DNA of 64,000 bases from Spirochaetota bacterium (GTDB lineage: Bacteria > Spirochaetota > UBA4802 > UBA5550), in contig JAGNKX010000011.1 in assembly GCA_017999915.1 (NCBI GenBank), positions 1 through 64,000 of the forward strand, given 5' to 3'. The notes under the pieces are model-generated. The model was given only the letters and a program-made list of their open reading frames with translations, was not told where the DNA came from and did not search any database. A program made the translations under genes and the position numbers. Each line of letters begins with the position of its first letter. Within the stretch, counting starts at the first letter, position 1. Shown here in pieces: positions 1-64,000 of the stretch.

Positions 1-47
1 ATCATTCTAATTTTTTGATCCATAGGTTTCTCCATTCTCCAGGGCAT
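1..47 (-). CDS. IS481-family transposase, N-terminal fragment (runs off window)
   Basis: Fifteen codons are visible, reading MPWRMEKPMDQKIRM, and the frame is open at the window edge. Starts of the type MPW...MDQ+ are typical of IS481-family integrase-core transposases, which begin with a helix-turn-helix. The ATG at 47 is preceded by GGAGG about 5 bases upstream. Only the very N-terminus is visible, so the DDE core cannot be assessed. Confidence 0.6.
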   Translation of the reverse strand, partial: MPWRMEKPMDQKIRM

Positions 48-75
48 GGTTTTCCTCCATGTCCCTAATATAATG

Positions 76-122
76 TGTAACCTATGTGCCCGGTTTATTC
101 TGTTACCTATCTGTCCGGTTTA
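76..122. repeat. two 22-bp subterminal repeats of the insertion sequence
   Basis: TGTAACCTATGTGCCCGGTT at 76 and TGTTACCTATCTGTCCGGTT at 101 form two 22-bp units (76-97 and 101-122) with three mismatches and a 25-bp period. They lie between the transposase start and the putative terminus. Such subterminal repeats are probable transposase-binding sites. Confidence 0.6.
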
Positions 123-126
123 TACA

Positions 127-279
127 ACCCCCTAACCCCCTCTCCATTTGATGGAGAGGGCGCGCGAAGTGCGTGTGAGGCCTTACCAAGAGGGAGAAGT
201 ACAGCGGGTGAGGTCATAATTCCTTGACAAAAAACCTTTCCTGGACGGGATGTTGATAAGAATTTTGCCGGAGATCGAT
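127..279. repeat. intergenic C/G-rich inverted-repeat segment
   Basis: CCCTCTCCAT (138-147) and ATGGAGAGGG (151-160) make a perfect 10-bp hairpin, followed by CGCGCGAAGTGCGTGTGAGG and, near 210, GGGTGAGGTC. The same style of segment (CCCTCTCCC arms, GGTGAGG outer edge) recurs at 13822-13975 and in part near 19496, so this is a dispersed intergenic repeat family. No gene is seen before the SDR gene at 280. Confidence 0.5.
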
Positions 280-1359
280 ATGACGACAAAGAAATCAGCG
301 AACCTTGCGGTCCTCATTACCGGCGGCGCCGGTTTCCTGGGACGGGCCCTGGTCGGGGAGCTCCTCAAAAAAGACGGGGCCTCTCTTTCACCGGACCGCA
401 TCCGCATCCTTGACTCAAAGCCCCCTTCCTGGGACCATGACGGCCGGGTCATCTTCATGAAGGGCGACATCCGGTCGCCGGAGGACCTGGACCGCGCCTG
501 CAGGGGCGTCGACCTCGTGTACCACTGTGCGGCGGCCATCGACTGGGGACAGCGTCCCCGCTCCTTCCTGTACGGCGTCAACGTCAATGGCACCGCCAAT
601 GTCATAGCAGCCACGGCCCGGTGCGGGGCCCGGGGCCTCGTGTACACCAGCACCATGGATGTCATCTACGACGGCGGCGCCATCGTCGACGGCGACGAAA
701 CCATCCCCTATCCGGCAAAATTCACCATGACCTACGCCGAGACCAAGGCCATAGCGGAGCAGGAGGTGCTCCGGGCCAACGGCATGGAGCGCCCTTCGGC
801 GCCGCCCCTGAAGACCTGCGTGATACGGCCCTGCGGCATGTTCGGCGAAGCGGACCCGTACCATGTAAGCTCCTGCCTGAAAATGGCCCAGAGCGGCAGG
901 CTCGCCTTCCGCATCGGCAGCGGCAGGGCCTTGTTCCAGCACGTGTACGTGGGGAACGTGGCACACGCCCACGTGCTGGCGGGGAAATCGCTCATGGAAA
1001 AGGACGGCGCCGCCTCGGGCAACGTATACTTCATCACGGACTTCAAGGCGAAAAATTTCTTCGATTACATGGAGCCGATACTGGAGGGAATAGGTTCCCC
1101 CATGCCGCCCCGGAGCCGGAGCGTGCCGATGCCGGTCATGTACGCACTGGGAGTGCTCTGCGAGGGCGCGTCGTGGCTCTGCAGGCCCTTTGTCCGCCTG
1201 GCGCCGGTGATCAGCAGGACCAGCGTGAACATGGTGTGCAAGGATTTCACATTCAAAAGCGAGAAGGCGGCCAGTGACCTTGGTTACCGCCCCCTCTACA
1301 CCGAGGAGGAGGCCATCGCCAGGACCGTGTCGTACTTCAGGGCCAACGGCCCGGTCTGA
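280..1359 (+). CDS. NAD(P)-dependent epimerase / 3-beta-hydroxysteroid dehydrogenase-like extended SDR
   Basis: A 359-residue extended short-chain dehydrogenase. The N-terminus carries the Rossmann motif TGGAGFLG (about residues 14-21), then the strand motif VYHCAAAID, a YTSTMDV segment and the catalytic YAETK (YxxxK) about residue 160. The C-terminal half resembles 3-beta-HSD/sterol dehydrogenases, which oxidise a 3-hydroxyl using NAD(P); the substrate cannot be told. I chose the ATG at 280 because GGAG lies just upstream; an in-frame ATG at 250 has a poorer site and would add ten residues. It ends 1 bp from the convergent gene at 1361. It starts just downstream of the insertion-sequence end, so its original promoter may have been displaced. 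Confidence 0.8.
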   Translation: MTTKKSANLAVLITGGAGFLGRALVGELLKKDGASLSPDRIRILDSKPPSWDHDGRVIFMKGDIRSPEDLDRACRGVDLVYHCAAAIDWGQRPRSFLYGVNVNGTANVIAATARCGARGLVYTSTMDVIYDGGAIVDGDETIPYPAKFTMTYAETKAIAEQEVLRANGMERPSAPPLKTCVIRPCGMFGEADPYHVSSCLKMAQSGRLAFRIGSGRALFQHVYVGNVAHAHVLAGKSLMEKDGAASGNVYFITDFKAKNFFDYMEPILEGIGSPMPPRSRSVPMPVMYALGVLCEGASWLCRPFVRLAPVISRTSVNMVCKDFTFKSEKAASDLGYRPLYTEEEAIARTVSYFRANGPV

Positions 1360-1360
1360 C

Positions 1361-2119
1361 CTACTCCATGAGGGCGTTGAGCGCCTTCAGGTCCATCGCC
1401 CTCGCCAGGTCCTCGGACGCATCGCCCTCGATGATGATCTCCATCATCTGCGCCGAAACATTGGAACGGTCCTTCACGGCTTCAGGAAGAATGGAGAATT
1501 CGCCACGCCTGTTCCACCGTCCCAGGTAGAGCACCAGCCTCTTCTTCTTTTTTTCCTCCATCAGGTAGGCGTATTTCGCGCCGGGAAGCTGGAATTCATC
1601 GCCGCCCCGGATGTTTCCCGCTGTTTTGGCCGGATTGATTCTCACCGTGATCCGCGCCGTCAACGCGCCGGCCGGGACTGCGCCAAGGGCGTCCAGCTCC
1701 TCCTGGAGCTTCCGCAGCTTCTTGGAATCATCCCGCTCCGCCGCGTCGCTCATCTCCGCCGCGAGCCTCGCGGCCTTGCCTGCCGACGGGCCCCTGCCGA
1801 AATTCCTGATGTTTTCCAGTACTTTTTTTTCATTGGAGTAGGTCACACACAGGGTCCACTCCATGGGAAAGCCGGGGTCCTCGCAGATCGAGGACGGATC
1901 GCCACCGATCGGCTCCTCCCTGATCCACCCCTCCGGCGCCGGCGCCAGGGCGGCCCTGATCGTCCGCAGGGCGGCGGCATGGGAGCTCTTTTCCGAGGCG
2001 GTCAGCGGCCTCCTGGCGGGGCATTTTTCTTCTTTGCCGGCCGCGATTGAATACAAAGGATACAGTACAGCAAACAGCAGTGCTGATGCCGTGATACAAT
2101 TCAGCATCTTCACGTTCAT
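1361..2119 (-). CDS. exported protein of unknown function
   Basis: A 252-residue protein with a typical signal peptide (hydrophobic stretch about residues 8-26, likely cleavage after SIAA). The mature part starts with a KEEKCPARR segment and has two further Cys residues (SSICEDPGF, WTLCVTYS) that could form disulfides. A basic EEKKKKR patch lies in the C-terminal third. An AAGGAG ribosome site lies about 7 bases before the ATG. I do not recognise the family. It converges tail to tail with the SDR gene. Confidence 0.6.
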   Translation of the reverse strand: MNVKMLNCITASALLFAVLYPLYSIAAGKEEKCPARRPLTASEKSSHAAALRTIRAALAPAPEGWIREEPIGGDPSSICEDPGFPMEWTLCVTYSNEKKVLENIRNFGRGPSAGKAARLAAEMSDAAERDDSKKLRKLQEELDALGAVPAGALTARITVRINPAKTAGNIRGGDEFQLPGAKYAYLMEEKKKKRLVLYLGRWNRRGEFSILPEAVKDRSNVSAQMMEIIIEGDASEDLARAMDLKALNALME

Positions 2120-2202
2120 GGGGCAGCTCCTTGGACAGGGCAGGTTTATGCGCTGGATGATGATACAATGCGAAAGGATTTTTTACAAATATAATTTATA
2201 TT

Positions 2203-2262
2203 TAGGAAACTCCGACCAGATAGGTAAAGGTCCAGGAGACACATGGGGTCTTAAATGCACCG
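2203..2262. repeat. diverged copy of the 116-bp intergenic repeat
   Basis: TAGGAAACTCCGACCAGATA at 2203 closely matches the left end of the repeats at 3510 and 8484, followed by GGTAAAGGTCCA and a GGTCTTA block. Similarity fades after about 60 bases. The surrounding 2120-2398 stretch contains nothing else I can identify. Confidence 0.55.
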
Positions 2263-2398
2263 GTTACAGGCCATGTCACCAGGAAGGGACATGATGTGCC
2301 AATGAATAGCGGATGAATGGACCCGGCCGGTTGCGGCGCCGTAACGGTCCTGCCGCGCAGTGCCGCTCACGGTCTCCCCGAGGATTTCATGAGACCCG

Positions 2399-3439
2399 TT
2401 ACTTTTTCGCATCGACCGAATCCAGGAAATCTCCCAGGAGTTTCGCGAATTCGTCGGGCCGGTCGTAAAACCCGAAGTGACCGGCATCTTTTATCACGAC
2501 GAATTTCGAGTTCTTCAGGATGTCGCAGTACTCCCGGCTCCCCTTCTCGTCCTGGATGTCCTTCCCTCCGTGGATCACCAAGGCGGGAATGGACAGGTTC
2601 CGCAGGGCATCCCGGTAGTCATGTTCTTTCCCCATGCTGAAGAACATGCCGAAGGTCATCCAGCCGTTGGTCCCCATGGGGCCTCTGAATGCGGGAAGCG
2701 GCATGCCCGCGGCCTTCGCTGCGGGGCCGTAGTATTTCATGAACTCCAGGTTCAGGGCGCTCAGTTCCCCCTCGCTCCTTGAGAATATATTCCTGAAGTC
2801 CATATATTGTTCCAGGAATTTCCCGAAGTCCCCCTGCATGGCCGGCGGCAGCAGGTCGCCGATCCGCTTGTAGAAATCCCCATATTCCGAGGGGAGGCGG
2901 AGCACCGTGGCCGGCGAGACCAGCACCAGCGCCTCAACCCTCTCCGGGAACTCGGCGGCGTAGAGCACCGACAGGAAGGCCCCGAAGGAATGGCCCACCA
3001 ATGTGAGCTTCTCCACGTTCAATATCCTTCGTATTCTCTCGATGTCCGCCACCTGGGCACCCAGGCCCAGGGTCCGCTCCAGCGTCTTCATGTTCTCGAA
3101 GTAGTTCGTGCCTGCGAACCTGTCAAAGGGCTTCGTGGACCTGCCGCAACCCCGCTGGTCGTAATAGTGGAAGCGGTACTTCAGGCCCTTGAGCGCGGCG
3201 AGGGGCTTCTCAAAGGGATATCCCGGCCCGCCGTGCACCACCAGGACTTTTTTCCCCTGCCCGGACGAGAAATGATACAGCCTGATGTCCTTCTCCACCA
3301 GCCAGTACTCGGCCCCGCCGGTCTGCCTTGGAGGATCCAGGGGTGCGCGGAGGTTATCGCCGCTCCGCACCATGCCCGGCCTGTAAAGGGGCCTTCCCAT
3401 GGTGTACCAGAAATAGCCGAGCACGAGGATCGCCAGCAC
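2399..3439 (-). CDS. membrane-anchored alpha/beta hydrolase (proline iminopeptidase-like); 5' end disrupted by a frameshift
   Basis: As called, 346 residues starting in an N-terminal membrane segment (LAILVLGYFWYTMG). The hydrolase core has the oxyanion motif HGGPG (about residue 69), YYDQRGCGRS, the nucleophile elbow GHSFG (about residue 148), an acid in HGGKD and the catalytic His in DAGHFG. The HGGPG plus DQRGCGRS pair is typical of proline iminopeptidase-like (S33) hydrolases. The true start is probably the ATG at 3479, which has AAGGAG 7-8 bases upstream. That ATG leads through a run of eight A (T8 at 3467-3474) into the wrong frame; with seven A it would read MLKKLSIVIGSVIVLAILVL and join this frame as a perfect signal anchor. 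Confidence 0.8.
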   Translation of the reverse strand: MLAILVLGYFWYTMGRPLYRPGMVRSGDNLRAPLDPPRQTGGAEYWLVEKDIRLYHFSSGQGKKVLVVHGGPGYPFEKPLAALKGLKYRFHYYDQRGCGRSTKPFDRFAGTNYFENMKTLERTLGLGAQVADIERIRRILNVEKLTLVGHSFGAFLSVLYAAEFPERVEALVLVSPATVLRLPSEYGDFYKRIGDLLPPAMQGDFGKFLEQYMDFRNIFSRSEGELSALNLEFMKYYGPAAKAAGMPLPAFRGPMGTNGWMTFGMFFSMGKEHDYRDALRNLSIPALVIHGGKDIQDEKGSREYCDILKNSKFVVIKDAGHFGFYDRPDEFAKLLGDFLDSVDAKK

Positions 3440-3509
3440 TATGACCGATCCGATAACGATTGATAATTTTTTTTAACATGACCTTCTCCTTGATATAAGT
3501 AATTATACT

Positions 3510-3625
3510 ATTATATAGGAAACTCTGACCAGATCGGTAATGGCCCAATAGATATAACAGGTCTTATCTGAAGCATAAAAAGGCATATGTCAACTGTAAA
3601 AGTTATGGACAGGGGCTTTAAAATT
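3510..3625 (+). repeat. 116-bp direct repeat, copy A (left bracket of sugar block)
   Basis: This segment is nearly identical (about three mismatches, no gaps, constant offset 4974) to 8484-8599 in the same orientation. It begins ATTATATAGGAAACTCTGAC and ends GGACAGGGGCTTTAAAATT. The 3' part encodes MSTVKVMDRG, the start of the reading frame at 3587. Diverged relatives occur at 2203 and 43582. Confidence 0.9.
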
Positions 3626-3964
3626 TTTCTGAAGGCCCTGTCGAGCGAAATGCCGAAGCTCCGGAGTATGATCGTCGCCTTCGGTGAGCTCATCGTCATG
3701 GAAAGGGACCTGACCTCGTGCCTTGAGCGGCTCTTCGGCAGGGGGAAACTACTGGAGGGGACCGCTCTCCCCGGAACAAGCCCGGACATAAGGATACGCG
3801 ACCTGGCGTCGAAGTCATACAACACCACCTACAACAGGGCGGAACAGTTTCTGAAACAGGCCGAATGGGCCAGGTACGGAGAGAAACTGAAGGCCCGCCT
3901 TCCAACATGCCTGTTTTCGCAGGCACGGCCTCCATCCTGGAGGCCGCCGGGTCGAGCTCTTTGA
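3587..3964 (+). CDS. hypothetical protein, possibly a decayed gene beginning inside a repeat
   Basis: A 125-residue frame starting MSTVKVMDRGFK inside the 116-bp repeat. Residues 15-105 (KALSSEMPKLRSMIVAFGEL to YGEKLKARL) look like real, mostly helical protein; the last 20 residues (SQARPPSWRPPGRAL) look like out-of-frame sequence. A different frame just downstream reads VELFDEGKDPAPGEHG up to about 4030, which suggests a frameshift and a longer ancestral gene. The N-terminus vaguely recalls phage virion-morphogenesis proteins, but this is too weak to name. No convincing ribosome site is present. Confidence 0.35.
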   Translation: MSTVKVMDRGFKIFLKALSSEMPKLRSMIVAFGELIVMERDLTSCLERLFGRGKLLEGTALPGTSPDIRIRDLASKSYNTTYNRAEQFLKQAEWARYGEKLKARLPTCLFSQARPPSWRPPGRAL

Positions 3965-4027
3965 CGAAGGGAAGGATCCCGCCCCCGGTGAACACGGGTG
4001 CGGGAAAGAACTTATCTCCTGGATTTA

Positions 4028-5413
4028 CTACACCTGCTTTTTTTCTTCCATCTCCTTGATCTGCCGGAGAATATCCCGGTATCTCTCCTCGTTGATGGGA
4101 TAAAAATAAAGTACAAGGGCGCCCGCGGCGAGTATGGCTGCCGGTATTGGTCCGAGGAAAAGGCGGATGCCAAGCTGAGCAGAGGGCGTCTGTGCTACGT
4201 TCTCAACGTATCCGGACAGGCTGAGGATCCACCCCATGACAAAAATGGCAAAGGCCTGGCCGATCTTAAACCCCCAGGTCCATATGCTGTAGAAGGCTCC
4301 CTCCCGGCGCTCGCCGGTTTTGAGGTAATCGTACTCGATCGCGTCAGGGACTATCGCAAAGGGCATAGCATAGGTGAAGCCGAACCCGATCCCGGTAAAA
4401 AACATCATGCCGTACATGAAATTGATGCCGAGAACATGGCCGTAGAAGAAGATGATCATGAGCGCGAAAGCTTTAATGAGAAGGCCGATCGCGTAGACGA
4501 GCTTCTTACCGATTTTTTTGGACAGGATGACGCTCACCGGGATCATCGTCAGCGCGGTGATAATCAGAATTGGCAGCGCTATGTTGGTCCCTTCAACGTG
4601 ATTGAGTATGTACTTGAAATAATAGATGGCGATGCCGCTCAGAATGGTTATGCCCATGATGTGGAACACGTAGGCAAGGAGGATAAGAAGGTACGGCTTG
4701 TTTTTGAAGACCGTGCGGTAGGTTTTCAATATCCCCATCGATTCGGCGGGCCGAAGCTTCGCCGGTTCCCGTACCAATATGACGGTCAGCAGAGCGGTGA
4801 TCATCATGGCGCCGCCGAAGATCGCGCCCAGGGCGGCGAACCCGACGGTCTTGTCCGCGAACATCCCGACGAGGGGAAGGGCCACGCCGGCGCCCAGGAG
4901 CGTTCCTATCGCCGCGAACCCGAAGCGGAACCCGTTGAGGCTGGTGCGCTCGTGGAAGTCCTGCGTCAGCTCGGGCACCATGGCGTTGTAGGGGATGTTG
5001 ACCGTCGAGTACGAGGTGCAGAGCAGCATGTAGATCACCGTCACCCATATGAAAAGAAAAGTCTGGTTCGCGGCACTCTGCCAGCCCCCTCCCATGAACA
5101 TCGCCGGATTGAGAAACATGAATATCATGGTTATGAAGAGGGGGATCGAGCCGGCGAGTAGGTACGGCCTGCGTCGCCCCATTGTGCTCCTGGTGCGGTC
5201 TGATATGTACCCGATGACGGGGTCGTAGAAGGCATCCCATATCCTGCCGATCATGAGGGCGGTGCCCGCTAGACCCGCAGCGAGCCCCACCGTGTCGGTG
5301 AGATAATTCATCAGCACGAACGCGGTGACCGTGAAGAAGAGGTTGCCGCCGACGTCGCAGACCCCGTAACCGAGTTTGGTCTTGAGAGATAATTTGGACA
5401 ATGTGTTTCCCAT
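4028..5413 (-). CDS. GPH-family glycoside/hexuronide:cation symporter (MFS)
   Basis: A 461-residue transporter with about 12 membrane segments. The N-terminus (KLSLKTKLGYGVCDVGGNLF), the TM2-loop motif YDPVIGYISDRTRSTMGRRR and NIPYNAMVPELTQDFHERT are hallmarks of the glycoside-pentoside-hexuronide family (MelB, XynP, YicJ). These import sugars with H+ or Na+ across the inner membrane. The ATG at 5413 has GGGAG upstream. It is the last gene of a same-strand run (isomerase, dehydrogenase, transporter), so it probably imports the sugar those enzymes process; the sugar cannot be told from sequence. Confidence 0.88.
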   Translation of the reverse strand: MGNTLSKLSLKTKLGYGVCDVGGNLFFTVTAFVLMNYLTDTVGLAAGLAGTALMIGRIWDAFYDPVIGYISDRTRSTMGRRRPYLLAGSIPLFITMIFMFLNPAMFMGGGWQSAANQTFLFIWVTVIYMLLCTSYSTVNIPYNAMVPELTQDFHERTSLNGFRFGFAAIGTLLGAGVALPLVGMFADKTVGFAALGAIFGGAMMITALLTVILVREPAKLRPAESMGILKTYRTVFKNKPYLLILLAYVFHIMGITILSGIAIYYFKYILNHVEGTNIALPILIITALTMIPVSVILSKKIGKKLVYAIGLLIKAFALMIIFFYGHVLGINFMYGMMFFTGIGFGFTYAMPFAIVPDAIEYDYLKTGERREGAFYSIWTWGFKIGQAFAIFVMGWILSLSGYVENVAQTPSAQLGIRLFLGPIPAAILAAGALVLYFYPINEERYRDILRQIKEMEEKKQV

Positions 5414-5498
5414 GGCTTAGCTCCCTTCCTATTAATACCCCAATGTTGATCTCAGCGATTGCAATGTCGCCACATCAAGCCCCGAAAAAAGGCCTTGG

Positions 5499-6683
5499 TT
5501 ACCAGTCGTGGGGACGATCGGTCTGGAACGATTCTATTTCACGAAACAGATTATCGCGCGTAATCTTGATCCCTTCCCTGGCAGACTTGTACGACGCGAG
5601 GGTCCACGCGATGGTGAGGAAAGAGTCTTCCGGCGTCGCGCCCCATGGGCCGCTGATGCCGTCTTTCATCGTATTCTCATGACGCACATTATCGATAAAG
5701 TACTTCATTTGCCGGTAAAACATGGTTTTCTTCCTGCTGTAAGGAAATATGACCGGATAGTAATGGTTATGGAGGATGTTTAGAAGCCGGTAAACGCCCA
5801 CCTTTAAGCGGCGCTTCTTGTACGCATGGGCGGCCCTGAAGGCGATCTTCCCCTTTTCTCCGTAAATATATCCCCGTTCAAACCCATAAGGACTTCCGGT
5901 GCGGATGACGTTCTTATCATAAAGAAGCACCGCGCCGTTGGAAAGCTTGAAGGTGGCCACCGCCAGATCCTCATACGGGCGCGATTCCGGATAGCATCGT
6001 TTCGTTTCGCATGAAACCTGTTCAATTTCCATTCCGTAGAACCGGATAATATCCAAATAGTGCGGCGCGTGATCAAAAAAATCGCCTCCGCCCGCCCTTA
6101 CATCGCTGTACCTCCAGAAGCCGAAGTCCCGCACCAGGTCGAATCCATATTTTTTCAGTTTCTGAACGATCTTTCCAAGCGGGCCGGCAGTGAAATCGGG
6201 AATGAAAAAGTACCAGAAGATACTTATCTGGAAGATCCTTCCAAGGGAATTGTTCATCAAGAGCTCCCTGATTCTCTGATGTCCCGGTTCAAATCGCTTG
6301 CAATGGCCCATGAGGATATAGACGTTTTGTTTTTTGCCGGCTTCAAGTATGGTACGGCAGTCCTTCAGATTCGTCGCCATCGGCTTCTCGCACAGGATCG
6401 GAAGGCCTTTTCTGGCGCTGTCTTCAACATGTACCGCGTGGAGTGATGGCGGCGACGATATGACGACTGCGTCCAGCTCTTCATTTTCGAGCATTGTGCG
6501 GTGGTCCTCGTAAACTCCCTGCACATGGTACTTTTTTGCGAACAGGCTTCTGTTGCGGTGATCGGGATCGCTGATGGCCGCGATATATGCCCGGCCATCA
6601 GCCTTGATGGCGGGACCATGGCCCACACGGCAAATATTCCCCGCGCCGATAAGACCTATTCTTGTTTTATCGCTTTTTTTCAT
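5499..6683 (-). CDS. Gfo/Idh/MocA-family oxidoreductase
   Basis: A 394-residue NAD(P)-dependent sugar or cyclitol dehydrogenase. The N-terminal Rossmann domain has GLIGAGNICRVGH, then AAISDPD, and the signature CEKPMA (about residue 97) with its catalytic Lys. The second domain contains GGGDFFDHAPHYLDIIRFYG, matching the family GG-x-x-x-D-x-x-x-H active-site segment. I prefer the ATG at 6683, nine bases after AGAGG, over the ATG at 6692 that directly abuts it. It is AT-richer than the flanking chromosome. A truncated relative lies at 7736. The substrate is unknown. Confidence 0.87.
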   Translation of the reverse strand: MKKSDKTRIGLIGAGNICRVGHGPAIKADGRAYIAAISDPDHRNRSLFAKKYHVQGVYEDHRTMLENEELDAVVISSPPSLHAVHVEDSARKGLPILCEKPMATNLKDCRTILEAGKKQNVYILMGHCKRFEPGHQRIRELLMNNSLGRIFQISIFWYFFIPDFTAGPLGKIVQKLKKYGFDLVRDFGFWRYSDVRAGGGDFFDHAPHYLDIIRFYGMEIEQVSCETKRCYPESRPYEDLAVATFKLSNGAVLLYDKNVIRTGSPYGFERGYIYGEKGKIAFRAAHAYKKRRLKVGVYRLLNILHNHYYPVIFPYSRKKTMFYRQMKYFIDNVRHENTMKDGISGPWGATPEDSFLTIAWTLASYKSAREGIKITRDNLFREIESFQTDRPHDW

Positions 6684-6833
6684 AATTCCCATCCTCTGGC
6701 GTTTTATATCCTTTTATTATCAAGGCAATTCCATTGCATAAAACGAATATAACGCCGGTGCATCTTCCATGGCACGGGTTCATTTCGTGCGGCTTTAAAC
6801 GATTGAGGGCAGTCACAAGACTACCCTCCCTGA

Positions 6834-7673
6834 TTATATTTGCCGCAATATTGCCTTAAGGTACTCTTTCGATTCAATCGCCCAGGCATCAATATCGATC
6901 GGATATCCGGTATGGACCTGTACCGTTAAATCGCCGTTATACTTTATTTCCTTGAGCGCGGAAAGAAAAGCTTTCCAGTTGACCGATCCGCGTCCGGGAG
7001 GCTGGTGATTGTCGCCCTGGCCGACGCCGTCGTTGTCGTTGCAATGGACGTACACAAGGTCTTTTCCCGCCTTTCGTACCGCGTCCGAAAGATTCGGATC
7101 GGTGATGTTTTGATCGGCCGTATCTATCATTACCTTGCAGTTGGGCGAATTGATTTCACGCATCATTTGAAGCGCGTCGTCCAGCGTCACCACCACGCGC
7201 GATTCGCACCATGTGAGGGTGTGAATCGCCATCATTACGCCTTTTTCCTTGGCATGTGCGACGACTTCACCCATGCATTCACGGTTCCATTCCCACGCCT
7301 GTTCCCGCGATGTTCCATGTATCATGTGGCCGCTGATCATATTGACGATGGGAATTTTCATGTCAGCGGCCATATCAACGCAATCGATATAGTATTCCAC
7401 TGACTTCTTCCTGATTTTCTCATTGGAATGGGAAAAATTGATGTGAAGCGCCAACCCTCCCCCATTGACTGAGAGCGCCACCGCATCCAGCCCGGAATCC
7501 TTTATTACTTCCATTACCTTCCGGCGTGCCCCGGCGTCATACAGATCGGGACCGAGGTGAGGACTGTACGCCCACATGTCTACGACCTTATATCCTATCT
7601 TCCCGATTCTTCTCACCGCTTCTTCCAGTGTCGTGTAATCAAGATAGCCCATTGTGCAAAAGCCCAGTCTCAT
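6834..7673 (-). CDS. sugar phosphate isomerase/epimerase (xylose isomerase-like TIM barrel)
   Basis: A 279-residue AP-endonuclease-2/xylose-isomerase-like TIM barrel. It shows the ordered metal-site segments of the family: an early GYKVVDMWAYSPHLG, IPIVNMISGH, the Asp of KVMIDTADQN, the His of LVYVHCNDNDG, and GRGSVNWKAFLSAL near the end. Members isomerise or epimerise ketoses, inososes or related sugars using a divalent metal. AGGAGG lies 9 bases before the ATG. It is upstream of the Gfo/Idh gene on the same strand (about 150-bp gap), a pairing common in inositol-type and keto-sugar catabolism. Confidence 0.85.
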   Translation of the reverse strand: MRLGFCTMGYLDYTTLEEAVRRIGKIGYKVVDMWAYSPHLGPDLYDAGARRKVMEVIKDSGLDAVALSVNGGGLALHINFSHSNEKIRKKSVEYYIDCVDMAADMKIPIVNMISGHMIHGTSREQAWEWNRECMGEVVAHAKEKGVMMAIHTLTWCESRVVVTLDDALQMMREINSPNCKVMIDTADQNITDPNLSDAVRKAGKDLVYVHCNDNDGVGQGDNHQPPGRGSVNWKAFLSALKEIKYNGDLTVQVHTGYPIDIDAWAIESKEYLKAILRQI

Positions 7674-7735
7674 GATAAATACCTCCTATGGTAAATTGCA
7701 TTTCATTATTATTACTTATTAAACAGCTCCTCCCT

Positions 7736-8221
7736 TTATATCTCCCTTCCTTCCGCGGCCGATAGGTACGCGGCCAGCGTCCATACAACCGCGATCATGG
7801 CATCCTTAATGCTTGCCGCCCATTGTTCCCCCTGATCGTGTTTGCCTGCCGCTCTATTATCAATCCTGTCGATAATGTGTTTCATCTGCCTGAAGTAGAG
7901 GATGTGTTTTTTGCCTCTGGGAAGGAATTGAGGAGTGTAAATATCCGGAATGATGTTGAACTTTTTGTTGAGTTTGAGCTTCATGGGTTTGTGCTGATAC
8001 TCCTGAAATGCCTCAAATTCGACCTTCGCGTATTCGCCGTAAAAATGGCCCTTTTCAAATCCACTGGGCCTTCCCATGACCATGATGATCTTCTCCATAA
8101 CGGCAACCGAATCGTTTGCAAGGGAGAACACAGCCATAAGGCTTTCCACCGGTTCAATTTTGGTCAGAAAATATATAAAATGATTATTGCATATTATACA
8201 ATAATTATGTATAATAAACAC
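7736..8221 (-). pseudogene. N-terminally truncated Gfo/Idh/MocA oxidoreductase remnant
   Basis: The open frame encodes 161 residues, but only the part from about 8150 down to 7736 is real homology. It parallels the C-terminal third of the dehydrogenase at 5499: GFEKGHFYGE versus GFERGYIYGE, YFRQMKHIID versus FYRQMKYFID, and VWTLAAYLSAAEGREI versus AWTLASYKSAREGIKI. The Rossmann domain and the CEKP motif are absent. The first 25 codons (MFIIHNYCIICNNHF...) are AT-rich non-homologous sequence. It is probably the remnant of a second dehydrogenase gene cut by a deletion that brought the AT-rich stretch and the repeat at 8484 next to it. Confidence 0.75.
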
Positions 8222-8483
8222 AAAAATAATTCCATGTCAATAACTAATTTAAAATTAATAAATATATCAGTAATTATTCTTAAATAGGGTATTTAATCGT
8301 TATTAACCGGCTTATATAGGACGCGCCGCAATCTGGATCAGTCCTCAGGAAAATACAACAGCTACAGGGGGAACAATGATTGTTAAAGGAGACAAAAATA
8401 TATACCGGACACAATAATGTCCGGCTTTACTCTTTTATAATTCATGAGGACTTCTCAAAATTACTTTTAAAAGGTCCCCATTG
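8222..8483. other. AT-rich intergenic stretch, no gene seen
   Basis: This stretch is much AT-richer than its surroundings, notably 8160-8290 (ATAATTATGTATAATAAAC, AAATTAATAAATATATC). It may hold promoters for the minus-strand sugar genes, but I see no confident -35/-10 pair and no coding frame. A small inverted repeat around ACCGGACA...TGTCCGG (8403-8424) could fold. Confidence 0.5.
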
Positions 8484-8599
8484 ATTATATAGGAAACTCT
8501 GACCAGATCGGTAATGGCCCAATAGATATAACAGGTCTTATCTGAAGCATAAAAAGGCATATGTCAACTGTAAAAGTTATGGACAGAGGTCTTAAAATT
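8484..8599 (+). repeat. 116-bp direct repeat, copy B (right bracket of sugar block)
   Basis: Same orientation and near-identical sequence to 3510-3625. Its internal frame reads MSTVKVMDRGLKIR and then stops, so here the gene start carried by the repeat is not followed by a gene. The ceramidase gene begins 45 bases later. Confidence 0.9.
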
Positions 8600-8643
8600 A
8601 GATAAAATGGATCCTGACATAAATCCAAGATTCGGAGCCAAAC

Positions 8644-10743
8644 ATGAGAATTACAAAGCTAATCATTGCTCTTATTGTATCCATGATGGTTTTCTCCTGC
8701 CAGGGAGATACCGGTTCCAAGATGAAGGCGCTCTTCGGTATCAGCGGGAGCGAACAGACCGCTTTCACCCCGGTTACACCCGCGGCAAGCATCCAGGCCT
8801 CGGTGCAATCCGCGACGCAGTACATCGTCGGCACAGGCATATACGACGTGACCGGCCCAGCCGCAGAGCTCGGCATGATGGGATATTCCATGGTCGACCA
8901 GAAGACCTCCGGCATTCACACGCGGCTCCGGTCCAGGGCCTACATCATCGGCGACATGAACACGAACAAGCGGGTTGTTATCGTGAGCGCGGACATCTGC
9001 ATGATATTCCAGTCCGTGAAGCTCAAGGTCACGCAGATGGTCAGGAATGACCCGGAACTCGCGCCTTATTATAATGAAAAAAACATCCTTCTTTCGGGGA
9101 ACCACACCCACAGCGGCCCCGGCGGATATTCACACTATGCCACCTACAATCTTTCCATACTCGGGTTTGACAAGCAGAACTTCGACGCCATCTGCAACGG
9201 CATCTTCAGCTCCATAAAACGCGCGCATCGCAACCTGGAGCCAGGCTATATTTTCGTCGCCAGGGGCGAGCTCAACGACTGCGGCTGGAACCGCTCGATC
9301 AACGCATACAACAGCAATCCCGCCGCGGAACGCGCCCGCTACGGCTCCTCCACGGATAAGACCATGACCCTGCTCAAGATAGTCTCTGCGTCGACAGGCA
9401 ACGAGCTCGGCATGATCAACTGGTTCGCGGTACACCCCACGAGCCTGGGCAATACCAACACCCTCATCTCCAGCGACAACAAAGGGCTCGCGGAATACTA
9501 TTTCGAGAAAATGAAGAACACGGACTATTCATCCTCGAAGACCTTCACCGCGGCGTTTGCGCAGACGAACTCCGGGGACGTATCCCCCAACATCTACTGG
9601 GGATACCCCCAGGGCGGCGAATCGGATTTCGAACATATGGAGATCATCGCCCAGAGGCAGTACAACAAGGCAGTCGAGCTCTACAATTCGGCCACCGAGG
9701 CCCTGTCTGGCCCGATCGACTTTCGCCACACCTGGGCCGACTTCACCTCCATCGCAGTCGATTCAGCGTATGCCGGGGCCTCGGGATACACAACCTGCTA
9801 TGCGGCCATCGGGTTCCCCCAGATCGCGGGAAGCACCGAGGACGGCAAGGGCGTCGACCTGACCCACGAGGGAATGGCCTGGGGCGACGGATCGTGGCCT
9901 TCGTTCACGCTCGTTCCCGGCGACCAGGAGTGCCAGGCCGAAAAGATCATCCTGCTCCCCGCGGGGAGGATGACCCCCTATCCCTGGGTGCCTCAGACCC
10001 TGCCGATGCAGATCATCCGCATCGGAAACCTGGCGCTCATCGCGGCGCCCGCCGAGGTTACGACCATGGCGGGGCGTCGTCTGCGCGAAACGGTTCTCAC
10101 CGCGCTTAACGGCTCGGGCATAAACTGCGCGGTCATATCCACCCATGCCAATACCTACACCTCCTACGTCACCACGCGCGAGGAATACGCGACCCAGCAC
10201 TACGAGGGAGGATCGACCCAGTTCGGTCCCTATACCCTCGCGGCGTTTCAGCAGATATTCAATAACCTGGCCACGGCCATGAAAAACGGCGCCGACGTGG
10301 CGCCGGGCACGACACCGCCGGACCTCGGCAACGTGCAGAACACCCTGCAGACGGGCGTGGTCTTCGACGACAAGCCGCTGTTCAAGAGCTTCGGCGACGT
10401 GTATTCAGACGCATCTTCATCGTACACCCGGGGCGGCACGGTCAGCGTGACATTCTGGGGCGGGCATCCCAAGAACAACCTGCGCATCCAGGACACCTTC
10501 CTGAATGTGGAGCGCAAGAACGGCTCGTCGTGGGTGACGGTCGCTAACGATTGGGACCCCGAGACCCGCTACATGTGGAAGCGCGACGGCGTGGCGAATT
10601 CCAAGGTCACTATCCGGTGGAAGATTCCGGCCAATGCGGCCACGGGGCAGTACCGGATCCGGCATTTCGGCAACTGGAAGTCGGGATGGACCGGGGCAAT
10701 TTCATCCTATACCGGCACCTCGCGCACCTTCACGGTTAACTGA
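8644..10743 (+). CDS. neutral/alkaline non-lysosomal ceramidase, lipoprotein
   Basis: A 699-residue ceramidase that splits the amide bond of ceramide into sphingosine and fatty acid. A lipoprotein signal (MRITKLIIALIVSMMVFSC, lipid Cys19) places it at the outer surface or periplasm. The catalytic domain has GTGIYDVTGP near the start, the zinc site NHTHSGPGG, the nucleophile motif NSGDVSPN (Ser corresponds to Ser274 of the Pseudomonas enzyme), and AAPAEVTTMAGRRLR with CAVISTHANTYTSYVTT. A C-terminal beta-sandwich (about 570-699) matches the usual ceramidase tail. GGAG precedes the ATG. It is followed by a strong terminator, so it is probably a single-gene unit. Confidence 0.93.
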   Translation: MRITKLIIALIVSMMVFSCQGDTGSKMKALFGISGSEQTAFTPVTPAASIQASVQSATQYIVGTGIYDVTGPAAELGMMGYSMVDQKTSGIHTRLRSRAYIIGDMNTNKRVVIVSADICMIFQSVKLKVTQMVRNDPELAPYYNEKNILLSGNHTHSGPGGYSHYATYNLSILGFDKQNFDAICNGIFSSIKRAHRNLEPGYIFVARGELNDCGWNRSINAYNSNPAAERARYGSSTDKTMTLLKIVSASTGNELGMINWFAVHPTSLGNTNTLISSDNKGLAEYYFEKMKNTDYSSSKTFTAAFAQTNSGDVSPNIYWGYPQGGESDFEHMEIIAQRQYNKAVELYNSATEALSGPIDFRHTWADFTSIAVDSAYAGASGYTTCYAAIGFPQIAGSTEDGKGVDLTHEGMAWGDGSWPSFTLVPGDQECQAEKIILLPAGRMTPYPWVPQTLPMQIIRIGNLALIAAPAEVTTMAGRRLRETVLTALNGSGINCAVISTHANTYTSYVTTREEYATQHYEGGSTQFGPYTLAAFQQIFNNLATAMKNGADVAPGTTPPDLGNVQNTLQTGVVFDDKPLFKSFGDVYSDASSSYTRGGTVSVTFWGGHPKNNLRIQDTFLNVERKNGSSWVTVANDWDPETRYMWKRDGVANSKVTIRWKIPANAATGQYRIRHFGNWKSGWTGAISSYTGTSRTFTVN

Positions 10744-10766
10744 CAGGCTTTGCAAAAGCTTCAAAG

Positions 10767-10793
10767 GAAAGCGCCCCTCAGGGGCGCTTTTTT
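10767..10793 (+). terminator. intrinsic terminator after the ceramidase gene
   Basis: AAAGCGCCCC-TCA-GGGGCGCTTTTTT: a 10-bp GC-rich stem with a 3-base loop and a run of T, 24 bases after the ceramidase stop. Confidence 0.9.
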
Positions 10794-11080
10794 GTGCCCG
10801 CACATAACTTACTTGATATCAAGCGATCATATGGTGTTTTCCTGCATCCACCCGGTCCTGGCTCCGCCGGTGAGGATGTGACGCAATAGCTCTATCATAG
10901 AGAAAGGTCTACATCAGTTCCTACGCAGCCCTGCGGGGGGACAGGAGGGGGAATTCTCATCGCGGAGGGCCCGGCAACCCGAAAAAATGTACTTGCCATC
11001 ATCCATTAATTATGAATAATGTCTTGTCAAAGAAACCGCGGAGGCACCGGACCTCCCTGACACGAGAGAACAGAAGAACC
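10794..11080. other. leader region upstream of bactofilin, nothing identified
   Basis: About 290 bases between the terminator and the bactofilin start. It contains GGGGGGACAGGAGGGGG near 10937 but no frame of convincing length. The promoter of the bactofilin/yaaR/holB/ricT cluster must lie here; no clear -35/-10 pair stands out. Confidence 0.4.
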
Positions 11081-11446
11081 ATGGCACGAAACGCAAAATT
11101 AGCTGAAGATAATATCGTCAACAGCATCATCGGCGAAGGCTCCAACTTCAAGGGCGAGTTCAATATCAACGGCCTCCTCAGGATCGACGGCCACTTCCAG
11201 GGCACCATCGAGACGGACGGCAAGGTCCTCATCGGCCAGACCGGCGAGGCCATCACGGACATCAAGGCGCGCCTGGTCGTCGTGGGCGGCACGGTCCGGG
11301 GCAACATCTTCGCCACCGAGCGGGTCATCTTTCTGTCGACGGGGGTCATCAACGGCACCATCATCACGCCGAGCCTCATCATGGAGGACGGGGTGAAGTT
11401 CGAGGGCACCTGCACCATCAACAAGCGGCCGGAAGAAATGCAATGA
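11081..11446 (+). CDS. bactofilin (polymer-forming cytoskeletal protein)
   Basis: A 121-residue bactofilin. The core (about residues 15-110) is built from short repeating beta turns rich in G and I: GEGSNFKGEFNINGLLRIDG, HFQGTIETDGKVLIG, KARLVVVGGTVRGNIFATER, GVINGTIITPSLIMEDG. These form a right-handed beta-helix that polymerises without nucleotide and helps set cell shape or place envelope enzymes. I chose the ATG at 11081 because it gives the usual length; an in-frame ATG at 11012 would add a basic stretch but has no ribosome site. Its stop overlaps the yaaR start by 4 bases, indicating coupling. Confidence 0.9.
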   Translation: MARNAKLAEDNIVNSIIGEGSNFKGEFNINGLLRIDGHFQGTIETDGKVLIGQTGEAITDIKARLVVVGGTVRGNIFATERVIFLSTGVINGTIITPSLIMEDGVKFEGTCTINKRPEEMQ

Positions 11447-11889
11447 TCGAGATCACCGGGGCGCGCGCCCGAAAAGACGAAAAGGAAAAGATCACCAAGA
11501 AGGGAAAGCTCTCCTCCGTGAAGCACGGGAGCAAGACCTTCTCCTCTGAGCTGCAGAAGACCATGGCCATCGATATCGACGGCACCATCGACGAGCTCAT
11601 GGAGGACCTGAAAGACCAGGAAAAGCGCTTCCTCGATACGCAGTCCGAATACGACCTGCTCCGCTACAAGGCCCTGGTGCAGAAGATCATCAAGCAGATC
11701 CTCGCCGAGGGACTGCAGGAAAAGACCCTGAAGCGCAAGAAGAAGAACTGGGGCGATTACGTCATCATCGAGAAGATCAATACCAGGCTCCTGGACCTCA
11801 CCAACGCCATCACCAGACAGAACAAGGCCTTCAATCTCCTGAAAACCATCGAAGAAATCCGCGGGTTGATACTGGACCTGGTCTACTAA
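11443..11889 (+). CDS. YaaR-like DUF327 protein
   Basis: A 148-residue, largely helical, highly charged protein. Features include FSSELQKTM, DIDGTIDELMEDLKDQEKRF, YDLLRYKALVQKIIKQILAE and a C-terminal NKAFNLLKTIEEIRGLILDL. The pattern and length match YaaR (DUF327), which in Bacillus lies directly before holB and yaaT, exactly as here. The molecular role is not established. It overlaps bactofilin by 4 bases and sits 12 bases before holB. Confidence 0.8.
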   Translation: MIEITGARARKDEKEKITKKGKLSSVKHGSKTFSSELQKTMAIDIDGTIDELMEDLKDQEKRFLDTQSEYDLLRYKALVQKIIKQILAEGLQEKTLKRKKKNWGDYVIIEKINTRLLDLTNAITRQNKAFNLLKTIEEIRGLILDLVY

Positions 11890-11901
11890 GCTTCGCGCCC
11901 C

Positions 11902-12903
11902 ATGAACACCCTCGGCATCATCGGTCATACCCGTCAGCTGAACATCCTGGAGCTCCTCCGGGCAAGGCGCGGCGTGCCCGCCGCGATGCTCTTCTCAGGC
12001 AGGTCAGGCATCGGCAAGAAGCTCATCGCGCGGCGTCTCCTGGCGGCGCTCTTCTGCGGCGCCGGCGACCCTCCCTGCCTGGCGTGCCCGTCCTGCGTCC
12101 AGATCGCCGGGGGAACCTTCCCGGACATGATCGAGCTCCTCCCGGATGAAAAGGGGACCATCCCCATCGGCGGCGCCGACCGGAACGAGGCCGGCACCGT
12201 GCGGTGGCTCATCGACCGCCTCTCGAAGAAAACCGTGTCCGGGACCTATGGCGTCCTCATCGACGGCGCGGAGAACATATCCATCGGCGGCCAGAACGCC
12301 CTCCTGAAGACCATCGAGGAGCCCCAGGAAGGGGCCCATATCATAATCATCACCGCGAACAAGTCCCTTATCCTGCCGACGATCCTCTCCCGGTGCATGG
12401 AGCTCTCCTTCAACCCCCTGAGCGGCGGCGAGGTGCGGCAGGTCCTGGAGGCCTCGGGCGAAGCGCCGGCGGAAAGCGGCCTCGCGGCCGAGCTCTCCGG
12501 CGGCTCGGTGGAATTGGCGCTCCTTCTTTCCGATGACGCGGTACTCGGCGGCATCGGGACGCTCTGCGGCGAGATATCCGCCTGCGTGAACCGGGGGGAG
12601 GGCCTCGGCCTTGACATGGCCGCCATCCAGAAAAAGGCGGCCCTGGACCAGGTCCTCACGGTCATGGTCAACGCCTACCGGGCCATACTCGCGGCGGACA
12701 TCGGCGGGAGCCCCCTGGACCCGTTTATAGAGAAGCTGCGGATCGACGACAGGCAAAAGTTGGTCAAATTAATAAAAATTCTGCTTGCCCTGAGAAAAGG
12801 ACTTGCCAATAATCTGAACATCCGCGGCGCTTTGAAGGGAATGGTCTATGCCATTGACAGCGTCGACGAGCTCGGCCTGCCGCGCCTCGACCGGGCTGAA
12901 TAA
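11902..12903 (+). CDS. holB: DNA polymerase III delta-prime subunit
   Basis: A 333-residue clamp-loader subunit of the AAA+ fold. It has a P-loop GRSGIGKK (about residues 33-40), a four-Cys zinc module (CGAGDPPCLACPSC, about 52-65), the DGAENISIGGQNALLKTIEEP segment, and the sensor-1/SRC region LPTILSRCMEL. It works with DnaX and HolA to load the beta clamp. The C-terminal third is weakly conserved, as usual. The gene lies between yaaR and ricT. Confidence 0.88.
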   Translation: MNTLGIIGHTRQLNILELLRARRGVPAAMLFSGRSGIGKKLIARRLLAALFCGAGDPPCLACPSCVQIAGGTFPDMIELLPDEKGTIPIGGADRNEAGTVRWLIDRLSKKTVSGTYGVLIDGAENISIGGQNALLKTIEEPQEGAHIIIITANKSLILPTILSRCMELSFNPLSGGEVRQVLEASGEAPAESGLAAELSGGSVELALLLSDDAVLGGIGTLCGEISACVNRGEGLGLDMAAIQKKAALDQVLTVMVNAYRAILAADIGGSPLDPFIEKLRIDDRQKLVKLIKILLALRKGLANNLNIRGALKGMVYAIDSVDELGLPRLDRAE

Positions 12904-12939
12904 AAGAGGCGCCCCGTACGCAAGCAAACAGGAACCACC

Positions 12940-13815
12940 ATGGAAATATCAGCGGTAAAACTGCGAAACAGCTATCAGATACAATACGTCGACACGAACC
13001 ACCTCTTCGTTAACCAGAACGCGCTCTGCGTCGTCGAGACGGAGCACGGCATCGACATCGGCAACGTGTTCAAGTGCCGGAAAGCGTCAAACAACGCCGG
13101 CGTCGAGGTGAAGGGGAGGCTCCTGCGCCTTACGACCCAGGACGACCTGAAGCAGATCCCCGAGATCGCGGCCATCGAGAAGAACGCCTTCGACAAGTGC
13201 CGGGAAAAGGCTAAGGCCAAGAAGCTCGACATGAAGCTCATCTCGGTGAAGTGCCTCTTCGACCGCACGAAGATCATCTTCTATTTCGTGGCGGAGAACC
13301 GCATCGATTTCCGCGAGCTGGTGCGGGAGCTGGCCTCCATTTTCAGGACGCGCATCGAGATGCGGCAGATCGGCGTGCGCGACGAGGCGCGCCTGGTCGG
13401 GGGCTACGGCCCCTGCGGCAAGCAGCTCTGCTGCGTCCACCAGAGCGAGGAGTTCGAGCCGGTATCCATCAAGATGGCGAAGGAGCAGAACCTGAACCTG
13501 AACTCCCTGAAGATCTCCGGGATGTGCGGCCGCCTCCTCTGCTGCCTCGGGTACGAGTACAAGCTCTACAAGGAGATCAACAAGGACATGCCGGACCCGG
13601 GCGCACAGATCCAGGCGGGCGATACGACCTACACCGTCACCAACGTCGACACCCTGAAGGAGTCGATCCGCATGCGCCACAAGGACCGGACCGTGGAGAT
13701 CTTCAAGGGCGATCTCGAGATCAACGGCAAGACCTACATCCTCAAGAAAGAGATCGTGACCAAGATAGAGAACGCCGAGGACGACAACCACGAAGAAGAC
13801 ACGTATTCGCTGTAA
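12940..13815 (+). CDS. ricT: PSP1-domain protein RicT (YaaT)
   Basis: A 291-residue PSP1 protein. The conserved Cys-rich core is GGYGPCGKQLCCVHQ (about residue 152) and SGMCGRLLCCLGYEY (about 190), matching the cysteines that in Bacillus RicT help hold Fe-S clusters in the RicAFT complex, which affects mRNA maturation and phosphorelay. No ricA or ricF is visible here. A short C-terminal domain (from about 222, GAQIQAGDTTYTVTNV) follows. The gene lies directly after holB, as in Bacillus. Confidence 0.88.
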   Translation: MEISAVKLRNSYQIQYVDTNHLFVNQNALCVVETEHGIDIGNVFKCRKASNNAGVEVKGRLLRLTTQDDLKQIPEIAAIEKNAFDKCREKAKAKKLDMKLISVKCLFDRTKIIFYFVAENRIDFRELVRELASIFRTRIEMRQIGVRDEARLVGGYGPCGKQLCCVHQSEEFEPVSIKMAKEQNLNLNSLKISGMCGRLLCCLGYEYKLYKEINKDMPDPGAQIQAGDTTYTVTNVDTLKESIRMRHKDRTVEIFKGDLEINGKTYILKKEIVTKIENAEDDNHEEDTYSL

Positions 13816-13821
13816 GGATAT

Positions 13822-13975
13822 ATACCCTCACCCCCCGCCCCCTCTCCCATTTATAACTGAAGAAAGGAGAGGGGGAGCAGCAGGATGAACCCGCATACGA
13901 CGGAAACCCTCTCCTTTTTCCCGGGCTTAATGGGAGAGGGTGTCCCGATTCATCGGGACGGGTGAGGGGAACTAC
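13822..13975. repeat. intergenic inverted-repeat element between ricT and metG
   Basis: The outer edges ACCCTCACCC and GGGTGAGGGG are inverted, with inner arms CCCTCTCCCAT and ATGGGAGAGGG. A short hairpin GTCCCGAT-TCA-TCGGGAC sits near the right end. It is a non-coding dispersed repeat related to 127-279 and 19496-19533. Confidence 0.65.
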
Positions 13976-13989
13976 AAGGAACAATTCCA

Positions 13990-15927
13990 ATGAAAGACAC
14001 ATTCTACGTCACCACGCCCATTTACTACGTCAACGCGGAGCCGCACATCGGCCACGCCTACACCACGGTCCTGGCCGACTACATGAGCCGCCTCCACGCG
14101 CTCCTCGGCTATGACTCCTATTTCCTCACCGGCACGGACGAGCACGGCGACAAGATCGACCAGGCCGCGAAGACCCACGGCACCACGCCCCAGGAATACG
14201 CGGACCGCATCAGCGGCCTCTTCCGCTCAACCTGGACCGACCTGGGCATCGGCTTCAACGACTTCATCCGCACCACGGAGAAGCGCCACGTCGAGGTGGT
14301 CCAGCGCATCCTCCAGAAGGTCTACGACGCCGGCGACATCTACTTCGGCAGCTACGGCGGGTTCTACTGCGTCGGCTGCGAGCGCTTCTTCACCGAGAAG
14401 GAGATGGTGGACGGCAAGTGCCCGGACCACGACCGGAAGCTCGACTTCATCGAGGAGAAGAACTACTTCTTCAAGATGAGCAAGTACCAGGACTGGCTCA
14501 TCGGCCACATCGAGAATAACCCGGACTTCATCCGGCCGGAGCGGTACCGGAACGAGGTGATGGCCCTGCTGAAGAGCGAGTCCCTGGAGGACCTGTGCAT
14601 CTCCCGGCCCAAGTCGCGCCTCCAGTGGGGGATCACCCTTCCCTTCGATGAAAACTACGTGACCTACGTCTGGTTCGACGCCCTCATAAACTATATCAGC
14701 GCCATCGGCTACCCCGACGGCGACAAGTTCGCCAGATACTGGCCGGTCGTGAACCACATCATCGCCAAGGACATCGTGAAGCCCCACGGCGTGTTCTGGC
14801 CCACCATGCTGAAATCCGCGGGGATCGAGCCGTACCGGCACCTGAACGTCCACGGCTACTGGAACATGCAGGACACGAAGATGTCCAAGAGCCTGGGCAA
14901 CGTGGTGACGCCGAAGGCCCTGGCCGACCGCTACGGCAACGACCAGATGCGCTATTTCTTCCTCCGCGAGATGAGCTTCGGCAACGACGCGAAGTTCAGC
15001 GAGGACGTCATCATCGACCGGATCAACTTCGACCTGGCCAACGACTGGGGGAACCTGGTGAACCGCACCGTCAACATGCTGGGCAAGTTCTTCAACGGCG
15101 CTATGCCGGCCTTCGACCCGGCGGAGCCGGCGGAGCGCGGCGACCTGGCCGCCCGGTTCAAGGGCGCGTCGGCGGACTACATAGCCTTCGCCCGGAAGTT
15201 CCAGACGAGCGCGGGCCTGGAGAAGCTCTGGGAGTTCATCCGCTACCTGAACAAGTACATAGACACGAACAAGCCGTGGCAGCTGGCGAAGGATAACAAT
15301 ACGGCCCTTCTCTCGTCCGTGATGCGGAACCTGATGGAGGCGATCTACGCCATCGCCGTGCTCCTGTCGCCGGCCCTGGCGAGCTCAAGCGCGGCCATCA
15401 TCGCGGCCCTCGGCGCGGAGAAAAAGCCGCGCGACATCGAGAGCCTGGGGAGCTTCACCCTCCTGGACGCCGGCCGGACCGTGGGGCAGCTCGGGATACT
15501 CTTCCCGCGCCTGGAAAAGACGGCGGCCGACGCCGGCGAGGTGAAGAAAGCCGAAACGAAAAAGAAAGGAGAAAAACCGATGACAGTGAACGCCGAAGGA
15601 CTGGTTGATATATCCGAATTCGCGAAGGTGGACATCAGGGTGGCGAAGATCCTCACCGCCGAGCGGATCGAGGGCTCGGACAAGCTCCTGGAGCTGAAAA
15701 TAGACTCGGGCCTTGACGAGCGGATCATCATAGCAGGCATCGCCAGGTGGTATGACCCTGCGGCCCTCCCGGGAAAGAAGATACTCCTGGTGGCGAACCT
15801 GAAGCCCGCCACCATCTTCAAGCGCACCTCCAACGGCATGCTCCTGGCGGCGAAGGCCCCCGGATCGGACCAGCCGGTCCTCATCGAGATAGACGACTCC
15901 ATACCGGCGGGGGCGAAACTGGGATAG
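13990..15927 (+). CDS. metG: methionyl-tRNA synthetase with C-terminal tRNA-binding domain
   Basis: A 645-residue MetRS that charges tRNA-Met. The class-I signature is HIGHAYTT (about residue 17), the zinc knuckle includes CVGCERFFTEKEMVDGKCPDH, and the KMSKS loop is DTKMSKSLGN (about residue 296). The anticodon-binding helical domain follows. From about residue 540, GLVDISEFAKVDIRVAKILT begins an EMAP/Trbp111-type OB-fold domain that dimerises and binds tRNA. A charged linker (KKAETKKKGEKP) joins them. The next gene starts 3 bases after the stop. Confidence 0.96.
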   Translation: MKDTFYVTTPIYYVNAEPHIGHAYTTVLADYMSRLHALLGYDSYFLTGTDEHGDKIDQAAKTHGTTPQEYADRISGLFRSTWTDLGIGFNDFIRTTEKRHVEVVQRILQKVYDAGDIYFGSYGGFYCVGCERFFTEKEMVDGKCPDHDRKLDFIEEKNYFFKMSKYQDWLIGHIENNPDFIRPERYRNEVMALLKSESLEDLCISRPKSRLQWGITLPFDENYVTYVWFDALINYISAIGYPDGDKFARYWPVVNHIIAKDIVKPHGVFWPTMLKSAGIEPYRHLNVHGYWNMQDTKMSKSLGNVVTPKALADRYGNDQMRYFFLREMSFGNDAKFSEDVIIDRINFDLANDWGNLVNRTVNMLGKFFNGAMPAFDPAEPAERGDLAARFKGASADYIAFARKFQTSAGLEKLWEFIRYLNKYIDTNKPWQLAKDNNTALLSSVMRNLMEAIYAIAVLLSPALASSSAAIIAALGAEKKPRDIESLGSFTLLDAGRTVGQLGILFPRLEKTAADAGEVKKAETKKKGEKPMTVNAEGLVDISEFAKVDIRVAKILTAERIEGSDKLLELKIDSGLDERIIIAGIARWYDPAALPGKKILLVANLKPATIFKRTSNGMLLAAKAPGSDQPVLIEIDDSIPAGAKLG

Positions 15928-15930
15928 GGC

Positions 15931-16422
15931 ATGAAACTCGGGATCCTATCGGACACGCACAACAACATCGACGTGACGCGCCGCGCCCTGGACATGCTGC
16001 GCGGCAGCGGCATCACCCACGTGGTCCATGCCGGCGACATCACCTCGCCGAAGATGCTCTCCCTCTTCACCGGGTTCACGCCCCGCTTCGTCCTGGGGAA
16101 CGGCGACATCGACAGCGAGGCCCTGAACGCCGAGGCGGCCAGGCTCGGCTTCGGGCCCATCGAGGAGAGCTGCGTGTTCGAGGAGGGCGGCAGGAAGATC
16201 ATCCTCTTTCACGGCAACGACGTGCCCCTCTTCCGCCAGGCCGTGGCCTCCGGGGAATACCAGTACGTGATCAAGGGGCACACGCATATCTTCGAAAACT
16301 ACATGGCGGGCACGACCAGGGTCATCAATCCCGGCGCCCTCTACGGGGCGGATGAGTTCACCGTCGCGATACTGGACACTGAAACAGGCAGGGTCGAGCG
16401 GATACTGGTGGAGGCGGAATAG
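15931..16422 (+). CDS. YfcE/MJ0936-family metallophosphoesterase
   Basis: A 163-residue calcineurin-like phosphodiesterase. The metal ligands appear in order: SDTHNN, HAGDI, GNGD, FHGND and KGHTHIF. Small members of this family hydrolyse phosphodiesters with Mn2+ or other metals; the physiological substrate is usually unknown. It begins 3 bases after metG ends, so the two are almost certainly co-transcribed. Confidence 0.88.
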   Translation: MKLGILSDTHNNIDVTRRALDMLRGSGITHVVHAGDITSPKMLSLFTGFTPRFVLGNGDIDSEALNAEAARLGFGPIEESCVFEEGGRKIILFHGNDVPLFRQAVASGEYQYVIKGHTHIFENYMAGTTRVINPGALYGADEFTVAILDTETGRVERILVEAE

Positions 16423-16425
16423 GCG

Positions 16426-16605
16426 TCACCGATTGGGAGGCTTGGCCTCGGTGAAAAATTCGGCGCACTGGGACAGCCACAGGAGGCGCTGCTCCGGGGT
16501 AAGGCGGTCGAAGTCCGTGTGGCCGTCGAAGTCGGTGGGCGAGGCCTTGCCGAGGAGCCTTCTGAATTCCTCCATGTCCGCGCTGCCGTCTCTCCTAACC
16601 TTCAT
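16426..16605 (-). CDS. 59-residue protein partnered with a nucleotidyltransferase-like gene
   Basis: A short gene encoding 59 residues, starting MKVRRDGSADMEEFRRLLGK and ending FFTEAKPPNR. It contains DFDGHTDFDRLTPEQRLLWL and is acidic and probably helical. Its ATG overlaps the TGA of the upstream gene at 16602 by 4 bases (ATGA), with GGGAAGGG just upstream, so it is translationally coupled. No recognised family. The tight pairing with a nucleotidyltransferase-like protein suggests a functional partner. Confidence 0.65.
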   Translation of the reverse strand: MKVRRDGSADMEEFRRLLGKASPTDFDGHTDFDRLTPEQRLLWLSQCAEFFTEAKPPNR

Positions 16606-17120
16606 TCCCTTCCCTTCTCGATTATCTTTTCAAGGAGCCGTATGTCGAACAGGTCCTTGTCCCTGGGCGGATTGATCGCTTTCTTCATTTCCAGGAGCTT
16701 TTTCTTGGTCACGAGCTTTATATTCATGGAGCCCACCGACATGGTTTCCACGTGGTCCTTCAGCTTTTCGTAGGAAAAGCGGTCTGTCATGAACACGTCC
16801 ACCTGCCTGAAGGGATTCTTTGTGTCAATGAAGGAAAAAACCAGGGCATTCTTCTCGCTGATCATGGCCGCCCGCTTCTCTTCATCCAGGAGGGATTCAG
16901 CCGGCACCGGGGCCCGGGGCGTCAGGCCCAGCCTCTTCATGGCGCGGAGGAACCGCGCCATGTTGTCCCCCTCCATGCCGACGGACAGGTCCAGGTCCAT
17001 GGTCATTCGCTCCACACCGTGGAGCACCAGGGCCACGCCGCCGCAGATGATGAAATCGACGTTGTTCTCGTTCAGCGTCGTGATGATCTCTTTCAGATAG
17101 TTGTTCTTCTTGCTAAACAT
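16602..17120 (-). CDS. nucleotidyltransferase-like (AbiEii/MNT superfamily) protein
   Basis: A 172-residue protein with the nucleotidyltransferase pattern: IICGGVALVLHGVERMTMDLDLSV contains G-G and D-x-D spaced as in the Pol-beta-like active site, and VDVFMTD supplies a third acidic position. The C-terminal part (LVTKKKLLEMKKAINPPRDKDLFDIRLL) is typical of AbiEii-type and DUF6036-type proteins. I chose the ATG at 17120; a GTG at 17156 has no ribosome site. It is coupled to a 59-residue gene downstream. The pair lies against the direction of its neighbours, as an inserted unit might. Confidence 0.75.
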   Translation of the reverse strand: MFSKKNNYLKEIITTLNENNVDFIICGGVALVLHGVERMTMDLDLSVGMEGDNMARFLRAMKRLGLTPRAPVPAESLLDEEKRAAMISEKNALVFSFIDTKNPFRQVDVFMTDRFSYEKLKDHVETMSVGSMNIKLVTKKKLLEMKKAINPPRDKDLFDIRLLEKIIEKGRE

Positions 17121-17331
17121 CCCCTTCCGCCGTGCCGGCTTTCCAGCCGGTATCACGATGATAAAGGGCCCGCCGGGCGCCTGTCAACGATAAATCGCCA
17201 AGGCGCTGCTCTTGAGCCTTAATATACGGCAAATGGAAATTTTAACCGGCCCCATGAAATTTCATTTACATTTCCCCTGACAGGGATAGGATTGGGCATC
17301 AGCAAAACGAAAATTTATTTACGGAGACGCC

Positions 17332-18084
17332 ATGGCACCGATCAAGGCCATCACCTTCGACCTGTGGGACACCATCATCTGCGACGACTCGGACGAGCCG
17401 AAGCGCAAAGCGGCGGGGAAGCCCACGAAGAAAGAGGAGCGGCGGGAGCTGGTCCACCAGTACCTGGCGCGCCACCACTCGATCTCCCGCGACCAGGTGG
17501 AGCGCGCCTACGACACTGCGGACGCGGCCTTCAGCAAGGTATGGAAGGAGCACCACGTCACCTGGACCGTGGCGGAGCGGCTATCCATCGTCCTCAGGGG
17601 CGTGGGCCGCGAGCTCCCGGAGATGGAGTTCGCGGAGCTGGTGCGGCTCCACGAGGAGATGGAGCTGGAGATACGGCCGGACATCGTTCCCGGCGCGAAG
17701 GAGGCCCTGAAGGAGCTCCACGGCACGTACAAGCTCGGCGTCATATCGGACGCCATCTTCACCCCGGGCAGGGCCCTTCGGCAGATCCTCTCCGACGCGG
17801 GCCTCCTGGGGTTCTTCGACGTCTTTGTCTTCTCCGACGAGGCGGGCCGGTCCAAGCCCGACCCATCGGTGTTCATGGCCGCGGCCGTATCGTTCGGGAT
17901 CAAGCCCGCGGAGATGGTCCACGTGGGCGACCGCGAGCATAACGATGTCGAAGGGCCTCACAGGGTCGGCGCGCGGGCGGTCCTCTGCACGGCCATCATC
18001 GACCGCGGCAGCGGCAGCACAGGGGCCGACGCCATCTTCCGCGACTTCGGCGAGCTCCCGGCCGTTATAGCGAGTCTGAAATAA
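17332..18084 (+). CDS. HAD-superfamily hydrolase
   Basis: A 250-residue phosphatase-type HAD protein. Motif I is FDLWDT (nucleophile Asp about residue 9), motif II lies in LGVISDA, motif III in SKPDPSVF, and motif IV in HVGDREHNDVEG. The helical cap between motifs I and II (residues 18-110) is rich in charged residues. The substrate is unknown; phosphoglycolate- or haloacid-type activity is possible. It starts a three-gene run with the amidotransferase (30-bp gap) and the duplicated-domain protein. Confidence 0.87.
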   Translation: MAPIKAITFDLWDTIICDDSDEPKRKAAGKPTKKEERRELVHQYLARHHSISRDQVERAYDTADAAFSKVWKEHHVTWTVAERLSIVLRGVGRELPEMEFAELVRLHEEMELEIRPDIVPGAKEALKELHGTYKLGVISDAIFTPGRALRQILSDAGLLGFFDVFVFSDEAGRSKPDPSVFMAAAVSFGIKPAEMVHVGDREHNDVEGPHRVGARAVLCTAIIDRGSGSTGADAIFRDFGELPAVIASLK

Positions 18085-18113
18085 CATTATCATACCATAC
18101 CGAGGAGAGCCCC

Positions 18114-18968
18114 ATGGCACAGAAACACCGCTTGCTCATCATCGACGGGTACCCGAAGCCGAGCCGCGAGGAATTCGACGCGGCGGGCATGAAGTACGCC
18201 GGCAGGCTCTACGAGGAGATGGCGCTGCGCTACCTGCCCGGCGCGGCCTGCGACCTGATCCACACCAGCGACCCCGGCGTGACCATCCCGTCGATTGCGG
18301 AGCTCGGCGCCTACGACGGCGTGCTCTGGCCCGGGTGCAACCTCACCGTGTACCACACCGACGACGAGCGGGTGAAGCCGATGCTGGCCCTCTGCGACAG
18401 GGCCTTCGAGGCTGGCCTCCCGCAGTTCGGCACCTGCTGGGGGATACAGCTCCCGGCCTTCGTGGCCGGTGGCGAGGTCAAGGCGAACCCGAAGGGGCGC
18501 GAGATGGGCATCGGCAGGAAGATCCGCCTCACCGAGGCGGGGAAGAAGCACCCCATGATGAAGGGAAAGCCGGAGGTGTACGACCACTTCGTGAGCCACG
18601 ACGACGAGGTGACCCGCCTGCCGGAGGGATCGGTACTCCTGGCGGGAAACGACTTCTCCCATGTCCAGGCCGCCGAGATCAGGCACAAGAAGGGCGTGTT
18701 CTGGGGGCTCCAGTACCACCCGGAGTACGACCTCCACGAGATGGCGCGCCTCATGGTGGCGCGGGAGAAAAAGCTCACGGAGCTCGGGTTCTTCAGGGGC
18801 CACGACGACTTCCAGGAATACGTCGACCGCCTGGAAGCGCTGAGCGCGGAGCCGCGGCGGAAGGAGCTCCGCTGGCAGCTCGGCATCGACGACGATATAC
18901 TCTTGGCGGAGATCCGCCAATGCGAGTTCAAGAACTGGATTGACACGCTCATTATAGGAAAGAAGTGA
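18114..18968 (+). CDS. class-I glutamine amidotransferase-like protein
   Basis: A 284-residue GMP-synthase-type GATase domain. The nucleophile Cys lies in FGTCWGIQL (about residue 107) and the His-Glu pair in LQYHPEYDL (about 199-203). An extra helical region follows (residues 215-284). Enzymes of this type hydrolyse glutamine to feed ammonia to a partner, or act as gamma-glutamyl peptidases. No synthetase partner is adjacent, so the role is open. AGGAG (at 18101) precedes the ATG. Confidence 0.83.
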   Translation: MAQKHRLLIIDGYPKPSREEFDAAGMKYAGRLYEEMALRYLPGAACDLIHTSDPGVTIPSIAELGAYDGVLWPGCNLTVYHTDDERVKPMLALCDRAFEAGLPQFGTCWGIQLPAFVAGGEVKANPKGREMGIGRKIRLTEAGKKHPMMKGKPEVYDHFVSHDDEVTRLPEGSVLLAGNDFSHVQAAEIRHKKGVFWGLQYHPEYDLHEMARLMVAREKKLTELGFFRGHDDFQEYVDRLEALSAEPRRKELRWQLGIDDDILLAEIRQCEFKNWIDTLIIGKK

Positions 18969-18980
18969 CAGGGAGGAGCC

Positions 18981-19367
18981 ATGACAACGAAAGAGCAATT
19001 GATTGAAGCCATCAAGGGGAAGGCCATAGCGGGCACCATTTCCTGCGCCGCCTCATTCGCCATAGCCGGCGAACTGTCGGTGGACACCCTGGAGGTGGGA
19101 CGCGCCCTTGACGACATGGGAATTGAAATCATAAAATGCCAGCTGGGGCTCTTCGGGTACAAGCCGGAGAAGAAGGTCGTGAAGCCCGCGGAATCCGTAT
19201 CGGAAGAGATGAAAAAGGAGATAACGGCGTGCCTGAAAGAGGGCCGGCTCCCCTGCGCCGACGCCTGGGCCATTGCGAAGAAACTCAAGGTGGCCAAGAT
19301 GGATGTCTCCGCCGCCTGCGAGAAGCTGGGCATAAAGATAACATCATGCCAGCTCGGGGCGTTTTGA
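18981..19367 (+). CDS. small protein made of two tandem repeats ending CQLG
   Basis: A 128-residue protein that is an internal duplication. The first half reads GTISCAASFAIAGELSVDTL to DDMGIEIIKCQLGLF, the second GRLPCADAWAIAKKLKVAKM to CEKLGIKITSCQLGAF. Each repeat of about 45 residues has one Cys near the start and one in the closing CQLG, a spacing that suggests a small helical, winged-helix-like fold with possible metal or disulfide use. The function is unknown. It follows the amidotransferase by 12 bases with GGGAGG upstream, so the two are co-transcribed. Confidence 0.75.
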   Translation: MTTKEQLIEAIKGKAIAGTISCAASFAIAGELSVDTLEVGRALDDMGIEIIKCQLGLFGYKPEKKVVKPAESVSEEMKKEITACLKEGRLPCADAWAIAKKLKVAKMDVSAACEKLGIKITSCQLGAF

Positions 19368-19418
19368 TATAAAGAAAGAAGGGTAACACGAGGGAATAAC
19401 GGATCAGAAGCCGCCGCG

Positions 19419-19478
19419 AGCGAAGCGAAGCGCCCCTCGACTGAACTCGGGGACCATCCGGTCAACGACGGTTGCCGG
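19419..19478. repeat. 60-bp intergenic repeat (inverted copy at 36065)
   Basis: Starting near GCGAAGCGAAGCGCCCCTCG and ending ACGACGGTTGCCG, this stretch matches the reverse complement of 36065-36126 with only a few differences. It is non-coding and dispersed, comparable with REP-type chromosomal repeats. Confidence 0.75.
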
Positions 19479-19495
19479 GGCGGGATTGATGACTT

Positions 19496-19533
19496 ACACC
19501 CTCCCCTGTCCCCTCCCATCAAGGGAGGGGGAT
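19496..19533. repeat. C/G-rich hairpin repeat before the lipoprotein gene
   Basis: CCCCTCCC-ATCAA-GGGAGGGG forms a hairpin (about 19513-19533) preceded by ACACCCTCCCCTGT. It resembles the segments at 127 and 13822 and lies about 20 bases before the next gene, so it is in that gene's leader or promoter. Confidence 0.55.
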
Positions 19534-19554
19534 TCGTACTTTCCAGGAGACATC

Positions 19555-21120
19555 ATGGGCAGATTATTCTTTCTGATGATAGCGCTGGCAGTGCTCGGCA
19601 CAACCCTGTCATCATGCGACAGTTTTGACACGAATTCATCCTTAAAAAAAATAATGCTGGGCCTCAGCATGGAAGTGATCCCGCCCGGCCCCCCCGCGGG
19701 CGCCTTCACGCTGTCGCAGTTCGGAGTCACCTGGTATTTCGACAGGACCCTGGCAGCCGGCGCCGACTACGGTCAGTACGCCAACGGCGATTACTGGGTG
19801 GTGGGCCCGGTGAACATCATCTACATAGATCCCATATCCTACAGGTCGAGGACGGGCCGCGTATTGAACGGGTCGATGGTCAATCCCTCGCCGAAGAACG
19901 GCTCCACCCAGGGCTACGACAGCGCCACCTACGGCCAGTACGGGCCCTATTTCGACGCCGCCCTGAATGCGGCCATGCCCGGCGGGGCCTACATCTCAGC
20001 CGGTAATCCGCTGGTAATGCGGCCCGGCTCGTCTCTTGTATCGGCCATCAGCGGCCCGGAACCCGGGGCCCGGTCCCAGCTCGACGGCGCCGCCATTCTC
20101 ACCGTTGTGAACGCGCCGCCCCCGGAAGGGAGCTTCAGGCCCCCCTACTGCGGCAGCGACAAGACGCCTCGTTTCAACGAATCAGACCTGGATTCTACGA
20201 TTCTGGCAAACCCGACCATTCTTAAAAGCCTGGACCGATCCGTCATACAGGGGGTCCCGGCCATGGCGGATATCGAGCGTTATTTTGAACGGCCCTGGCT
20301 CGACCACGTCCCCGGCTGGGTCGGCGGCTACATCCATCCCACGGGAAACATGCCCAACTACGGCAGGGAGATCGCTTCTGAGGTGGGCGAAGGGGCGCTG
20401 ATGCTCCACCTGGATTTTACTCTTGAACAAAAACGCACGCTCCTGATACGATATGTCCAGCTCGGCATAGACCTCTACGGCATAGTCCTGGACGGCGGCG
20501 AGGAGAACTGGCCCAACAACGGCGGCCACGCCAGCGGCAGGAAATGGCCGATCATGTTCGCGGGGCTCATGCTCGGAGGTTCCGAATTCGGAGGTCCAGG
20601 GATAGCGGACCTTATGGCGGATATCGGAGCGCGGAGCGGTGATTTCACCGGAACGGACCATGTGCACTTCGGCGAGGACGACCAGACCTTCTACATCACG
20701 GCCGGTGATATCGCCCGGGACCATCATCCGGACGAGCGCGCCTGCGAGCTGGAATACTCGTCCACGGATGAGGGCCTGCCGGAATGGGGCATTGTCCATC
20801 AGGCGGAGCCCAACGCGGACAACAAGAACTGGGAAGCGGTGTACCGCCAGTGCTGCACCGCCCACGCCTGGGGAGGTTTTCTCCTTTCTGCTCTGATCAT
20901 GAACCAGAAGGCCAACTGGAACCACGATGTCATCTTTGACTACATGGACCGGTACATGGCCGTGGAGCTTGCCGTCAACGGCACAGGGGCCTGGACTCGG
21001 TGCTGGTCCCATTTCGTCGAAAACGCCTGGGACTACTACCGGAAGAATTATGGCACGATATGGCCCGCCGGAACGGCGTGGGACGGGACGGACCTTACGC
21101 TGGGATTGTTTTGTGACTAG
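19555..21120 (+). CDS. lipoprotein of unknown function (521 residues)
   Basis: A lipoprotein signal is clear (hydrophobic stretch then TTLSSC, lipid Cys about residue 21). The long mature part is rich in G, W, Y and D, with segments such as PYCGSDKTPRF, GWVGGYIHPTGNMPNYGREI, GHASGRKWPIMFAGLMLGG, HFGEDDQTFYITAGDIARDH and CCTAHAWGGFLLSALI. These suggest a large helical (possibly alpha/alpha-barrel) enzyme or binding protein outside the cytoplasm, but I do not recognise the family. I chose the ATG at 19555, with AGGAG 6 bases upstream, over an in-frame ATG at 19486. Confidence 0.7.
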   Translation: MGRLFFLMIALAVLGTTLSSCDSFDTNSSLKKIMLGLSMEVIPPGPPAGAFTLSQFGVTWYFDRTLAAGADYGQYANGDYWVVGPVNIIYIDPISYRSRTGRVLNGSMVNPSPKNGSTQGYDSATYGQYGPYFDAALNAAMPGGAYISAGNPLVMRPGSSLVSAISGPEPGARSQLDGAAILTVVNAPPPEGSFRPPYCGSDKTPRFNESDLDSTILANPTILKSLDRSVIQGVPAMADIERYFERPWLDHVPGWVGGYIHPTGNMPNYGREIASEVGEGALMLHLDFTLEQKRTLLIRYVQLGIDLYGIVLDGGEENWPNNGGHASGRKWPIMFAGLMLGGSEFGGPGIADLMADIGARSGDFTGTDHVHFGEDDQTFYITAGDIARDHHPDERACELEYSSTDEGLPEWGIVHQAEPNADNKNWEAVYRQCCTAHAWGGFLLSALIMNQKANWNHDVIFDYMDRYMAVELAVNGTGAWTRCWSHFVENAWDYYRKNYGTIWPAGTAWDGTDLTLGLFCD

Positions 21121-21124
21121 GCCG

Positions 21125-22348
21125 CTACTTCAGCGCCTTGGCGATCTTCTCCAGGGCCCGCTCCACGTTCTCATGGGAGTTGAAGGCGCTGATGCGGATG
21201 TAGCCCTCGCCGCAGGAGCCGAAGCCGGCGCCGGGCGTGACCACCACGCCGGCCTTTTCCAGGAGCAGGTCGAAGAAGGCCCAGGAGTCCCGGTCCCCCT
21301 TAACCCAGATGTAGGGCGAATTGACGCCGCCCGTGCAGGTGAAGCCGATGGCGCCCATCCGCTCCCTGATCATGGCCGCGTTCTTTAAATAGTAGTCGCC
21401 CAGGTCGCGCACCTGTTTGCGGCCCTCTTCCGTGTAGACCGCCTCGGCCGCGCGCTGGACCGGGTAGGAAACGCCGTTGAACTTGGTCGTCTGCCGCCGG
21501 AGCCACAGGGGATGGAGGAATATCTCCTCTCCCTTGGTTGTATAAACCCGGCATTTCTTCGGCACCACGGTGTAGGCGCAGCGGGTGCCGGTGAAGCCCG
21601 CGGTCTTGGAGTAGCTGCGAAACTCCACTGCCACCTCGTCGGCCCCCTCGATCTCATAGATGCTGCGGGGGATCGAATCGTCGCGGATGAAGCACTCGTA
21701 GGCGGCGTCAAAGAGGATCAGGGCTTTATTATCACGCGCGTATTTCACCCACTTCGCCAGCTGCTCCTTCGTTGCCGTTGCGCCGGTGGGGTTGTTGGGG
21801 AAGCAGAGGTAGATGAGGTCCACCTTGCGATTTGGAACATCCGGGACAAATCCGTTGGCCTCGGTCGATTCAAGGTAGATGAGCCCCTCGTACCGTCCGT
21901 CGCGGTTCGCGCCGGTCCTGCCGGCCATGACGTTGGTGTCCACGTAAACCGGGTAGACCGGGTCGGGCACGGCGATGGCTATGTCGCCGGCGAAGAGCTC
22001 CTGGAAATTGCCGGTATCGCACTTGGCGCCGTCGCTCACGAAGACCTCGTCGGCGGCAATGGCCGCTTCGCGGGAGCGGAAGTCGAATTCCGCTATCTTC
22101 TCCCTTAAAAAGTCATAGCCCTGTTCCGGGCCGTAGCCGCGGAAGGTCTTTGCCGAGGCCATGTCGTCCACGGCGCGGTGGAGCGCCTCGATACAGGCCG
22201 GCGGGAGCGGCAGGGTCACATCGCCGATCCCCAGGCGGATGATATCCATGGAAGGATTGCTTTTCGAGAAATCGTTGACCCGCTTCGCTATATCCGAAAA
22301 AAGATATGACGCTTTTAGCTTCAGATAGTCTTCATTGACCCGTATCAT
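21125..22348 (-). CDS. dapL: LL-diaminopimelate aminotransferase
   Basis: A 407-residue class-I/II PLP aminotransferase that converts tetrahydrodipicolinate to LL-diaminopimelate in one step, feeding lysine and peptidoglycan. DapL signatures include [14 protein letters not shown]-type sequence ([15 protein letters not shown]), [37 protein letters not shown], the PLP-Lys segment [19 protein letters not shown], and the C-terminal [17 protein letters not shown]. The ATG at 22348 has GGAGG about 5 bases upstream; 18 codons further upstream in frame are not conserved. This pathway is typical of Chlamydia, spirochaetes and some other phyla. Confidence 0.95.
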
Positions 22349-22522
22349 GGGATCCTCCGCAGGGATAAAATTCAAAAAGGCCGATCCCGGCCCGTTGGGC
22401 ACAGGAAATTACAGCCTGCCTGTTTTAGGCAAGCATATTTTTCCCCGCGGCAAGCTACGGGGTATTTTGTCGCATAATTTTTTGCGCGCTCAATCAATAG
22501 CGCGAAAATGGACGGCGGATGC

Positions 22523-23683
22523 TCAGCGGCTCTTCCTGACCGGCTTCCCCAGGTACATGAGCTCGTACACGGTCTCTGTTTTCAGTCGCTCCTTCTTTCC
22601 CTTTATGTCAAATTCAAGGGTCCCGTCCCCCAGAATCCTGTGGTACCATGGCCGTATGCCGATGCAGCGCGCCGCAAAGGCCTTCCATGACGGCACCATC
22701 TTCAAAAGGTCAAAGACCAGGATATCCTTCTTTCGTTCGAGGGTATAGGTCGCATATCTGCCGGCGGCCGGCTCGGAGTAGACGAAGGAAAGCCTGTTCT
22801 CCACCGGTTTTCCCGATACCGGGTTCTTCACCGCTCCGGAGCGAAGAAGCTTCATGTTGCGGCTGTCTTCGAGGATGATTCCGTTCCTGTCTGCCAGGAG
22901 AAAGACCGGGATCTTCCTGTGGCCGTAGCGCTTCGTGGTGACCATCTCGGACGTGATCACTGTATAATCGCCGAACTGCGCCCTGGTCCACCACCAGTCG
23001 TTCAGTATCCTGGCGAGCTCGATGTTGCCCCAGTTGTGGTCATGGTATCCCGAACCCTTTACGGCGCGCCGGGCGCCGTCAACGGCGATCTCGCCGGTCA
23101 CCCTGCCGTAGGGCACAGCCGCGAGCCAGGCAAAATAATGGGCCTCGTTCTTTCCGTAAAAGCAGTAGCCGGTGGCGGGCCGCCACGGCGGAGTTACGCC
23201 CTCCAATGTGAAATCCGCCTGTATCTTCTTCGATTCATAATGTATCCGGTAATTCTTCAGGTCGCCGCTCATCCAGGACCTGCCGATCCTCACGTCACAC
23301 CGTTCCCGGGACGCCCGGAAATCGTTCATTGGGATCTTCACGGTGCTTTTACGTTCAATCCCGTCGGGGGTGGTGACTCTGATGTTCACTACCGGCACGG
23401 CTTTATTATTGATATCAACATAGGGCCTCGTCATGAACACGATGACCACCACGGTGCCGTCATCCAGGTGCGCGTCGAAATACCACCATTCGAATTTACC
23501 CGGTTCCAGGTCGGTGCGAAACCCGTCCTCCCAGATAGCGGGCCTGAGGTCCAGCTTCAAGTTGTCGAAATGGCGCTTCTCCAGGCCGAACACGACGGGC
23601 TCCGGCTCAGAAGCGCAGGCCACGATCAACGCCGCCATGAGCGCGGCAACACATATCATCATCACTCTTTTCATGATAACCAC
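22523..23683 (-). CDS. CrtC/AttH-like lipocalin-domain lipoprotein
   Basis: A 386-residue lipoprotein (MKRVMMICVAALMAALIVAC, lipid Cys). The body shows the CrtC/AttH two-lobed lipocalin pattern: KFEWWYFDAHLDDGTVVVIV, then GYCFYGKNEAHYFAWLAAVP, GSGYHDHNWGNIELARIL and DWWWTRAQFGDYTVITSEM. Relatives hydrate or bind isoprenoid or other lipids. Without a carotenoid cluster nearby, the substrate is unknown. AGGAGG lies 8 bases before a GTG at 23683 and 17 before the ATG at 23674; I chose the GTG because of spacing, and the ATG remains possible. Confidence 0.78.
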   Translation of the reverse strand: MVIMKRVMMICVAALMAALIVACASEPEPVVFGLEKRHFDNLKLDLRPAIWEDGFRTDLEPGKFEWWYFDAHLDDGTVVVIVFMTRPYVDINNKAVPVVNIRVTTPDGIERKSTVKIPMNDFRASRERCDVRIGRSWMSGDLKNYRIHYESKKIQADFTLEGVTPPWRPATGYCFYGKNEAHYFAWLAAVPYGRVTGEIAVDGARRAVKGSGYHDHNWGNIELARILNDWWWTRAQFGDYTVITSEMVTTKRYGHRKIPVFLLADRNGIILEDSRNMKLLRSGAVKNPVSGKPVENRLSFVYSEPAAGRYATYTLERKKDILVFDLLKMVPSWKAFAARCIGIRPWYHRILGDGTLEFDIKGKKERLKTETVYELMYLGKPVRKSR

Positions 23684-23746
23684 AGATGGTTCCTCCTGTG
23701 CATTGTCGGATAAAAAATATTTCACGATACCAGTCTATTAATATCT

Positions 23747-23875
23747 CTCGCAGAGGCGCTGAGACGCAGAGTATTAATATTTCATACATGACATTCAATA
23801 ACTGGATAATACCAGAATATAATTCCCCGGAGATTATTGATTTACTTTTTCTCTGCGTCCCTGCGTCTCTGCGAG
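23747..23875. repeat. imperfect 25-bp inverted repeat
   Basis: CTCGCAGAGGCGCTGAGACG at 23747 and the reverse complement of CTCTGCGTCCCTGCGTCTCT at 23851 match over 25 bp with three mismatches, enclosing about 79 AT-rich bases. It fills most of the 300-bp gap before the radical SAM gene; no gene is seen there. Confidence 0.65.
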
Positions 23876-23991
23876 TAACTTCTTTTCTTTGTGAAACAGC
23901 TTTATCTTTTTTGATTAACCGTCCAATCAGTTAATCTGTCAAGTACATATCAGGCATCAAAGATCAGCGCCCGCTCCCTTTTACGGTTGAC

Positions 23992-24912
23992 GTGTCACAT
24001 CCCCGAGAATACAAGAACTTCATGGACGCCGATACCAGAACCCTCATGGAGGCCTGTTGCCTCTGCCCCCGCGAATGCGGCGTGAACCGCTTTGTCGAAA
24101 CCGGCTATTGCGGCGGGGGCGCCGCCGCCCGGGTAAACCTCCATCGCCTCCATTTCTGGGAGGAGCCGGTGATCTCCGGCACCGGGGGGAGCGGCACCAT
24201 CTTCTTCTCCCACTGCACCATGGCCTGCGCCTACTGCCAGAACCACCGGATCAGCCAGGAGGGACGCGGAACTGAACGATCCGTGCCGGAGCTTGCCGCC
24301 ATGATGCTGGAGCTCCAGGAGGCCGGGGCCCACAACGTGAACCTGGTCACCGCGAGCCAGTTCACGCCCCAGGCCGCCGAGGCCATCAGGCTGGCCCGCG
24401 CCAGGGGACTGCGGGTGCCCGTCCTGTGGAACAGCAACGCCTATGAAAAGCCGGAGACACTCCGTATGCTCGAAGGGCTTGTGGATGTCTACCTTCCCGA
24501 TTTCAGGTATATCGATTCAAATGCGGCTGAGCAATACTCCGATGCGCCGGGTTATCCTGACATCGCCAAAGCGGCAATACTGGAAATGCACCGGCAGGTC
24601 GGGCACCTGGCGTTGAGTAACGACATTGCACAAAAGGGCCTCATCATAAGGATACTGGTACTCCCGGGACTCCATGAATCGGTGCGCCCCATACTCCGGT
24701 GGATCCAAGACGCCCTGGGAACAGAGACCTGGATCAGCCTCATGGGCCAGTATTACCCGGTCCACCGCTCCGCTGAATTCCCGGAGATCAACCGGGCCGT
24801 CACGGAGGAAGAATACGAGGCGTGCCTCGCCTATCTGGACGAGCTCGGCTTCGAGAACGGCTTTGTCCAGGAAGTGGGGTCCTGTTCCGATTACACGCCG
24901 GAATTCACATGA
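23992..24912 (+). CDS. radical SAM protein (PflX / PFL-activating-enzyme-like)
   Basis: A 306-residue radical SAM protein. An N-terminal cysteine cluster (CCLCPRECGVNR, then GYCGGG) precedes the CxxxCxxC motif CTMACAYCQN, which binds the catalytic 4Fe-4S cluster and SAM. This layout matches the PflX (COG1313) group, whose target is generally unknown. The C-terminus contains WISLMGQYYPVHRS. The start is uncertain: GTG at 23992 or ATG at 24022, neither with a strong ribosome site. Its stop overlaps the following MFS gene by 4 bases (ATGA). Confidence 0.87.
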   Translation: MSHPREYKNFMDADTRTLMEACCLCPRECGVNRFVETGYCGGGAAARVNLHRLHFWEEPVISGTGGSGTIFFSHCTMACAYCQNHRISQEGRGTERSVPELAAMMLELQEAGAHNVNLVTASQFTPQAAEAIRLARARGLRVPVLWNSNAYEKPETLRMLEGLVDVYLPDFRYIDSNAAEQYSDAPGYPDIAKAAILEMHRQVGHLALSNDIAQKGLIIRILVLPGLHESVRPILRWIQDALGTETWISLMGQYYPVHRSAEFPEINRAVTEEEYEACLAYLDELGFENGFVQEVGSCSDYTPEFT

Positions 24913-26090
24913 CCATGAGATCGAACATATATAAAATGTACTTTATAAACCTGGCGAAGAACATGATGTTCTTCAGCTCGGTGACCGTGCCCTTTTTCCT
25001 CGACTGGGCGAAGATCGACTATACCAGGATATTCCTCCTGGAGGCGACCTTCTCCTTCTGGATGTTCGTTCTCGAGATCCCCACCGGGATCGTGGCTGAT
25101 AAATACGGCAGAAAATACTCCCTCGCCCTGGGAGGGCTCTTCTCCGCTGTGTCCTTCGCCCTCTTCGGCCTGGTCAACAGCTACGGGGTGTTCTTCCTGG
25201 CGGAATTCATCTGCGCCGTGGGGTTTACCCTTCTTTCCGGAGCCGACAGGGCCCTTCTCTACGACACCTTCATCGCCATCGGCGAGGAGGAGAAATCCGT
25301 GAAATACTTTTCCCGGTACGAGACGGCGGGAATGATCGGCATCATCATGGGCCTCATCGGAGGGTCGACGATGGCCGATGCGCCGGCCATGGCCTACCCG
25401 GCGGGGCTCCCCCTGACCTTCCTCCTCTCCGGTGCGGTCCTTCTGCTGGTTTTCATCATATCCTTTACGCTGAAAGAGCCTGACAGGAAAAAGAGCGGCG
25501 AGGCGTTCCTCCGCCAGGGGATCAGCGGTTTTAAATATATCTTTCAAAACCGCCGGCTCCGCTCCTTTTCCATGAACTACACCTTTATTTCCGCCGCGAC
25601 CTTTTTCATGTTCTGGCTCTACCAGCCGCTGCTCAAGTCAGCCGGCATCGGCCTCCTCTACTACGGCATCGTCGGAGCGGCCTTCAACGTCTTCGCCATA
25701 GCGCTGATGAACGGTATCGGCGGAGCGGAAAAGCTCCTCGGCATAAACCGGCTCCTCTTCCTCACCGCCTTCGTTCCCGGCGTTCTCTACTGCGGCCTGT
25801 TCTTTTCAGCCCACGCCGCCTACGCCCTCTTCGCCATCCTCCTGGTGACCGGCCTCAGGCAGATGCGCGTGCCCCTGCTGTCGGATTACATGAACCGCCA
25901 TATCGGGAGCGAAAACCGGGCCACGGTCCTTTCGGGCGTTTCAATGATAGAACGGATCGTCATCATAGTCATGTACCCGGTCGCGGGGCTCCTGGCCGAC
26001 CACTCCCTGGCGGTGGCGTTCCTCTTCCTGGGGGCCATGACGGTTATATTCTCCTTCATCGTGAAGGTCGAGGCTGATGGGATGGGGTGA
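24909..26090 (+). CDS. MFS transporter
   Basis: A 393-residue major facilitator protein with about 12 membrane spans. The motif-A-like loop FVLEIPTGIVADKYGRKYSLALGG lies after TM2. It resembles drug/metabolite MFS carriers; the cargo is unknown. The start ATG (24909) overlaps the upstream radical SAM stop, so I take it in preference to an upstream in-frame ATG at 24822 inside that gene. The coupling suggests export of a product, or import of a substrate, linked to the radical SAM reaction, which is inference. Confidence 0.85.
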   Translation: MTMRSNIYKMYFINLAKNMMFFSSVTVPFFLDWAKIDYTRIFLLEATFSFWMFVLEIPTGIVADKYGRKYSLALGGLFSAVSFALFGLVNSYGVFFLAEFICAVGFTLLSGADRALLYDTFIAIGEEEKSVKYFSRYETAGMIGIIMGLIGGSTMADAPAMAYPAGLPLTFLLSGAVLLLVFIISFTLKEPDRKKSGEAFLRQGISGFKYIFQNRRLRSFSMNYTFISAATFFMFWLYQPLLKSAGIGLLYYGIVGAAFNVFAIALMNGIGGAEKLLGINRLLFLTAFVPGVLYCGLFFSAHAAYALFAILLVTGLRQMRVPLLSDYMNRHIGSENRATVLSGVSMIERIVIIVMYPVAGLLADHSLAVAFLFLGAMTVIFSFIVKVEADGMG

Positions 26091-26207
26091 GGATTCTGCA
26101 GCCAGGATCTTGCTGCCTCATCGGGCCAGGTTAAAGAGACAGGATGCCCGGCAAAAAAGTAATTATCTGATCGCCATTGGACGAGTATTTTACAGGTCTA
26201 TGCCCGC

Positions 26208-26645
26208 CTACTGTATCTGCGGCCCCTGGCCTATCACCATTTTCCCCTTGTAGTATTTCCTTTTTATTTCCGGATAGGATTTAATAAATTCTTCTATTCC
26301 CTTATTCCTGATGAAGCAAAGGTTAAATACTTTTAAATTATGGGGAAGCACCTCCGCCCTGTCCGCGGAAGGATGCAGCATGCCGCAGGGGAAATCGGCG
26401 CATTCATGGCAATAACGCACGCTCTTTTCCCGCACACAGGTGTACGTGGCACATACCCGTTCATCCGGATGCGCCGGGCACAGGCCCTCCACGTTTCTGC
26501 AGCCGCGGCAGGGCAGCTTCGACGCCGGCATTCCTCTTGAAATCAGATAATCAAAGAGCTTCCGGTCATCCCGGCACGTGTATGCTTCACAATTAGCGCA
26601 GTCAATGCCGCAGGGAGCGACCAGGCGTTCTCGTTCAGTAGTCAT
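26208..26645 (-). CDS. DUF3795 cysteine-rich protein
   Basis: A 145-residue cysteine-rich protein starting VAPCGIDCANCEAYTC. It continues with LPCRGCRNVEGLCPAH and RYCHECADFPCGML, the arrangement of DUF3795, which probably binds zinc or an Fe-S cluster. The C-terminal FNLCFIRNKGIEEFI is also conserved. AGGAGG lies 6 bases before the ATG. The function is unknown. The 26646-26863 stretch upstream is non-coding. Confidence 0.82.
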   Translation of the reverse strand: MTTERERLVAPCGIDCANCEAYTCRDDRKLFDYLISRGMPASKLPCRGCRNVEGLCPAHPDERVCATYTCVREKSVRYCHECADFPCGMLHPSADRAEVLPHNLKVFNLCFIRNKGIEEFIKSYPEIKRKYYKGKMVIGQGPQIQ

Positions 26646-26863
26646 GGGATTCCTCCTTATTACAGTACATCATGGACCACGCTTCGGGAATGAAAGCAAG
26701 CATTTTCCATAAGAAAAGCTCCGGACAGGGGCCCTTCAATTCAATACACAATATTTCAGATATGGCCCCGAGGAGGAAACTTTCACTGTCAGCGGGTACA
26801 TGGTTGTCCTGACTCCCTGCGGGAGCGGGCGACGATCCGCACGGTCCCCTGCCATGACCACTT

Positions 26864-27592
26864 TTACAAGGCCACTTGTTTCTGCAGGGCTGTCATACGG
26901 GAGCGCAGGTCCGCCATCATGCTCTCCAGGGATTCCTCGCCATAGCCAGCCGTATCGAGAGACGCGCCGATTCTTACCGAAACGGGCCTGCTGTGGATAA
27001 TGAAGGAGCCGGGCCGGAGAATGGGCCCCGTCCCCGAAATGACTATGGGGACTATGGGCACCGAAGTTTTCCTGCACAGGTGAAAGAGGCCTTTCTTGAA
27101 GGGCCGAAGCGTGCCGTCCAGGCTCCTGGTCCCCTCGGGAAATATCATGATGCGCTTGCCTTCCCTGACCTGCCGCGCCGCCTCCTCCATGGAGGTCCGC
27201 GCCTGTTCGTTGTCTCCGCGGTCAATGGAGATATAACCGTTTATGCGCATGTGCATCCCCAGAAAGGGAATCCGCCCGATTTCTTTTTTTATTACCCATC
27301 CGTACCTGACAGGAATGATCTTGTTCAGGACCCAGATGTCGAAAAAGCTCTGATGATTGGCGGCGAAGATCTGCACCGAGGAGGCGTCGATTTTTTCAAG
27401 CCCTTCCACGGAAACCCTGATGCGGCAGAACCATAATATGGTAATGGACCACCAGCGCATGCACTGGTGCGAGAGATGGCCTGAAGGGCTGATAATAATC
27501 GAAAGGAGCGACAGGGTCCCCCAGAAGGCCGTGTCAAGGGCAATGAAGATCCAGCAGAGTAAAGAATTCACCGTGTCATAAAGCTTTTTCAT
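26864..27592 (-). CDS. plsC: 1-acyl-sn-glycerol-3-phosphate acyltransferase
   Basis: A 242-residue membrane acyltransferase making phosphatidic acid. It has an N-terminal membrane segment (LLCWIFIALDTAFWGTLSLL), the catalytic NHQSFFDIW (H-x4-D variant), GYISIDRGD and the substrate motif FPEGTRSLDG. A PIVPIVISGTG segment follows. I chose the ATG at 27592 because 47 upstream in-frame codons have no family similarity; the ribosome site is weak. The gene lies alone, divergent from the toxin-antitoxin pair. Confidence 0.88.
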   Translation of the reverse strand: MKKLYDTVNSLLCWIFIALDTAFWGTLSLLSIIISPSGHLSHQCMRWWSITILWFCRIRVSVEGLEKIDASSVQIFAANHQSFFDIWVLNKIIPVRYGWVIKKEIGRIPFLGMHMRINGYISIDRGDNEQARTSMEEAARQVREGKRIMIFPEGTRSLDGTLRPFKKGLFHLCRKTSVPIVPIVISGTGPILRPGSFIIHSRPVSVRIGASLDTAGYGEESLESMMADLRSRMTALQKQVAL

Positions 27593-27757
27593 ATCTATAC
27601 CCGTATTTATTGTTTTGTAACAGACGTAAAATATCCTTTTATTAAAGACAACAAACCCCTTTTTCCGTTGCAAAAAAAAGCTGGCGGGCCGGGTGACGCT
27701 GGTAGAAAAGACGATACCCGAAAGGAGATGCATGGCAATGTATTTAATAATTACTGC

Positions 27758-27786
27758 TTGACATTACATCATAAATGATGTACACT
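27758..27786 (+). promoter_or_regulatory. promoter with internal operator for the HigBA pair
   Basis: A -35 box TTGACA (27758-27763), a 17-bp spacer and a -10 box TACACT (27781-27786). The spacer holds a perfect palindrome TACATCAT-AA-ATGATGTA (27765-27782), an obvious operator for autorepression by the antitoxin. The expected transcription start (about 27793) coincides with the toxin ATG, so the mRNA may be leaderless. Confidence 0.75.
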
Positions 27787-27792
27787 GTTTCA

Positions 27793-28167
27793 ATGAGCAA
27801 GAAGTGGAATATTATTTTCTATGAAACGGCTGACGGCAAATGTCCTGTTGAAGCATTCATCAATTCGCGAAGCATTAATAACCGGGCTAAAATATTCAAC
27901 TGGCTGGACCAGCTCGAGACACACGGTCCGAATCTTCCTCGACCCTACGCCGATCTTCTTGGGGATGGCATCCACGAACTCAGAATAAAATTGTCCGGAG
28001 ACCAGATCAGGATCATATACTTTTTCTGTTATCGAAATTTTATAATTCTGACTCATGCTTTCACAAAGAGCACAAACAGGGTTCCTGAAGCAGAGATTCG
28101 GAAATCAATTAAATACCGCGAAGATTTTATAAGGCGATTCGACGAGAAAAAATTGAGGAGCAAATAA
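27793..28167 (+). CDS. higB: RelE/HigB-like (Gp49-type) mRNA-interferase toxin
   Basis: A 124-residue toxin of the phage-derived Gp49/HigB-like group. Signature segments are KIFNWLDQLETHGPNLPRPY, GIHELRIKLSGDQIRIIYFF and ILTHAFTKSTNRVPEAEI. Such proteins cleave mRNA on the ribosome. I chose the ATG at 27793 because it falls at the predicted transcription start; an in-frame ATG at 27775 lies upstream of the -10 box and cannot be used. The antitoxin gene starts 1 base after the stop, in the toxin-first order of higBA. Confidence 0.87.
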   Translation: MSKKWNIIFYETADGKCPVEAFINSRSINNRAKIFNWLDQLETHGPNLPRPYADLLGDGIHELRIKLSGDQIRIIYFFCYRNFIILTHAFTKSTNRVPEAEIRKSIKYREDFIRRFDEKKLRSK

Positions 28168-28168
28168 C

Positions 28169-28456
28169 ATGAAAACGTTTCGCAAGCAACTGAAAGAACA
28201 AATGAAAGACCCTGAATTTGCCAAGGCATATATAGAGGAAAAAGAGAGAATAGACCTGGCCGTGAAAATAGCCAGTGAGAGAAATAAACTGGGCATTTCG
28301 CAGGCCGAGTTGGCGAAAAAAGCCAAGGTGACCCAGCAACAATTATCAAGGGTAGAAAACGGGGCTAATTGCAATATGCACACGTTCATCAAGGTTTGCA
28401 CGGCCCTGGGATTAAAGCTTAACTTCGAACGGGGAAAATCCCGCGCTAAAATTTAG
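28169..28456 (+). CDS. higA: HigA-like antitoxin with HTH_XRE domain
   Basis: A 95-residue antitoxin. A basic N-terminal helix (MKTFRKQLKEQMKDPEFAKA) is followed by an XRE helix-turn-helix (LGISQAELAKKAKVTQQQLS, about residues 45-75). GAGGAG lies just upstream of the ATG. It should neutralise the toxin and repress the promoter at 27758 through the palindrome. Confidence 0.88.
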   Translation: MKTFRKQLKEQMKDPEFAKAYIEEKERIDLAVKIASERNKLGISQAELAKKAKVTQQQLSRVENGANCNMHTFIKVCTALGLKLNFERGKSRAKI

Positions 28457-28499
28457 CGATTAATTATCCAGGAATTTTTTCAGGATACTATAGCAATCC

Positions 28500-29750
28500 A
28501 TGCACACCATAACCTGCGATATCGCCGTGATCGGCGGGGGACCTGCGGGGATGATGGCGGCCGGCACGGCCGCTGCCCATGGGGCGGACACGGTCCTCAT
28601 TGAGAAGAACCGGCGCCCCGGGAGGAAGCTCCTCATCACCGGCAAGGGGCGATGCAACATCACCAACGCCGCGGCGGACGCCAGGAGCTTCCTGGCACGC
28701 TTCGGCGGGAAAGGCAAGTACCTTCACTCCCTTCTTCACGGCTTCGGCATCGACGACGCAATGGAATTCTTCGCCGGCCGCGGGTGCCCGGTCAAGGTCG
28801 AGCGGGGGAACCGGGTCTTTCCCGAGTCGGACAGCGCCGCGGACGTGCTCCGGGTCCTCCAGGAGTACATGAAGGAAAACGGCGTGAAGGTCCTGGGAGG
28901 ATGCGACATCAGAACTATAATCCGTGGCGACAGTCACATTGAAAGAATCGAATCGGAAGAGCACGCCATAGAGGCGAAGAGTTACATTCTCTGCACCGGG
29001 GGCCTCAGCTATCCCGCCACCGGCTCCACCGGCGCGGGCCTCGATTTCTGCCGCGACCTGGGCCACACCGTGGTGAAGCCGCGGCCCTCCCTGGTGCCGG
29101 TCATACTCAAGGAAAAATGGATCGGCGAACTCGAGGGCCTGAGCCTCCGCAACGTCACGGTCCGCCTGGTCCATGAGGGGAAGACCGTGGGCGAGGAGTT
29201 CGGCGAGGCCCTGTTCACGTCCAACGGCATGAGCGGCCCGGTGATCATAGACCTGAGCCGGGCCGTCGGCGAGATGCTCCCGGCCCGCCTGGAGCTCGCC
29301 ATCGACCTGAAGCCGGCCCTGGACCGGAAGGCCCTGGACGAGCGGGTCCGGCGCGACTTCGCAGAGAACCCGACGCGCCTTTTCAAGAACAGCCTGGGGC
29401 GCCTCCTGCCGGCCTCCCTCATCCCGGTCATCGTAAGGCTTTCCGGCATCGATCCGCAGAAAAGCGTGAGCCACCTCACGCGGGAGGAGCGGGCGGCCCT
29501 CGTCTCCCTCCTCAAGGACCTGCGCGCCTCGGTCGCCGGGATCGAAGGCTTCGACAAGGCCATCATCACGGCCGGCGGCGTGTCCCTGGACGAGATCGAC
29601 ATGCGCACCATGGGCTCGCGGCTGATAGAAAACCTCTACTTCGCCGGCGAGATCATAGACATCGACGGCCCCACCGGCGGCTACAACCTCCAGGTATGCT
29701 GGAGCACGGGATACCGCGCGGGCCTCTCGGCCGCGGAGGCGCTGTCATAG
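28500..29750 (+). CDS. HI0933-family FAD-dependent flavoprotein (YhiN-like)
   Basis: A 416-residue flavoprotein. The dinucleotide-binding motif VIGGGPAGMMAAGTAAAHGA is followed by LIEKNRRPGRKLLITGKGRC and NITN, diagnostic of the HI0933/YhiN group. Near the C-terminus are ITAGGVSLDEID, YFAGEIIDIDGPTGGYNLQ and the closing AFSTG-like WSTGYRAG. The reaction is unknown; most members are annotated as NAD(P)/FAD-dependent oxidoreductases. A weak ribosome site (AGGA) precedes the ATG. It lies 43 bases after the antitoxin. Confidence 0.9.
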   Translation: MHTITCDIAVIGGGPAGMMAAGTAAAHGADTVLIEKNRRPGRKLLITGKGRCNITNAAADARSFLARFGGKGKYLHSLLHGFGIDDAMEFFAGRGCPVKVERGNRVFPESDSAADVLRVLQEYMKENGVKVLGGCDIRTIIRGDSHIERIESEEHAIEAKSYILCTGGLSYPATGSTGAGLDFCRDLGHTVVKPRPSLVPVILKEKWIGELEGLSLRNVTVRLVHEGKTVGEEFGEALFTSNGMSGPVIIDLSRAVGEMLPARLELAIDLKPALDRKALDERVRRDFAENPTRLFKNSLGRLLPASLIPVIVRLSGIDPQKSVSHLTREERAALVSLLKDLRASVAGIEGFDKAIITAGGVSLDEIDMRTMGSRLIENLYFAGEIIDIDGPTGGYNLQVCWSTGYRAGLSAAEALS

Positions 29751-29853
29751 TGAGCAATCATGTTATCGGGGGGAAAATCCGCATAGGGCATGATCTGGGA
29801 AGCGCGGTCACGTAACCGCGCCTGCATAAAATAAAATCTTCAAGGAGACCATC

Positions 29854-30138
29854 ATGATAACGCTTATCGCAAAGCTGAAGGTGAAAGAAGGGAAAATGGA
29901 TGAGGCCAAGGCCATCCTAAAAGAAATCGTCCCGAAATTAAAGGAAGCCGAGCCGGGGTGCCTCGAATACATTCCCCACACGGTCCGCGGCGAAGAGAAC
30001 GCCATACTCTTTTACGAAAAATACAGGGACAAGGACGCCCTGAAAATCCATATGGATAATATGGGAAAGACCATGGAAAAACTGTTCCCCCTGCTGGAGC
30101 CGGGCATGGATGTAAAGACATGCTATGAGTTTGTTTGA
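29854..30138 (+). CDS. antibiotic-biosynthesis-monooxygenase (ABM) domain protein
   Basis: A 94-residue ferredoxin-like protein of the ABM/YgiN type. The pattern LIAKLKVKEGKMDEAKAILK, EPGCLEYIPH, FYEKYRDKDALKIHM is typical. These small dimers act as monooxygenases on quinols or polyketides or as haem-degrading relatives; the substrate is not evident. AAGGAG lies about 7 bases before the ATG. The gene precedes a 13-bp hairpin that may end its transcript. Confidence 0.85.
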   Translation: MITLIAKLKVKEGKMDEAKAILKEIVPKLKEAEPGCLEYIPHTVRGEENAILFYEKYRDKDALKIHMDNMGKTMEKLFPLLEPGMDVKTCYEFV

Positions 30139-30201
30139 TTAGCATGCTTTCCTGAACTCCGCGGATCCAGGTTTCAGGACCCGTTGCAAAATAAATGCCG
30201 T

Positions 30202-30231
30202 CGTCAGGAGGGGGCCAACCCCCTCCTGACG
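30202..30231. terminator. 13-bp perfect hairpin downstream of the ABM gene
   Basis: CGTCAGGAGGGGG (30202-30214) pairs perfectly with CCCCCTCCTGACG (30219-30231) around the loop CCAA. There is no T run after it on the plus strand, so it may act as a factor-assisted terminator or an mRNA-stabilising stem. Confidence 0.5.
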
Positions 30232-30254
30232 GCACGCTGATAATAAAAATCATG

Positions 30255-30283
30255 TTGATTATTTAATACGCCTCACATAGATT
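30255..30283 (+). promoter_or_regulatory. candidate promoter of the FecR lipoprotein gene
   Basis: TTGATT (30255-30260), 17-bp spacing and TAGATT (30278-30283), four of six matches each to the sigma-70 consensus, 33 bases before the start at 30316. Inferred from sequence only. Confidence 0.4.
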
Positions 30284-30315
30284 ATCCCAACTACCCTCAT
30301 CAAAGGAGACATTCG

Positions 30316-31410
30316 ATGAAATCCACCACTGTAGCTTGCGGATTATCCATATATATCTGCCTTCTCCTCGGCCTGTCCGCATCCCTGTTCACGGCCTGCT
30401 CAAAGGAGCGGAAAGATTCAGAGGCCCGCGCCATGACCACCTTCGTCATCGGCACGGTTACCCTTGAACGCCCGGGCGAGCCGGCCCGGCCGATCCATCA
30501 CAAGGAGGAGCTGAAGCAGGGAGACGTGGTGAAAACCGGGCCCAACTCGATGCTGGTGGTGCAGCTCGGCGAGGACTCGGTCATTAAGATCGAATCAAGC
30601 ACGACCCTGGCCATGTCGCAGCTCCTCTTCCCTGGGGACAAACAGCTCAACCTCGAACAGGGCAGGATGTTCACCCGGGTGCGCCACCTCGGCAAGGAAT
30701 CGACCTTCAAGGTCTACACGAAAACGTCCCTGGCCGCCGTACGGGGCACCGAGTTCAGCGTGACCGCCGATAAAAACCGCTCCGTCGTGGCCGTGAACGA
30801 AGGCACCGTGGCGGTCCGGAAGATCGAAGCCGGCAGGGAGGCCGCGGAGGAAAAAGAGGTCCCCAAAGGAACGGCGGCGGTCGTCAAGGGAGCCGTCACC
30901 ACGCGGCCGGTCAGCGCCGAGGAGAAAAGGGAATTCCGCCGCTTCGCCAGGATCGAACCGGTGGAGGACCTCGACGGAACAAGCGAGGCGGACCTCAGGA
31001 AGATGGAAGAGGACTACCAGAAGAACAAGGACAAGCCTGTTGAAGCCGATAAACAGAAGGATAAGGATAAAAAAGACACAAAGAAAGAAAAGGCGGCTGA
31101 CAGGGAAAAGCCGGCCGGAAACGACGCCGCGAAAAAAACCGTCCTCTGGACCGGCAAGGGCATATACGGCGCGTCTGACCCCGTCATCGTGTATTACCGG
31201 AACATGCCTGAATACCGCAACTGCTGGATCGACGTATCAAAGGCCACGGACGGAGACGGACGATACCAGTCATACCAGTGGACCTACAGCGCCAAGAACG
31301 GCCAGATGACCTTTTCCAACCTGCGGCTTGAGCCGGGTGTTTACGAGGTGCGCGCCCATTTCAGCAGGGGCAGTTCGGTGGATAAAAGGTATCGGTTCAG
31401 GGTGCGGTAA
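30316..31410 (+). CDS. FecR-domain lipoprotein
   Basis: A 364-residue lipoprotein (signal ending ASLFTAC, lipid Cys about residue 29). The FecR domain (about 45-200) has VIGTVTLERPGEPARPI, LKQGDVVKTGPNSMLVVQLG, TSLAAVRGTEFSVT and NEGTVAVRK. A highly charged Lys/Glu/Asp linker (about 225-275) resembles a flexible spacer. The C-terminal module (VLWTGKGIYGASDPVIVYYR to YRFRVR) is a beta domain common in spirochaetal and myxobacterial envelope proteins. FecR domains in such stand-alone lipoproteins probably bind peptidoglycan or sugars rather than regulate sigma factors. AAAGGAG precedes the ATG. Confidence 0.82.
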   Translation: MKSTTVACGLSIYICLLLGLSASLFTACSKERKDSEARAMTTFVIGTVTLERPGEPARPIHHKEELKQGDVVKTGPNSMLVVQLGEDSVIKIESSTTLAMSQLLFPGDKQLNLEQGRMFTRVRHLGKESTFKVYTKTSLAAVRGTEFSVTADKNRSVVAVNEGTVAVRKIEAGREAAEEKEVPKGTAAVVKGAVTTRPVSAEEKREFRRFARIEPVEDLDGTSEADLRKMEEDYQKNKDKPVEADKQKDKDKKDTKKEKAADREKPAGNDAAKKTVLWTGKGIYGASDPVIVYYRNMPEYRNCWIDVSKATDGDGRYQSYQWTYSAKNGQMTFSNLRLEPGVYEVRAHFSRGSSVDKRYRFRVR

Positions 31411-31458
31411 TTCCGCGGCAAGCCGCCCCCCATTTCCCCGGGGGATGGCGCCGTCCCG

Positions 31459-32007
31459 TCACAGGGGCTTGATCCCCCGCTCCTCGTAGAGCACCAGGGA
31501 AGTGATGTTCTCGTAGTCGAGGACCACGCGGGAATCCTCGATATCGAGGACGCTGTTGATGATCTTCTGGAATTTACCGGTCAGGTTCATGATATCGTTG
31601 GTGTCGACCCACCCGAAGAGGCTGGAAAAGAACTTGAGCTCCGCCAGCCGTTCAAGGACGCCGTCGATGGTCTGCATTTTTTCCCTGTCGATGTCGGCCT
31701 CGCTGATCTCCTTTTCCAGCTTGACCAGGAATGACTTCCATGAATCGAAGGGCTTGTGGTGGAACACCGATGCGGTATGGGACACCACCGATTTGGAGAA
31801 CACCACGGTGCGGGTCAGGCGGCCGACCATGACGATGAAGAGCCCGAAGTTCTCGTCCTCGCCGTCCTTGAATCGCCCCTTGATGACGACGATATCCGTG
31901 TATTCGCCCTTCATGATCTGCCTGGCTTTCTCAATGTCGCCCTTGCAGAACTTCTCGATAATCTTCAGCTTCTCGAAATATTGTCGTGCCCCGTCATCGC
32001 GGTTCAT
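31459..32007 (-). CDS. hypothetical protein downstream of parB
   Basis: A 182-residue soluble protein, no signal peptide. It starts with a helical NRDDGARQYFEKLKIIEKFC and continues with DIVVIKGRFKDGEDENFGLF, RTVVFSKSVVSHTASVFHHK and a C-terminal VVLDYENITSLVLYEERG. I do not recognise the family. It lies 62 bases after parB on the same strand and may be co-transcribed with parAB. Confidence 0.6.
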   Translation of the reverse strand: MNRDDGARQYFEKLKIIEKFCKGDIEKARQIMKGEYTDIVVIKGRFKDGEDENFGLFIVMVGRLTRTVVFSKSVVSHTASVFHHKPFDSWKSFLVKLEKEISEADIDREKMQTIDGVLERLAELKFFSSLFGWVDTNDIMNLTGKFQKIINSVLDIEDSRVVLDYENITSLVLYEERGIKPL

Positions 32008-32069
32008 GCCGCAAACTCCATGAATGCGTTTAAACTAAAAATACCCCGCGCGCCGCGCCCCAGTCAAGA

Positions 32070-32936
32070 TTATTTCTTGATGAGGTCCATGATCCGGTCA
32101 AAATCGTCCAGGGAATAATAGCTGATTTCTATTTTCCCCCTGCCGGAGGCGTGTTTTATCTCCACCTTGGTGCCGAATATCGACACCAGATCCTCTTCCA
32201 CCTTCCTGATATGGGCGTCCTTGGAGGGCTTCTTCTTGCCCTGCTTCTGCTTTTTGTCGCCCTCCTGCACCAGCTGCTCAAGGGCGCGGACCGACACCGA
32301 CTTGTTGAGGATCTCCCGGTACAGCTCCATCTGCCGCCCGCCGCTCACGGACAGGAGCACCTTGGCGTGACCGGTGCTGATCTCGCCCGACGACAACGAC
32401 TCCTGTATCTCGGCGGGCAGCTGCAGCAGGCGCAGCGTGTTGGCGATGGTGGCCCGCTCCTTGCCCACCTGGACCGCGATATCCTGCTGCTTGAGGCTGA
32501 ACCGGTTGATGAGGACCTTGTAGGCCTCGGCCTCCTCGATGGGGTTCAGGTTGGTGCGCTGGATGTTCTCGGTGAGGGCCAGGGTGAGGTTCTTCACCTC
32601 GTCAGCCTCGATCACGATGGCCCGGATCTTCTTCAAGCCGGCGTGCTTGACCGCCCTGAGGCGCCGTTCCCCGGCCACCACGTAGTAATTGTTCTCCGAC
32701 CGGCGCACGATGATCGGCTGGAGGAGTCCCACCGCCTGTATGGACGCGGCCAGGCCCTTGATCTCCAGCTCGTCGAAGACGGCCCGCGGCTGGTCCGGGT
32801 TGGGAAGGACCGCGTCCGCGTCCAGCTCGACGATGAGCTCCGCATTCTGGACGATCCCCTTTTCCAGGGTCTCCACCGGCGTTGGCGACGACGTTATGAT
32901 CGCGGACAGACCTTTGCCCAGAACCTTTTTAGCCAT
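32070..32936 (-). CDS. parB: chromosome-partitioning protein ParB
   Basis: A 288-residue ParB/Spo0J protein. An N-terminal ParA-interacting segment (KVLGKGLSAIIT) precedes the CTPase/ParB domain with PNPDQPRAVFDELEIKGLAA and the VAGERRLRAVKHAGL motif. The helix-turn-helix region (ENIQRTNLNPIEEAEAYKVL, FSLKQQDIAVQVGKERATIA) and a lysine-rich C-terminal dimer domain follow. It binds parS and spreads along DNA. No parS-like 16-bp palindrome was found in this window. The start overlaps parA by 8 bases. Confidence 0.93.
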   Translation of the reverse strand: MAKKVLGKGLSAIITSSPTPVETLEKGIVQNAELIVELDADAVLPNPDQPRAVFDELEIKGLAASIQAVGLLQPIIVRRSENNYYVVAGERRLRAVKHAGLKKIRAIVIEADEVKNLTLALTENIQRTNLNPIEEAEAYKVLINRFSLKQQDIAVQVGKERATIANTLRLLQLPAEIQESLSSGEISTGHAKVLLSVSGGRQMELYREILNKSVSVRALEQLVQEGDKKQKQGKKKPSKDAHIRKVEEDLVSIFGTKVEIKHASGRGKIEISYYSLDDFDRIMDLIKK

Positions 32937-33690
32937 TCTTCAAGACCTCGTCTGCTAAGTTCTCGTAGGTAACGCTGCCTATGCTTCCCCTGTCGTAAAA
33001 GCCTATGGGCTTCCCGAAGGAGGGGGCTTCCGAAAGGCGCACGTTCCTCGGTATGATGGTTTTAAAAACCTTGTTTGAAAAATATTCCCGCACGTCGGAC
33101 ACGACCTGTTGCGACAGGTTCGTCCGCGAATCGTACATCGTGAGGACCACTCCCTCGATGGAGAGGCCTTTGTTCAGGTTCTCCTGCACCATGGCGATGA
33201 TCCTGAGAAGCTGGCTCAGTCCCTCCAGCGCGTAGTATTCGCACTGCAGCGGGATCATCACCGAATCGGCCGCCACGAGGCTGTTCAGCGTGAGGATCCC
33301 CAGTGAGGGCGGACAGTCGACGAACACGTAATCGTAATCCCTCCGTATCTCCTCCATGGCCCTGCGGAGTATGAACTCCTTTCCGTCGACGTCCATCAGG
33401 TCCATCTGGGCCCCGGCGAGATGGATGTTCGACGGGATAAGGTCCAGGTTTTCCATGCCGGTCTTGACGATGGCGTCCCTGATCGGCACCGAGCCGATGA
33501 GCACTTCATATATGGTGCGCTCGCTCTCGCCCGCGTTGACGCCGACGCCGTACCCGGCGTTCGCCTGCGGGTCGATGTCGATGATCAGGACGCGCCGCGC
33601 CCGATCGGCGATGAAAGACGCCACGTTGACCGTTGTCGTCGTTTTTCCCACTCCCCCCTTCTGGTTGGAGACCGATATCACTCTTCCCAT
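32929..33690 (-). CDS. parA: chromosome-partitioning ATPase ParA (Soj)
   Basis: A 253-residue ParA. The deviant Walker-A box is NQKGGVGKTTTTVN (about residues 9-20), with IDIDPQAN and DCPPSLG. The ATG at 33690 follows GGAG by about 7 bases; 26 codons further upstream are non-conserved. ATP-bound dimers coat DNA and move ParB-parS complexes. It forms an operon with parB. The usual gidA/gidB neighbours are not adjacent. Confidence 0.93.
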   Translation of the reverse strand: MGRVISVSNQKGGVGKTTTTVNVASFIADRARRVLIIDIDPQANAGYGVGVNAGESERTIYEVLIGSVPIRDAIVKTGMENLDLIPSNIHLAGAQMDLMDVDGKEFILRRAMEEIRRDYDYVFVDCPPSLGILTLNSLVAADSVMIPLQCEYYALEGLSQLLRIIAMVQENLNKGLSIEGVVLTMYDSRTNLSQQVVSDVREYFSNKVFKTIIPRNVRLSEAPSFGKPIGFYDRGSIGSVTYENLADEVLKNG

Positions 33691-33709
33691 TCCCTGGCTC
33701 CGAATTTTT

Positions 33710-33819
33710 AAACTTGTTGCGAAACTGCGTCTCGCGCTCGCAGGTGATGCCCCTACAGGGGCTTGCAAGGGGCTTAGCCCCTTGACCCCGATTAAAAAAA
33801 CCGGATTCGCAACAAGTTT
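33710..33819. repeat. 110-bp element with 14-bp perfect inverted ends, upstream of parA
   Basis: AAACTTGTTGCGAA (33710-33723) and TTCGCAACAAGTTT (33806-33819) are perfect inverted repeats. Inside lie two further hairpins: GCCCCT-ACA-GGGGC and CAAGGGGC-TTA-GCCCCTTG. The whole segment could fold into one branched stem or be a miniature mobile element. It sits 20 bases before parA, so it could also influence parAB expression. The 33820-34009 rest shows nothing further. Confidence 0.65.
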
Positions 33820-34009
33820 ATTGTAGTACTCTTTTAAAGTTCCGGCCTGAATGCAACAACTTTTCTTGGATTGCCGCTGTAAATCTATTTCTGCTTGACA
33901 GGGCGCCTTGCCGGACCGCAGACTTCAACGGTTTATTCCCGCCCCAAACCGGCGCTCCCCTCGGGCCGGCTGCCGGACGGGCACAATCCATCCAGGAGTG
34001 GGCCGGGCC

Positions 34010-34576
34010 ATGGCGAGACGAAAAAACATCATCGATAAAAATTTCCAGCTGAAGACCACCTTCCGCATAATCGGGATAATCATCATCACCTTCATCCTCG
34101 TCATTGCCGTCACGGGTGTCATATCCACGGACAACAACCGTCAGATACAGGCCACCATCAACGATCTCAACAGGTCCATCGAAAAGGACAAGAAGACCAT
34201 CGAGGTCCTCATCGCGTCGGCGGGCCTGAAGCGCGAAACCATGGCGGACCGCGACCATGACCGGATGATCGAAGACCACCTCGAGACCATCGCCGTGATG
34301 CACACCAACATGGAGCAGCTGAAGCGGATCCTGAACATGAACCGGGCCCTGTTCACGGTGATGATCCTCACCGGCGTGCTCCTCGGCTTCGGCCTCTTCA
34401 TCTACCTGATCCGCCTCACGAACCGGATCTCGGGCCCCCTCTACGTGCTGACCCGGCACATGCACGACATCATGAACGGCAGGCAGCCCAATCTCCGGGA
34501 GCTCCGGAAAAACGACGAATTCCAGGAGTTCTACCGCGAGTTCATTTCATTCATCGACAAGACCGGCAGGAAATGA
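34010..34576 (+). CDS. two-span membrane protein with HAMP-like segment
   Basis: A 188-residue protein. A basic N-terminus (MARRKNIIDKNFQLKTTF) leads into TM1 (IIGIIIITFILVIAVTGVIS), a helical extracytoplasmic loop of about 75 residues, TM2 (ALFTVMILTGVLLGFGLFIY) and a HAMP-like tail beginning RLTNRISGPLYVLTRHM. There is no output domain after the HAMP-like part. Such short proteins may signal through a partner. The ATG follows AGGAG by 12 bases. It converges with the next gene, leaving 4 bases between stops. Confidence 0.65.
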   Translation: MARRKNIIDKNFQLKTTFRIIGIIIITFILVIAVTGVISTDNNRQIQATINDLNRSIEKDKKTIEVLIASAGLKRETMADRDHDRMIEDHLETIAVMHTNMEQLKRILNMNRALFTVMILTGVLLGFGLFIYLIRLTNRISGPLYVLTRHMHDIMNGRQPNLRELRKNDEFQEFYREFISFIDKTGRK

Positions 34577-34580
34577 GCCC

Positions 34581-35804
34581 TCAGAGGCGGCTGCGGCCCG
34601 TATACCCCTTCCTGAACAGGACGGGGTACGCCAAAAAGAGAAGACAGACCGCCGCGGCGACGCCGAGAACGGCCAGCACGTAATAGAGATAGGGGATGAT
34701 CCTCCGCCCCGATGCGGAAACGACGGCGTACATGCCGAAGCGGTCGCTCCCGTAGGGGTAGAGCCTGATATAGCAGTGATCGCGGCCCGCTGACTTCACC
34801 GTGAAGATCTGCTCCCTCAACGGCAGGTCCCTCGACTCGATCAGCGACAGGCCGCGGTCGACGATGTCGATCTGGTAGAACTCCTTTTCCGAATAAAAGT
34901 ATATAGTGTTGCTCCCCTTCTCAAGGTCGACCCGGTGGGTCTCGGCGTATTCGCCGTCATGAATGGCGTTGGCGATCCTGCCGCTGACGGTCTGGCTCCA
35001 CCGTCCCGCCTCGTCCTCGAGCCTCTCCAGCAAATGGGCACCGGCGACACGGTAGATGTTGAAACGCCGGAAATCGCTGAACACGGTGCTGTCATAGCTC
35101 GTGTAGAGGAGCTCGCCGCTCCCCCGCCGGGCCAGGAAGCTCACGGGGCCGGAGCGGACGCCGCGGGGCGTGTCGAAGGCGGCAAAGGCGATCACCTCCG
35201 CGTCGTCCACGCCGCGCAGGGCTATCCACCCGGCATGGTCCATGTAGAGGGCCATCCTCTTTTTCGTGCTGAAACGCGCGAGATCGTTATAGACCGACGC
35301 CTCGATCCGCGCCGGCATGCCCATGTAGGGGAAGTTATCGAAATATTCCAGCATGTCAAAGGCCTTCTGGACATACTCGTATGAATAACCCGAGAAGTAC
35401 GCGGAGCCGCCCCTCTTCACGAAGCGCCTGAGGGAGCGCGCGACCTTCTCCTTGTCCACCTCGTAAAAATCCGGCTTCAGCGCCACGGATTTGAACCTGA
35501 AATTATTGGCATAGACGTCCAGCATCTCCTCGATCGGGTAATCGACGCCGCTGGGCACGAAGAGGGCCCGGTAGGGCGCGATTTTTTCCGGCCGTTCCAG
35601 GTCGCGGTACACCAGGAGATCGTGGGGTATCCGAAAGGAGGTCAGCACCTTGTCCACGTCATCGTACCTGCTCTGGACCACGGCGACCCGGTTGCGGGGC
35701 CTGGCCGGCTTCTTTCGGATAGCCTTCGGCTTTGCGAAAACATCCCCCGCGATAACGACGGCAAGGGTTATTGCCGCGACGAATTGAATCGATTTCTTTT
35801 TCAT
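34581..35804 (-). CDS. exported, C-terminally anchored protein with GATase1-like fold
   Basis: A 407-residue protein with an N-terminal signal (FVAAITLAVVIAGDVFA) and a C-terminal membrane span (YLYYVLAVLGVAAAVCLLFL) followed by a basic tail. The N-terminal half (VAVVQSRYDDVDKVLTSF, YRALFVPSGVDYPIEEML, FVKRGGSAYFSGYSYEYV) resembles the ThuA/GATase1-like flavodoxin fold without a catalytic Cys. The C-terminal half (HRVDLEKGSNTIYFYSEKEF) is probably a beta domain. It is most likely bound to the membrane with its bulk in the periplasm. No family name can be supported. Confidence 0.65.
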   Translation of the reverse strand: MKKKSIQFVAAITLAVVIAGDVFAKPKAIRKKPARPRNRVAVVQSRYDDVDKVLTSFRIPHDLLVYRDLERPEKIAPYRALFVPSGVDYPIEEMLDVYANNFRFKSVALKPDFYEVDKEKVARSLRRFVKRGGSAYFSGYSYEYVQKAFDMLEYFDNFPYMGMPARIEASVYNDLARFSTKKRMALYMDHAGWIALRGVDDAEVIAFAAFDTPRGVRSGPVSFLARRGSGELLYTSYDSTVFSDFRRFNIYRVAGAHLLERLEDEAGRWSQTVSGRIANAIHDGEYAETHRVDLEKGSNTIYFYSEKEFYQIDIVDRGLSLIESRDLPLREQIFTVKSAGRDHCYIRLYPYGSDRFGMYAVVSASGRRIIPYLYYVLAVLGVAAAVCLLFLAYPVLFRKGYTGRSRL

Positions 35805-36452
35805 TGGTGTTTGCCGATCGTTTGGAGGGGACAATCTACACAAAGCGTCCGGGATTATCAATACTTTTATGGAATATTCATAGCACGTCAAGATTTCACA
35901 CCCATCCCGGAATACCGGGATTCGTCGAAATGACAGTTCCATATTCGGTATTTTTATTAGAAGCCATCTCATTAATATGAAATAATAACCATGTTTGTCA
36001 TTGCGAGGAGCACAGCGACGAAGCATGCCTCGACAGTTCGACAGGCTCACTGCAACGCTTCGCTCGGCAACCGTCGTTGACCGGATGGTCCCCGAGCCCA
36101 GTCGAGGGGCGCTTCGCTTCACTCGCGATGACAAGCAAGATAGCGATTAACTGTATTTCTGAGAAGTCTACCAGTAATTTTGTAATAACTTTATCGCCCG
36201 GAGATAACAGCAATCACAAGGCCGCTTATGGACGACACTTTATTCAATTATGGCTTGACAAAGTTATTATTGACGATAAAATCCTTTCTCACGATCAACC
36301 ATAAAGGCACCGGTGAAATGCATTCTCGCTTTTTTACTTCTTTCGGATATACTGAGTCTCTCTTCAATGGAAACACATCAATTCAAGAAACTGATTCAGA
36401 GTCAATGGACAATGACCCTGCATATAAAAAATATTAATACAAGGAGAGTCTA
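35805..36452. other. 650-bp intergenic region, mostly repeat and AT-rich DNA
   Basis: No gene is supported here. 36000-36128 is a dispersed repeat; 35840-35995 and 36130-36450 are AT-rich with only short frames. The promoter of the gene at 36453 presumably lies in 36240-36440, where TTGACA (36255) occurs without a matching -10 box. Confidence 0.5.
36000..36128. repeat. dispersed intergenic repeat (inverted copy at 19419)
   Basis: TTGCGAGGAGCACAGCGACG begins a repeat that runs to about 36128. Its right half, GGCAACCGTCGTTGACCGGA onwards (36065-36126), is the inverted counterpart of 19419-19478. The TCATTGCGAGGAGC...GCGATGAC edges are themselves inverted, giving a long possible hairpin. Confidence 0.7.
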
Positions 36453-36857
36453 ATGAAAAAAATCAAGGTGTCACTGGCGGCCGTTTCAGCTATCATGTTT
36501 CTCGTATCTGCAATGGCCGCGCATAATTGCGAAGCTGCGTCAAAGTTCGCCAAGGGAATGACCGTGGCGGCGAAATGGACCGATGACAACTATTACCTGG
36601 CGAAGATCAAAGCCGTCAACGGGGACAAGTACGATGTCGACTATGCAGACGGAACGAAGGGAACCGTCACCGCGGACCAGATAAAGGAAATCCCGGCGAA
36701 GCCCAAGCTCGCCAAGGGCGACAAGGTGCTTGCGGTCTGGGCCGGGGCCAAATTCTACAGCGGCACCGTGGTAGAGGTTAAGCCGAACGGCGCCATTGTC
36801 AAATGGGACGACGGCAGCTCTCCCTCCTTCGCTCCTTTCGGAAAGATAATCAAGTAA
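36453..36857 (+). CDS. exported protein with two Tudor/SH3-like repeats
   Basis: A 134-residue protein with a signal peptide (likely cleavage near NCEAA). The mature part holds two beta-barrel repeats of about 45 residues: FAKGMTVAAKWTDDNYYLAK with KYDVDYADGTKGTVTADQI, and LAKGDKVLAVWAGAKFYSGT with AIVKWDDGSSPSFAPFGKI. The W..Y/F...Y/W.DG pattern is Tudor/agenet-like. Eukaryotic Tudor domains bind methylated residues; an exported bacterial version probably binds something else. AAGGAG lies 7 bases before the ATG. Confidence 0.7.
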   Translation: MKKIKVSLAAVSAIMFLVSAMAAHNCEAASKFAKGMTVAAKWTDDNYYLAKIKAVNGDKYDVDYADGTKGTVTADQIKEIPAKPKLAKGDKVLAVWAGAKFYSGTVVEVKPNGAIVKWDDGSSPSFAPFGKIIK

Positions 36858-36866
36858 TCATCACGC

Positions 36867-36902
36867 CGGCGGGAGCGCGTGGCGCCACCGGCGTTCCCGC
36901 CG
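36867..36902 (+). terminator. possible terminator after the Tudor-like gene
   Basis: CGGCGGGA (36867-36874) pairs with TCCCGCCG (36895-36902), with the GTGGCGCCAC palindrome in the loop; a T-rich stretch (CCTTTTTAT) follows about 15 bases later. Confidence 0.4.
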
Positions 36903-37060
36903 CTGCTTTATCGTACCTTTTTATACTGACGTTCTGATCACACCCCCTGCTCCCGGCCGGCGCGGTAGTGATACAAATACGTTAAGATAAGCTGATTCTG
37001 ACGCACGATGTTCAGGGCGCGCTGCGATCAATTATTGAGGATTTCAGCCCGGTGGTATCT

Positions 37061-37405
37061 CTACCGCTTGAAGAGCTTGAGGAGCCATTCGATCACTTTC
37101 ACGAAAAGCCCGTGGCCCTGGTAGAGATCGATGTTGTTTTTTTGCGCCAGCTCCTGGATATGGTTGTTGGCGTCGACCGGCGTCGCCAGGGTCACCCGCT
37201 GGTGGAGCGCGGAGGCGAATATCGGTCCGAAGCCTTTCTGCTTCATGGTTTCGATCAATACATCATCCAGCCTGCCCCGATCGTCCTTCAGTGTTAGATA
37301 ATCGAACATACAATTGGCGCAAAAATACTTGCCCTGCCTCTCGACAAGGAGGCCTGATTTCCCGCACTGGGGGCATGAGATGTAAATTGTTGAATGATTT
37401 TCCAT
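37061..37405 (-). CDS. zinc-ribbon protein of unknown function
   Basis: A 114-residue protein. The N-terminus is a zinc ribbon (ISCPQCGKSGLLVERQGKYF then CANC). The rest (TLKDDRGRLDDVLIETMKQK, QRVTLATPVDANNHIQELAQ) is helical, ending in a basic amphipathic FVKVIEWLLKLFKR that could touch a membrane. The ATG at 37405 has AGGAG 9 bases upstream; a GTG at 37414 is too close to it. Function unknown. Confidence 0.65.
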   Translation of the reverse strand: MENHSTIYISCPQCGKSGLLVERQGKYFCANCMFDYLTLKDDRGRLDDVLIETMKQKGFGPIFASALHQRVTLATPVDANNHIQELAQKNNIDLYQGHGLFVKVIEWLLKLFKR

Positions 37406-37519
37406 AACTATCACTCCTTGTTAATGATTTTGGAGTTCCTCAAGCCTGCCCGTATCTTATAATTTATCGAGTATGAAACTCAGAGATTATTTCTACAGAG
37501 CCTTGTATCCCCGGCCCAG

Positions 37520-38683
37520 TCATTTCACGACAAGGCTATTCACCTGCGAGTTCCGGTTATTATCGAGGGAAGGCAGCGGGGTCCATGTCCCGTTTATCCA
37601 GTATCCGGCAATCTTGACTCCCGAGCTGTTCTCACAATAACCGCCGGCATACACCGTGTTCCCTTCCACCACAATTGACAGGACCCGCGATTCCCGGGTC
37701 GCATCAAGCGGCGGCAGCGGGTTCCATGCCCCGTTCTCCCAGTACCCGGGAAGAGCCGAGGAGGCGGCGGTGTTGCATTTTCCGCCGATATACACATCGT
37801 TTCCGGACAGGGCAATGGTCAAGGCCATGCCGCCCAATGCGGCATCAAGGACCGGAAGGGCGGTCACAAAGCCATTAAGCCAGTACACGGGAGTCCATTG
37901 TGCTTCGGTGCTCATTCCACAGGCATGGATATTTTTCCCGGATATCGCCAGAGAACGAACTTCCCCGGCATCTGTCGGCTTCAGTGCGGGTAAAGTAATC
38001 AGGGTCCCGTTTTTCCAGATGCAGGGTATCCCCAGGTAGGCGGCTGGCAATGCAGGAGGCGGTGGAGTCACGTAAACACTCCTTCCTGCAGCATAGACAT
38101 CATCCCCTGATACCACCATGGCAGAAACCGAGGAAAAATTTGTATTGCTTGCAATCGCAGGAAGCCCGATCCAGTCGTTATTTTTCCAATACCCGGCATT
38201 TGTAATATCGAACATATTGGTGCTTTCGCCTCCAGCGTACATGTCCCCATTTAAAATAACCATCGTAATGACTTGAGAACCGTGGGCCGTGTCAAGAGGC
38301 ATGAGCCAGTTCCAATCACCGTTTTTCCAGTACCCGGATACCCACACGTCACTGCCATATCTTGAGTATCCGCCTGCATAAACCGTATCCTGCGTCACTA
38401 CTATCGAGTTCAGGGCTGAGTGTTTCGTCGCATCAAGGGGCGTCAATTCATTCCAAACCCCGTTCTTCCAATACCCTGCCGCCATGACCCCGGAGCTGTT
38501 CGTGCTGAAACCTGCCGCATACACGCCTGCGTTGTTAAGCGCCAGGGCAAGGAGACCCGTCCCCGCCTTGTCGTTGTTTTCCTTTTTATCGCAGGAAGTG
38601 ATTGATGGAATGCCCAACAGAACGGCGAACAGGAAAGGAAAAACGGTCTTGATTTTCAAACTGTGCGGGAAATTATTGAACAA
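37520..38683 (-). CDS. lipoprotein with tandem GYWKNG repeats (predicted beta-propeller-like)
   Basis: A 387-residue lipoprotein (signal ending IPSITSC). The mature part consists of about seven imperfect repeats of roughly 48 residues with the pattern N-x-V-Y-A-G-G...GYWKNG-x-W-x-x-L-P-x-L-D, for instance VYAGGYSRYGSDVWVSGYWK and MYAGGESTNMFDITNAGYWK. Such repeats suggest a beta-propeller or related fold on the cell surface. Similar repeats are frequent in spirochaetal lipoproteins. No enzyme motif is visible. Confidence 0.72.
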   Translation of the reverse strand: MFNNFPHSLKIKTVFPFLFAVLLGIPSITSCDKKENNDKAGTGLLALALNNAGVYAAGFSTNSSGVMAAGYWKNGVWNELTPLDATKHSALNSIVVTQDTVYAGGYSRYGSDVWVSGYWKNGDWNWLMPLDTAHGSQVITMVILNGDMYAGGESTNMFDITNAGYWKNNDWIGLPAIASNTNFSSVSAMVVSGDDVYAAGRSVYVTPPPPALPAAYLGIPCIWKNGTLITLPALKPTDAGEVRSLAISGKNIHACGMSTEAQWTPVYWLNGFVTALPVLDAALGGMALTIALSGNDVYIGGKCNTAASSALPGYWENGAWNPLPPLDATRESRVLSIVVEGNTVYAGGYCENSSGVKIAGYWINGTWTPLPSLDNNRNSQVNSLVVK

Positions 38684-38844
38684 CGCATACCCCCTTTTCC
38701 AAACAGAGCGATCATTGATTTTTAGATGGATCCTATTATGATTTTGGTGGTGATGTTATCTGTCAAGTTGAAATTCACTCATAAAAAACGGATCCGTAAA
38801 GAGCTTCCAATGATTCTTTTTCTGATGCTTTTCCTCATTTTTAC

Positions 38845-38882
38845 TTGACTATATATGTATATATGATTATATGTTCATATAT
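38845..38882 (+). promoter_or_regulatory. promoter and ArsR-type operator for the metal-efflux module
   Basis: TTGACT (38845-38850), 17-bp spacing and TATATG (38868-38873). Overlapping the -10 box is a perfect inverted repeat ATATATGA-(8)-TCATATAT (38859-38866 and 38875-38882). Its core, TGA...TTCA, resembles the SmtB/CzrA operator. Repressor bound here would block RNA polymerase until metal binds. Confidence 0.75.
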
Positions 38883-38903
38883 TATATAATTAAGGGTAAA
38901 CCC

Positions 38904-39260
38904 ATGAACAGGGCTGGACAGAGCGCCGCGCGGCAGGGACTGAAATCGAGCGATGAAAAAAAGCTCAAGACCGCGCTCCCCGGCGAGGCGACGCTTGCCA
39001 CGCTATCAGAGTTCTTCAAGGTCTTCGGCGATGTCACCAGGATCAAGATCCTGTACCTCCTGTCCCGGTCCGACCTGTGCGTGCACGACATCACCTCGAT
39101 CCTGGAGATGAACCAGTCGGCCATATCCCACCAGCTGCGGATCCTCAAGCAGGCGCGCCTGGTCCGGTACCGGCGCGACGGCAGGTCGATCTGCTATTCC
39201 CTGGACGACGACCACGTGAAGCAGATCTTCAACCAGGGCTTCGAGCATATAAGCGAATGA
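38904..39260 (+). CDS. ArsR/SmtB-family metal-responsive repressor (CzrA-like)
   Basis: A 118-residue winged-helix repressor. The recognition region is DLCVHDITSILEMNQSAISH-QLRILKQARLV. The alpha-5 sensor has D-x-H in LDDDHVKQIF and a His 11 residues later (GFEH), matching the CzrA zinc/cobalt site, with Glu at the position of the fourth ligand. No alpha-3 Cys site (ELCVC) is present; DLCVH occupies it. I chose the ATG at 38904 since an upstream ATG at 38871 lies inside the promoter. It is followed by a CDF transporter 13 bases later. Confidence 0.87.
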   Translation: MNRAGQSAARQGLKSSDEKKLKTALPGEATLATLSEFFKVFGDVTRIKILYLLSRSDLCVHDITSILEMNQSAISHQLRILKQARLVRYRRDGRSICYSLDDDHVKQIFNQGFEHISE

Positions 39261-39273
39261 CGGGCAGAAATAA

Positions 39274-40215
39274 ATGAAAGAACAGAGCGCTGAACATCAT
39301 CATGCCGGCCATCACCATGAAGGCCACGATCACGGCCATGGGGCGCGGGGAGGCAGGCTCGTCCTGGTGATCATCTTCAACATGATCATCACGGCCGCCG
39401 AGTACGTCGGCGGGCTCCTCTCCGGCAGCCTTGCCCTGATATCCGACGCCGGCCACAACCTCTCCGACGTCCTTTCCCTCATCATGGGCTACGCCGGCGA
39501 AAGGGTGTCGGAGAAGGGCCCGGACAAGAAATTCTCTTTCGGCCTGAAGCGCTTCGAAGTGGCCGTGGCCCTGGTGAACGCCCTGTCGCTCCTCGGCATA
39601 GGCCTTTACATCGTGTACGAGGCCGTGGCGCGCTACATCAACCCGGTCCCCATCGACCTGAAAGTCATGGTCCCGGTGGCGTTCATCGGCCTGGCGGGCA
39701 ATCTCTTTTCCATGCTCCTGCTGATGCGGGACCGGCACCGGACCCTGAACATGAAGGCGGCCTTCCTGCACCTCCTCTACGACACCGTCTCGTCCGTGGC
39801 GGTCATCGGCGCGGCCGTCATACTATACTTCACCGGCCTGGTCCTGGCGGACCTCGTCATCAGCCTGGTGATCGTGTTCATGATCGCCGGAAGCTCCTTT
39901 TCCATCATCCGGGACTCGATGAGGATCTTCCTGCAGGGAACGCCGGCTCATATAGACGCGGACGAGGTGTACCGCGCCATCCAGGCCATTGCCGCCGTGG
40001 GGAGCGTCCACGGCCTTCATATCTGGTCCATAAACTCGACGGAAGTGTTCCTGTCATGCCATATCTGCGTTTCGGACAGTGGCGGCGGGGGCGATACCGA
40101 CGTCATCATACAGAGCGTCAACACCATGCTGGAGAACAAATACGGGATACGGCACACGACCCTCCAGGTCGAGAACACGAAGCTGTGTTCAAATTCTGGC
40201 ACGTGCTGCCGTTAA
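39274..40215 (+). CDS. CDF-family zinc/cobalt efflux transporter (CzcD/ZitB-like)
   Basis: A 313-residue cation diffusion facilitator with six membrane spans. A His-rich N-terminus (HHHAGHHHEGHDHGHG) precedes TM1. TM2 carries the metal site SDAGHNLSD and TM5 the HLLYD (H-x3-D) site. The cytosolic domain includes VHGLHIWSINSTEVFLSCHI. It exports Zn2+ or Co2+ in exchange for protons. The C-terminus (KLCSNSGTCCR) has three extra Cys. It is co-transcribed with the repressor at 38904 under the operator at 38859. Confidence 0.93.
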   Translation: MKEQSAEHHHAGHHHEGHDHGHGARGGRLVLVIIFNMIITAAEYVGGLLSGSLALISDAGHNLSDVLSLIMGYAGERVSEKGPDKKFSFGLKRFEVAVALVNALSLLGIGLYIVYEAVARYINPVPIDLKVMVPVAFIGLAGNLFSMLLLMRDRHRTLNMKAAFLHLLYDTVSSVAVIGAAVILYFTGLVLADLVISLVIVFMIAGSSFSIIRDSMRIFLQGTPAHIDADEVYRAIQAIAAVGSVHGLHIWSINSTEVFLSCHICVSDSGGGGDTDVIIQSVNTMLENKYGIRHTTLQVENTKLCSNSGTCCR

Positions 40216-40227
40216 GGGAGGATACCA

Positions 40228-40713
40228 ATGAAAAAAGTCAGCGATTCGAGCATAACCATAGTGCAGCACATGACCCACCAGGAAGCGAACCTCGCCGGCA
40301 ACGTCCACGGCGGCTCCATCATGAAGCTCATCGACAACACCGCCGGGATCGTGGGCGCCCGCCACACCGGCAGGAACGTGGTCACGGCCTCCATCGACCG
40401 CCTCGATTTCCACAGCCCGGTATTCGTGGGAGACCTGCTGCGCCTGACGGCGGCCATCAATTTCGTGGGAAAGACGTCCATGGAGATCGGCGTGCGGGTG
40501 GAGGCCGAGAACTTCATCACCGGCGCGGTGCGCCATACGGCGTCGGCCTATCTCACCTTCGTGGCCCTCGATGATAAGCTGAAGCCGGCCGGGGTGCCGC
40601 CTATCGAGTTCACAACGCCCGACGAGGTGCGGCGCAACTGCGAGGCCCAGGAGAGGAGGAAGCGAAGGCTCGCCGAGCGCATCGCGGAGAAGGGCGAGGG
40701 CTGTGGGAAGTAA
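40228..40713 (+). CDS. YciA-like acyl-CoA thioesterase (hotdog fold)
   Basis: A 161-residue thioesterase. It has the hotdog pattern QHMTHQEANLAGNVHGGSIM (with the NVHGG active-site helix start), VTASIDRLDFHSPVFVGDLL and an RVEAENFITG segment, close to YciA/BACH enzymes that hydrolyse acyl-CoA to free acid and CoA. The C-terminal 30 residues are highly basic and acidic helices. GGGAGG precedes the ATG. It begins 12 bases after the CDF gene. Confidence 0.88.
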   Translation: MKKVSDSSITIVQHMTHQEANLAGNVHGGSIMKLIDNTAGIVGARHTGRNVVTASIDRLDFHSPVFVGDLLRLTAAINFVGKTSMEIGVRVEAENFITGAVRHTASAYLTFVALDDKLKPAGVPPIEFTTPDEVRRNCEAQERRKRRLAERIAEKGEGCGK

Positions 40714-40716
40714 CTC

Positions 40717-40740
40717 ACTTTTTAGGAAATTGCATTCTCA
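40717..40740 (+). repeat. 24-bp direct repeat, left of the corrinoid operon
   Basis: ACTTTTTAGGAAATTGCATT followed by CTCA matches 43582-43605 exactly and in the same orientation. Its TTTAGGAAA start equals the left end of the 116-bp repeat family. Only the left end is present here. Confidence 0.85.
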
Positions 40741-40863
40741 GCAGAAGGATGCTTACGATCATGCTCGATAGGGAACGATATGCCCGCCTGTGTGGATTCA
40801 TCGACGGCTCCTTTGCACGCAACCACGGGGGCGCCCCGGAGGCAATCGCGGTCAGGGATCGTT

Positions 40864-41553
40864 TTACGGCAGGATCATCCGCCTGTACTGGCACCCCGTT
40901 TCAGGGCACTGAGGGCATGGTGTGAGGTGTTTCAACCTGCGGGCTCTGAGCATCAACCCGGTGATGGATTTCTCCGGCATCATAGCCGAGGCATGGTTCT
41001 TGACGATGCCGATCGATCCGGGATCGAGAAACGCGAACAGCTCCTCCTGCCCTTCCGCAAGATCCCAGTCGCAGTACCCGGGGCTGAAGCGCGCCGACAG
41101 GACGCAGCCCCCTTCCCGTGCCTCGTCGCGCAGGAACCGTTCGAAATCCCCGGCGAAGCGTTCCAAAAGCGCCGAGGCGGCGGCATCGGCGATGAAGGCA
41201 TCATTGAGGGATACGCGCAGCCGCCTTTCGATCTCCCGGTCGACCGCGCCGCCGAGGGTCATGGCAAAGCAGATGAGAACATCTGGACCGGTGCCGCGGG
41301 CCATGCCCGCCAGCTTCGCGCTGGATATCGTGACATGTTCGCCGCGAATCGCCTGATGATCCACCGCGGCAACGGGATCGTATTCGCACCGTACCCGGGG
41401 ATCGATTATTTCTCGAAGTCCGTCGCAGGCGCGCACGATGCGCTCTTCGGCGGCGTCATCGATTCTGCTGCCGGAGGGGTATCCCATCCGCAACGCGATC
41501 CTGCCCAGGAGATCGTCGGTTATCGTAAAGATGAATTCGAAAGTCTTATCCAT
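40864..41553 (-). CDS. MetH-activation-domain-like protein (corrinoid reactivation candidate)
   Basis: A 229-residue protein with the reactivation-domain signature of cobalamin-dependent methionine synthase: RFSPGYCDWDLAEGQEELFA and SAMMPEKSITGLML. An N-terminal cap region (GYPSGSRIDDAAEERIV) precedes it. The C-terminus has CPQCPETGC, three Cys that may hold a metal or cluster. In this setting it probably helps reductive reactivation of the corrinoid protein at 41597, taking the place of RamA-type activators, which are not encoded nearby. The last gene of the three-gene operon. Confidence 0.82.
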   Translation of the reverse strand: MDKTFEFIFTITDDLLGRIALRMGYPSGSRIDDAAEERIVRACDGLREIIDPRVRCEYDPVAAVDHQAIRGEHVTISSAKLAGMARGTGPDVLICFAMTLGGAVDREIERRLRVSLNDAFIADAAASALLERFAGDFERFLRDEAREGGCVLSARFSPGYCDWDLAEGQEELFAFLDPGSIGIVKNHASAMMPEKSITGLMLRARRLKHLTPCPQCPETGCQYRRMILP

Positions 41554-41596
41554 CGCGGTTTTCTTAGCGGATCAGCGCGGAATTGAAAAGCCCTTA

Positions 41597-42244
41597 TCAT
41601 TGTGCACCGAGCAGGCGCCTGATTTCGTCCGGAGCGGTGATCGCGCTGTCGGCGTAACCATCTGCCCCCATGACAAGCGCCATATCCCCGTCAAGAGCGG
41701 CCCCGCCGACGATTATCATCACCCGGGGATGCGCGGACTTCACCCCACGTATTATATCCTTCATAGTGTCGAGACAGGTGGACATCATGGAAGAGAGGGC
41801 GATAACGGCCGGTTTATCTCTCTGAATGACGGCCTGGATCGCTCGCAAACCGACTTCCCTGCCCATGTCTATCACCGGGTACCCTCGGGCCTCCAACACC
41901 GCGGCGACGATATTCTTTCCCATATCATGGACGTCCCCTTCCACCACGCCGATGGCGATTTTCGTGGTCCCTTTCGGGCTCCGCATCCCGGGATACGATA
42001 TCCGCAGCTGTTTCGCTCCCGCCCGGAACGTATCGATGACAAGCAAAAATTCCGGCAGGGAAATCCTTTTCCCGGACAGGCCGCATCTCGCGGAATCCAT
42101 CGCGCATATGAGCGCGTCCCGGGCTTTCTCTGCCGGGATGCCCTGACGTTTAGCCAGAAGGATCACGCCGCGAATCGCCGGCGCGTCATGGGCAAGGAGC
42201 GCCTCGTCAATGCCTGTCATAACAGATGCGGTATCTTTTTTCAT
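41597..42244 (-). CDS. corrinoid (B12-binding) methyl-carrier protein
   Basis: A 215-residue protein of the MtaC/MtbC/MttC type. The N-terminal helical domain (residues 5-90) precedes the Rossmann B12 domain with GVVEGDVHDMGKN, holding the D-x-H-x-x-G cobalt-ligand motif (Asp104, His106, Gly109), then VIDMGREVGLRAIQAVIQRD, ALSSMMSTCLDTMKDII and IIVGGAALDGDMA. It shuttles a methyl group on cobalt between methyltransferases. It lies 22 bases after the methyltransferase gene on the same strand. Confidence 0.9.
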   Translation of the reverse strand: MKKDTASVMTGIDEALLAHDAPAIRGVILLAKRQGIPAEKARDALICAMDSARCGLSGKRISLPEFLLVIDTFRAGAKQLRISYPGMRSPKGTTKIAIGVVEGDVHDMGKNIVAAVLEARGYPVIDMGREVGLRAIQAVIQRDKPAVIALSSMMSTCLDTMKDIIRGVKSAHPRVMIIVGGAALDGDMALVMGADGYADSAITAPDEIRRLLGAQ

Positions 42245-42266
42245 TGCCGGTTTTCCTGGAGTAGTA

Positions 42267-43421
42267 TCAGCCGAAACGGCGGGCCGCTTCCATCATAGCG
42301 AACGCGTTCGTGAGGGGAATATTGGGGGGATATTCGCATCCCGGAGCGAGGATATAGCCTCCATCCTTCCCCAATACGTCAATCTGTCTTTTACACGCAT
42401 CCATTACCTGTTCCGGCGTGCCGTGTATCAGAAGCTGCGTGGGAATATACCCGATGATCGTGGTCCGATCGCCATAGCGTCGTTTCAAATCAGCGTCCGT
42501 GGCGCAGTCATGGGGTAGATGGGCGATGCTCATCACGTGCGGCTCCATCCATTTCAGCATAAGATCCGCATAGGGGCCGTGACCGCAGTTGTGTACGCCG
42601 ACAAAGCACTTCTTCCGCCTGATTGCCCTGCTTATCTCCCGGGCACACGGGCCTTCGATGCGCTCCCAGATTTCCCGCGGCAGTCCGTTTTCACCGGCAT
42701 AGAGCGTGTCTATAGCCACCGCCGGTATCCCCGCGTCGCACTGTGCCTCGGCGTACCGCACCAGGGTTTCGGTCACCGCTTCGCAGGCCTTCTGCACTTT
42801 GTCGGGATACCGCACGCAATCCCGGAAGAACTGTTCCGCGCCCCTGAGCATGCTGAGCACCCCCGCGGGACCGAACACGAACCCTCCCACGAGGCCCCGC
42901 ATACCGACACGCCGCACCATGATATGGCACAATTTCAGGAACTCCCCCATGCGCCGCCAGTCACCGTCTCCCAGCGGTTTTAATTTTCCATAATCGTCCG
43001 GGGTTTTTATGAGGGGTTTCCTGTAATCGGGCCGCGCGGTTGAATCGTCAGGATAAATCATCGCCTGCCCGAAATCGGCCGCCTCGACCGAAAGATCGAG
43101 CATGAGAACGATCAGATCGCCCCCGATGAACTCGAAGCCGGAATAGAACACATCGGCCGCCGCTTCCCCGTTGAGGGAAAGGTCAGGAAAGGTGATGCCC
43201 TTAATGGCGCGGGCCGCCGAACATACGAGAGGCGTCACCGGGACCCTATCGGTCTTTTCATGGTACAACGCGGCGAAGGTTCGTTCAACCGTGGTGAGGG
43301 ATGAGATTCTTCCCCGGAGGCTGACGGCCCGCGCGACGGCCTTCAACACCGGTTCAGGCACTTCACCAGGGGGAGGAACGATTCCCTCTCTCAATGACGA
43401 CAAGACCCTTCCAGCATTCAT
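42267..43421 (-). CDS. UroD/MtaA-family corrinoid methyltransferase
   Basis: A 384-residue uroporphyrinogen-decarboxylase-superfamily protein. A HxC pair in VHNCGHG (His277, Cys279) and Cys362 in LAPGCEYPPNIP reproduce the zinc site of MtaA/CmuA methyltransferases; true decarboxylases lack it. Other segments are VGGFVFGPAGVLSMLRG and IPAVAIDTLYAGENG. The first 40 residues are an extension not usual for MtaA. It probably moves a methyl group to or from the corrinoid protein; the donor is unknown. It is the first gene of the operon, transcribed from near 43450. Confidence 0.88.
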   Translation of the reverse strand: MNAGRVLSSLREGIVPPPGEVPEPVLKAVARAVSLRGRISSLTTVERTFAALYHEKTDRVPVTPLVCSAARAIKGITFPDLSLNGEAAADVFYSGFEFIGGDLIVLMLDLSVEAADFGQAMIYPDDSTARPDYRKPLIKTPDDYGKLKPLGDGDWRRMGEFLKLCHIMVRRVGMRGLVGGFVFGPAGVLSMLRGAEQFFRDCVRYPDKVQKACEAVTETLVRYAEAQCDAGIPAVAIDTLYAGENGLPREIWERIEGPCAREISRAIRRKKCFVGVHNCGHGPYADLMLKWMEPHVMSIAHLPHDCATDADLKRRYGDRTTIIGYIPTQLLIHGTPEQVMDACKRQIDVLGKDGGYILAPGCEYPPNIPLTNAFAMMEAARRFG

Positions 43422-44213
43422 CGCGGCACATTCCCATACGGATGATTTATAATAACGGTGTTTGGAACGGCATATTACGTCAATAAAAATTTATAAATAA
43501 CAGTTATTCAAATAATTGATAAACAAAGGGCGTCATGATGATAGCCCCGATGAAATGGCCCAGAGCCTTTATCTTACTTTTACTTTTTAGGAAATTGCAT
43601 TCTCATAAGAATAGGTCCGCGGGACACGATGAGTTTTATCCGAATTTGCCCCCTCTCAAATTAAGCCCCTTCCGTCAGAAAAAGCGCCGGACAGAGGCTT
43701 AAAATTTCGTGCGCACTGTGAAAATTGAGTAGAATTCCTGAAAAGTCGAAAAGAATGCCTACCCGCGGATTAGTACAACAGCAGTCAGCAATATTTACAA
43801 AAAAATTTTAAGTATTATTGAGTAAAACTGAGCATCATGGCCCTTTCTTCATTCTGAAATATCCGCCATGAAGCAAGTGCGTCATCCATAATTTCCGCCA
43901 TTCCCGGTCGGCCAGGATGAATGAACGGCGATGACGCATGATGAAAACTATCTGTAATTTTATACGCGCCCCCGTCGGGGTACGGGGGGGGTGATGGGTT
44001 GGGGCCAGGAAGGCGAAGGCTGCAGGAAATGATACGCTGATTTCTTGATGCGAGGCGATTCATTGCTCGTCCGCCTCGTGCCTCGACTACGCTCGGCAAC
44101 CGAGGCGTTATTGACACATTAAGTTTAGACGGTTGGTGAGCCTGTTGAACCACGGCGGAATCGGCGACCTCCGTGTCGCCTGCTCGCTGATGAATCGACC
44201 GCGTTGAAAATTA
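43422..44213. other. 790-bp non-coding region with a repeat
   Basis: 43422-43580 is the upstream region of the corrinoid operon. 43582-43707 is a repeat copy. The rest (43708-44213) is mixed: AT-rich up to 43830, then segments such as GGGGTACGGGGGGGGTGATG (43976) and CCTCGACTACGCTCGGCAAC (44082) related to dispersed repeats. A possible 112-residue frame on the minus strand (43815-44153) has no protein-like features. Confidence 0.5.
43582..43707 (+). repeat. 126-bp repeat, right of the corrinoid operon
   Basis: The first 24 bases equal 40717-40740. It ends GGACAGAGGCTTAAAATTT, matching the right end of the copies at 3510 and 8484. The middle differs, but the length is similar, so this is a diverged full-length family member. 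Confidence 0.75.
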
Positions 44214-46859
44214 CTAGCCCAGTTTCGCCCGGCTCGCCTCTAACTTCCCGAGTATCTCGGCGAAGCCGGCGCGCTTCGACTTCTCGTTCTCGATGACCTC
44301 CGCCGGCGCCTTGCCGGTGAAGTTCTCGTTGGCCAGCTTCTTCTCGATCTTGTCCAGCTCGGTCCGGGCCCGGGCGATCTCCTTGTCGATGCGGGCGCGC
44401 TCCTTCTCGAAATCGATGAGCCCCTTCAGGGGGATGAATATCTCGATGTCGTTCATGACGGCGGAGGCGTCGGTGCCGGAGGGTGCGTAGGCCGGGTCCA
44501 TCGCGATGGCGTCAACCTTGGCCAGGGCCTTGATGTGCATCCCTTCCCTCTTTATGATCGCGGCTGCCGATTCGCTGGCGGTCTTGAACACCACCGGGGC
44601 CTTCTTGTCGGGGGGCACGTTCATTTCGCCCCGGATGTTCCTGATCCAGTAGACGATCTCCTGGAAGATACGGGTCTCCTCCGATTCGGAGGTGAAATCG
44701 AACTCGGGACGCGGCGCGGGCCACTGCGACACCAGGATGAGGCCGTCCTTCGGCCCCTTGATCTTGTCCCAGATCTCCTCCGTGATAAAGGGCATGAAGG
44801 GATGCATGAGCTGCATCGATCTCTTCAGCACGTAAAAGAGCACCTGCCGGGCCGTGTCGGAGCTTTTCGCCGACCCTCCCTCCTTGTCATAGAGGCGCTG
44901 CTTGGTGAGCTCGATATACCAGTCGCAGACCTCGTGCCACCAGAAGGCGTAGACCCCGTGGGCCGCGTCGTTGAACTTGTACTCCTCGAAGCCGCGCTGG
45001 ACCTCGCGGATCGCCTCGTTCAGCCGGTGCAGGATCCACCGGTCGAAGACCTCGAGCTCGTCGGTGACCAGGTCCCGCTCCTTGAAATCGCCCCCCAGGT
45101 TCATCATGATGAAGCGCGTGGCGTTCCAGATCTTGTTGCAGAAGGTGCGGTATCCCTCGATCCGCTTTTCCGAGAGGATGATGTCGCGGCCCTGGGCCGC
45201 CAGCATCGCCAGGGTGAAGCGGAGGGCGTCGGTCCCGTACTGGTCCATCATCACGATCGGGTCGATGACGTTGCCCCGGGACTTGCTCATCTTGGCGCCG
45301 TGCTCGTCCCGTATCAGGGCGTGTATGTAGACGTCGCGGAAGGGAACGTCTCCCATGAACTTCAGGCCCATCATGATCATCCGCGCCACCCAGAAGAAGA
45401 TGATGTCAAAGGCGGTGACGAGGACGCTCGTGGGATAGTACTTCTCGAGGGCCGGGGTCTTGTCGGGCCAGCCCAGCGTTGAAAAGGGCCAGAGGCCGGA
45501 GGAGAACCAGGTGTCCAGGACATCCTCGTCCTGCCTGATCTTCTTCGACTTGCACTTCTCGCACTCCGTCGGGTCGTCCACCTGCACGGTGATGTGGCCG
45601 CAGTCGTCGCAGTAGAAGGCCGGTATCCGGTGGCCCCACCAGAGCTGACGCGAGATGCACCAGTCCCTGATGTTGCGCATCCACTCGAAATAGGTCTTTT
45701 CCCAGTTCTTCGGCACGAAGCGGATGCGGCCGTCCTCCACGGCCTGGATGCCGGCGTCCGCCAGGGGCTTGATCTTCACGAACCACTGCTTGGACAGGTA
45801 CGGCTCGATGATGGTGCGGCACCGGTAGCAGTGCCCCACGGCGTGCATGTGCTTCTCTATCTTGACGAGGAGGCCCTGCTTCTCCAGGTCCTCCACCACT
45901 TTCTTGCGCGCGTCGAAGCGCGACAGTCCCCTGTAGGGGCCGCCGTTCTCGTTGATGAATCCGTTCTTGTCGAGGATGTTGATCTCCTCCAGGCCGTGGC
46001 GCTTGCCCATGTCGAAGTCATTGGGGTCGTGGGCCGGGGTCACCTTCACCAGGCCGGTGCCGAACTCCTTGTCCACGAAGTGGTCCGCGAAAATGGGTAT
46101 CCGGCGGTCCATGAGGGGAAGCACCACCATCTTCCCTACCATGTCCTTGTAGCGCTCGTCGTCCGGGTTCACCGCCACGCCGGTGTCGCCCAGCATGGTC
46201 TCGGGCCGGGTAGTGGCCACCACGATGAAGTCATTGGAGTCGGCCATCGGGTACTTGATGTGCCAGAGGTGTCCCTCCAGCTCCTGGTACTCGGTCTCGA
46301 TGTCGGACAGGGCGGTCTCGCACCGGGGGCACCAGTTGATGATGCGGTAGCCCTGGTAGACGAGGCCTTCTTTGTACAGCGTGGCGAAGACCGTGTGCAC
46401 CGCCCGGGAAAGGCCCTTGTCCAGGGTGAAGCGCTCGCGCTCCCAGTCGCAGGAGCAGCCGAGGCGACGCAGCTGGTTCTGGATCTGGCCGCCGGAGTGC
46501 TCCTTCCATTGCCAGACCCGCTTTTCAAAGGCCTCGCGGCCCAGGTCGTCCTTGGTCTTCCCTTCTTCTTTTAACAGACGCTCCACCACGTTCTGCGTGG
46601 CGATCCCGGCATGGTCCATGCCGGGCATCCAGAGGGCGGACTTGCCCATCATCCGCTGCCACCGGGTGAGGATGTCCTGGAGGGTGTTGTTCAGGGCGTG
46701 GCCGATATGGAGGGTGCCGGTGACGTTGGGCGGCGGGATGACGATGCAGTAGGGCTCCTTGCCGTCATCTTCCCGGGCGTGAAAGTATTTTCCCTCTTCC
46801 CAGAGGCGGTACCATTTTTCCTCGGTCTGTTTCGGATCGTATGATGATGGGAGTTCCAT
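44214..46859 (-). CDS. valS: valyl-tRNA synthetase
   Basis: An 881-residue class-I synthetase. The HIGH region is PPPNVTGTLHIGHALNNTLQ, the editing domain follows (VVATTRPETMLGDTGVAVNP), and the KMSKS loop is GAKMSKSRGNVIDP. A WCISRQLWWGHRIPAFYCDD segment and CGHITVQVDDPTECEKC zinc-type cysteines lie between. The C-terminal coiled-coil arm (FEKERARIDKEIARARTELD) contacts tRNA. It charges tRNA-Val and edits misactivated threonine. A 23-bp hairpin lies just upstream. Confidence 0.97.
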   Translation of the reverse strand: MELPSSYDPKQTEEKWYRLWEEGKYFHAREDDGKEPYCIVIPPPNVTGTLHIGHALNNTLQDILTRWQRMMGKSALWMPGMDHAGIATQNVVERLLKEEGKTKDDLGREAFEKRVWQWKEHSGGQIQNQLRRLGCSCDWERERFTLDKGLSRAVHTVFATLYKEGLVYQGYRIINWCPRCETALSDIETEYQELEGHLWHIKYPMADSNDFIVVATTRPETMLGDTGVAVNPDDERYKDMVGKMVVLPLMDRRIPIFADHFVDKEFGTGLVKVTPAHDPNDFDMGKRHGLEEINILDKNGFINENGGPYRGLSRFDARKKVVEDLEKQGLLVKIEKHMHAVGHCYRCRTIIEPYLSKQWFVKIKPLADAGIQAVEDGRIRFVPKNWEKTYFEWMRNIRDWCISRQLWWGHRIPAFYCDDCGHITVQVDDPTECEKCKSKKIRQDEDVLDTWFSSGLWPFSTLGWPDKTPALEKYYPTSVLVTAFDIIFFWVARMIMMGLKFMGDVPFRDVYIHALIRDEHGAKMSKSRGNVIDPIVMMDQYGTDALRFTLAMLAAQGRDIILSEKRIEGYRTFCNKIWNATRFIMMNLGGDFKERDLVTDELEVFDRWILHRLNEAIREVQRGFEEYKFNDAAHGVYAFWWHEVCDWYIELTKQRLYDKEGGSAKSSDTARQVLFYVLKRSMQLMHPFMPFITEEIWDKIKGPKDGLILVSQWPAPRPEFDFTSESEETRIFQEIVYWIRNIRGEMNVPPDKKAPVVFKTASESAAAIIKREGMHIKALAKVDAIAMDPAYAPSGTDASAVMNDIEIFIPLKGLIDFEKERARIDKEIARARTELDKIEKKLANENFTGKAPAEVIENEKSKRAGFAEILGKLEASRAKLG

Positions 46860-46877
46860 AGGCTAATTCTCTTCTTT

Positions 46878-46928
46878 TATTATATGCGATAAGCGGGGCG
46901 CCTTGCGCCCCGCTTATCGCATATAATA
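46878..46928. promoter_or_regulatory. 23-bp perfect hairpin between the deacetylase-like gene and valS
   Basis: TATTATATGCGATAAGCGGG GCG (46878-46900) pairs perfectly with its complement at 46906-46928 around a 5-base loop CCTTG. It lies 19 bases before the valS start and 12 bases after the upstream gene's stop. No T run follows in the minus direction, so it may be a leader structure, a mRNA processing site or a bidirectional terminator. Confidence 0.6.
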
Positions 46929-46940
46929 TACATTTCTGTG

Positions 46941-47954
46941 TCAATACATTTTCATGGCCCGACGGAGGCCGTCGTGGAGATCGCCGAAAACCCACTGTCC
47001 CGCTGCGATCTCCTTTCTTTTAGAATCGAGGATCCAGAGGAACCGCTTGATGCCCACCGGCTCCTGGCCGTTGGCGTGGACCAGGATGATGCTGCCGCCG
47101 GCGGGCCATTGCTTCTTGCCGAGCCAGGCGTCGCTCCCCAGCGGGATGAGGCCGTACCCGGCAACCCCGTTAAAAAGAGCTTTATTGGAAACCAGTCCCG
47201 GAAAACGGAAAAAGACAGACGGCACCAGACCCGATTCCAGCATCGTGATCTCGTTCCGCATCACCTCTTCATCGAGCTTGCTCCCCACGTCGAGGAGAAA
47301 ATTCTTCCACAGGGGGGCCCGCTTCTTGTACCGGTGATGATAGGTATGGTTGACCCAGGTCACGGCTAGGTCATTGCGCCGGGCGAGGCCGCAAAGCCAT
47401 AGCAGGTCCCCGGGATGTTTCTCAATCCACAGGCCGCTCACGGCCAGGGCCACCGGCACCGGCCGATGGTAAGGGCCGTAGTCCCTCACAAGCCTGTTAA
47501 ACATGGCGCGGTCCAGGGGAAGCCCCGTGGGGCAGAGGTCCACGGTGCAGTATACGTCCCTGTCGCTTCCCGGGATATGGGTGATTCCCGCGTTCTGCAG
47601 GCGCCATGAGTTCTGCCCGGCAAAACGGATGGCCCTGGAGTAGGCAAACCCCTTCCGCCGCCCCAGGATATCGTTCAATCTCTTCTTTAAAATAAGATAT
47701 TTGCCCACGGGAACGATCTCGGTCCGCAGCGTCTCCGGGTCCACGGCAAGGTAATGCTCCGACCCGTTCATCCGGAACCTGCGCAGGGCTATGAGGGCGA
47801 GCCTTTTTTCCTTCGTGTGCAGCTCCGCGGTAAAGAAACGGTATTCCCTGATAAGGGCAGCCCGGGACGGGACAGCCCCTCCCAGGACCAGCGCGAGAGC
47901 CAGGAGCGCCGCCGGAACGGCCCCGCTATTTTTAATGCAGATACCCATGTTCAA
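46941..47954 (-). CDS. exported polysaccharide-deacetylase-like protein
   Basis: A 337-residue protein with a signal peptide (VPAALLALALVLGGAVPSRA). Features of the NodB/polysaccharide deacetylase fold are visible: an early TVDLCPT strand (where the catalytic D-D pair would be; only one Asp here), VPVALAVSGLWIEKHPGDLL, the zinc-type WVNHTYHHRY (H-x-x-x-H), VFFRFPG and a late IILVHANGQ His. The first Asp motif is degenerate, so activity is uncertain. The likely target is envelope polysaccharide. It lies upstream of valS on the same strand with a hairpin between. Confidence 0.68.
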   Translation of the reverse strand: MNMGICIKNSGAVPAALLALALVLGGAVPSRAALIREYRFFTAELHTKEKRLALIALRRFRMNGSEHYLAVDPETLRTEIVPVGKYLILKKRLNDILGRRKGFAYSRAIRFAGQNSWRLQNAGITHIPGSDRDVYCTVDLCPTGLPLDRAMFNRLVRDYGPYHRPVPVALAVSGLWIEKHPGDLLWLCGLARRNDLAVTWVNHTYHHRYKKRAPLWKNFLLDVGSKLDEEVMRNEITMLESGLVPSVFFRFPGLVSNKALFNGVAGYGLIPLGSDAWLGKKQWPAGGSIILVHANGQEPVGIKRFLWILDSKRKEIAAGQWVFGDLHDGLRRAMKMY

Positions 47955-48132
47955 TAATTTCCAATGTCCAGAGAATAAGCGGGGGATGTCGCAAATCTGT
48001 CAATAATAAATCCCCGCTGCCATGTCGTTCCATCATCGCCACCTTGATGCGGCCGCTACGGCGAAGACCTTTGCATCCTGTCATCGTATATCTTTATAAA
48101 ACACCGCTTTATTCCGATACTATCTATAGCCT

Positions 48133-49347
48133 ATGGACCCAGTACAGACCATACTCATTGTCGAAGACGAAGCCATTACCGGCATATCCCAAGCCAGGAC
48201 CCTCGAACATGAAGGTTACAATGTCATTCATGTCCTGAGCGGCGAAGAGGCCATCGACCTGTTCCGCAGCCATGAACAAACCATAGACCTCATCCTCATG
48301 GATATTGACCTGGGCGGCGGCATGGACGGCACCGAGGCCGCCCGGGAAATCCTGAAGGTCTACGATGTGCCGGTGCTCTTCCTGTCATCCCACACGGAAA
48401 AGGAAATCGTCGAAAAAACGGAAAAAATAACATCCTACGGCTATGTCGTAAAAAACAGCGGCATCACCGTGCTTGCCGCTTCCATCAAGATGGCCTTCAA
48501 GCTCCACGAGGCCCACAGGAACATCGGGGAGCACAAACAGGAGATCGAAGCAGCCTACGAGGAGCTGCAGGCCACCAACGAACAGCTGGAGGCGGCCAAC
48601 GCCGAGCTTATGCTGTTTCAGCGTGAGCTCATGGAGCGCGAAAGGATACTCAAGGAGAGCGAAACCCATTACCGCCTCCTGGCGGAGAACATGGACGATG
48701 TCGTCTGGGTAATGGGCAACGATTTCCGCTTTACCTACATCAGCCCTTCCATACGCAAGCTTCGCGGTATCGATCCCGAAGAGGCCATGGAGGAGTCGCC
48801 CACTGACACATTCCCTCACGAATCACTGCCGCAGCTGTTCCAGGCATACGGCAAAGGACTGCAGGCCATGACGGACGGACATATCCAGGACTGCCGCGTT
48901 GAAGTCGAGCAGTACCGTAAAGACGGCTCGACGGTATGGGTTGAAATATTGTTCAAGGTCCTCCGTGACGACAGGGGCGAGCAGATAGGATTCATGGGAG
49001 TGTCCCGCGACATATCCGCGCGCAAAAAACTGGAGAATGTGCTCAAGGAGAACGAGGAGCGCTACCGGCAGCTGGTGGATAACGCCGGCGAGGCCATCGT
49101 CGTGGCCCAGGATAACAGGCTCAAATTCACGAACCCCATGGCGAGCACCCTGACCGGCTTTACCGGGGAAGAGCTGCAATCGCGCCCCTTCATCGAATTC
49201 GTTCATCCCAACGACAGGGCCCTGGTGGCGAGCCGCCATGCCGCCCGTTTTACCGGCGGTGAATCGCCGCCGGTGTACCAGTTCAGGCTTCTCAACAAGG
49301 ACGGAGGATACCGGTGGATCGAAATCAACGTGGTCGGATTCATGTGA
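48133..49347 (+). CDS. N-terminal part of a hybrid response regulator / PAS sensor kinase (ends at an in-frame TGA)
   Basis: This part encodes 404 residues. A receiver domain (residues 3-122) starts with TILIVEDEAITGISQ, has the phosphoacceptor Asp57 in LILMDIDLG and Lys107 in YVVKNSG. A coiled coil (125-175, EIEAAYEELQATNEQLEAAN) and two PAS domains (about 180-295 and 300-404) follow. The frame stops at TGA (49345) inside the PAC segment ...RWIEINVVGFM. The same frame continues after it as EKSPATLNFFKDITERKLAE, where related PAC segments have a Trp. A TGG-to-TGA change would explain this. As written, the product is a receiver-PAS-PAS protein without kinase. Confidence 0.8.
   Translation: MDPVQTILIVEDEAITGISQARTLEHEGYNVIHVLSGEEAIDLFRSHEQTIDLILMDIDLGGGMDGTEAAREILKVYDVPVLFLSSHTEKEIVEKTEKITSYGYVVKNSGITVLAASIKMAFKLHEAHRNIGEHKQEIEAAYEELQATNEQLEAANAELMLFQRELMERERILKESETHYRLLAENMDDVVWVMGNDFRFTYISPSIRKLRGIDPEEAMEESPTDTFPHESLPQLFQAYGKGLQAMTDGHIQDCRVEVEQYRKDGSTVWVEILFKVLRDDRGEQIGFMGVSRDISARKKLENVLKENEERYRQLVDNAGEAIVVAQDNRLKFTNPMASTLTGFTGEELQSRPFIEFVHPNDRALVASRHAARFTGGESPPVYQFRLLNKDGGYRWIEINVVGFM
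49345..49347 (+). other. in-frame TGA interrupting the sensor kinase gene
   Basis: The codon follows ATG and precedes GAG AAA TCA; frames either side are continuous over 757 codons. The expected residue is Trp (TGG). No other stop or shift is seen. It may be a nonsense mutation, a base error in the sequence, or a recently inactivated gene. Confidence 0.8.
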
Positions 49348-49461
49348 GAGAAATCACCGGCGACCCTGAACTTCTTCAAGGATATCACGGAACGGAAGCT
49401 GGCGGAGATACGGCTCAGGGAGAGCGAGGAGCGATTCCGCACCCTCATCGAAAGCGCACCC

Positions 49462-50406
49462 ATGGCCATTGCCATCTCGCGGAACACGACGTTTATCTAC
49501 GTGAACCGGATGTTCACAAACATGTTCGGCTACAGCTCTTCGGAAGAGCTGATCGGGCGGCCCATCGGCGATATGGTCGCCGAACAGGACGCTCCCGTCT
49601 TCATCAACCGGGCCAGAAAACGCGAGGAAGGCGCGGACGTTGAGAATCAATACGAAACAACGGGACTCCGGCCGGACGGGAGCCGGTTCCCCATCACCGG
49701 AGCGGTAGCCCGGGTCAATCTTCCCGACGGTCCGGCGTCCATCGGTTTTTTCCAGGACATCACCAGTCACAGGAACGCCGAAGAGGCGCTGGAGAAAACG
49801 GTCATGGAAAAGGAGATACTGCTGAAGGAGCTCCATCACCGGGTGAAGAACAACCTCAATGTCGTTTCCAGCCTCCTCGGGCTGGAGATGGAAAAACTGG
49901 CCGACGAGGGCGCGCGGCAGGTCTTCACCAACGCCCTGTCGCGAATCAACTCGATGGCGGTAATCTATGAACAGCTCAACCGGACATCCAAACTGGCCGA
50001 AGTGAACCTGGGTCTGTATATAATGGACCTGGCGGAACTGACATTTAAAACCTATGCCCAAGATCCGCAATGTATTCATCTTGAAACCAGGACCGTCGAT
50101 ATGGAGCTTGACATCAAGCGCGCCGTGCCCCTGGGGATCATTCTGAACGAGCTCGTCTCAAATGCGATAAAAAGCGCCTATCCCCCGGGAGTGAAAGGCA
50201 CAATCAGGATCGACCTGGAAAACACCGGTGGCAGGATAACCCTGCGCGTGTCCGACGACGGCCCGGGGTTCCCTCCCGGATTCGATCCCGAAATCACCGA
50301 CACCCTGGGATTGAAGCTGGTTTCCACCCTGGCAAAACAGATCGACGCAGACCTGACCATAAAAAATGGGAAAGGTGCGACCGTAGAGGTGGCATTCACG
50401 CTGTGA
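49462..50406 (+). CDS. C-terminal part of the sensor kinase: PAS plus HisKA_2/HATPase (same frame as 48133)
   Basis: From the first ATG after the in-frame stop, 314 residues. It starts in a third PAS domain (ISRNTTFIYVNRMFTNMFGY), then the HisKA_2 phosphoacceptor LKELHHRVKNNLNVVSSLLG, and the HATPase boxes N (NELVSNAIKSAYP) and G (VSDDGPGFPPGF, LGLKLVSTLAKQI). This kinase type usually signals to response regulators or anti-sigma systems. The true PAS start lies before the TGA, so an independent protein from here would have a truncated PAS. No good ribosome site precedes 49462. Confidence 0.75.
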   Translation: MAIAISRNTTFIYVNRMFTNMFGYSSSEELIGRPIGDMVAEQDAPVFINRARKREEGADVENQYETTGLRPDGSRFPITGAVARVNLPDGPASIGFFQDITSHRNAEEALEKTVMEKEILLKELHHRVKNNLNVVSSLLGLEMEKLADEGARQVFTNALSRINSMAVIYEQLNRTSKLAEVNLGLYIMDLAELTFKTYAQDPQCIHLETRTVDMELDIKRAVPLGIILNELVSNAIKSAYPPGVKGTIRIDLENTGGRITLRVSDDGPGFPPGFDPEITDTLGLKLVSTLAKQIDADLTIKNGKGATVEVAFTL

Positions 50407-50423
50407 CAGATCTCGCCGTTGAC

Positions 50424-51077
50424 TCATTTTCCTTCTATAAGGTTCGGGAGCTCGTCCCTGTCCCCTTTTTTTACGGGGAAATGGGTCCTGAGGACCTCGC
50501 CGGCGCGCTCCACGGCCCGGCAGATGGCCTCTCCCTGCCTGCCATTCTTGATGCCGTCGACGATCATCGCCACGATCTCTTTCCAGGCGTCGTCCCCCAC
50601 TTTGGCATGGATGCCGCGGTCGCCGAGGACCCATACCTTCCTCTCGAAAATGGATACGTATATCAGCACGCCCGTTTCGTCCTTCGTGCGGTGGAGGCCC
50701 TTCTCGTAGAAGCTCGCCAGGGCTGCCGTGCGCACCTCGTCCAGCATCTCATCCTCGGAGATGAAGAGCCTCCTGAGCAACGCCACGTTGCCGAACATGA
50801 GGTACCCGGCGAGGAAGAGTACCGCCTCGATGCCGAGGAAGACCCACAGGTCCCCCATGACCACGCGGACCAGCGGCCCGGCGAAGTAGGTCCCCACGAT
50901 GGCAATCGGCACCGACAGGGCCATCGCGCCGATAACGCCGGACAGGGAATAGGCCCCGCTCGATGACACCACCATCGGCACGATCTCCCCTGACGTGGTC
51001 CCTTCGACCTTTTTCACCGTCGCCGTTATCCGCGCCCTGTCCTCTTCAGTAAGAAATCTGTTCACCAGGTTCTTCAT
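50424..51077 (-). CDS. TPM-domain membrane protein
   Basis: A 217-residue protein with an N-terminal TPM-like half (FLTEEDRARITATVKKVEGT, TSGEIVPMVVSSSG), two membrane spans (about 45-105: VIGAMALSVPIAIVGTYFAG and LWVFLGIEAVLFLAGYLMFG) and a C-terminal TPM half (TGVLIYVSIFERKVWVLGDR, GIHAKVGDDAWKEIVAMI). ATG at 51077 follows AGGAGG by 5 bases. It is the last of three TPM genes behind lemA. TPM proteins are membrane-associated and of uncertain biochemical role. Confidence 0.82.
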   Translation of the reverse strand: MKNLVNRFLTEEDRARITATVKKVEGTTSGEIVPMVVSSSGAYSLSGVIGAMALSVPIAIVGTYFAGPLVRVVMGDLWVFLGIEAVLFLAGYLMFGNVALLRRLFISEDEMLDEVRTAALASFYEKGLHRTKDETGVLIYVSIFERKVWVLGDRGIHAKVGDDAWKEIVAMIVDGIKNGRQGEAICRAVERAGEVLRTHFPVKKGDRDELPNLIEGK

Positions 51078-51138
51078 CACATCCTCCTATCACATGTCCC
51101 CGGGCGTTACGGGCCTGCGCGCCCCGGGTGAGCTTCTT

Positions 51139-51924
51139 CTACCAATCGCCGGAGGCGCCGCCTCCCCCGAAGCTCCCGCCGCCGCCGCTGTAATCGCCGC
51201 TCCCGGAGCCGCCGCTGTCGCTGCTCGAGCTGCTCGAACCGCTGTAGCTGTCGGAACCGCCGGAGCTGTAACTGTCACTGCTTGAACTGTCGTAACCGCT
51301 GCCGGAACCTGATCCGGGAAACTTCCTGGCGATAAGGATCATTATCAGCAGAAACAGGATAAACCCTCCCACGGCATAGACAGGGATCAAATGGGGATTC
51401 ATTAATATGTTCGGCTTTTTCTCGGGAACCTGCTTCATGCCCGGGTATTCGCCCCAGACCGCCTGCTTAATGGCCTGAACGCCGTTGAAAAGCCCGTTGT
51501 CATAATCGCCTTTTTTAAAAAAGGGCTTGATGCTGTTGTCGATGATCCTTCCGGCCACTAGGTCAGTGAGCCTTCCCTCGAGGCCGTAGCCCACCTCGAT
51601 GCGGAGCTTCCGGTCCTCCTTCGAGATGAGAAGGATAACGCCGTTATCCAGCTTCTTCCGGCCGATCTTCCACTTCTCCGCGACCTTGAGGGAATACTGC
51701 TCCAGCACCTCTCCCCGGAGGGACGGTATGGTGAGGATGACGATCTGGGTTGTCTCTTTCTTCTCGAATTCGGCAAGGTCCTTTTCTATGAAACCGGCCA
51801 TCTTCGGCGAGAACAGGGCCGCGTAATCGTTGACATGCCCTTTCAGGGGAGGCACGTCAAGGGCAAAGACCGGCAGGGCCAAGAGGCCGGCCGCGAGAAT
51901 GATCCATGTGGCCAATCGTTTCAC
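51139..51924 (-). CDS. TPM-domain protein with Gly/Ser-rich tail (YgcG-like)
   Basis: A 261-residue protein. Signal peptide (LATWIILAAGLLALPVFA), TPM domain (about 20-150: LKGHVNDYAALFSPKMAGFI, TQIVILTIPSLRGEVLEQYS, KLDNGVILLISKEDRKLRIE, VGYGLEGRLTD), one membrane span (LIPVYAVGGFILFLLIMILI) and a low-complexity Ser/Gly tail ending GGGGSFGGGGASGDW. The SFGGGGASG(D/G)W ending is a family hallmark. It is a close paralogue of the next gene upstream. Confidence 0.85.
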   Translation of the reverse strand: MKRLATWIILAAGLLALPVFALDVPPLKGHVNDYAALFSPKMAGFIEKDLAEFEKKETTQIVILTIPSLRGEVLEQYSLKVAEKWKIGRKKLDNGVILLISKEDRKLRIEVGYGLEGRLTDLVAGRIIDNSIKPFFKKGDYDNGLFNGVQAIKQAVWGEYPGMKQVPEKKPNILMNPHLIPVYAVGGFILFLLIMILIARKFPGSGSGSGYDSSSSDSYSSGGSDSYSGSSSSSSDSGGSGSGDYSGGGGSFGGGGASGDW

Positions 51925-51934
51925 GAGAATCCCC

Positions 51935-52780
51935 CTACCAGCCTCCCGACGCGCCGCCGCCGCCGAAGCTGCCGCCGCCGCCGCTGAATCCGCCGCCCCC
52001 CGATCCCCCGCCGGACCTTCCGCCTCCGCCGAATCCCATCATCATCATGAGCGTCATGACGGAGGGCATGATGAGCCCTATGAGGAACCCGCCGGGGACC
52101 AGGAAAAGGATGAAAAGCTTGAGGCCGTACACGACGAGGGCCACGATCGGTATGATCACCGCGCCGGCTATCCCGCCCAGTATGCGCTTGATCTTGCCGA
52201 TGATCCCGATAAAGAAGAGGACGAAAATCATGGGCGTTATCATCGAGGAGGGATCGGAGCCCTCCTTTTCCGCGGCGCGGGCGTCCACCGCGCTGTATTC
52301 GCCCCTGACGGTCTCCATGATGGCGTTGACGCCGTCGGTGACGCCTTTATCGTAATCGCCCGCTTTAAAGGAAGGGGTTATGATCCTGTCGATGATCCTC
52401 CCGGCCCGGAGGTCGGTGAGCTTCCCCTCGAGGCCGTAGCCGACCTCGATGCGGAGCTTCCGGTCCTCCTTGGCTATGAGCAGTATCACGCCGTTATCGA
52501 GCTTCTTCTGGCCGATCTTCCACTTCTCGGCCACCTTCATTGAAAACTCCTCGATGACCTCTCCCTGGAGCGAAGGAATGGTGAGGACCGCTATCTGGGT
52601 CGATTCCTTCCGCTCGAAATCGGCGAGCTTTTCCTCCAGGGACGACACCGTCGCGTGCGAGAGCATGTTCGCGTAATCGTTGACGCGGGCCTTCAGGACC
52701 GGCACGTCGAGGCCGAGGGCCCCCAGGGGCAGGGCGACCAGGCACGCCAGGGCCAGGAGCCGGACGATCGATTTTCTCAT
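51935..52780 (-). CDS. TPM-domain protein with Gly-rich tail (YgcG-like), paralogue of 51139
   Basis: A 281-residue protein of the same layout: signal (LLALACLVALPLGALG), TPM domain (LKARVNDYANMLSHATVSSL, TQIAVLTIPSLQGEVIEEFS, VGYGLEGKLTD), two membrane spans (about 175-240) and the tail GGGGFSGGGGSFGGGGASGG W. I chose the ATG at 52780; a GTG at 52789 is possible. It lies 10 bases upstream of the second TPM gene, indicating tandem duplication within the operon. Confidence 0.85.
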   Translation of the reverse strand: MRKSIVRLLALACLVALPLGALGLDVPVLKARVNDYANMLSHATVSSLEEKLADFERKESTQIAVLTIPSLQGEVIEEFSMKVAEKWKIGQKKLDNGVILLIAKEDRKLRIEVGYGLEGKLTDLRAGRIIDRIITPSFKAGDYDKGVTDGVNAIMETVRGEYSAVDARAAEKEGSDPSSMITPMIFVLFFIGIIGKIKRILGGIAGAVIIPIVALVVYGLKLFILFLVPGGFLIGLIMPSVMTLMMMMGFGGGGRSGGGSGGGGFSGGGGSFGGGGASGGW

Positions 52781-52793
52781 GGCGCGCACCGGC

Positions 52794-53384
52794 TTATTCG
52801 AATTTCACTTCCGGCGCCTTCTTCGCCGCCTCGTCGGCCTTGAAATACTCCTTCTTGTCGAGGTGCAGGAGCACCGCGTTGGTAAGGCTGTAGGGAAAGC
52901 TGCGGATCGAATAGTTGAAGGTCTTCACCGCCTCGTTGTAGCGCTGGCGGGCGACGTTGATCCGGTTCTCGGTCCCTTCGAGCTGGTGCATCAGGTCGCG
53001 GAAGTTCTCGTTCGCCTTCAGGTCCGGGTACCTCTCCACCACGACCATGAGCCGTCCCAGGGCCGACGATATCTCGCCCTGTGCCTGCTGGTACTTCTGG
53101 AAGGCCTGGGCGCTCCCCAGGTCCTTGGCGTTCAGCTGGACCGACGTGGCCTTGGCCCGCGCCTCGATCACCGCGGTGAGGGTCTCCCGCTCATGCTTGG
53201 CGTAGCCCTTGACGACCTGCACCAGGTTCGGGATCAGGTCCGCCCTCCGCTGGAGGTTCGATTCCAGGTCGCCCCAGGCCTTGAACACCTCTTCCTCCTG
53301 CTGCTGCATGACGTTGTAGCCGCAGCCGGTCGCCGCCACAAGGGCCACCATGATTGCCGCCAGACGGATCGATATTGTTTTCAC
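52794..53384 (-). CDS. lemA: LemA-family lipoprotein
   Basis: A 196-residue LemA protein. Lipoprotein signal ([13 protein letters not shown]), then the conserved helical bundle: [63 protein letters not shown], and SIRSFPYSL near the C-terminus. LemA and TPM proteins are regularly neighbours, and this is the first gene of a four-gene run on the minus strand. Confidence 0.93.
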
Positions 53385-53660
53385 TTTGAATTCCTCCCTG
53401 TGTATTCATCATCAGCTGCCGCGGCGGGAAATCCGCCGGGCTATGATTTCATTTCATGGTAGAACATCGTCGCTATTAATCAAGAAAAAAATATAGAGGC
53501 AGTGGAGATCTGAAGCTTCCATTATTATTAACCGCGCGCATCCCGCCAGCGCGGGGAATGAAATAATTTCTTCATTGACACCGGGGCGCCGGATCGCGGA
53601 TAATCTACCGGAAAATGATCGCGGCATCGTTACGAAATTCTGTCTGATCGGGAGAACCCC

Positions 53661-54317
53661 ATGGGAAAACTCTTCACGCTATTATTAGTATCCATCCTTG
53701 CCTCACCCTCCGCATTCGCCAAAAGCATGGTGGAGGATGAAAAACATGGCAGGAAAAAGGACTCCGCGCATTATATCCGGCTCTTCGAGGCGCCGGACCG
53801 TGCGCAGTGGCAGAAGCCGGACGACGTGATCAGGACCCTTGATCTGAAAAAAGGCCAGCGCATAGCGGATATCGGCGCCGGAAGCGGCTATTTCACGCGG
53901 CGCTTCGCCAGGGCCGTCGCCCCCGGCGGAGAGGCGGTCGGCTACGATGTCGATCCCGGCATGGTTTCCCACATGAAGAAATACGCGGCGGAAAACAGGA
54001 TTAAAAACTTCCGCGCTTCCCTCATCAGCCCCGACAGCCCCGCCCTGGACAGGGCGTCCTTTGACATGATCTTCATCTGCAACACCTATCACCACATGGA
54101 AAACCGCGTCGCCTATCTGAAGAAAATCAAGGCCGCGCTGAAAACCGGCGGCCGCGTGGTGATCGTAGATTACCGGAAGGGATCGAAGGGCGGCCCCCCG
54201 GAGACCTTCAAGCTTGAAGACAGCCGGGTCGTCGAGGAGTTCGCGAAGGCGGGGTACAGGCTTCTGAAAAAGCACGATTTTCTGCCGAACCAGTATATCC
54301 TGGAATTTGCCCTGTAG
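53661..54317 (+). CDS. class-I SAM methyltransferase with a signal peptide
   Basis: A 218-residue methyltransferase fold preceded by MGKLFTLLLVSILASPSAFA, a clear signal peptide. The SAM-binding motif I is IADIGAGSGYFTRRFA (about residue 73), followed by YDVDPGMV and the TYHHMENRVAYLKKIKAALK region. The GRVVIVDYRKG strand is conserved. SAM is normally cytoplasmic, so an exported version is unusual; either it acts outside with another ligand or the signal acts as an anchor. A GGGAG site precedes the ATG. Confidence 0.8.
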   Translation: MGKLFTLLLVSILASPSAFAKSMVEDEKHGRKKDSAHYIRLFEAPDRAQWQKPDDVIRTLDLKKGQRIADIGAGSGYFTRRFARAVAPGGEAVGYDVDPGMVSHMKKYAAENRIKNFRASLISPDSPALDRASFDMIFICNTYHHMENRVAYLKKIKAALKTGGRVVIVDYRKGSKGGPPETFKLEDSRVVEEFAKAGYRLLKKHDFLPNQYILEFAL

Positions 54318-54376
54318 GCGAAGCCGCCCCGGCGCAGCTTCACGCGGCATAACACCATCTGTTCTTACCAGGCCCT

Positions 54377-55099
54377 ATGGAACCCTACACAGACATAGCC
54401 GTCGTTTACGATTACCTCCTGCGCCACGTGGACTACCAGGAATGGTACGAATACATCAGGTCCATCATGACCTACAACGTCGAAAAGCCGGAGAGGGTCC
54501 TGGAGTTGGGATGCGGCACCGGGCGGTTCGGCGCGAAATTCTCCAACGACGGCTACACCGTCTACGGCCTCGACAAATCCATCGACATGCTCCGCGTCGC
54601 CAGGACCAGGGCCTTTTTGAACTTCCGCATCCTCTGCGGTGACATGACCGATTTTTACCTGGCAAAAAAAATGGACTTTATTTTTTCCGTCCATGACTCC
54701 GTGAACTATCTGCTGGAACCTGCCGATATAGAGAGCATGTTCCGCTGCGTGCGGCGGATCATGCACGAGGGAAGCGTGTTCATGTTCGATATCACCACCG
54801 AGCACAACATATACGAGAATTTCGACGGCAAGACCTCCCGGTTCGAGCTCCGGAGCGGCTCCGTGGAATGGAGCAACGCCTATGACGCCGACGCCCGCCT
54901 GGTCTGCTCGACCCTGCGCTACCGGAGGGGCGGCACGACCTCCGTGGAGGAGCACCTCCAGCGCATCTACACGGTAGAGGAGATGAAGCGCCTCGTGGAG
55001 GGATCCGGCTTCAGTATCATCGACATCTACGGCGATTATACCGTGGACCCCCCCGGGGACAGCACCGTCATGGTCAACTTCGTTACGAGGAAGTCGTGA
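54377..55099 (+). CDS. class-I SAM-dependent methyltransferase
   Basis: A 240-residue soluble methyltransferase. Motif I is VLELGCGTGRFGAKF (about residue 42), followed by GLDKSIDMLRVA, DFIFSVHDSVNYLLEP and a ICGDMTDF-like acidic loop. The N-terminal YTDIAVVYDYLLRHVDYQEW is common in the family of small-molecule methyltransferases. The substrate is unknown. The next gene overlaps it by one base. Confidence 0.88.
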   Translation: MEPYTDIAVVYDYLLRHVDYQEWYEYIRSIMTYNVEKPERVLELGCGTGRFGAKFSNDGYTVYGLDKSIDMLRVARTRAFLNFRILCGDMTDFYLAKKMDFIFSVHDSVNYLLEPADIESMFRCVRRIMHEGSVFMFDITTEHNIYENFDGKTSRFELRSGSVEWSNAYDADARLVCSTLRYRRGGTTSVEEHLQRIYTVEEMKRLVEGSGFSIIDIYGDYTVDPPGDSTVMVNFVTRKS

Positions 55100-55446
55100 T
55101 GTCCGAGATCCTCTATCTCATCGGCCTCATCATCGGGGCCACGGTGTTCATCTACCTTTACTCCTCGTACCAGTCGGGCAAGGAGAAGCTGAAGGAGATG
55201 CGGGTGAAGAAGGATGCCCCGGAGGCAACGGTGAACCCGGAGCGGGTCGATTACTTCAGCATGGCCCGGGCCCCCGGTGCCAGGCTCTGCCCCCTCTGCG
55301 GCAAGGAGCTGACAAAGTACGAGGCGCTCTACGCCTCCGAGACCGAGGAGCAGGGCAAGAGGAAGATACTGATTCACGGATGCAAGTACTGCTACAAGGA
55401 AAACGACAAGCCGAAGGAAGCGCCCGGCGCCGGCGACGGGTCCTGA
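55099..55446 (+). CDS. small membrane protein with zinc-ribbon-like cysteines
   Basis: A 115-residue protein. One N-terminal span (ILYLIGLIIGATVFIYLYSS) is followed by a basic region and a CPLCGKELTKYEALYAS...GCKYCY module, four Cys able to bind zinc, then an acidic tail. The ATG at 55099 overlaps the upstream stop (TGATG), so the two are coupled. Function unknown. Confidence 0.7.
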   Translation: MSEILYLIGLIIGATVFIYLYSSYQSGKEKLKEMRVKKDAPEATVNPERVDYFSMARAPGARLCPLCGKELTKYEALYASETEEQGKRKILIHGCKYCYKENDKPKEAPGAGDGS

Positions 55447-55459
55447 ACCGCCCGATGGC

Positions 55460-56335
55460 TCACCGGTAATTCCACGGGACCGCGGTCTCGGTCTTCCCGC
55501 CGTCCTGGCTGACCAGGTACGTGCCGCCCGCCTTCTGCTTCCTGCCGATCACCAGGTTGTATTTCACGTAACCGCTGTAATAGCCGGTCACATCCACCCT
55601 GCCCACGGTTGAGCCGTTTCCGAGGGCGCTGGTCTCAGTATTTATGGCGCCGTTCAGGACCATGTGATTCCCCTGGTCCGCGCTGAAATCAGAATAATTG
55701 GTATACATGTTGACCACATGGGCCCTGCCGTCAAATTTGGCGCTGTAACTGACGGTGCCGCTGACCGCGCCCGCCTCGGTCTCCTCCCCGAGGGTCCCGA
55801 GCTTTTTCAGCTTTGCGACGCCGCTCTTCTCGGTCACGCTGTAGATCGCAAAAAACTCTAAATCGCTTATGGCCCGGTGCCCGCCATCGGGCGCGCCCTG
55901 CATGCTGTCCCCCACATCGTTGGACGCCACAACGCTGTAATAGTATTTCCCCGGCCTGGCCGATGTATCGATGAAAGAAGTTTTCGATATGCTGCCCGAT
56001 ACGTCGGTATAGGTGCCGTCCGGGGTCGTCGCCCGTAGGACATGGTAGTCCCTGGCGCCCGGCACGGATTTCCATGTCACCACTATCCTGTCCCTGTATG
56101 TTCCGTCGGTCGCTTCGATTTTAGCCGGAGCGCCGGGAAGGAGGGTAATGATAATGACGCAGGTGACGATGTCCACGGCGGATATGGCCAGGAGCGGAAT
56201 GAGCCATCCGAGACCCGCGCCCGGCTTCAGGGGCCGCTCTGTCTTGATGGACCTGACAATCCGGAAAAGCCCCACTGCGGAGAAAATGAAAATAAGAATG
56301 CTGGTACCGGTGGTAAGAAATACGAAGGTGTTCAT
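55460..56335 (-). CDS. membrane protein with fibronectin-III-like domain
   Basis: A 291-residue protein. Two N-terminal spans (VFLTTGTSILIFIFSAVGLF, WLIPLLAISAVDIVTCVIII) precede an FN3-like domain (about residues 72-140: RDRIVVTWKSVPGARDYHVL to GKYYYSVVASNDVG), then an unrecognised beta-rich C-terminal domain with KYNLVIGRKQKAGGTYLVSQ. It probably displays the domains outside the membrane. The start at 56335 has an AGAGG site upstream. Confidence 0.72.
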   Translation of the reverse strand: MNTFVFLTTGTSILIFIFSAVGLFRIVRSIKTERPLKPGAGLGWLIPLLAISAVDIVTCVIIITLLPGAPAKIEATDGTYRDRIVVTWKSVPGARDYHVLRATTPDGTYTDVSGSISKTSFIDTSARPGKYYYSVVASNDVGDSMQGAPDGGHRAISDLEFFAIYSVTEKSGVAKLKKLGTLGEETEAGAVSGTVSYSAKFDGRAHVVNMYTNYSDFSADQGNHMVLNGAINTETSALGNGSTVGRVDVTGYYSGYVKYNLVIGRKQKAGGTYLVSQDGGKTETAVPWNYR

Positions 56336-56448
56336 ATCCCTCTCCTGTGGTCGGTTATTTCACTCGGTTTCAATATACTGCCGCGCGGGCCGGTGATCAA
56401 GACGGCGGGAGAAAAAAGTCAAAGGGATGATTCAGCCGGAAGGTCCCC

Positions 56449-57522
56449 TCACACGTTGAACCGGAAGTTCATGATGTCGCCGTCCTCGACGATATACTCC
56501 TTGCCCATGACGTACTGCTTGCCGGCCTTCTTCACCGCTTCCTCGGAGCCGAGGGAAACCAGGTCTCCGTACTTGATCACCTCGGCGCGGATGAAGCCGC
56601 GCTGGATGTCGCTGTGGATCACGCCGGCCGCCTCGGGCGCGGCTGCGCCCCGGCGCACCATCCACTGGCGCACCTCGTCCTCTCCCACGGTGAAATAGGA
56701 TATGAGCCCCAGCGAGGCCATCAGGGCCCGGGTGAGGAGGGCCAGGGCAGGCTCCGCTATGCCGGCGTCCTTCATGAAGGCGGTGCGCTCCTCGGCCGTT
56801 TCAAGGGCCGCGATCTCCGCCTCCAGGCGCGCCGATATCTGCACCGGCGCCACTTCCTGGCCATGGTATTTTTCCTTTACGGTATCTACGAGTGACGCGC
56901 CGGCAATGTCGCCCTCCCCCACGTTCAGGGCGATGATCATCTGCTTCATGGTGATGAAGGAATAGCCGGTGAGGAGTTTCCTGTCCTCGGCGGAAAGCTC
57001 CATGGTGCGGAGGGGAAGGTCCTTCTCCAGGTGCTCCTTCATCCTGAGGAAGAGGGGCTCCTCCTTCTGGCCCTGCTCGTCCTTGGCGCGCTTCTTCCCC
57101 TCGGCGATCCGCTCCAGGCGCTTTTCGATCAGGATAAGATCGTGCATGAGGAGTTCAGACATGATGGCGTCGACGTCCCGCATGGCGTTAACGCTCCCTT
57201 TCGCATGGTACACACGGTCGTCCTTGAAGTCGCGCGCCACCAGGCAGAGGGCGTCGGTGCCGGCGATGTCCCTGAACACCGCCCCCTCGCGGATGGCGTT
57301 CTCCTCCAGGGCGGGGATGAGCTCCACGGTAATGCGGGCGCGGGTCTCCTTCTTCGGGCGGTACCTGCGCGCCAGCTCGTCGAAGCGCGGGTCCAGCACC
57401 GGCGCGATCCCCACCACGGCATCCTTGCCGTCGGGGTTTATCGATTCGGCCCTGTCGCCGGTCAGAAGGGCATATAAGGTACGCCTCCCCGACTGGGGCA
57501 GGCCCATGATTCCAACTTTCAC
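56449..57522 (-). CDS. degenerate YchF-like protein (OBG-family, probably unable to hydrolyse nucleotide)
   Basis: A 357-residue YchF-type protein. The C-terminal TGS-like domain is well kept (VIKYGDLVSLGSEEAVKKAG, KQYVMGKEYIVEDGDIMNFRF) and NVGE matches the NVxE specificity motif. The P-loop is GLPQSGRRTLYALLTG where YchF has GLPNVGKSTLFNALT, so the essential Lys is replaced by Arg and Ser by Arg. The switch-II region, normally VDIAGLVKGASKGEG, reads VELIPALEENAIREG. I chose the GTG at 57522, 7 bases after AAGGAG. It is probably a nucleotide-binding-dead paralogue. Confidence 0.8.
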   Translation of the reverse strand: MKVGIMGLPQSGRRTLYALLTGDRAESINPDGKDAVVGIAPVLDPRFDELARRYRPKKETRARITVELIPALEENAIREGAVFRDIAGTDALCLVARDFKDDRVYHAKGSVNAMRDVDAIMSELLMHDLILIEKRLERIAEGKKRAKDEQGQKEEPLFLRMKEHLEKDLPLRTMELSAEDRKLLTGYSFITMKQMIIALNVGEGDIAGASLVDTVKEKYHGQEVAPVQISARLEAEIAALETAEERTAFMKDAGIAEPALALLTRALMASLGLISYFTVGEDEVRQWMVRRGAAAPEAAGVIHSDIQRGFIRAEVIKYGDLVSLGSEEAVKKAGKQYVMGKEYIVEDGDIMNFRFNV

Positions 57523-57635
57523 AAGAGTCTCCTTGTAATTCAATTCTTAATGGAACGTCACGTTATGGATGGGCCCGGATAATGGCAAGAGATTTTTACA
57601 TCACCCTCATTGACGGCCGTGCAAATACCCCATAT

Positions 57636-57665
57636 GATAGGCGCGCAAGCGCTTGCACGCCTATC
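57636..57665. promoter_or_regulatory. 30-bp near-perfect palindrome in a divergent promoter region
   Basis: GATAGGCGCGCAAGC (57636-57650) and GCTTGCACGCCTATC (57651-57665) are complementary except for one position. It lies between divergent genes (57522 minus, 57742 plus), so it may be an operator. A TTGACC box at 57686 with CATACT at 57709 could be the plus-strand promoter. Confidence 0.5.
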
Positions 57666-57741
57666 GGTCGTGAAATAATTAATAATTGACCTTTCCATGA
57701 AAACATCACATACTACCATAATTCAAACAAGGAGGCACTCC

Positions 57742-58416
57742 ATGGCACGGACATTGATGGCTCTCATCATTATCGCAACGACTGCCCTCTCGACACAGGC
57801 ATGCAAGCAATTCATGCCCGGAAAAAACACCGATGGCAAAGTCAAGTTCATGGTTGGAGATGTCACGGTGAACGGGAAGAAAGCCACCCTGGGGGACACG
57901 GTCCGCTTCGACGACGTGATCGAAACCGGGGACAGATCCATCTGCCATATAACCATCGGCGAAAAAAACATCATTGCCCTGTGGCCCGGGGCCAGGTTCC
58001 TCTACCGTGTCACTACGCGCGGGAGCAATTGCGAACTGTCACGGGGCGGCCTGGGGGCCCTGCTCCGGAACAAAAATTTGACCGGCGACATGAACATAAA
58101 AACGCCGACCGTTACCGCTTCCGTGCGGGGTACGATTTTATGTCTGACCGCTGAGAGCAATGAAAAGATCTATACCTGCGTATGCAACGGCAGGATACGC
58201 TTCAAGCCCGAAGCGGGCGGCGGCATTTTCACGAAATCCGCCCAAGATGCCGGGGAGAAACTGGTATCAGCGAACCATCACTCGGGTCACTATTTCACAA
58301 GGGAACAGGGCGCCATCAAAATAGAAAAAGCCGGGCTCAAGCATCACACGGACGAAGGAGTGGAGAAAATGGCCGCCTCCATCGGAGAAAAGGTCGACTG
58401 GACGAAGATCGAGTAG
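57742..58416 (+). CDS. FecR-domain lipoprotein
   Basis: A 224-residue lipoprotein (signal ending LSTQAC). The FecR domain is visible as VKFMVGDVTVNGKKATLGDT, VRFDDVIETGDRSICHITIG, TPTVTASVRGTILCL and a final strand pair. Three additional Cys (TILCL, YTCVC) may form disulfides. ATG at 57742 has AGGAGG 7 bases upstream; an in-frame ATG at 57697 is upstream of it and weaker. It is shorter than the FecR lipoprotein at 30316 and lacks the charged linker. Confidence 0.78.
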   Translation: MARTLMALIIIATTALSTQACKQFMPGKNTDGKVKFMVGDVTVNGKKATLGDTVRFDDVIETGDRSICHITIGEKNIIALWPGARFLYRVTTRGSNCELSRGGLGALLRNKNLTGDMNIKTPTVTASVRGTILCLTAESNEKIYTCVCNGRIRFKPEAGGGIFTKSAQDAGEKLVSANHHSGHYFTREQGAIKIEKAGLKHHTDEGVEKMAASIGEKVDWTKIE

Positions 58417-58419
58417 CGG

Positions 58420-59487
58420 TCACCGCGCCTTCACGAATCCGCCAAGAAGCGAACCGAGCATTTTCCCCACGTCACGGAGGATATCCACCGTGATGCGGTC
58501 AAGGCTCGCCAGGGATGATTTCTTTGATTCGCCGAATATCACCCGGGACGCTTCCGATGCGCAGCGGGAGACCAGCTCCGAGGCGTCCTCGCCGCTCTCC
58601 TCTTTCATGACCCCGAACGCATCAATGAGTTCCTTTCCATACATGTCAATGAAATGATAGAACAGGGAATTGAACCGTTTCTTCGCGTCCGCCACATACC
58701 GGTCCATGGCGCGGTCGACGATATCCCCCGAACCGATCCCCTCCACGGCGCCGTGCGCCAGGGCCTCGCAGAAGGGAGAAAATCCCTCACGGAACCGGCG
58801 CTCAACGTATATTTCATAGCTCTTGTGTATGGCGGACGCTGTCACCATGAGGGAGCGGACCGACGCGATACGCCTGACCAGATACGGTCCGGGCAGGGCC
58901 TTGACATGGAAGGGATTGCCCAGGTCCGCCAGGTAATGGGTGCAGCGGGAGAGATACCGCCAGCCCCAGTATTCATGGCCGTCGCCAAAGGCGGCCCGCG
59001 CCCGGTCCCGGTGGTACCGGAACGATTCACGGACCATCCCCACGGTCATTCCCAGGACGCTGAACTCCATGTGGCGCCACCCGTGGGAGCCGCCGGTGAG
59101 CTTTTGCCTCTTGTGAAGAAAAAGGTCGCAGTCCGGCTTCAGGTCCGGCTCGGTGCCGTAGATGACCAGGACCTTCCACGGTTCTATGGCCACGTCAGGG
59201 GGCGCCTCGGCGCTGTAATCCCCGTTCCGCGCCGAGTAATCAAAGGAGCCCAGGGGGGCCAGACTCCTCGCAACGCGGAACGACTCCTTGTACAGGTCCC
59301 GGTGGTGGGGCCCCAGGGGCCAGGAGGGATCGGCGCCAAAAGGATTAGTTCGCACCGGCACCGGCGGCAGGTCACAGATGGCCGCCAAAGCCCGCACGGC
59401 GCAGTAATTGATATATTCATGGGAAAACCAGGGAGCCCAGGCCCGGGGAAGCCGGCCGTCATCATGGAGAAACATGCCGATATTCAT
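58420..59487 (-). CDS. zinc-dependent phospholipase C / S1-P1 nuclease-like protein
   Basis: A 355-residue helical protein. It carries motifs typical of the PLC/P1 fold: an N-terminal FSHEYINYCAVRALAAICDL, TGGSHGWRHMEFSVLGM, and the metal-binding YLSRCTHYLADLGNPFHVKA (H-x3-D-x4-H), which matches the zinc site of bacterial phospholipase C and P1 nuclease. A C-terminal helical region (FNSLFYHFIDMYGKELI) follows. No signal peptide is obvious, which is unusual for this fold; an internal start at 59475 would not add one. The substrate is unknown. Confidence 0.65.
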   Translation of the reverse strand: MNIGMFLHDDGRLPRAWAPWFSHEYINYCAVRALAAICDLPPVPVRTNPFGADPSWPLGPHHRDLYKESFRVARSLAPLGSFDYSARNGDYSAEAPPDVAIEPWKVLVIYGTEPDLKPDCDLFLHKRQKLTGGSHGWRHMEFSVLGMTVGMVRESFRYHRDRARAAFGDGHEYWGWRYLSRCTHYLADLGNPFHVKALPGPYLVRRIASVRSLMVTASAIHKSYEIYVERRFREGFSPFCEALAHGAVEGIGSGDIVDRAMDRYVADAKKRFNSLFYHFIDMYGKELIDAFGVMKEESGEDASELVSRCASEASRVIFGESKKSSLASLDRITVDILRDVGKMLGSLLGGFVKAR

Positions 59488-59551
59488 CCTTCATTAAGCG
59501 TTATCATGCCTTAAACGACATGCGCGCAACACCGTGCGCGCATAAAGTAAA

Positions 59552-59580
59552 AACGGCGCGGGAATTAATCCCGCGCCGTT
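59552..59580 (-). terminator. intrinsic terminator of the RuBisCO-like operon
   Basis: On the minus strand a 12-bp stem AACGGCGCGGGA / TCCCGCGCCGTT with a 5-base loop is followed by TTTACTTTATG. It lies 15 bases after the RuBisCO-like stop codon. Confidence 0.85.
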
Positions 59581-59594
59581 CCTGTGAGACTGTA

Positions 59595-60932
59595 TTACAG
59601 TTTGAAATCCGTCTTCTTGCCCCATGTGCCGAGAGCTCGGCCCAGTTCCTCGTGATCCTTGGCATACTCGTCCACCTTTACGCCCTTTATGGCGGCGTCG
59701 ATCGCCTGGCGGAGAGCCCGGGCGCCGGCCCGCGGACCCATCGGGTGGGCATGGATGCCGCCGCCGGACCCGATCATGACATCCTTGCCAAGGGCGTTCA
59801 CGATGTCCTGCACGTTGTTCGGCGTGATGCCGCCGGACGGCATCGGCATGGTGGGCTTCAAGTTACCCATCGGATAAATCAGGTTTCTCGTCGTCGCCAT
59901 GAAGCGCTCATGCATGTACATGGCCTTGCCGCCCATGGAGAAGGGAAGCACGATCGAGTCCGCGCCGCAAAGCCGCGCGATTTTTCCGAAAATTATCGGA
60001 GAGGATATCCCCTGGTATGGTGACATGAAGTAGGCGCCGGCCACGTCCATGTGGGCCAGGATCGGCACGTTGATGTTCGGATCGTCGGCCAGGGCGCGCA
60101 TCGCCTCCGGTCCCACGGCCAGGTAGTTGACCATCATCGCGTTCGCGCCCGCGTCGATGCAGCGCTTGGCCAGGTCGAACATCCGCGGCAGACGGTCGGT
60201 TACGTTGACCGTGTAGAGGGTGTGCTCTCCGGTCTCCTCGAACACTTCCTTTTCTATCTTCATGTACAGCTTGACCCGCTCGACCGCGTCGTTGTAGCGC
60301 ATGTTGGCGATGAGCTCGTCGTCCTTGATGACATCGCAGCCGCCCAGGGCCGCCTGCCTGAAGAGCTCGGCGCCCACTTCAAGCGGATACCCGCTGCACG
60401 GCTTGACCATGTTATTGAGGAGGGGACGTCCCTTCTGCAGGCCCAGGGCCTTCCACCAGCCATCGGTCCCGAACCTTGGCCCGTTGAACTGGTCCAGGGT
60501 GGCCTTTGGAAGCCTGATGTCCAGGAGCTTGAAGTTGGGCACCAGCGAAATGTTTCCGACAAGCGCGGTCAGCATCATGGGGAGCTGGTCCTCCACGTTG
60601 GCCGCAGGGAAGGCGATCTGCACGATGTACTGCCGGGCCGTGACGTCGGCGGGCACGCCATATTCATAATAAGGCGCCTCGTACACGCCGATCACCTTCG
60701 CGACGTGTTTCGCCCGAATCTCCGGGGTCTCGCCCGGCACCGGGGTCCAGGTACCGGTGGTCTGCTCGATGGCAAGCACTTGCCCCATCACCGACATGTC
60801 CCATGCCTTGTCGAGCTGGGTCCAGTAGGTGGCGATAAGATGGGTTTCCATGTCGACAGCCTCAGGTATTGCGATCGGCTTGGGTGCAAACTCATCTATC
60901 TGTACGCAAATTTCTTTTTCCTTCTTCGTCAT
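59595..60932 (-). CDS. RuBisCO-like protein (form IV)
   Basis: A 445-residue RuBisCO large-subunit homologue. The carbamylation and metal motif is kept: GGCDVIKDDEL gives Lys203, Asp205 and Glu206 (equivalent to K201, D203, E204), and NMVKPCSG gives Lys177 (K175). The region of the catalytic loop 6 (usually GTVVGKLEG, K334) has no equivalent Lys; the sequence is GISSPIIFGKIARLCGADSI. Phosphate-binding SGG (367-369) and GGG (390-392) remain. So it should act as an enolase, isomerase or transcarboxylase on a phosphorylated sugar-like substrate rather than fix CO2. AGGAGG precedes the ATG. The adjacent genes are a class-III aminotransferase and an FGGY kinase. Confidence 0.93.
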   Translation of the reverse strand: MTKKEKEICVQIDEFAPKPIAIPEAVDMETHLIATYWTQLDKAWDMSVMGQVLAIEQTTGTWTPVPGETPEIRAKHVAKVIGVYEAPYYEYGVPADVTARQYIVQIAFPAANVEDQLPMMLTALVGNISLVPNFKLLDIRLPKATLDQFNGPRFGTDGWWKALGLQKGRPLLNNMVKPCSGYPLEVGAELFRQAALGGCDVIKDDELIANMRYNDAVERVKLYMKIEKEVFEETGEHTLYTVNVTDRLPRMFDLAKRCIDAGANAMMVNYLAVGPEAMRALADDPNINVPILAHMDVAGAYFMSPYQGISSPIIFGKIARLCGADSIVLPFSMGGKAMYMHERFMATTRNLIYPMGNLKPTMPMPSGGITPNNVQDIVNALGKDVMIGSGGGIHAHPMGPRAGARALRQAIDAAIKGVKVDEYAKDHEELGRALGTWGKKTDFKL

Positions 60933-60965
60933 ATAAGCCTCCTTCTTAAAATTGAATAATCCATA

Positions 60966-62369
60966 TCAGCCCTTCGGAATCTCTGAAAGCAGCCGCTCCC
61001 AGACGTCCAGGGTCTTTTTCAACGATTCGTCGTCATGCTGCATGCAGGTGTACATCCGCGTTCCGGCCAGCGAGCAGAGCCCCAGGGCCGACGTCACGAT
61101 CTGGTAGCTGTCCGCCACCGCCTTGCGGGTAAGGACCTGCTTCAGCGCGTCCGGCGCCGACACGTCCACCCCGAAGAATCCAGTCGTCACGTAGTGCATG
61201 ATGGGGCCGAAATTGTAAACGAAGAAGCCCAGGTCTTCCCGCGTGGCGAAGAGATCGTTCATAGCCTTCGTGAGGCGGTCGGCGTAGGCCGTGGCCTTCT
61301 TTACCGCTTCATGCTCATCCATGAGCTTGATGGCATGGTAGCAGGCCGCCGTGGTTATGGGATTCGCCGCCAGGGTTCCGCCCACGTATATCTTCTCGCC
61401 CAGGCCGCCGGCGCAGACCTTCATCACGTCCTTCCGCCCGGCCACTGCGCCGCAGGAGGGATAGCCGTGGCCGATGATCTTGCCCAGGACGGTAATGTCC
61501 GGCATGATGTTGAAATACTTCTGGGCCCCGCCCATGTCGAGCCGGAAGCCGGTGACCACCTCGTCGAAGATAAGGAGGGCATTGTACTTGTCGCACAGCG
61601 CCCGTATGGTCCTGTTCCAGTCGGGATGGACCGGGTGCGCCCCGGATTCGCCCCCGATAGGCTCCACGATCACCCCGGCCACGTCATTGGCGTTGTCCTT
61701 GAAGGTCTTTTCCAGCTCGTCGAAGTCGTTCGGCTTAACGTCCAGTATATGGGCGTAGCTTTCCTTGGTAATCCCCTTCGAATAGAGGGGGCCGGATTTC
61801 GGAACATGGAGCGAATAGACCATCTGGTCGGACCAGCCGTGGTAGCTCCCGCCGATCTTGATGATCTTCTGCTTGTTGGTGTAGGCCCGGGCGATGCGGA
61901 GCGCCGCCATGTCCGCCTCGGTGCCGGACTGGAGGAACCGGACCATGTCCACGGCCGGCATGTGGTCGATGATCTCCTGGGCAGCCATGAGCTCATACTC
62001 CGAGGTGAGGCCCGTGGCCGGCCCCTTGGTCCTGATGATGTCGATGATCTTGTCGTCCAGGGGGCTGTAGCTGTGACCCAGCATGATCGGCGCGCCGCAC
62101 ATCAGGTAGTCGACGTATTCGTTGCCGTCGACGTCCCACACATGGTAGCCCTTGGCGCGGTCCATCGCCACCGGGAAGGGATGGTTCTGGCTCAGGTTGT
62201 GCTCGACGCCGCCGGGGATGACGTTCTTCGCCTTTTCGAACATCTCCAGGGACTTCTTGTTCTTATTCGTGTACATCGCGCGGTATTTTTCCAGCGTCTC
62301 CGCCGGGAGCCCCCTGGGTGGTATGGCGAGGACCTTCTTGAACCGCGATAGTATTTCATTGTATTCCAT
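60966..62369 (-). CDS. class-III aminotransferase (glutamate-1-semialdehyde aminomutase-like)
   Basis: A 467-residue PLP enzyme. Signature regions are GYHVWDVDGNEYVDYLMCGA, FLQSGTEADMAALRIARAYT, the metal/acid box FDEVVTGFR (Asp269) and the Lys297 PLP site VLGKIIGHGYPSCGAVAGRK. It most resembles GSA aminomutase and other sugar/amino-acid aminotransferases of that branch. A short N-terminal extension (about 50 residues) precedes the canonical start. The location between the kinase and the RuBisCO-like gene argues against a haem role and for amination or deamination of a carbohydrate-derived oxo group; that is inference. GGAGG lies upstream of the ATG. Confidence 0.88.
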   Translation of the reverse strand: MEYNEILSRFKKVLAIPPRGLPAETLEKYRAMYTNKNKKSLEMFEKAKNVIPGGVEHNLSQNHPFPVAMDRAKGYHVWDVDGNEYVDYLMCGAPIMLGHSYSPLDDKIIDIIRTKGPATGLTSEYELMAAQEIIDHMPAVDMVRFLQSGTEADMAALRIARAYTNKQKIIKIGGSYHGWSDQMVYSLHVPKSGPLYSKGITKESYAHILDVKPNDFDELEKTFKDNANDVAGVIVEPIGGESGAHPVHPDWNRTIRALCDKYNALLIFDEVVTGFRLDMGGAQKYFNIMPDITVLGKIIGHGYPSCGAVAGRKDVMKVCAGGLGEKIYVGGTLAANPITTAACYHAIKLMDEHEAVKKATAYADRLTKAMNDLFATREDLGFFVYNFGPIMHYVTTGFFGVDVSAPDALKQVLTRKAVADSYQIVTSALGLCSLAGTRMYTCMQHDDESLKKTLDVWERLLSEIPKG

Positions 62370-62390
62370 GGTGAAACAGCCTCCTTCGTA

Positions 62391-63998
62391 TTACTGAAAT
62401 TGCGGCGCCGGCGTGCAGGCGCCGGCAGCCTTGGTTGAATTGATCCGCGCGCATGCCTTTTTCTGAGACCTGTACAGGTTGACATATTCGAGGAACAGGT
62501 TGTCATATATCTTCCGGTGGTCAGGATTGGGCTGGAATTCCGCCTTGATCTTAATGCACCGGGAAATGTCCTCCACGGTGATGTGGCCCAGGGACAGGGC
62601 AGCCAGGAAGGCCACGCCCCGGGCGTTGGAGAAGATCGGGTCCTGGACCTGCCTGATGTTGATGTTCATCACGTCGGCGAGGATCTGGGACCAGACATCG
62701 GAATTGGCGCCGCCGCCGATGAAGTTGAGCGCCGCGAAGGGCCTCTTCGTGAACTTCTCCACGTAGGTGAGGAGCCACTTCTGGTTCAGGGCCACACCCT
62801 CGAACACGGCGCGGGCGATGTCCTCCCGGGTGTTCTCCAGGGAGAGGTTAAAGAGGGACGACCGGATGTGGCGGTCCTCCACCGGCGTGCGCTCGCCGTA
62901 GAGCCACGGCGTGAAGATGACGTTGTTGGCGCCGGCCGGTATGCGGGACACGATCCTGTCCAGGACCTTGAAGATGTCCGGGGCCTTTTCCTGCTGGAGG
63001 AGCTCGTCCTTGTGGTAGAGGACGTTGTCACGGAGCCAGAGGAGGCACTTGCCGGCGCACTCCTGCTCGGTGAGGATCAGGTACCGTCCCGGGATAGGGC
63101 TCGGGAAGGAGCCCATGCCGTGAAAAATGTCGGTCTTCTTGAAGGGCACATGGGCCGTTATCCAGGAAGAGGTGCCGATGTACACGTGGCCCTCGTAGTC
63201 CCGCACGGCCCCGGACCCGACGCAGGCTGACTGCACGTCCGGCGTGCCGCCGATGACCGGCGTCCCGGCCTTGAGGCCCAGCTCCGAGGCCACCTCTTTC
63301 TTCAGGGGGCCCAGCACATCGATGGCGCGGATCAGGTCGGGGAGCTTGTCCCGGTCTATGCCGACCATGCGGATAAGCTTGTCGCTGTAGACCACCCTGT
63401 CCGGGTCGCGGTTGTCGGTCACCCAGTGGAGCAGGATGGAATCGAAGGTCGCGGCGAACTTTCCCGTGAGGCGCATGTTGATGTAATCCTTCGGCTCGAG
63501 GAACTTGTAGGTGTTGCGGTAGATATCGGGGCAGTTCTTCTGGATCCACACGATGTGGCTGATGGGGTCCTTCCCGGACATGGCCGGCGCGCCGCCGGTG
63601 AGGCGGAGCCAGGTAATGACCTTGGAGAGGGGATACCCTTCGAACTTCGGGAAACCGGTGAGCTTTTCCTTGAAGGGCTCGGCGCCCCGCGAATCCATCC
63701 AGATAACGGCGTTCATCAGGTGCCGGCCGTCCCTGTCCACCGGCACGGTGCCGGACCACTGGGTGGTGACGCTCACGGCGATGATGTCATCGGCAGGCAC
63801 GAGCCTCCGGGCCAGGACCTGCTTCGCCGTGGAGATGATGGCCTTCCACCACCCCTCAGGGTCCTGCTCGGCGCCGCCGCCGGGAAGCAGGATGACCGGC
63901 GTTTCGGCGAAGGCGTCGGCGACCACGTCGCCGTGAATTGATATCAACGCCGTTTTCGGACCCGACGTTCCCAGATCGACAGCGAGGACGTATTTCAT
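62391..63998 (-). CDS. FGGY-family carbohydrate kinase
   Basis: A 535-residue FGGY kinase, complete within the window. The first phosphate-binding loop is AVDLGTSGPKTALI; VTTQWSGTVPVDRDGR and AVIWMDSRG are typical xylulokinase-like segments; the catalytic base lies in VIGGTPDVQSACVGSG, and LNFIGGGANSDVWSQILADV is the C-terminal adenosine loop. It phosphorylates a sugar or sugar acid. The gap to the aminotransferase is 21 bases. The ATG is only 2 bases from the window edge, so the upstream operon genes and promoter are not visible. Confidence 0.92.
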   Translation of the reverse strand: MKYVLAVDLGTSGPKTALISIHGDVVADAFAETPVILLPGGGAEQDPEGWWKAIISTAKQVLARRLVPADDIIAVSVTTQWSGTVPVDRDGRHLMNAVIWMDSRGAEPFKEKLTGFPKFEGYPLSKVITWLRLTGGAPAMSGKDPISHIVWIQKNCPDIYRNTYKFLEPKDYINMRLTGKFAATFDSILLHWVTDNRDPDRVVYSDKLIRMVGIDRDKLPDLIRAIDVLGPLKKEVASELGLKAGTPVIGGTPDVQSACVGSGAVRDYEGHVYIGTSSWITAHVPFKKTDIFHGMGSFPSPIPGRYLILTEQECAGKCLLWLRDNVLYHKDELLQQEKAPDIFKVLDRIVSRIPAGANNVIFTPWLYGERTPVEDRHIRSSLFNLSLENTREDIARAVFEGVALNQKWLLTYVEKFTKRPFAALNFIGGGANSDVWSQILADVMNINIRQVQDPIFSNARGVAFLAALSLGHITVEDISRCIKIKAEFQPNPDHRKIYDNLFLEYVNLYRSQKKACARINSTKAAGACTPAPQFQ

Positions 63999-64000
63999 AG

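Follow-up and report, generated by a model that had tools for sequence, protein, structure and literature searches.

The window analysed here, the whole stretch of 64,000 nucleotides, comprises positions 1-64000 of contig C11 in the source genome (G000), whose assembly holds 5,455,362 bases in 29 contigs at a completeness of 99.2%. Three minus-strand open reading frames (ORFs) in this window form one operon and encode a methyltransferase, a carrier and an activator, with intergenic gaps of 22 and 43 nt. All three ORFs, which an earlier note on this DNA had placed at 40864-43421, were confirmed at these coordinates.

42267..43421, minus strand: UroD-superfamily corrinoid methyltransferase, 384 aa; putative zinc motif H277, C279, C362
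41597..42244, minus strand: corrinoid (B12) methyl-carrier protein, 215 aa; PF02310, TIGR02370 subthreshold
40864..41553, minus strand: stand-alone MetH-activation-domain homologue, 229 aa, four conserved Cys
40717..40746, minus strand: direct repeat copy 1, length 30 nt, 93% to copy 2 with an exact core of 23 nt
43582..43611, minus strand: direct repeat copy 2, 30 nt
40714..44213, no strand: insertion of 3.5 kb that contains the operon, flanked by a thioesterase gene and ValRS, which lie next to each other in L102, L103 and L105

The GC content of the operon (59%) is similar to that of the neighbouring DNA. No Rfam family reached its gathering score in the window, and promoter and terminator scans of the window returned nothing clearly above shuffled sequence. 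A secreted-looking protein of 134 aa with two Tudor-like repeats (PF18115, PF18104) is encoded at window positions 36453-36857.

In three of five same-genus genomes (G097, G107 and G092), the stop of the thioesterase gene lies a few bases from the convergent stop of ValRS, the ValRS ends being judged by eye; a fourth genome (G122) has another gene after the thioesterase gene, and in the fifth (G135) no thioesterase match was found. Because the two genes are adjacent in same-genus genomes, we conclude that the operon was inserted at the thioesterase-ValRS site. The earlier note had noticed neither this site nor the flanking repeats. The 3.5 kb contain a repeat, the operon, the second repeat and about 600 bp, in this order, and the latter segment includes a 14-nt word that is also present at locus L057 of G000. 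The only two copies of the 23-nt core in G000 are those of the repeat pair that flanks the operon, and shuffles of the window contained none. Since the genome of 5.46 Mb has no more than these two copies even when three mismatches are allowed, a common genomic element is ruled out; a duplicated old target site is not supported either, because the empty sites and their flanks reach at best 13-15 of 24 bases. The best match in the flanks of the related operon in G139 is 16 of 24.

The UroD-type methyltransferase and the corrinoid carrier

The methyltransferase (METHYLTRANSFERASE) matches PF01208 with 197 bits, and its closest solved structure is MtaA (4ay7, E 4e-10), with which its putative zinc ligands align:

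42585..42593, minus strand: HNC, residues 277-279, contains two of the three putative zinc ligands; counterpart in MtaA 4ay7: HIC
42336..42338, minus strand: Cys362 in APGCEYPP, the remaining putative zinc ligand; counterpart in MtaA 4ay7: APGCGIAP

The earlier note had described an MtaA/CmuA-type enzyme, and the zinc motif agrees with this description. By NCBIfam profile and tree, however, the enzyme would not be filed in the MtaA/CmuA family, since it scores 106 bits with TIGR01463 (mtaA_cmuA), under the curated cut-off of 235, and forms an isolated clade with its orthologues in G139 and G222 (support 100/100, stem of 1.4 changes per site) in a tree of 43 rows. The best tree places this clade outside the MtaA/Acetoanaerobium clade (92/86, unstarred) and groups it weakly beside CdmB-like rows (91/86, unstarred). 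In AU tests, a joining with the MtaA clade (p 0.14 and 0.23), the HemE side (p 0.157) or Peptoclostridium (p 0.179) was not rejected, and sisterhood to the CdmB-like pair narrowly was (p 0.034). The phylogeny that the earlier note had proposed thus does not place the enzyme, and it leaves membership of the MtaA clade unrejected.

A true uroporphyrinogen decarboxylase (HemE), clustering with which would have refuted the earlier note, is extremely improbable. The enzyme does belong to the same superfamily (PF01208), of which it is the sole representative in G000, and the AU result for the HemE side is a matter of root position. The hemE profile, however, yields 22 bits against a cut-off of 303, and the HemE motif PVWMMRQAGR is absent, whereas the three HemE rows of the alignment have MRQAGR and lack the zinc-ligand motif that the enzyme carries. 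In addition, the gene shares its operon with corrinoid genes, and the HemE rows separate at 100/100 in the free 43-row tree. On motif and profile, HemE identity can be taken as ruled out. Because its sole PF01208 gene is the operon methyltransferase, G000 has no detectable HemE, and in such a genome this gene would easily be mis-annotated as HemE.

The weak grouping beside the CdmB-like rows would fit an O-demethylase or halomethane enzyme distantly related to the CdmB/VdmB group, as would a CdmB-like operon in G122 with a similar activator, a pterin methyltransferase and FAD oxidases. We consider this improbable, because sisterhood to the CdmB-like pair was narrowly rejected at p 0.034 and because all three zinc ligands are kept, whereas the CdmB-like row of the alignment lacks them and CdmB needs no zinc according to the excerpt of PMC13222342. 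Moreover, the operon contains no folate methyltransferase, and neither does G000 except for MetH and a FolP-like gene.

In the excerpt of PMC10418091 (Kountz and Balskus), UroD enzymes with a His-Cys-Cys site are argued to act on S or Se, and slow methylcobalamin:selenide transfer is shown for one of them. The His-Cys-Cys zinc site of the window's enzyme therefore suggests chemistry on S or Se, and methanol and O-methyl aromatics become less probable as donors. The earlier note had seen no indication of the donor in any neighbour; the zinc site gives a partial one. The genes next to the operon include none for sulfur or selenium. G000 encodes SelD with one in-frame TGA, a sign of selenocysteine use, but this does not discriminate for a link to selenium because the same is found in 9/9 genomes tested, most of them without the operon.

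The second protein is a B12 carrier, as previously described, which matches PF02310 with 80 bits and TIGR02370 with 100 bits, the latter subthreshold. It contains the DxHxxG motif that provides the cobalt ligand in corrinoid carriers:

41918..41935, minus strand: DVHDMG, residues 104-109, DxHxxG motif

Judged by ORF length, it is the only stand-alone carrier of about 215 aa among the 22 B12-binding matches in G000.

The stand-alone MetH-type activator

The third protein, which the earlier note had called MetH-activation-like with a C-terminal Cys trio, scores 18.6 bits with PF02965 (E 0.0014, cut-off 25), and its relatives L003, L004, L005/L065 and L132 exceed the cut-off with 35-38 bits. With the L003 protein it shares 38% identity (E 1.5e-41), and an eight-row activator profile matches 1j6r (E 3e-17) and E. 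coli MetH (1msk, E 3e-4). Because it is linked transitively via above-cut-off relatives, its homology to the MetH activation domain is secure, and this homology supports as probable the role of a reactivation partner that had been proposed for the third gene. The structure 1j6r, which we take to be TM0269 of Thermotoga maritima, a stand-alone MetH activation protein that reportedly serves the methionine synthase TM0268, likewise represents the homologous domain as a separate protein. In contrast to the operon activator, its aligned stretch reads GYG, and nothing in it matches the C-terminal Cys trio.

The four cysteines of the operon activator (161, 213, 216 and 221) are located in two motifs:

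41071..41091, minus strand: RFSPGYC, residues 155-161, RxxxGY motif then Cys161
40891..40917, minus strand: CPQCPETGC, residues 213-221, C-terminal Cys trio

R155-G159-Y160 aligns with RxxxGY of MetH, where this motif belongs to the SAM site. A survey found activators at 58 places in 57/296 genomes, all of which were inspected; 2 lie in full-length MetH and 56 are stand-alone. Nine of the 56 carry GYC and all nine also carry a C-terminal CxxCx4-5C trio, GYC is absent from each of the 45 that lack a trio, and two (L140, L142) have the trio without GYC (Fisher p 7e-9, relatedness among the 56 activators being ignored). The invariable pairing of GYC with the trio among the stand-alone activators (9/9) is a new observation, and the coupling of four cysteines, located at the SAM-site motif and beyond it, hints at a metal site. 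Structure models of the activator were poor (pLDDT 41.9 with one sequence, 51.0 with two).

Within the short flanks that were considered, a UroD- or MttB-type methyltransferase lies beside five of the nine GYC activators (window, L005, L007, L010, L031) and the other four show none. Among the 45 activators without trio, 15 have a pterin-type (MetH-like) neighbour, none has UroD or MttB and 30 have neither. That the trio is exclusive to non-MetH systems is ruled out by clostridial split-MetH activators from the plasmid collection (L188-L190), which combine GYG with the trio; with this rule rejected, only the GYC form stays linked with non-MetH systems. It is conceivable, albeit doubtful, that a four-cysteine branch of MetH-type activators left methionine synthase and became the reactivase, or a per-cycle SAM:corrinoid methyltransferase, of UroD/MttB systems, in which a metal cluster on Cys161-213-216-221 would replace the flavodoxin electron.

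Several further loci combine such proteins in other ways. L164 of G122 (4376-12574) encodes two FAD-binding oxidases, an Fe-S protein (by eye), a GYC activator, a carrier, a CdmB-like UroD protein and a pterin methyltransferase, and is probably an aromatic O-demethylation locus with a MetH-type activator. On a Gemmatirosa plasmid (L130), a CdmB-like UroD gene, a carrier, a RamA-like gene and a 407-aa activator-like protein bring both reactivase types together; the activator-like protein, beside RamA, has neither the RxxxGY/GYC nor the trio motif. In G139, L163 (9156-11342) encodes a 728-aa protein with 2Fe-2S and RACo domains and an N-terminal part without assignment, which neighbours two UroD genes, a CobW-like GTPase and a carrier.

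Relatives of the operon and other methyltransferases of the genome

A three-row alignment of the methyltransferase was searched against 392 genomes of Spirochaetota, of which 60 matched at E <= 0.001; three matches, including that of the window, are orthologues (E < 1e-249) and the next follows at E 7e-27. G139 has methyltransferase, carrier and activator in an order identical to that of the window, and in G222, an order-level relative, methyltransferase and carrier are followed by the contig end. Both have a 4Fe-4S protein upstream (L065, 397-1344, and L064, 338-1294), which the window's operon lacks; a fragment that resembles it by eye lies elsewhere in G000 (L050, 1-528). Outside the phylum, the plasmid collection supplied sets from Thiodictyon and from Acetoanaerobium, the latter a UroD-carrier-UroD-RamA-UroD set that resembles a type 1 mlp cluster. 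Peptoclostridium acidaminophilum has a distant carrier-UroD-activator set, whose activator (213 aa, labelled 'hypothetical protein') reaches 56 bits when searched with the activator profile, has no Pfam match and contains the trio without RxxxGY. The same organism has a separate metF-activator-MetH set, that is, a split MetH with its own activator.

The earlier note had stated that the operon contains only one methyltransferase, and indeed no second UroD-family gene (PF01208) exists anywhere in G000. The separate MttB-type substrate methyltransferase that it had suggested looking for was not found in G000. PF00809 matches two genes of G000, MetH on contig C1 and a 270-aa FolP-like gene on C5, beyond which the genome has no folate-type second methyltransferase. 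MetH is complete and has its own activation domain; therefore, the third operon gene does not belong to MetH, and the operon as the methionine synthase of G000 is ruled out.

The Wood-Ljungdahl genes, which the earlier note had also suggested looking for, are present as an acs cluster on C21, with AcsC-, AcsB-, CooS-, AcsD-, FolD-, CooC-, RACo- and Fhs-like genes, of which AcsB and RACo were identified by searches and the others from translations by eye. This RACo is the only one of G000. It is not part of the operon, whose three proteins have no match to PF14574 (RamA/RACo), in agreement with the earlier statement that a RamA-type activator is missing there. The sister genome G097 also contains acs genes, yet no UroD gene. 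At L178 (G000:C21:32000-51999), which holds the acs cluster with RACo, no AcsE-type gene accompanies it, as judged by PF00809 in G000 and G097, and the methyl-branch link of the cluster seems to be missing or unrecognised in both genomes.

These data bear on the idea that the UroD enzyme is a second methyltransferase, which passes methyl groups from the corrinoid to homocysteine or another thiol and is fed by a donor enzyme of a family other than those searched or by the Wood-Ljungdahl corrinoid protein. The acs cluster of G000 would be compatible with it, and MtaA is such a corrinoid-to-thiol enzyme according to the excerpt of PMC10418091. Furthermore, the activators at L007 (G174) and L010 (G216), two order-level relatives, have GYC and sit in sets of an MttB-type methyltransferase, activator, carrier and homocysteine S-methyltransferase, which look like direct methylamine- or betaine-to-methionine transfer. 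G000, however, has neither MttB nor a second UroD gene, MetH is already available for methionine, and G097 has acs without a UroD gene. We therefore regard this role as rather unlikely.

Mode of action and comparison with known systems

A general role in corrinoid methyl transfer with a MetH-type reactivase is very likely. More specifically, we favour, with a probability of slightly less than one half (about 0.48), that the operon is a self-contained S- or Se-methyl transfer module with a SAM-dependent reactivase, which was gained as a unit. Zn on His277-Cys279-Cys362 would bind a thiol, a selenol or a thio- or selenoether, and the UroD enzyme would shuttle the methyl group between the S or Se compound and the cobalt of the carrier. 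Because the operon lacks a partner methyltransferase, the enzyme probably performs both half-reactions, demethylating one S or Se compound and methylating another thiol such as sulfide or homocysteine, for which MtsA is said to be a precedent among UroD-type enzymes. Whenever Co(I) of the carrier slips to inactive Co(II), the activator would reduce and methylate the carrier with SAM, like the MetH activation domain, and a metal site formed by its four cysteines may provide the electrons.

Alternatively, SAM could be the stoichiometric donor, with the activator methylating the carrier in each cycle and the UroD enzyme passing the methyl group to an acceptor. This would explain the single methyltransferase and the lack of a donor gene, and G000 contains no other donor methyltransferase of the tested families; if true, the operon would be a SAM-driven corrinoid module. 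The activation domain of MetH, however, acts rarely and not once per turnover, and the Peptoclostridium activator has no RxxxGY. As described in the excerpt of PMC7448270, estrogen methylation by EmtABCD provides a precedent for a corrinoid methyltransferase driven by SAM, but EmtA is MtmB-like, not UroD-like, and the Emt system includes RACE. Thus, SAM as the stoichiometric donor is unlikely.

The favoured S- or Se-methyl transfer module shares several features with the type 1 mlp clusters in the excerpt of PMC10418091: a His-Cys-Cys UroD enzyme, a carrier, a reactivase, no folate methyltransferase and a selenocysteine-using genome. To belong to this type, a cluster needs at least two Mlps along with a Ram protein, and the operon is not a member because it has one UroD gene only and no Ram protein. 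It thus differs by one methyltransferase instead of two or three and by a MetH-type reactivase instead of Ram, and the 43-row tree does not place its methyltransferase in the Mlp/MtaA clade. The carrier-UroD-RamA operon of the Thiodictyon plasmid pTs417 (L127) likewise has one UroD enzyme, one carrier and one reactivase, but the reactivase is a RamA-type ASKHA protein and the UroD enzyme is 27% identical, with HTA in place of HxC. A UroD-type methyltransferase and a carrier are also combined in the cdmBCA chloromethane system (excerpt of PMC13222342) and the mec cassette (excerpt of PMC9768040); in contrast to the operon, both have a second, folate methyltransferase. In Cdm, moreover, zinc is not needed and the activator is ATP-dependent (PMC13222342), while MecGH of the mec cassette are termed likely reactivators (PMC9768040). 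The split MetH of Phaeobacter, as outlined in the excerpt of PMC5764234, shows that the type of reactivase is not tied to the type of methyltransferase and that the two can be exchanged; it is the mirror image of the present case, because a RamA-like protein serves MetH there and a MetH-type protein accompanies a UroD system here.

By titles and abstract openings, a MetH-type activator in a UroD operon was not found in the open-licence literature. The earlier note had left room for a match to a characterised demethylation operon, and none of the same composition was found in this literature. The operon is a real, compact variant among the known corrinoid systems.

No corrinoid methyltransfer system can do without reactivation, which is usually divided between MetH, which uses SAM and flavodoxin, and other systems, which use the ATP-driven RamA. 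The operon and its relatives suggest that this division of reactivases does not hold, and they offer small two- and three-protein systems in which it is open to testing.

Follow-up and report, generated by a model that had tools for sequence, protein, structure and literature searches.

In the sphingosine-1-phosphate (S1P) lyase route a kinase acts first and a lyase then gives an aldehyde and phosphoethanolamine. The operon analysed here encodes an FGGY-family kinase (FGGY1), a class-III aminotransferase (AT) and a form-IV RuBisCO-like protein (RLP), and it shares with that route the proposed substrate, phosphorylation at C1 and the C2-C3 bond. It differs in that AT and RLP stand in the place of the lyase, the products would not be the same, and the kinase belongs to the FGGY family and not to the DAGK-type sphingosine kinase family. 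Among the RuBisCO-like proteins, MtnW (form IV-YkrW, the 2,3-diketo-5-methylthiopentyl-1-phosphate enolase) has the fold, the carbamylated Lys with the metal ligands and a phosphorylated keto substrate (a proposed one in our case) in common with the RLP, whereas the RLP keeps equivalents of RuBisCO K334 and E60 that MtnW has lost, has no K98 base and belongs to a separate clade. The DeepYkr protein is a 5-methylthioribulose-1-phosphate 1,3-isomerase (PMC5893883); ketose-1-phosphate chemistry and a common superclade (99/98) bring it close to the RLP, but it has His at the E204 ligand, Arg at K334 and Gly at S379 and forms its own clade. OiaX and the RLPs beside four-carbon-acid kinases, OiaX chemistry being CO2-related, share the loop-6 Lys and the kinase-RLP neighbourhood, but are accompanied by another kinase family, keep R295 and again fall in a separate clade. 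Compared with RuBisCO forms I-III, the RLP keeps equivalents of E60, T65, W66, N123, K175, K201, D203, E204, H294, K334, S379, G380, G381, G403 and G404, but is without K177, R295 and H327, and its neighbourhood has no Calvin-cycle gene. An open-licence literature search found nothing relevant on an RLP together with a class-III aminotransferase and an FGGY kinase, which agrees with the initial annotation in regarding this as a new setting, and likewise nothing relevant on RLPs with sphingolipids, FGGY kinases with sphingoid enzymes, or bacterial sphingolipid degradation.

The window, by which we mean the whole analysed stretch of 64,000 nucleotides (positions 1 to 64,000 of contig JAGNKX010000011.1, forward strand), belongs to a Spirochaetota assembly of 5.46 Mb in 29 contigs. 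The three tightly packed minus-strand genes and the strong terminator described in the initial annotation were both confirmed: gene calls give the coordinates listed in Table 1, the gaps are 21 bp (FGGY1-AT) and 33 bp (AT-RLP), the Pfam matches of all three products are far over the cut-off, and the two GC-rich hairpins 3' of RLP have a folding energy of -49.6 kcal/mol (z -6.0), with equal stability in 0/200 shuffles. The first hairpin has a U run behind it. The 355-aa gene starts 107 bp past RLP, beyond the terminator. FGGY1 has an alternative ATG start at contig base 64010. The DNA upstream of position 64000, in which the rest of the operon had been expected, was examined as well; the next gene on the same strand encodes a TetR regulator (contig 64207-64842), 196 bp off, and the window edge costs the operon nothing important.

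Table 1. Features of the operon and related features in the window, with the basis of each assignment.
Feature	Position	Strand	Basis and predicted role
FGGY1, FGGY-family kinase	62391..63998	-	Pfam FGGY_N/FGGY_C; predicted C1 kinase for a sphingoid base or the corresponding 2-keto compound
AT, class-III (HemL-like fold-type I) aminotransferase	60966..62369	-	Aminotran_3, 192 bits; predicted to convert the C2 amine to a ketone
RLP, form-IV RuBisCO-like protein, new clade	59595..60932	-	PF00016, 151 bits
Intrinsic terminator of the operon (first hairpin and U run)	59548..59583	-	Folding
Second GC hairpin, past the terminator	59519..59544	-	Folding
355-aa accessory gene	58420..59487	-	Zn-dependent phospholipase C / S1-P1 nuclease fold; probable cytosolic phosphoesterase
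Neutral ceramidase, outside the operon	8644..10743	+	PF04734, 558 bits; same proposed substrate class

Relatives of the RLP were sought in 84,980 species genomes with exact peptides of the window RLP as the query, by which distant members are missed; 22 close relatives (81-89% identity) were found, and besides them one distant archaeal RuBisCO-type match (L026). The carriers, mostly incomplete MAGs, are Smithella, Syntrophaceae, Desulfobacterota, records labelled Deltaproteobacteria or Myxococcota, and Spirochaetota, in which the clade is rare. The order FGGY-AT-RLP is kept in 19 of the 22 loci. The three genes therefore belong together, as had been proposed, and the lack of co-occurrence that was named beforehand as the observation against this was not seen. 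AT is absent from locus L018, and in L022 and L023 the RLP is flanked by another class-III aminotransferase (27% identical), another FGGY kinase, an SCP2 protein and a GlpD-like protein; the genomes of these three loci yielded no close AT ortholog, and its absence beside the RLP speaks against the pathway proposed below. An apparent 762-aa fusion of the RLP with the PLC-fold protein in L022 was rejected because it crosses a stretch of N within the scaffold. Near the RLP of the 22 loci there are genes for a TetR regulator (15 loci), an MFS transporter (about 13), a class-II aldolase (10) and the 355-aa protein (16), whereas the minimal set of FGGY, AT and RLP alone is present in L017 and L024.

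We consider it fairly probable that the operon breaks down sphingoid bases without S1P lyase and that the RLP acts on a keto-phosphate, the substrate and all reactions being deduced from sequence, neighbourhood and trees. The kinase, AT and RLP would then probably replace the usual sphingolipid-backbone lyase in anaerobic bacteria. In this pathway FGGY1 would phosphorylate the C1 hydroxyl of a long-chain 2-amino-1,3-diol, and AT would exchange the C2 amine for a ketone, either before or after phosphorylation. The product, R-CHOH-CO-CH2-O-PO3 (3-hydroxy-2-oxo-octadecyl phosphate if sphinganine is the starting compound), would share the C1-C3 arrangement of RuBP but carry an alkyl tail and lack the second phosphate. 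In the RLP, carbamylated K203 together with D205 and E206 would hold Mg2+, and K177 could serve as the base that removes the C3 proton, giving a 2,3-enediolate. Two outcomes can be envisaged. First, and favoured here, K336 would assist the addition of CO2 at C2, and cleavage between C2 and C3 would release 3-phosphoglycerate and a fatty acid; second, reprotonation would give the 2-hydroxy-3-keto isomer. The general logic of the initial annotation, in which a kinase, an aminotransferase and then the RLP lead through a keto-phosphate, fits the gene set and this route. If true, bacteria would possess a way of splitting sphingoid bases that is independent of S1P lyase.

The RLP is a member of the RuBisCO superfamily with its fold and its metal site. 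Its predicted structure matches RuBisCOs and RLPs with Z 30-34.6, and MtnW is both the top structural match (Z 34.6) and the best sequence match in the PDB (2zvi). It remains below the cut-off of every curated model, all RuBisCO models included; the scores are 284.5 of 513.6 bits (TIGR03332) and 328 of 409 bits (PRK09549) for MtnW and 173.6 of 700 bits (NF042437) for OiaX. In a tree with labelled references (MtnW, DeepYkr, Photo, OiaX and RLPs beside four-carbon-acid kinases from annotated plasmid loci, with the GOS and AMC clades left out), the window RLP groups with its relatives in a single long-branched clade (22 rows, 100/100), which adjoins MtnW and DeepYkr but lies outside both, and also outside the three other reference groups. 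The DeepYkr clade (12 rows, 100/100) excludes the window RLP, and the Photo reference (L034) gives 538 bits to 1ykw. The protein thus falls in no characterised clade, as was anticipated, and the membership of the MtnW or OiaX clades that had been named as contrary evidence was not seen. Most form-IV RLP clades are without a known role, and for the present one, compounds of the proposed substrate class can be purchased or synthesised.

The list of RuBisCO active-site residues comprises 19 positions, 15 of which are identical in the RLP, and those that were checked are invariant in the clade. The retained residues are E56, T61, W62, N127, K177, K203, D205, E206, H294, K336, S366-G-G and G390-G391; K177, K203, D205 and E206, which the initial annotation had recognised as kept, are invariant in 22/22 members. 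The losses concern RuBisCO K177 (C179 in the RLP), R295 (Met) and H327 (no His), and position 335 is Ala. The replacement of R295, the P2-phosphate residue, fits a substrate with one phosphate. As the C1-C3 part of the proposed substrate matches RuBP, and the residues for the C1 phosphate and the metal are kept while R295 is gone, enolisation is the safest predicted step. The loop-6 Lys, on the other hand, was stated to be absent, and this did not hold: in the multiple alignment K336 shares the column of RuBisCO K334 (Lys in 7/7 RuBisCOs and 6/6 OiaX-type RLPs); it is invariant in 22/22 clade members, and the predicted structure places it in the loop that leads from barrel strand 6 (326-330) to the following helix (338-348). 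Loop 6 of the RLP carries a one-residue insertion, which shifts the K334 column in some pairwise alignments and makes the comparison with some RuBisCOs ambiguous. In our sample this column holds Lys in RuBisCO and the OiaX-type group, Ser in MtnW, and Arg in DeepYkr and Photo.

Given the pathway, carboxylation followed by cleavage to 3-phosphoglycerate is possible, and we put it forward tentatively. It is favoured by K336, N127 and S366-G-G, which are kept against the trend in the enolase and isomerase clades, and by the minimal set of L017 and L024, which contains no dedicated isomer-using enzyme, 3-phosphoglycerate and a fatty acid needing none. It is disfavoured by the nearest characterised clades, which do not use CO2, by the loss of H327 and by the insertion in loop 6; moreover, K177 matters for RuBisCO activity, and its replacement by C179 weakens the carboxylation reading. 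Taken as a whole, the claim that the RLP is a CO2-fixing carboxylase of RuBisCO type, acting on 3-hydroxy-2-oxo-alkyl-1-phosphate in the sphingolipid breakdown of anaerobes and not in the Calvin cycle, is rather doubtful. The clade would allow a direct test of whether RuBisCO-type carboxylation occurs outside ribulose bisphosphate. Somewhat unlikely, too, is the reading in which the same sphingoid pathway uses the RLP only as an enolase or isomerase for the C2-to-C3 shift of the carbonyl, the PLC-fold protein or the class-II aldolase finishing the process. The nearest characterised relatives of the RLP in the tree, MtnW and DeepYkr, are indeed an enolase and an isomerase, the latter offering a precedent on methylthioribulose-1-P (PMC5893883), the loss of RuBisCO K177 agrees with it, and the PLC-fold gene comes after that of the RLP in 16/22 loci, an arrangement parallel to MtnW-MtnX. 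Yet the residues retained in the RLP argue otherwise, since the enolase and isomerase clades have lost the loop-6 lysine, and the phosphoesterase gene is not beside six of the loci and in the window stands behind the terminator.

The 355-aa protein has no sequence match in Pfam, NCBIfam or the PDB. Its model, of moderate confidence (mean pLDDT 74), aligns with B. cereus phospholipase C (1p5x) at Z 14.4 over 210 residues (rmsd 3.2) and with nucleases of the S1 type at Z 10-12; in Foldseek by itself no match to this model reached an E under 0.001. The invariant residues H184-x3-D188-x5-H194 and H221-x3-E225 are spaced like the zinc ligands of enzymes with the PLC/S1-P1 fold. The modelled fold makes a cytosolic phosphoesterase likely, with an accessory role because six loci are without the gene nearby.

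Upstream of the TetR gene, on the minus strand like the operon, lies a gene (C11:65334-66887; L002:8335-9888) whose product is by its sequence an S1P lyase, with 631 bits and E 1.5e-188 to 3mad. An MfnA-like decarboxylase was rejected as its identity, the score to MfnA being 98 bits. A second kinase gene, FGGY2 (67003-68589, minus strand), comes next upstream of the lyase gene, likewise beyond the window, and its product is 58% identical to FGGY1. All 23 closest homologues of the lyase in 296 Spirochaetota genomes (at least 54% identity, that of the window genome included) have an FGGY gene immediately upstream on the same strand, as do four further, more distant lyases, one of them in a Desulfatitalea genome (G307), while about 13 other lyases have no FGGY gene within 1.5 kb. 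The constant position directly upstream of the closest lyases suggests these FGGY kinases as the source of the sphingoid-base 1-phosphate required by the lyase. We know of no FGGY kinase acting on a lipid, which counts against the pathway; if the suggestion is true, FGGY kinases would be the enzymes that phosphorylate sphingoid bases in bacteria alongside S1P lyase. In the kinase tree, a quick tree like that of AT, all kinases of RLP operons form one clade (support 100) nested in the S1P-lyase-partnered clade (99), beside the lyase kinases of the genus itself. The other FGGY kinases of the window genome are outside the lyase-partnered clade, except for one paralog (L158) without a known partner. 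S1P lyase is absent from 14 of the 23 RLP genomes, which is expected if the RLP route replaces it.

The substrate indicated jointly by the lyase and ceramidase neighbours and by the phylogeny of the kinase is a sphingoid base, a long-chain amino-diol; the sugar acid or keto-sugar proposed in the initial annotation is not supported. Sugar catabolism appears improbable: the FGGY and class-II aldolase families do act mostly on sugars, and the best named model for FGGY1 is xylulokinase (XylB, 270 of 380 bits; the AI-2 kinase model gives 169 of 528), which like all named FGGY models leaves it below the cut-off, but the kinase is nested among those partnered with S1P lyase, and the operon has no conserved sugar-specific gene across the loci examined. 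An MFS importer, for its part, would be odd for a long-chain base and counts against the sphingoid pathway.

In two loci, Smithella L004 and L005, ceramidase genes (PF04734, 554 and 508 bits) adjoin the RLP operon. The presence of ceramidase beside the operon in just 2/22 loci is a point against the sphingoid pathway, and a search of 23 RLP-bearing genomes turned up the enzyme in only 6. It is found in 42/296 Spirochaetota genomes, mostly without the RLP clade, and is a weak predictor when taken alone. With ceramidase missing from most RLP genomes, free sphingoid bases may be what the carriers feed on; alternatively, a related lipid of the amino-diol type may be the actual substrate. The pathway bears on the possible fate of sphingolipids with syntrophic anaerobes in sludge and sediments. 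Biosynthesis or remodelling of the cell's own amino-polyol lipids instead of breakdown is very improbable; the AT and RLP steps could run other ways, but the TetR, MFS, ceramidase and lyase neighbours look catabolic, and the very similar sequences across phyla combined with a patchy distribution suggest horizontal transfer of a catabolic unit.

Sister clusters in four congeneric genomes combine ceramidase, an AraC-type regulator, FGGY, a class-II aldolase and a class-III AT, with an MFS gene adjoining where the contig extends; a fifth genome has FGGY, aldolase, AT and MFS, and no ceramidase within the 18 kb read. The aldolase of these clusters would handle 4-hydroxylated bases, giving DHAP and an aldehyde. 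A scheme resembling methionine salvage with a long alkyl tail, in which dehydration of a 3,4-diol-2-ketone-1-phosphate by the aldolase homolog gives a 2,3-diketone, the RLP enolises this diketone like MtnW and the PLC-fold protein removes the phosphate like MtnX, is hardly credible: it could draw on the MtnW match in the PDB and on the aldolase homolog near 10/22 loci with its weak MtnB matches (84 bits, cut-off 137), but the aldolase scores higher to fuculose-phosphate aldolase (142 bits), the position of the MtnW base K98 is N127 in the RLP, the neighbourhood has no conserved acireductone dioxygenase and the carriers look like anaerobes. Hopanoid side chains, alkylglycerols and AI-2 were dropped as candidates, as no neighbouring gene supports them.

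AT scores 313 of 527 bits against the HemL equivalog, below the cut-off, and is separate (support 100) from the closest class-III paralog in the window genome. It shares a clade (100) with the AT of the ceramidase-aldolase clusters. Class-III enzymes are able to use sphingoid-like amines, an example being FumI, the aminopentol aminotransferase (6hbs), a distant homologue of AT (E 1.1e-29).

An FGGY kinase lies directly upstream of the S1P lyase gene in 27 loci, namely the 23 closest Spirochaetota lyase loci (L108-L130) and four more distant ones (L131, L139, L145 and L146). This kinase is likely to be the bacterial sphingoid-base kinase that serves the adjoining lyase, a role for which apparently no description exists in the literature searched. 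FGGY kinases are also found in a cluster with a class-II aldolase, a class-III aminotransferase and an MFS transporter (L100, L101, L102, L103/L148, L149 and L179), which is adjoined by a ceramidase in four of five genomes. The cluster probably represents a parallel route, in which 4-hydroxylated bases would be converted to DHAP and an aldehyde.

In two relatives of the RLP operon, L022 and L023, the RLP and the PLC-fold gene are kept, and the place of the RLP partners is taken by proteins of the same classes that are not their orthologs: the flanks hold a different class-III aminotransferase and a different FGGY kinase, together with an SCP2 lipid-carrier protein and a GlpD-like protein. Divergence is also unequal within the operon of the window. 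Its RLP is 89% identical to the Smithella-type loci L004 and L005 and 86% to the congener L006, whereas its kinase and aminotransferase share 90-91% identity with those of L006 but no more than 72-74% with those of L004/L005. The operon may be a mosaic, or the RLP may have evolved very slowly.

The window carries a ceramidase of its own, whose three neighbours were identified by eye only; this group could possibly serve glycosphingolipid breakdown. Two loci that are not related to each other, L018 and L008, have a sulfatase-family gene beside their RLP operon (the L018 gene assigned by Pfam, that of L008 by eye), and sulfated glycolipids are a possible source. Several small gene pairs lie upstream of the window's operon.

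Coordinates of the features discussed (L002, the window's own locus including upstream DNA)
Feature	Locus	Position	Strand
RLP operon	window	59595-63998	minus
Ceramidase	window	8644-10743	
Ceramidase with sugar-isomerase-like TIM barrel, Gfo/Idh-like oxidoreductase and GPH-type MFS	window	4028-10743	
Sulfatase-family gene	L018	4710-6161	
Sulfatase-family gene	L008	11180-12973	
Gene pairs resembling a PIN-domain toxin and its antitoxin (by eye)	L002	14371-15040 and 17372-18998
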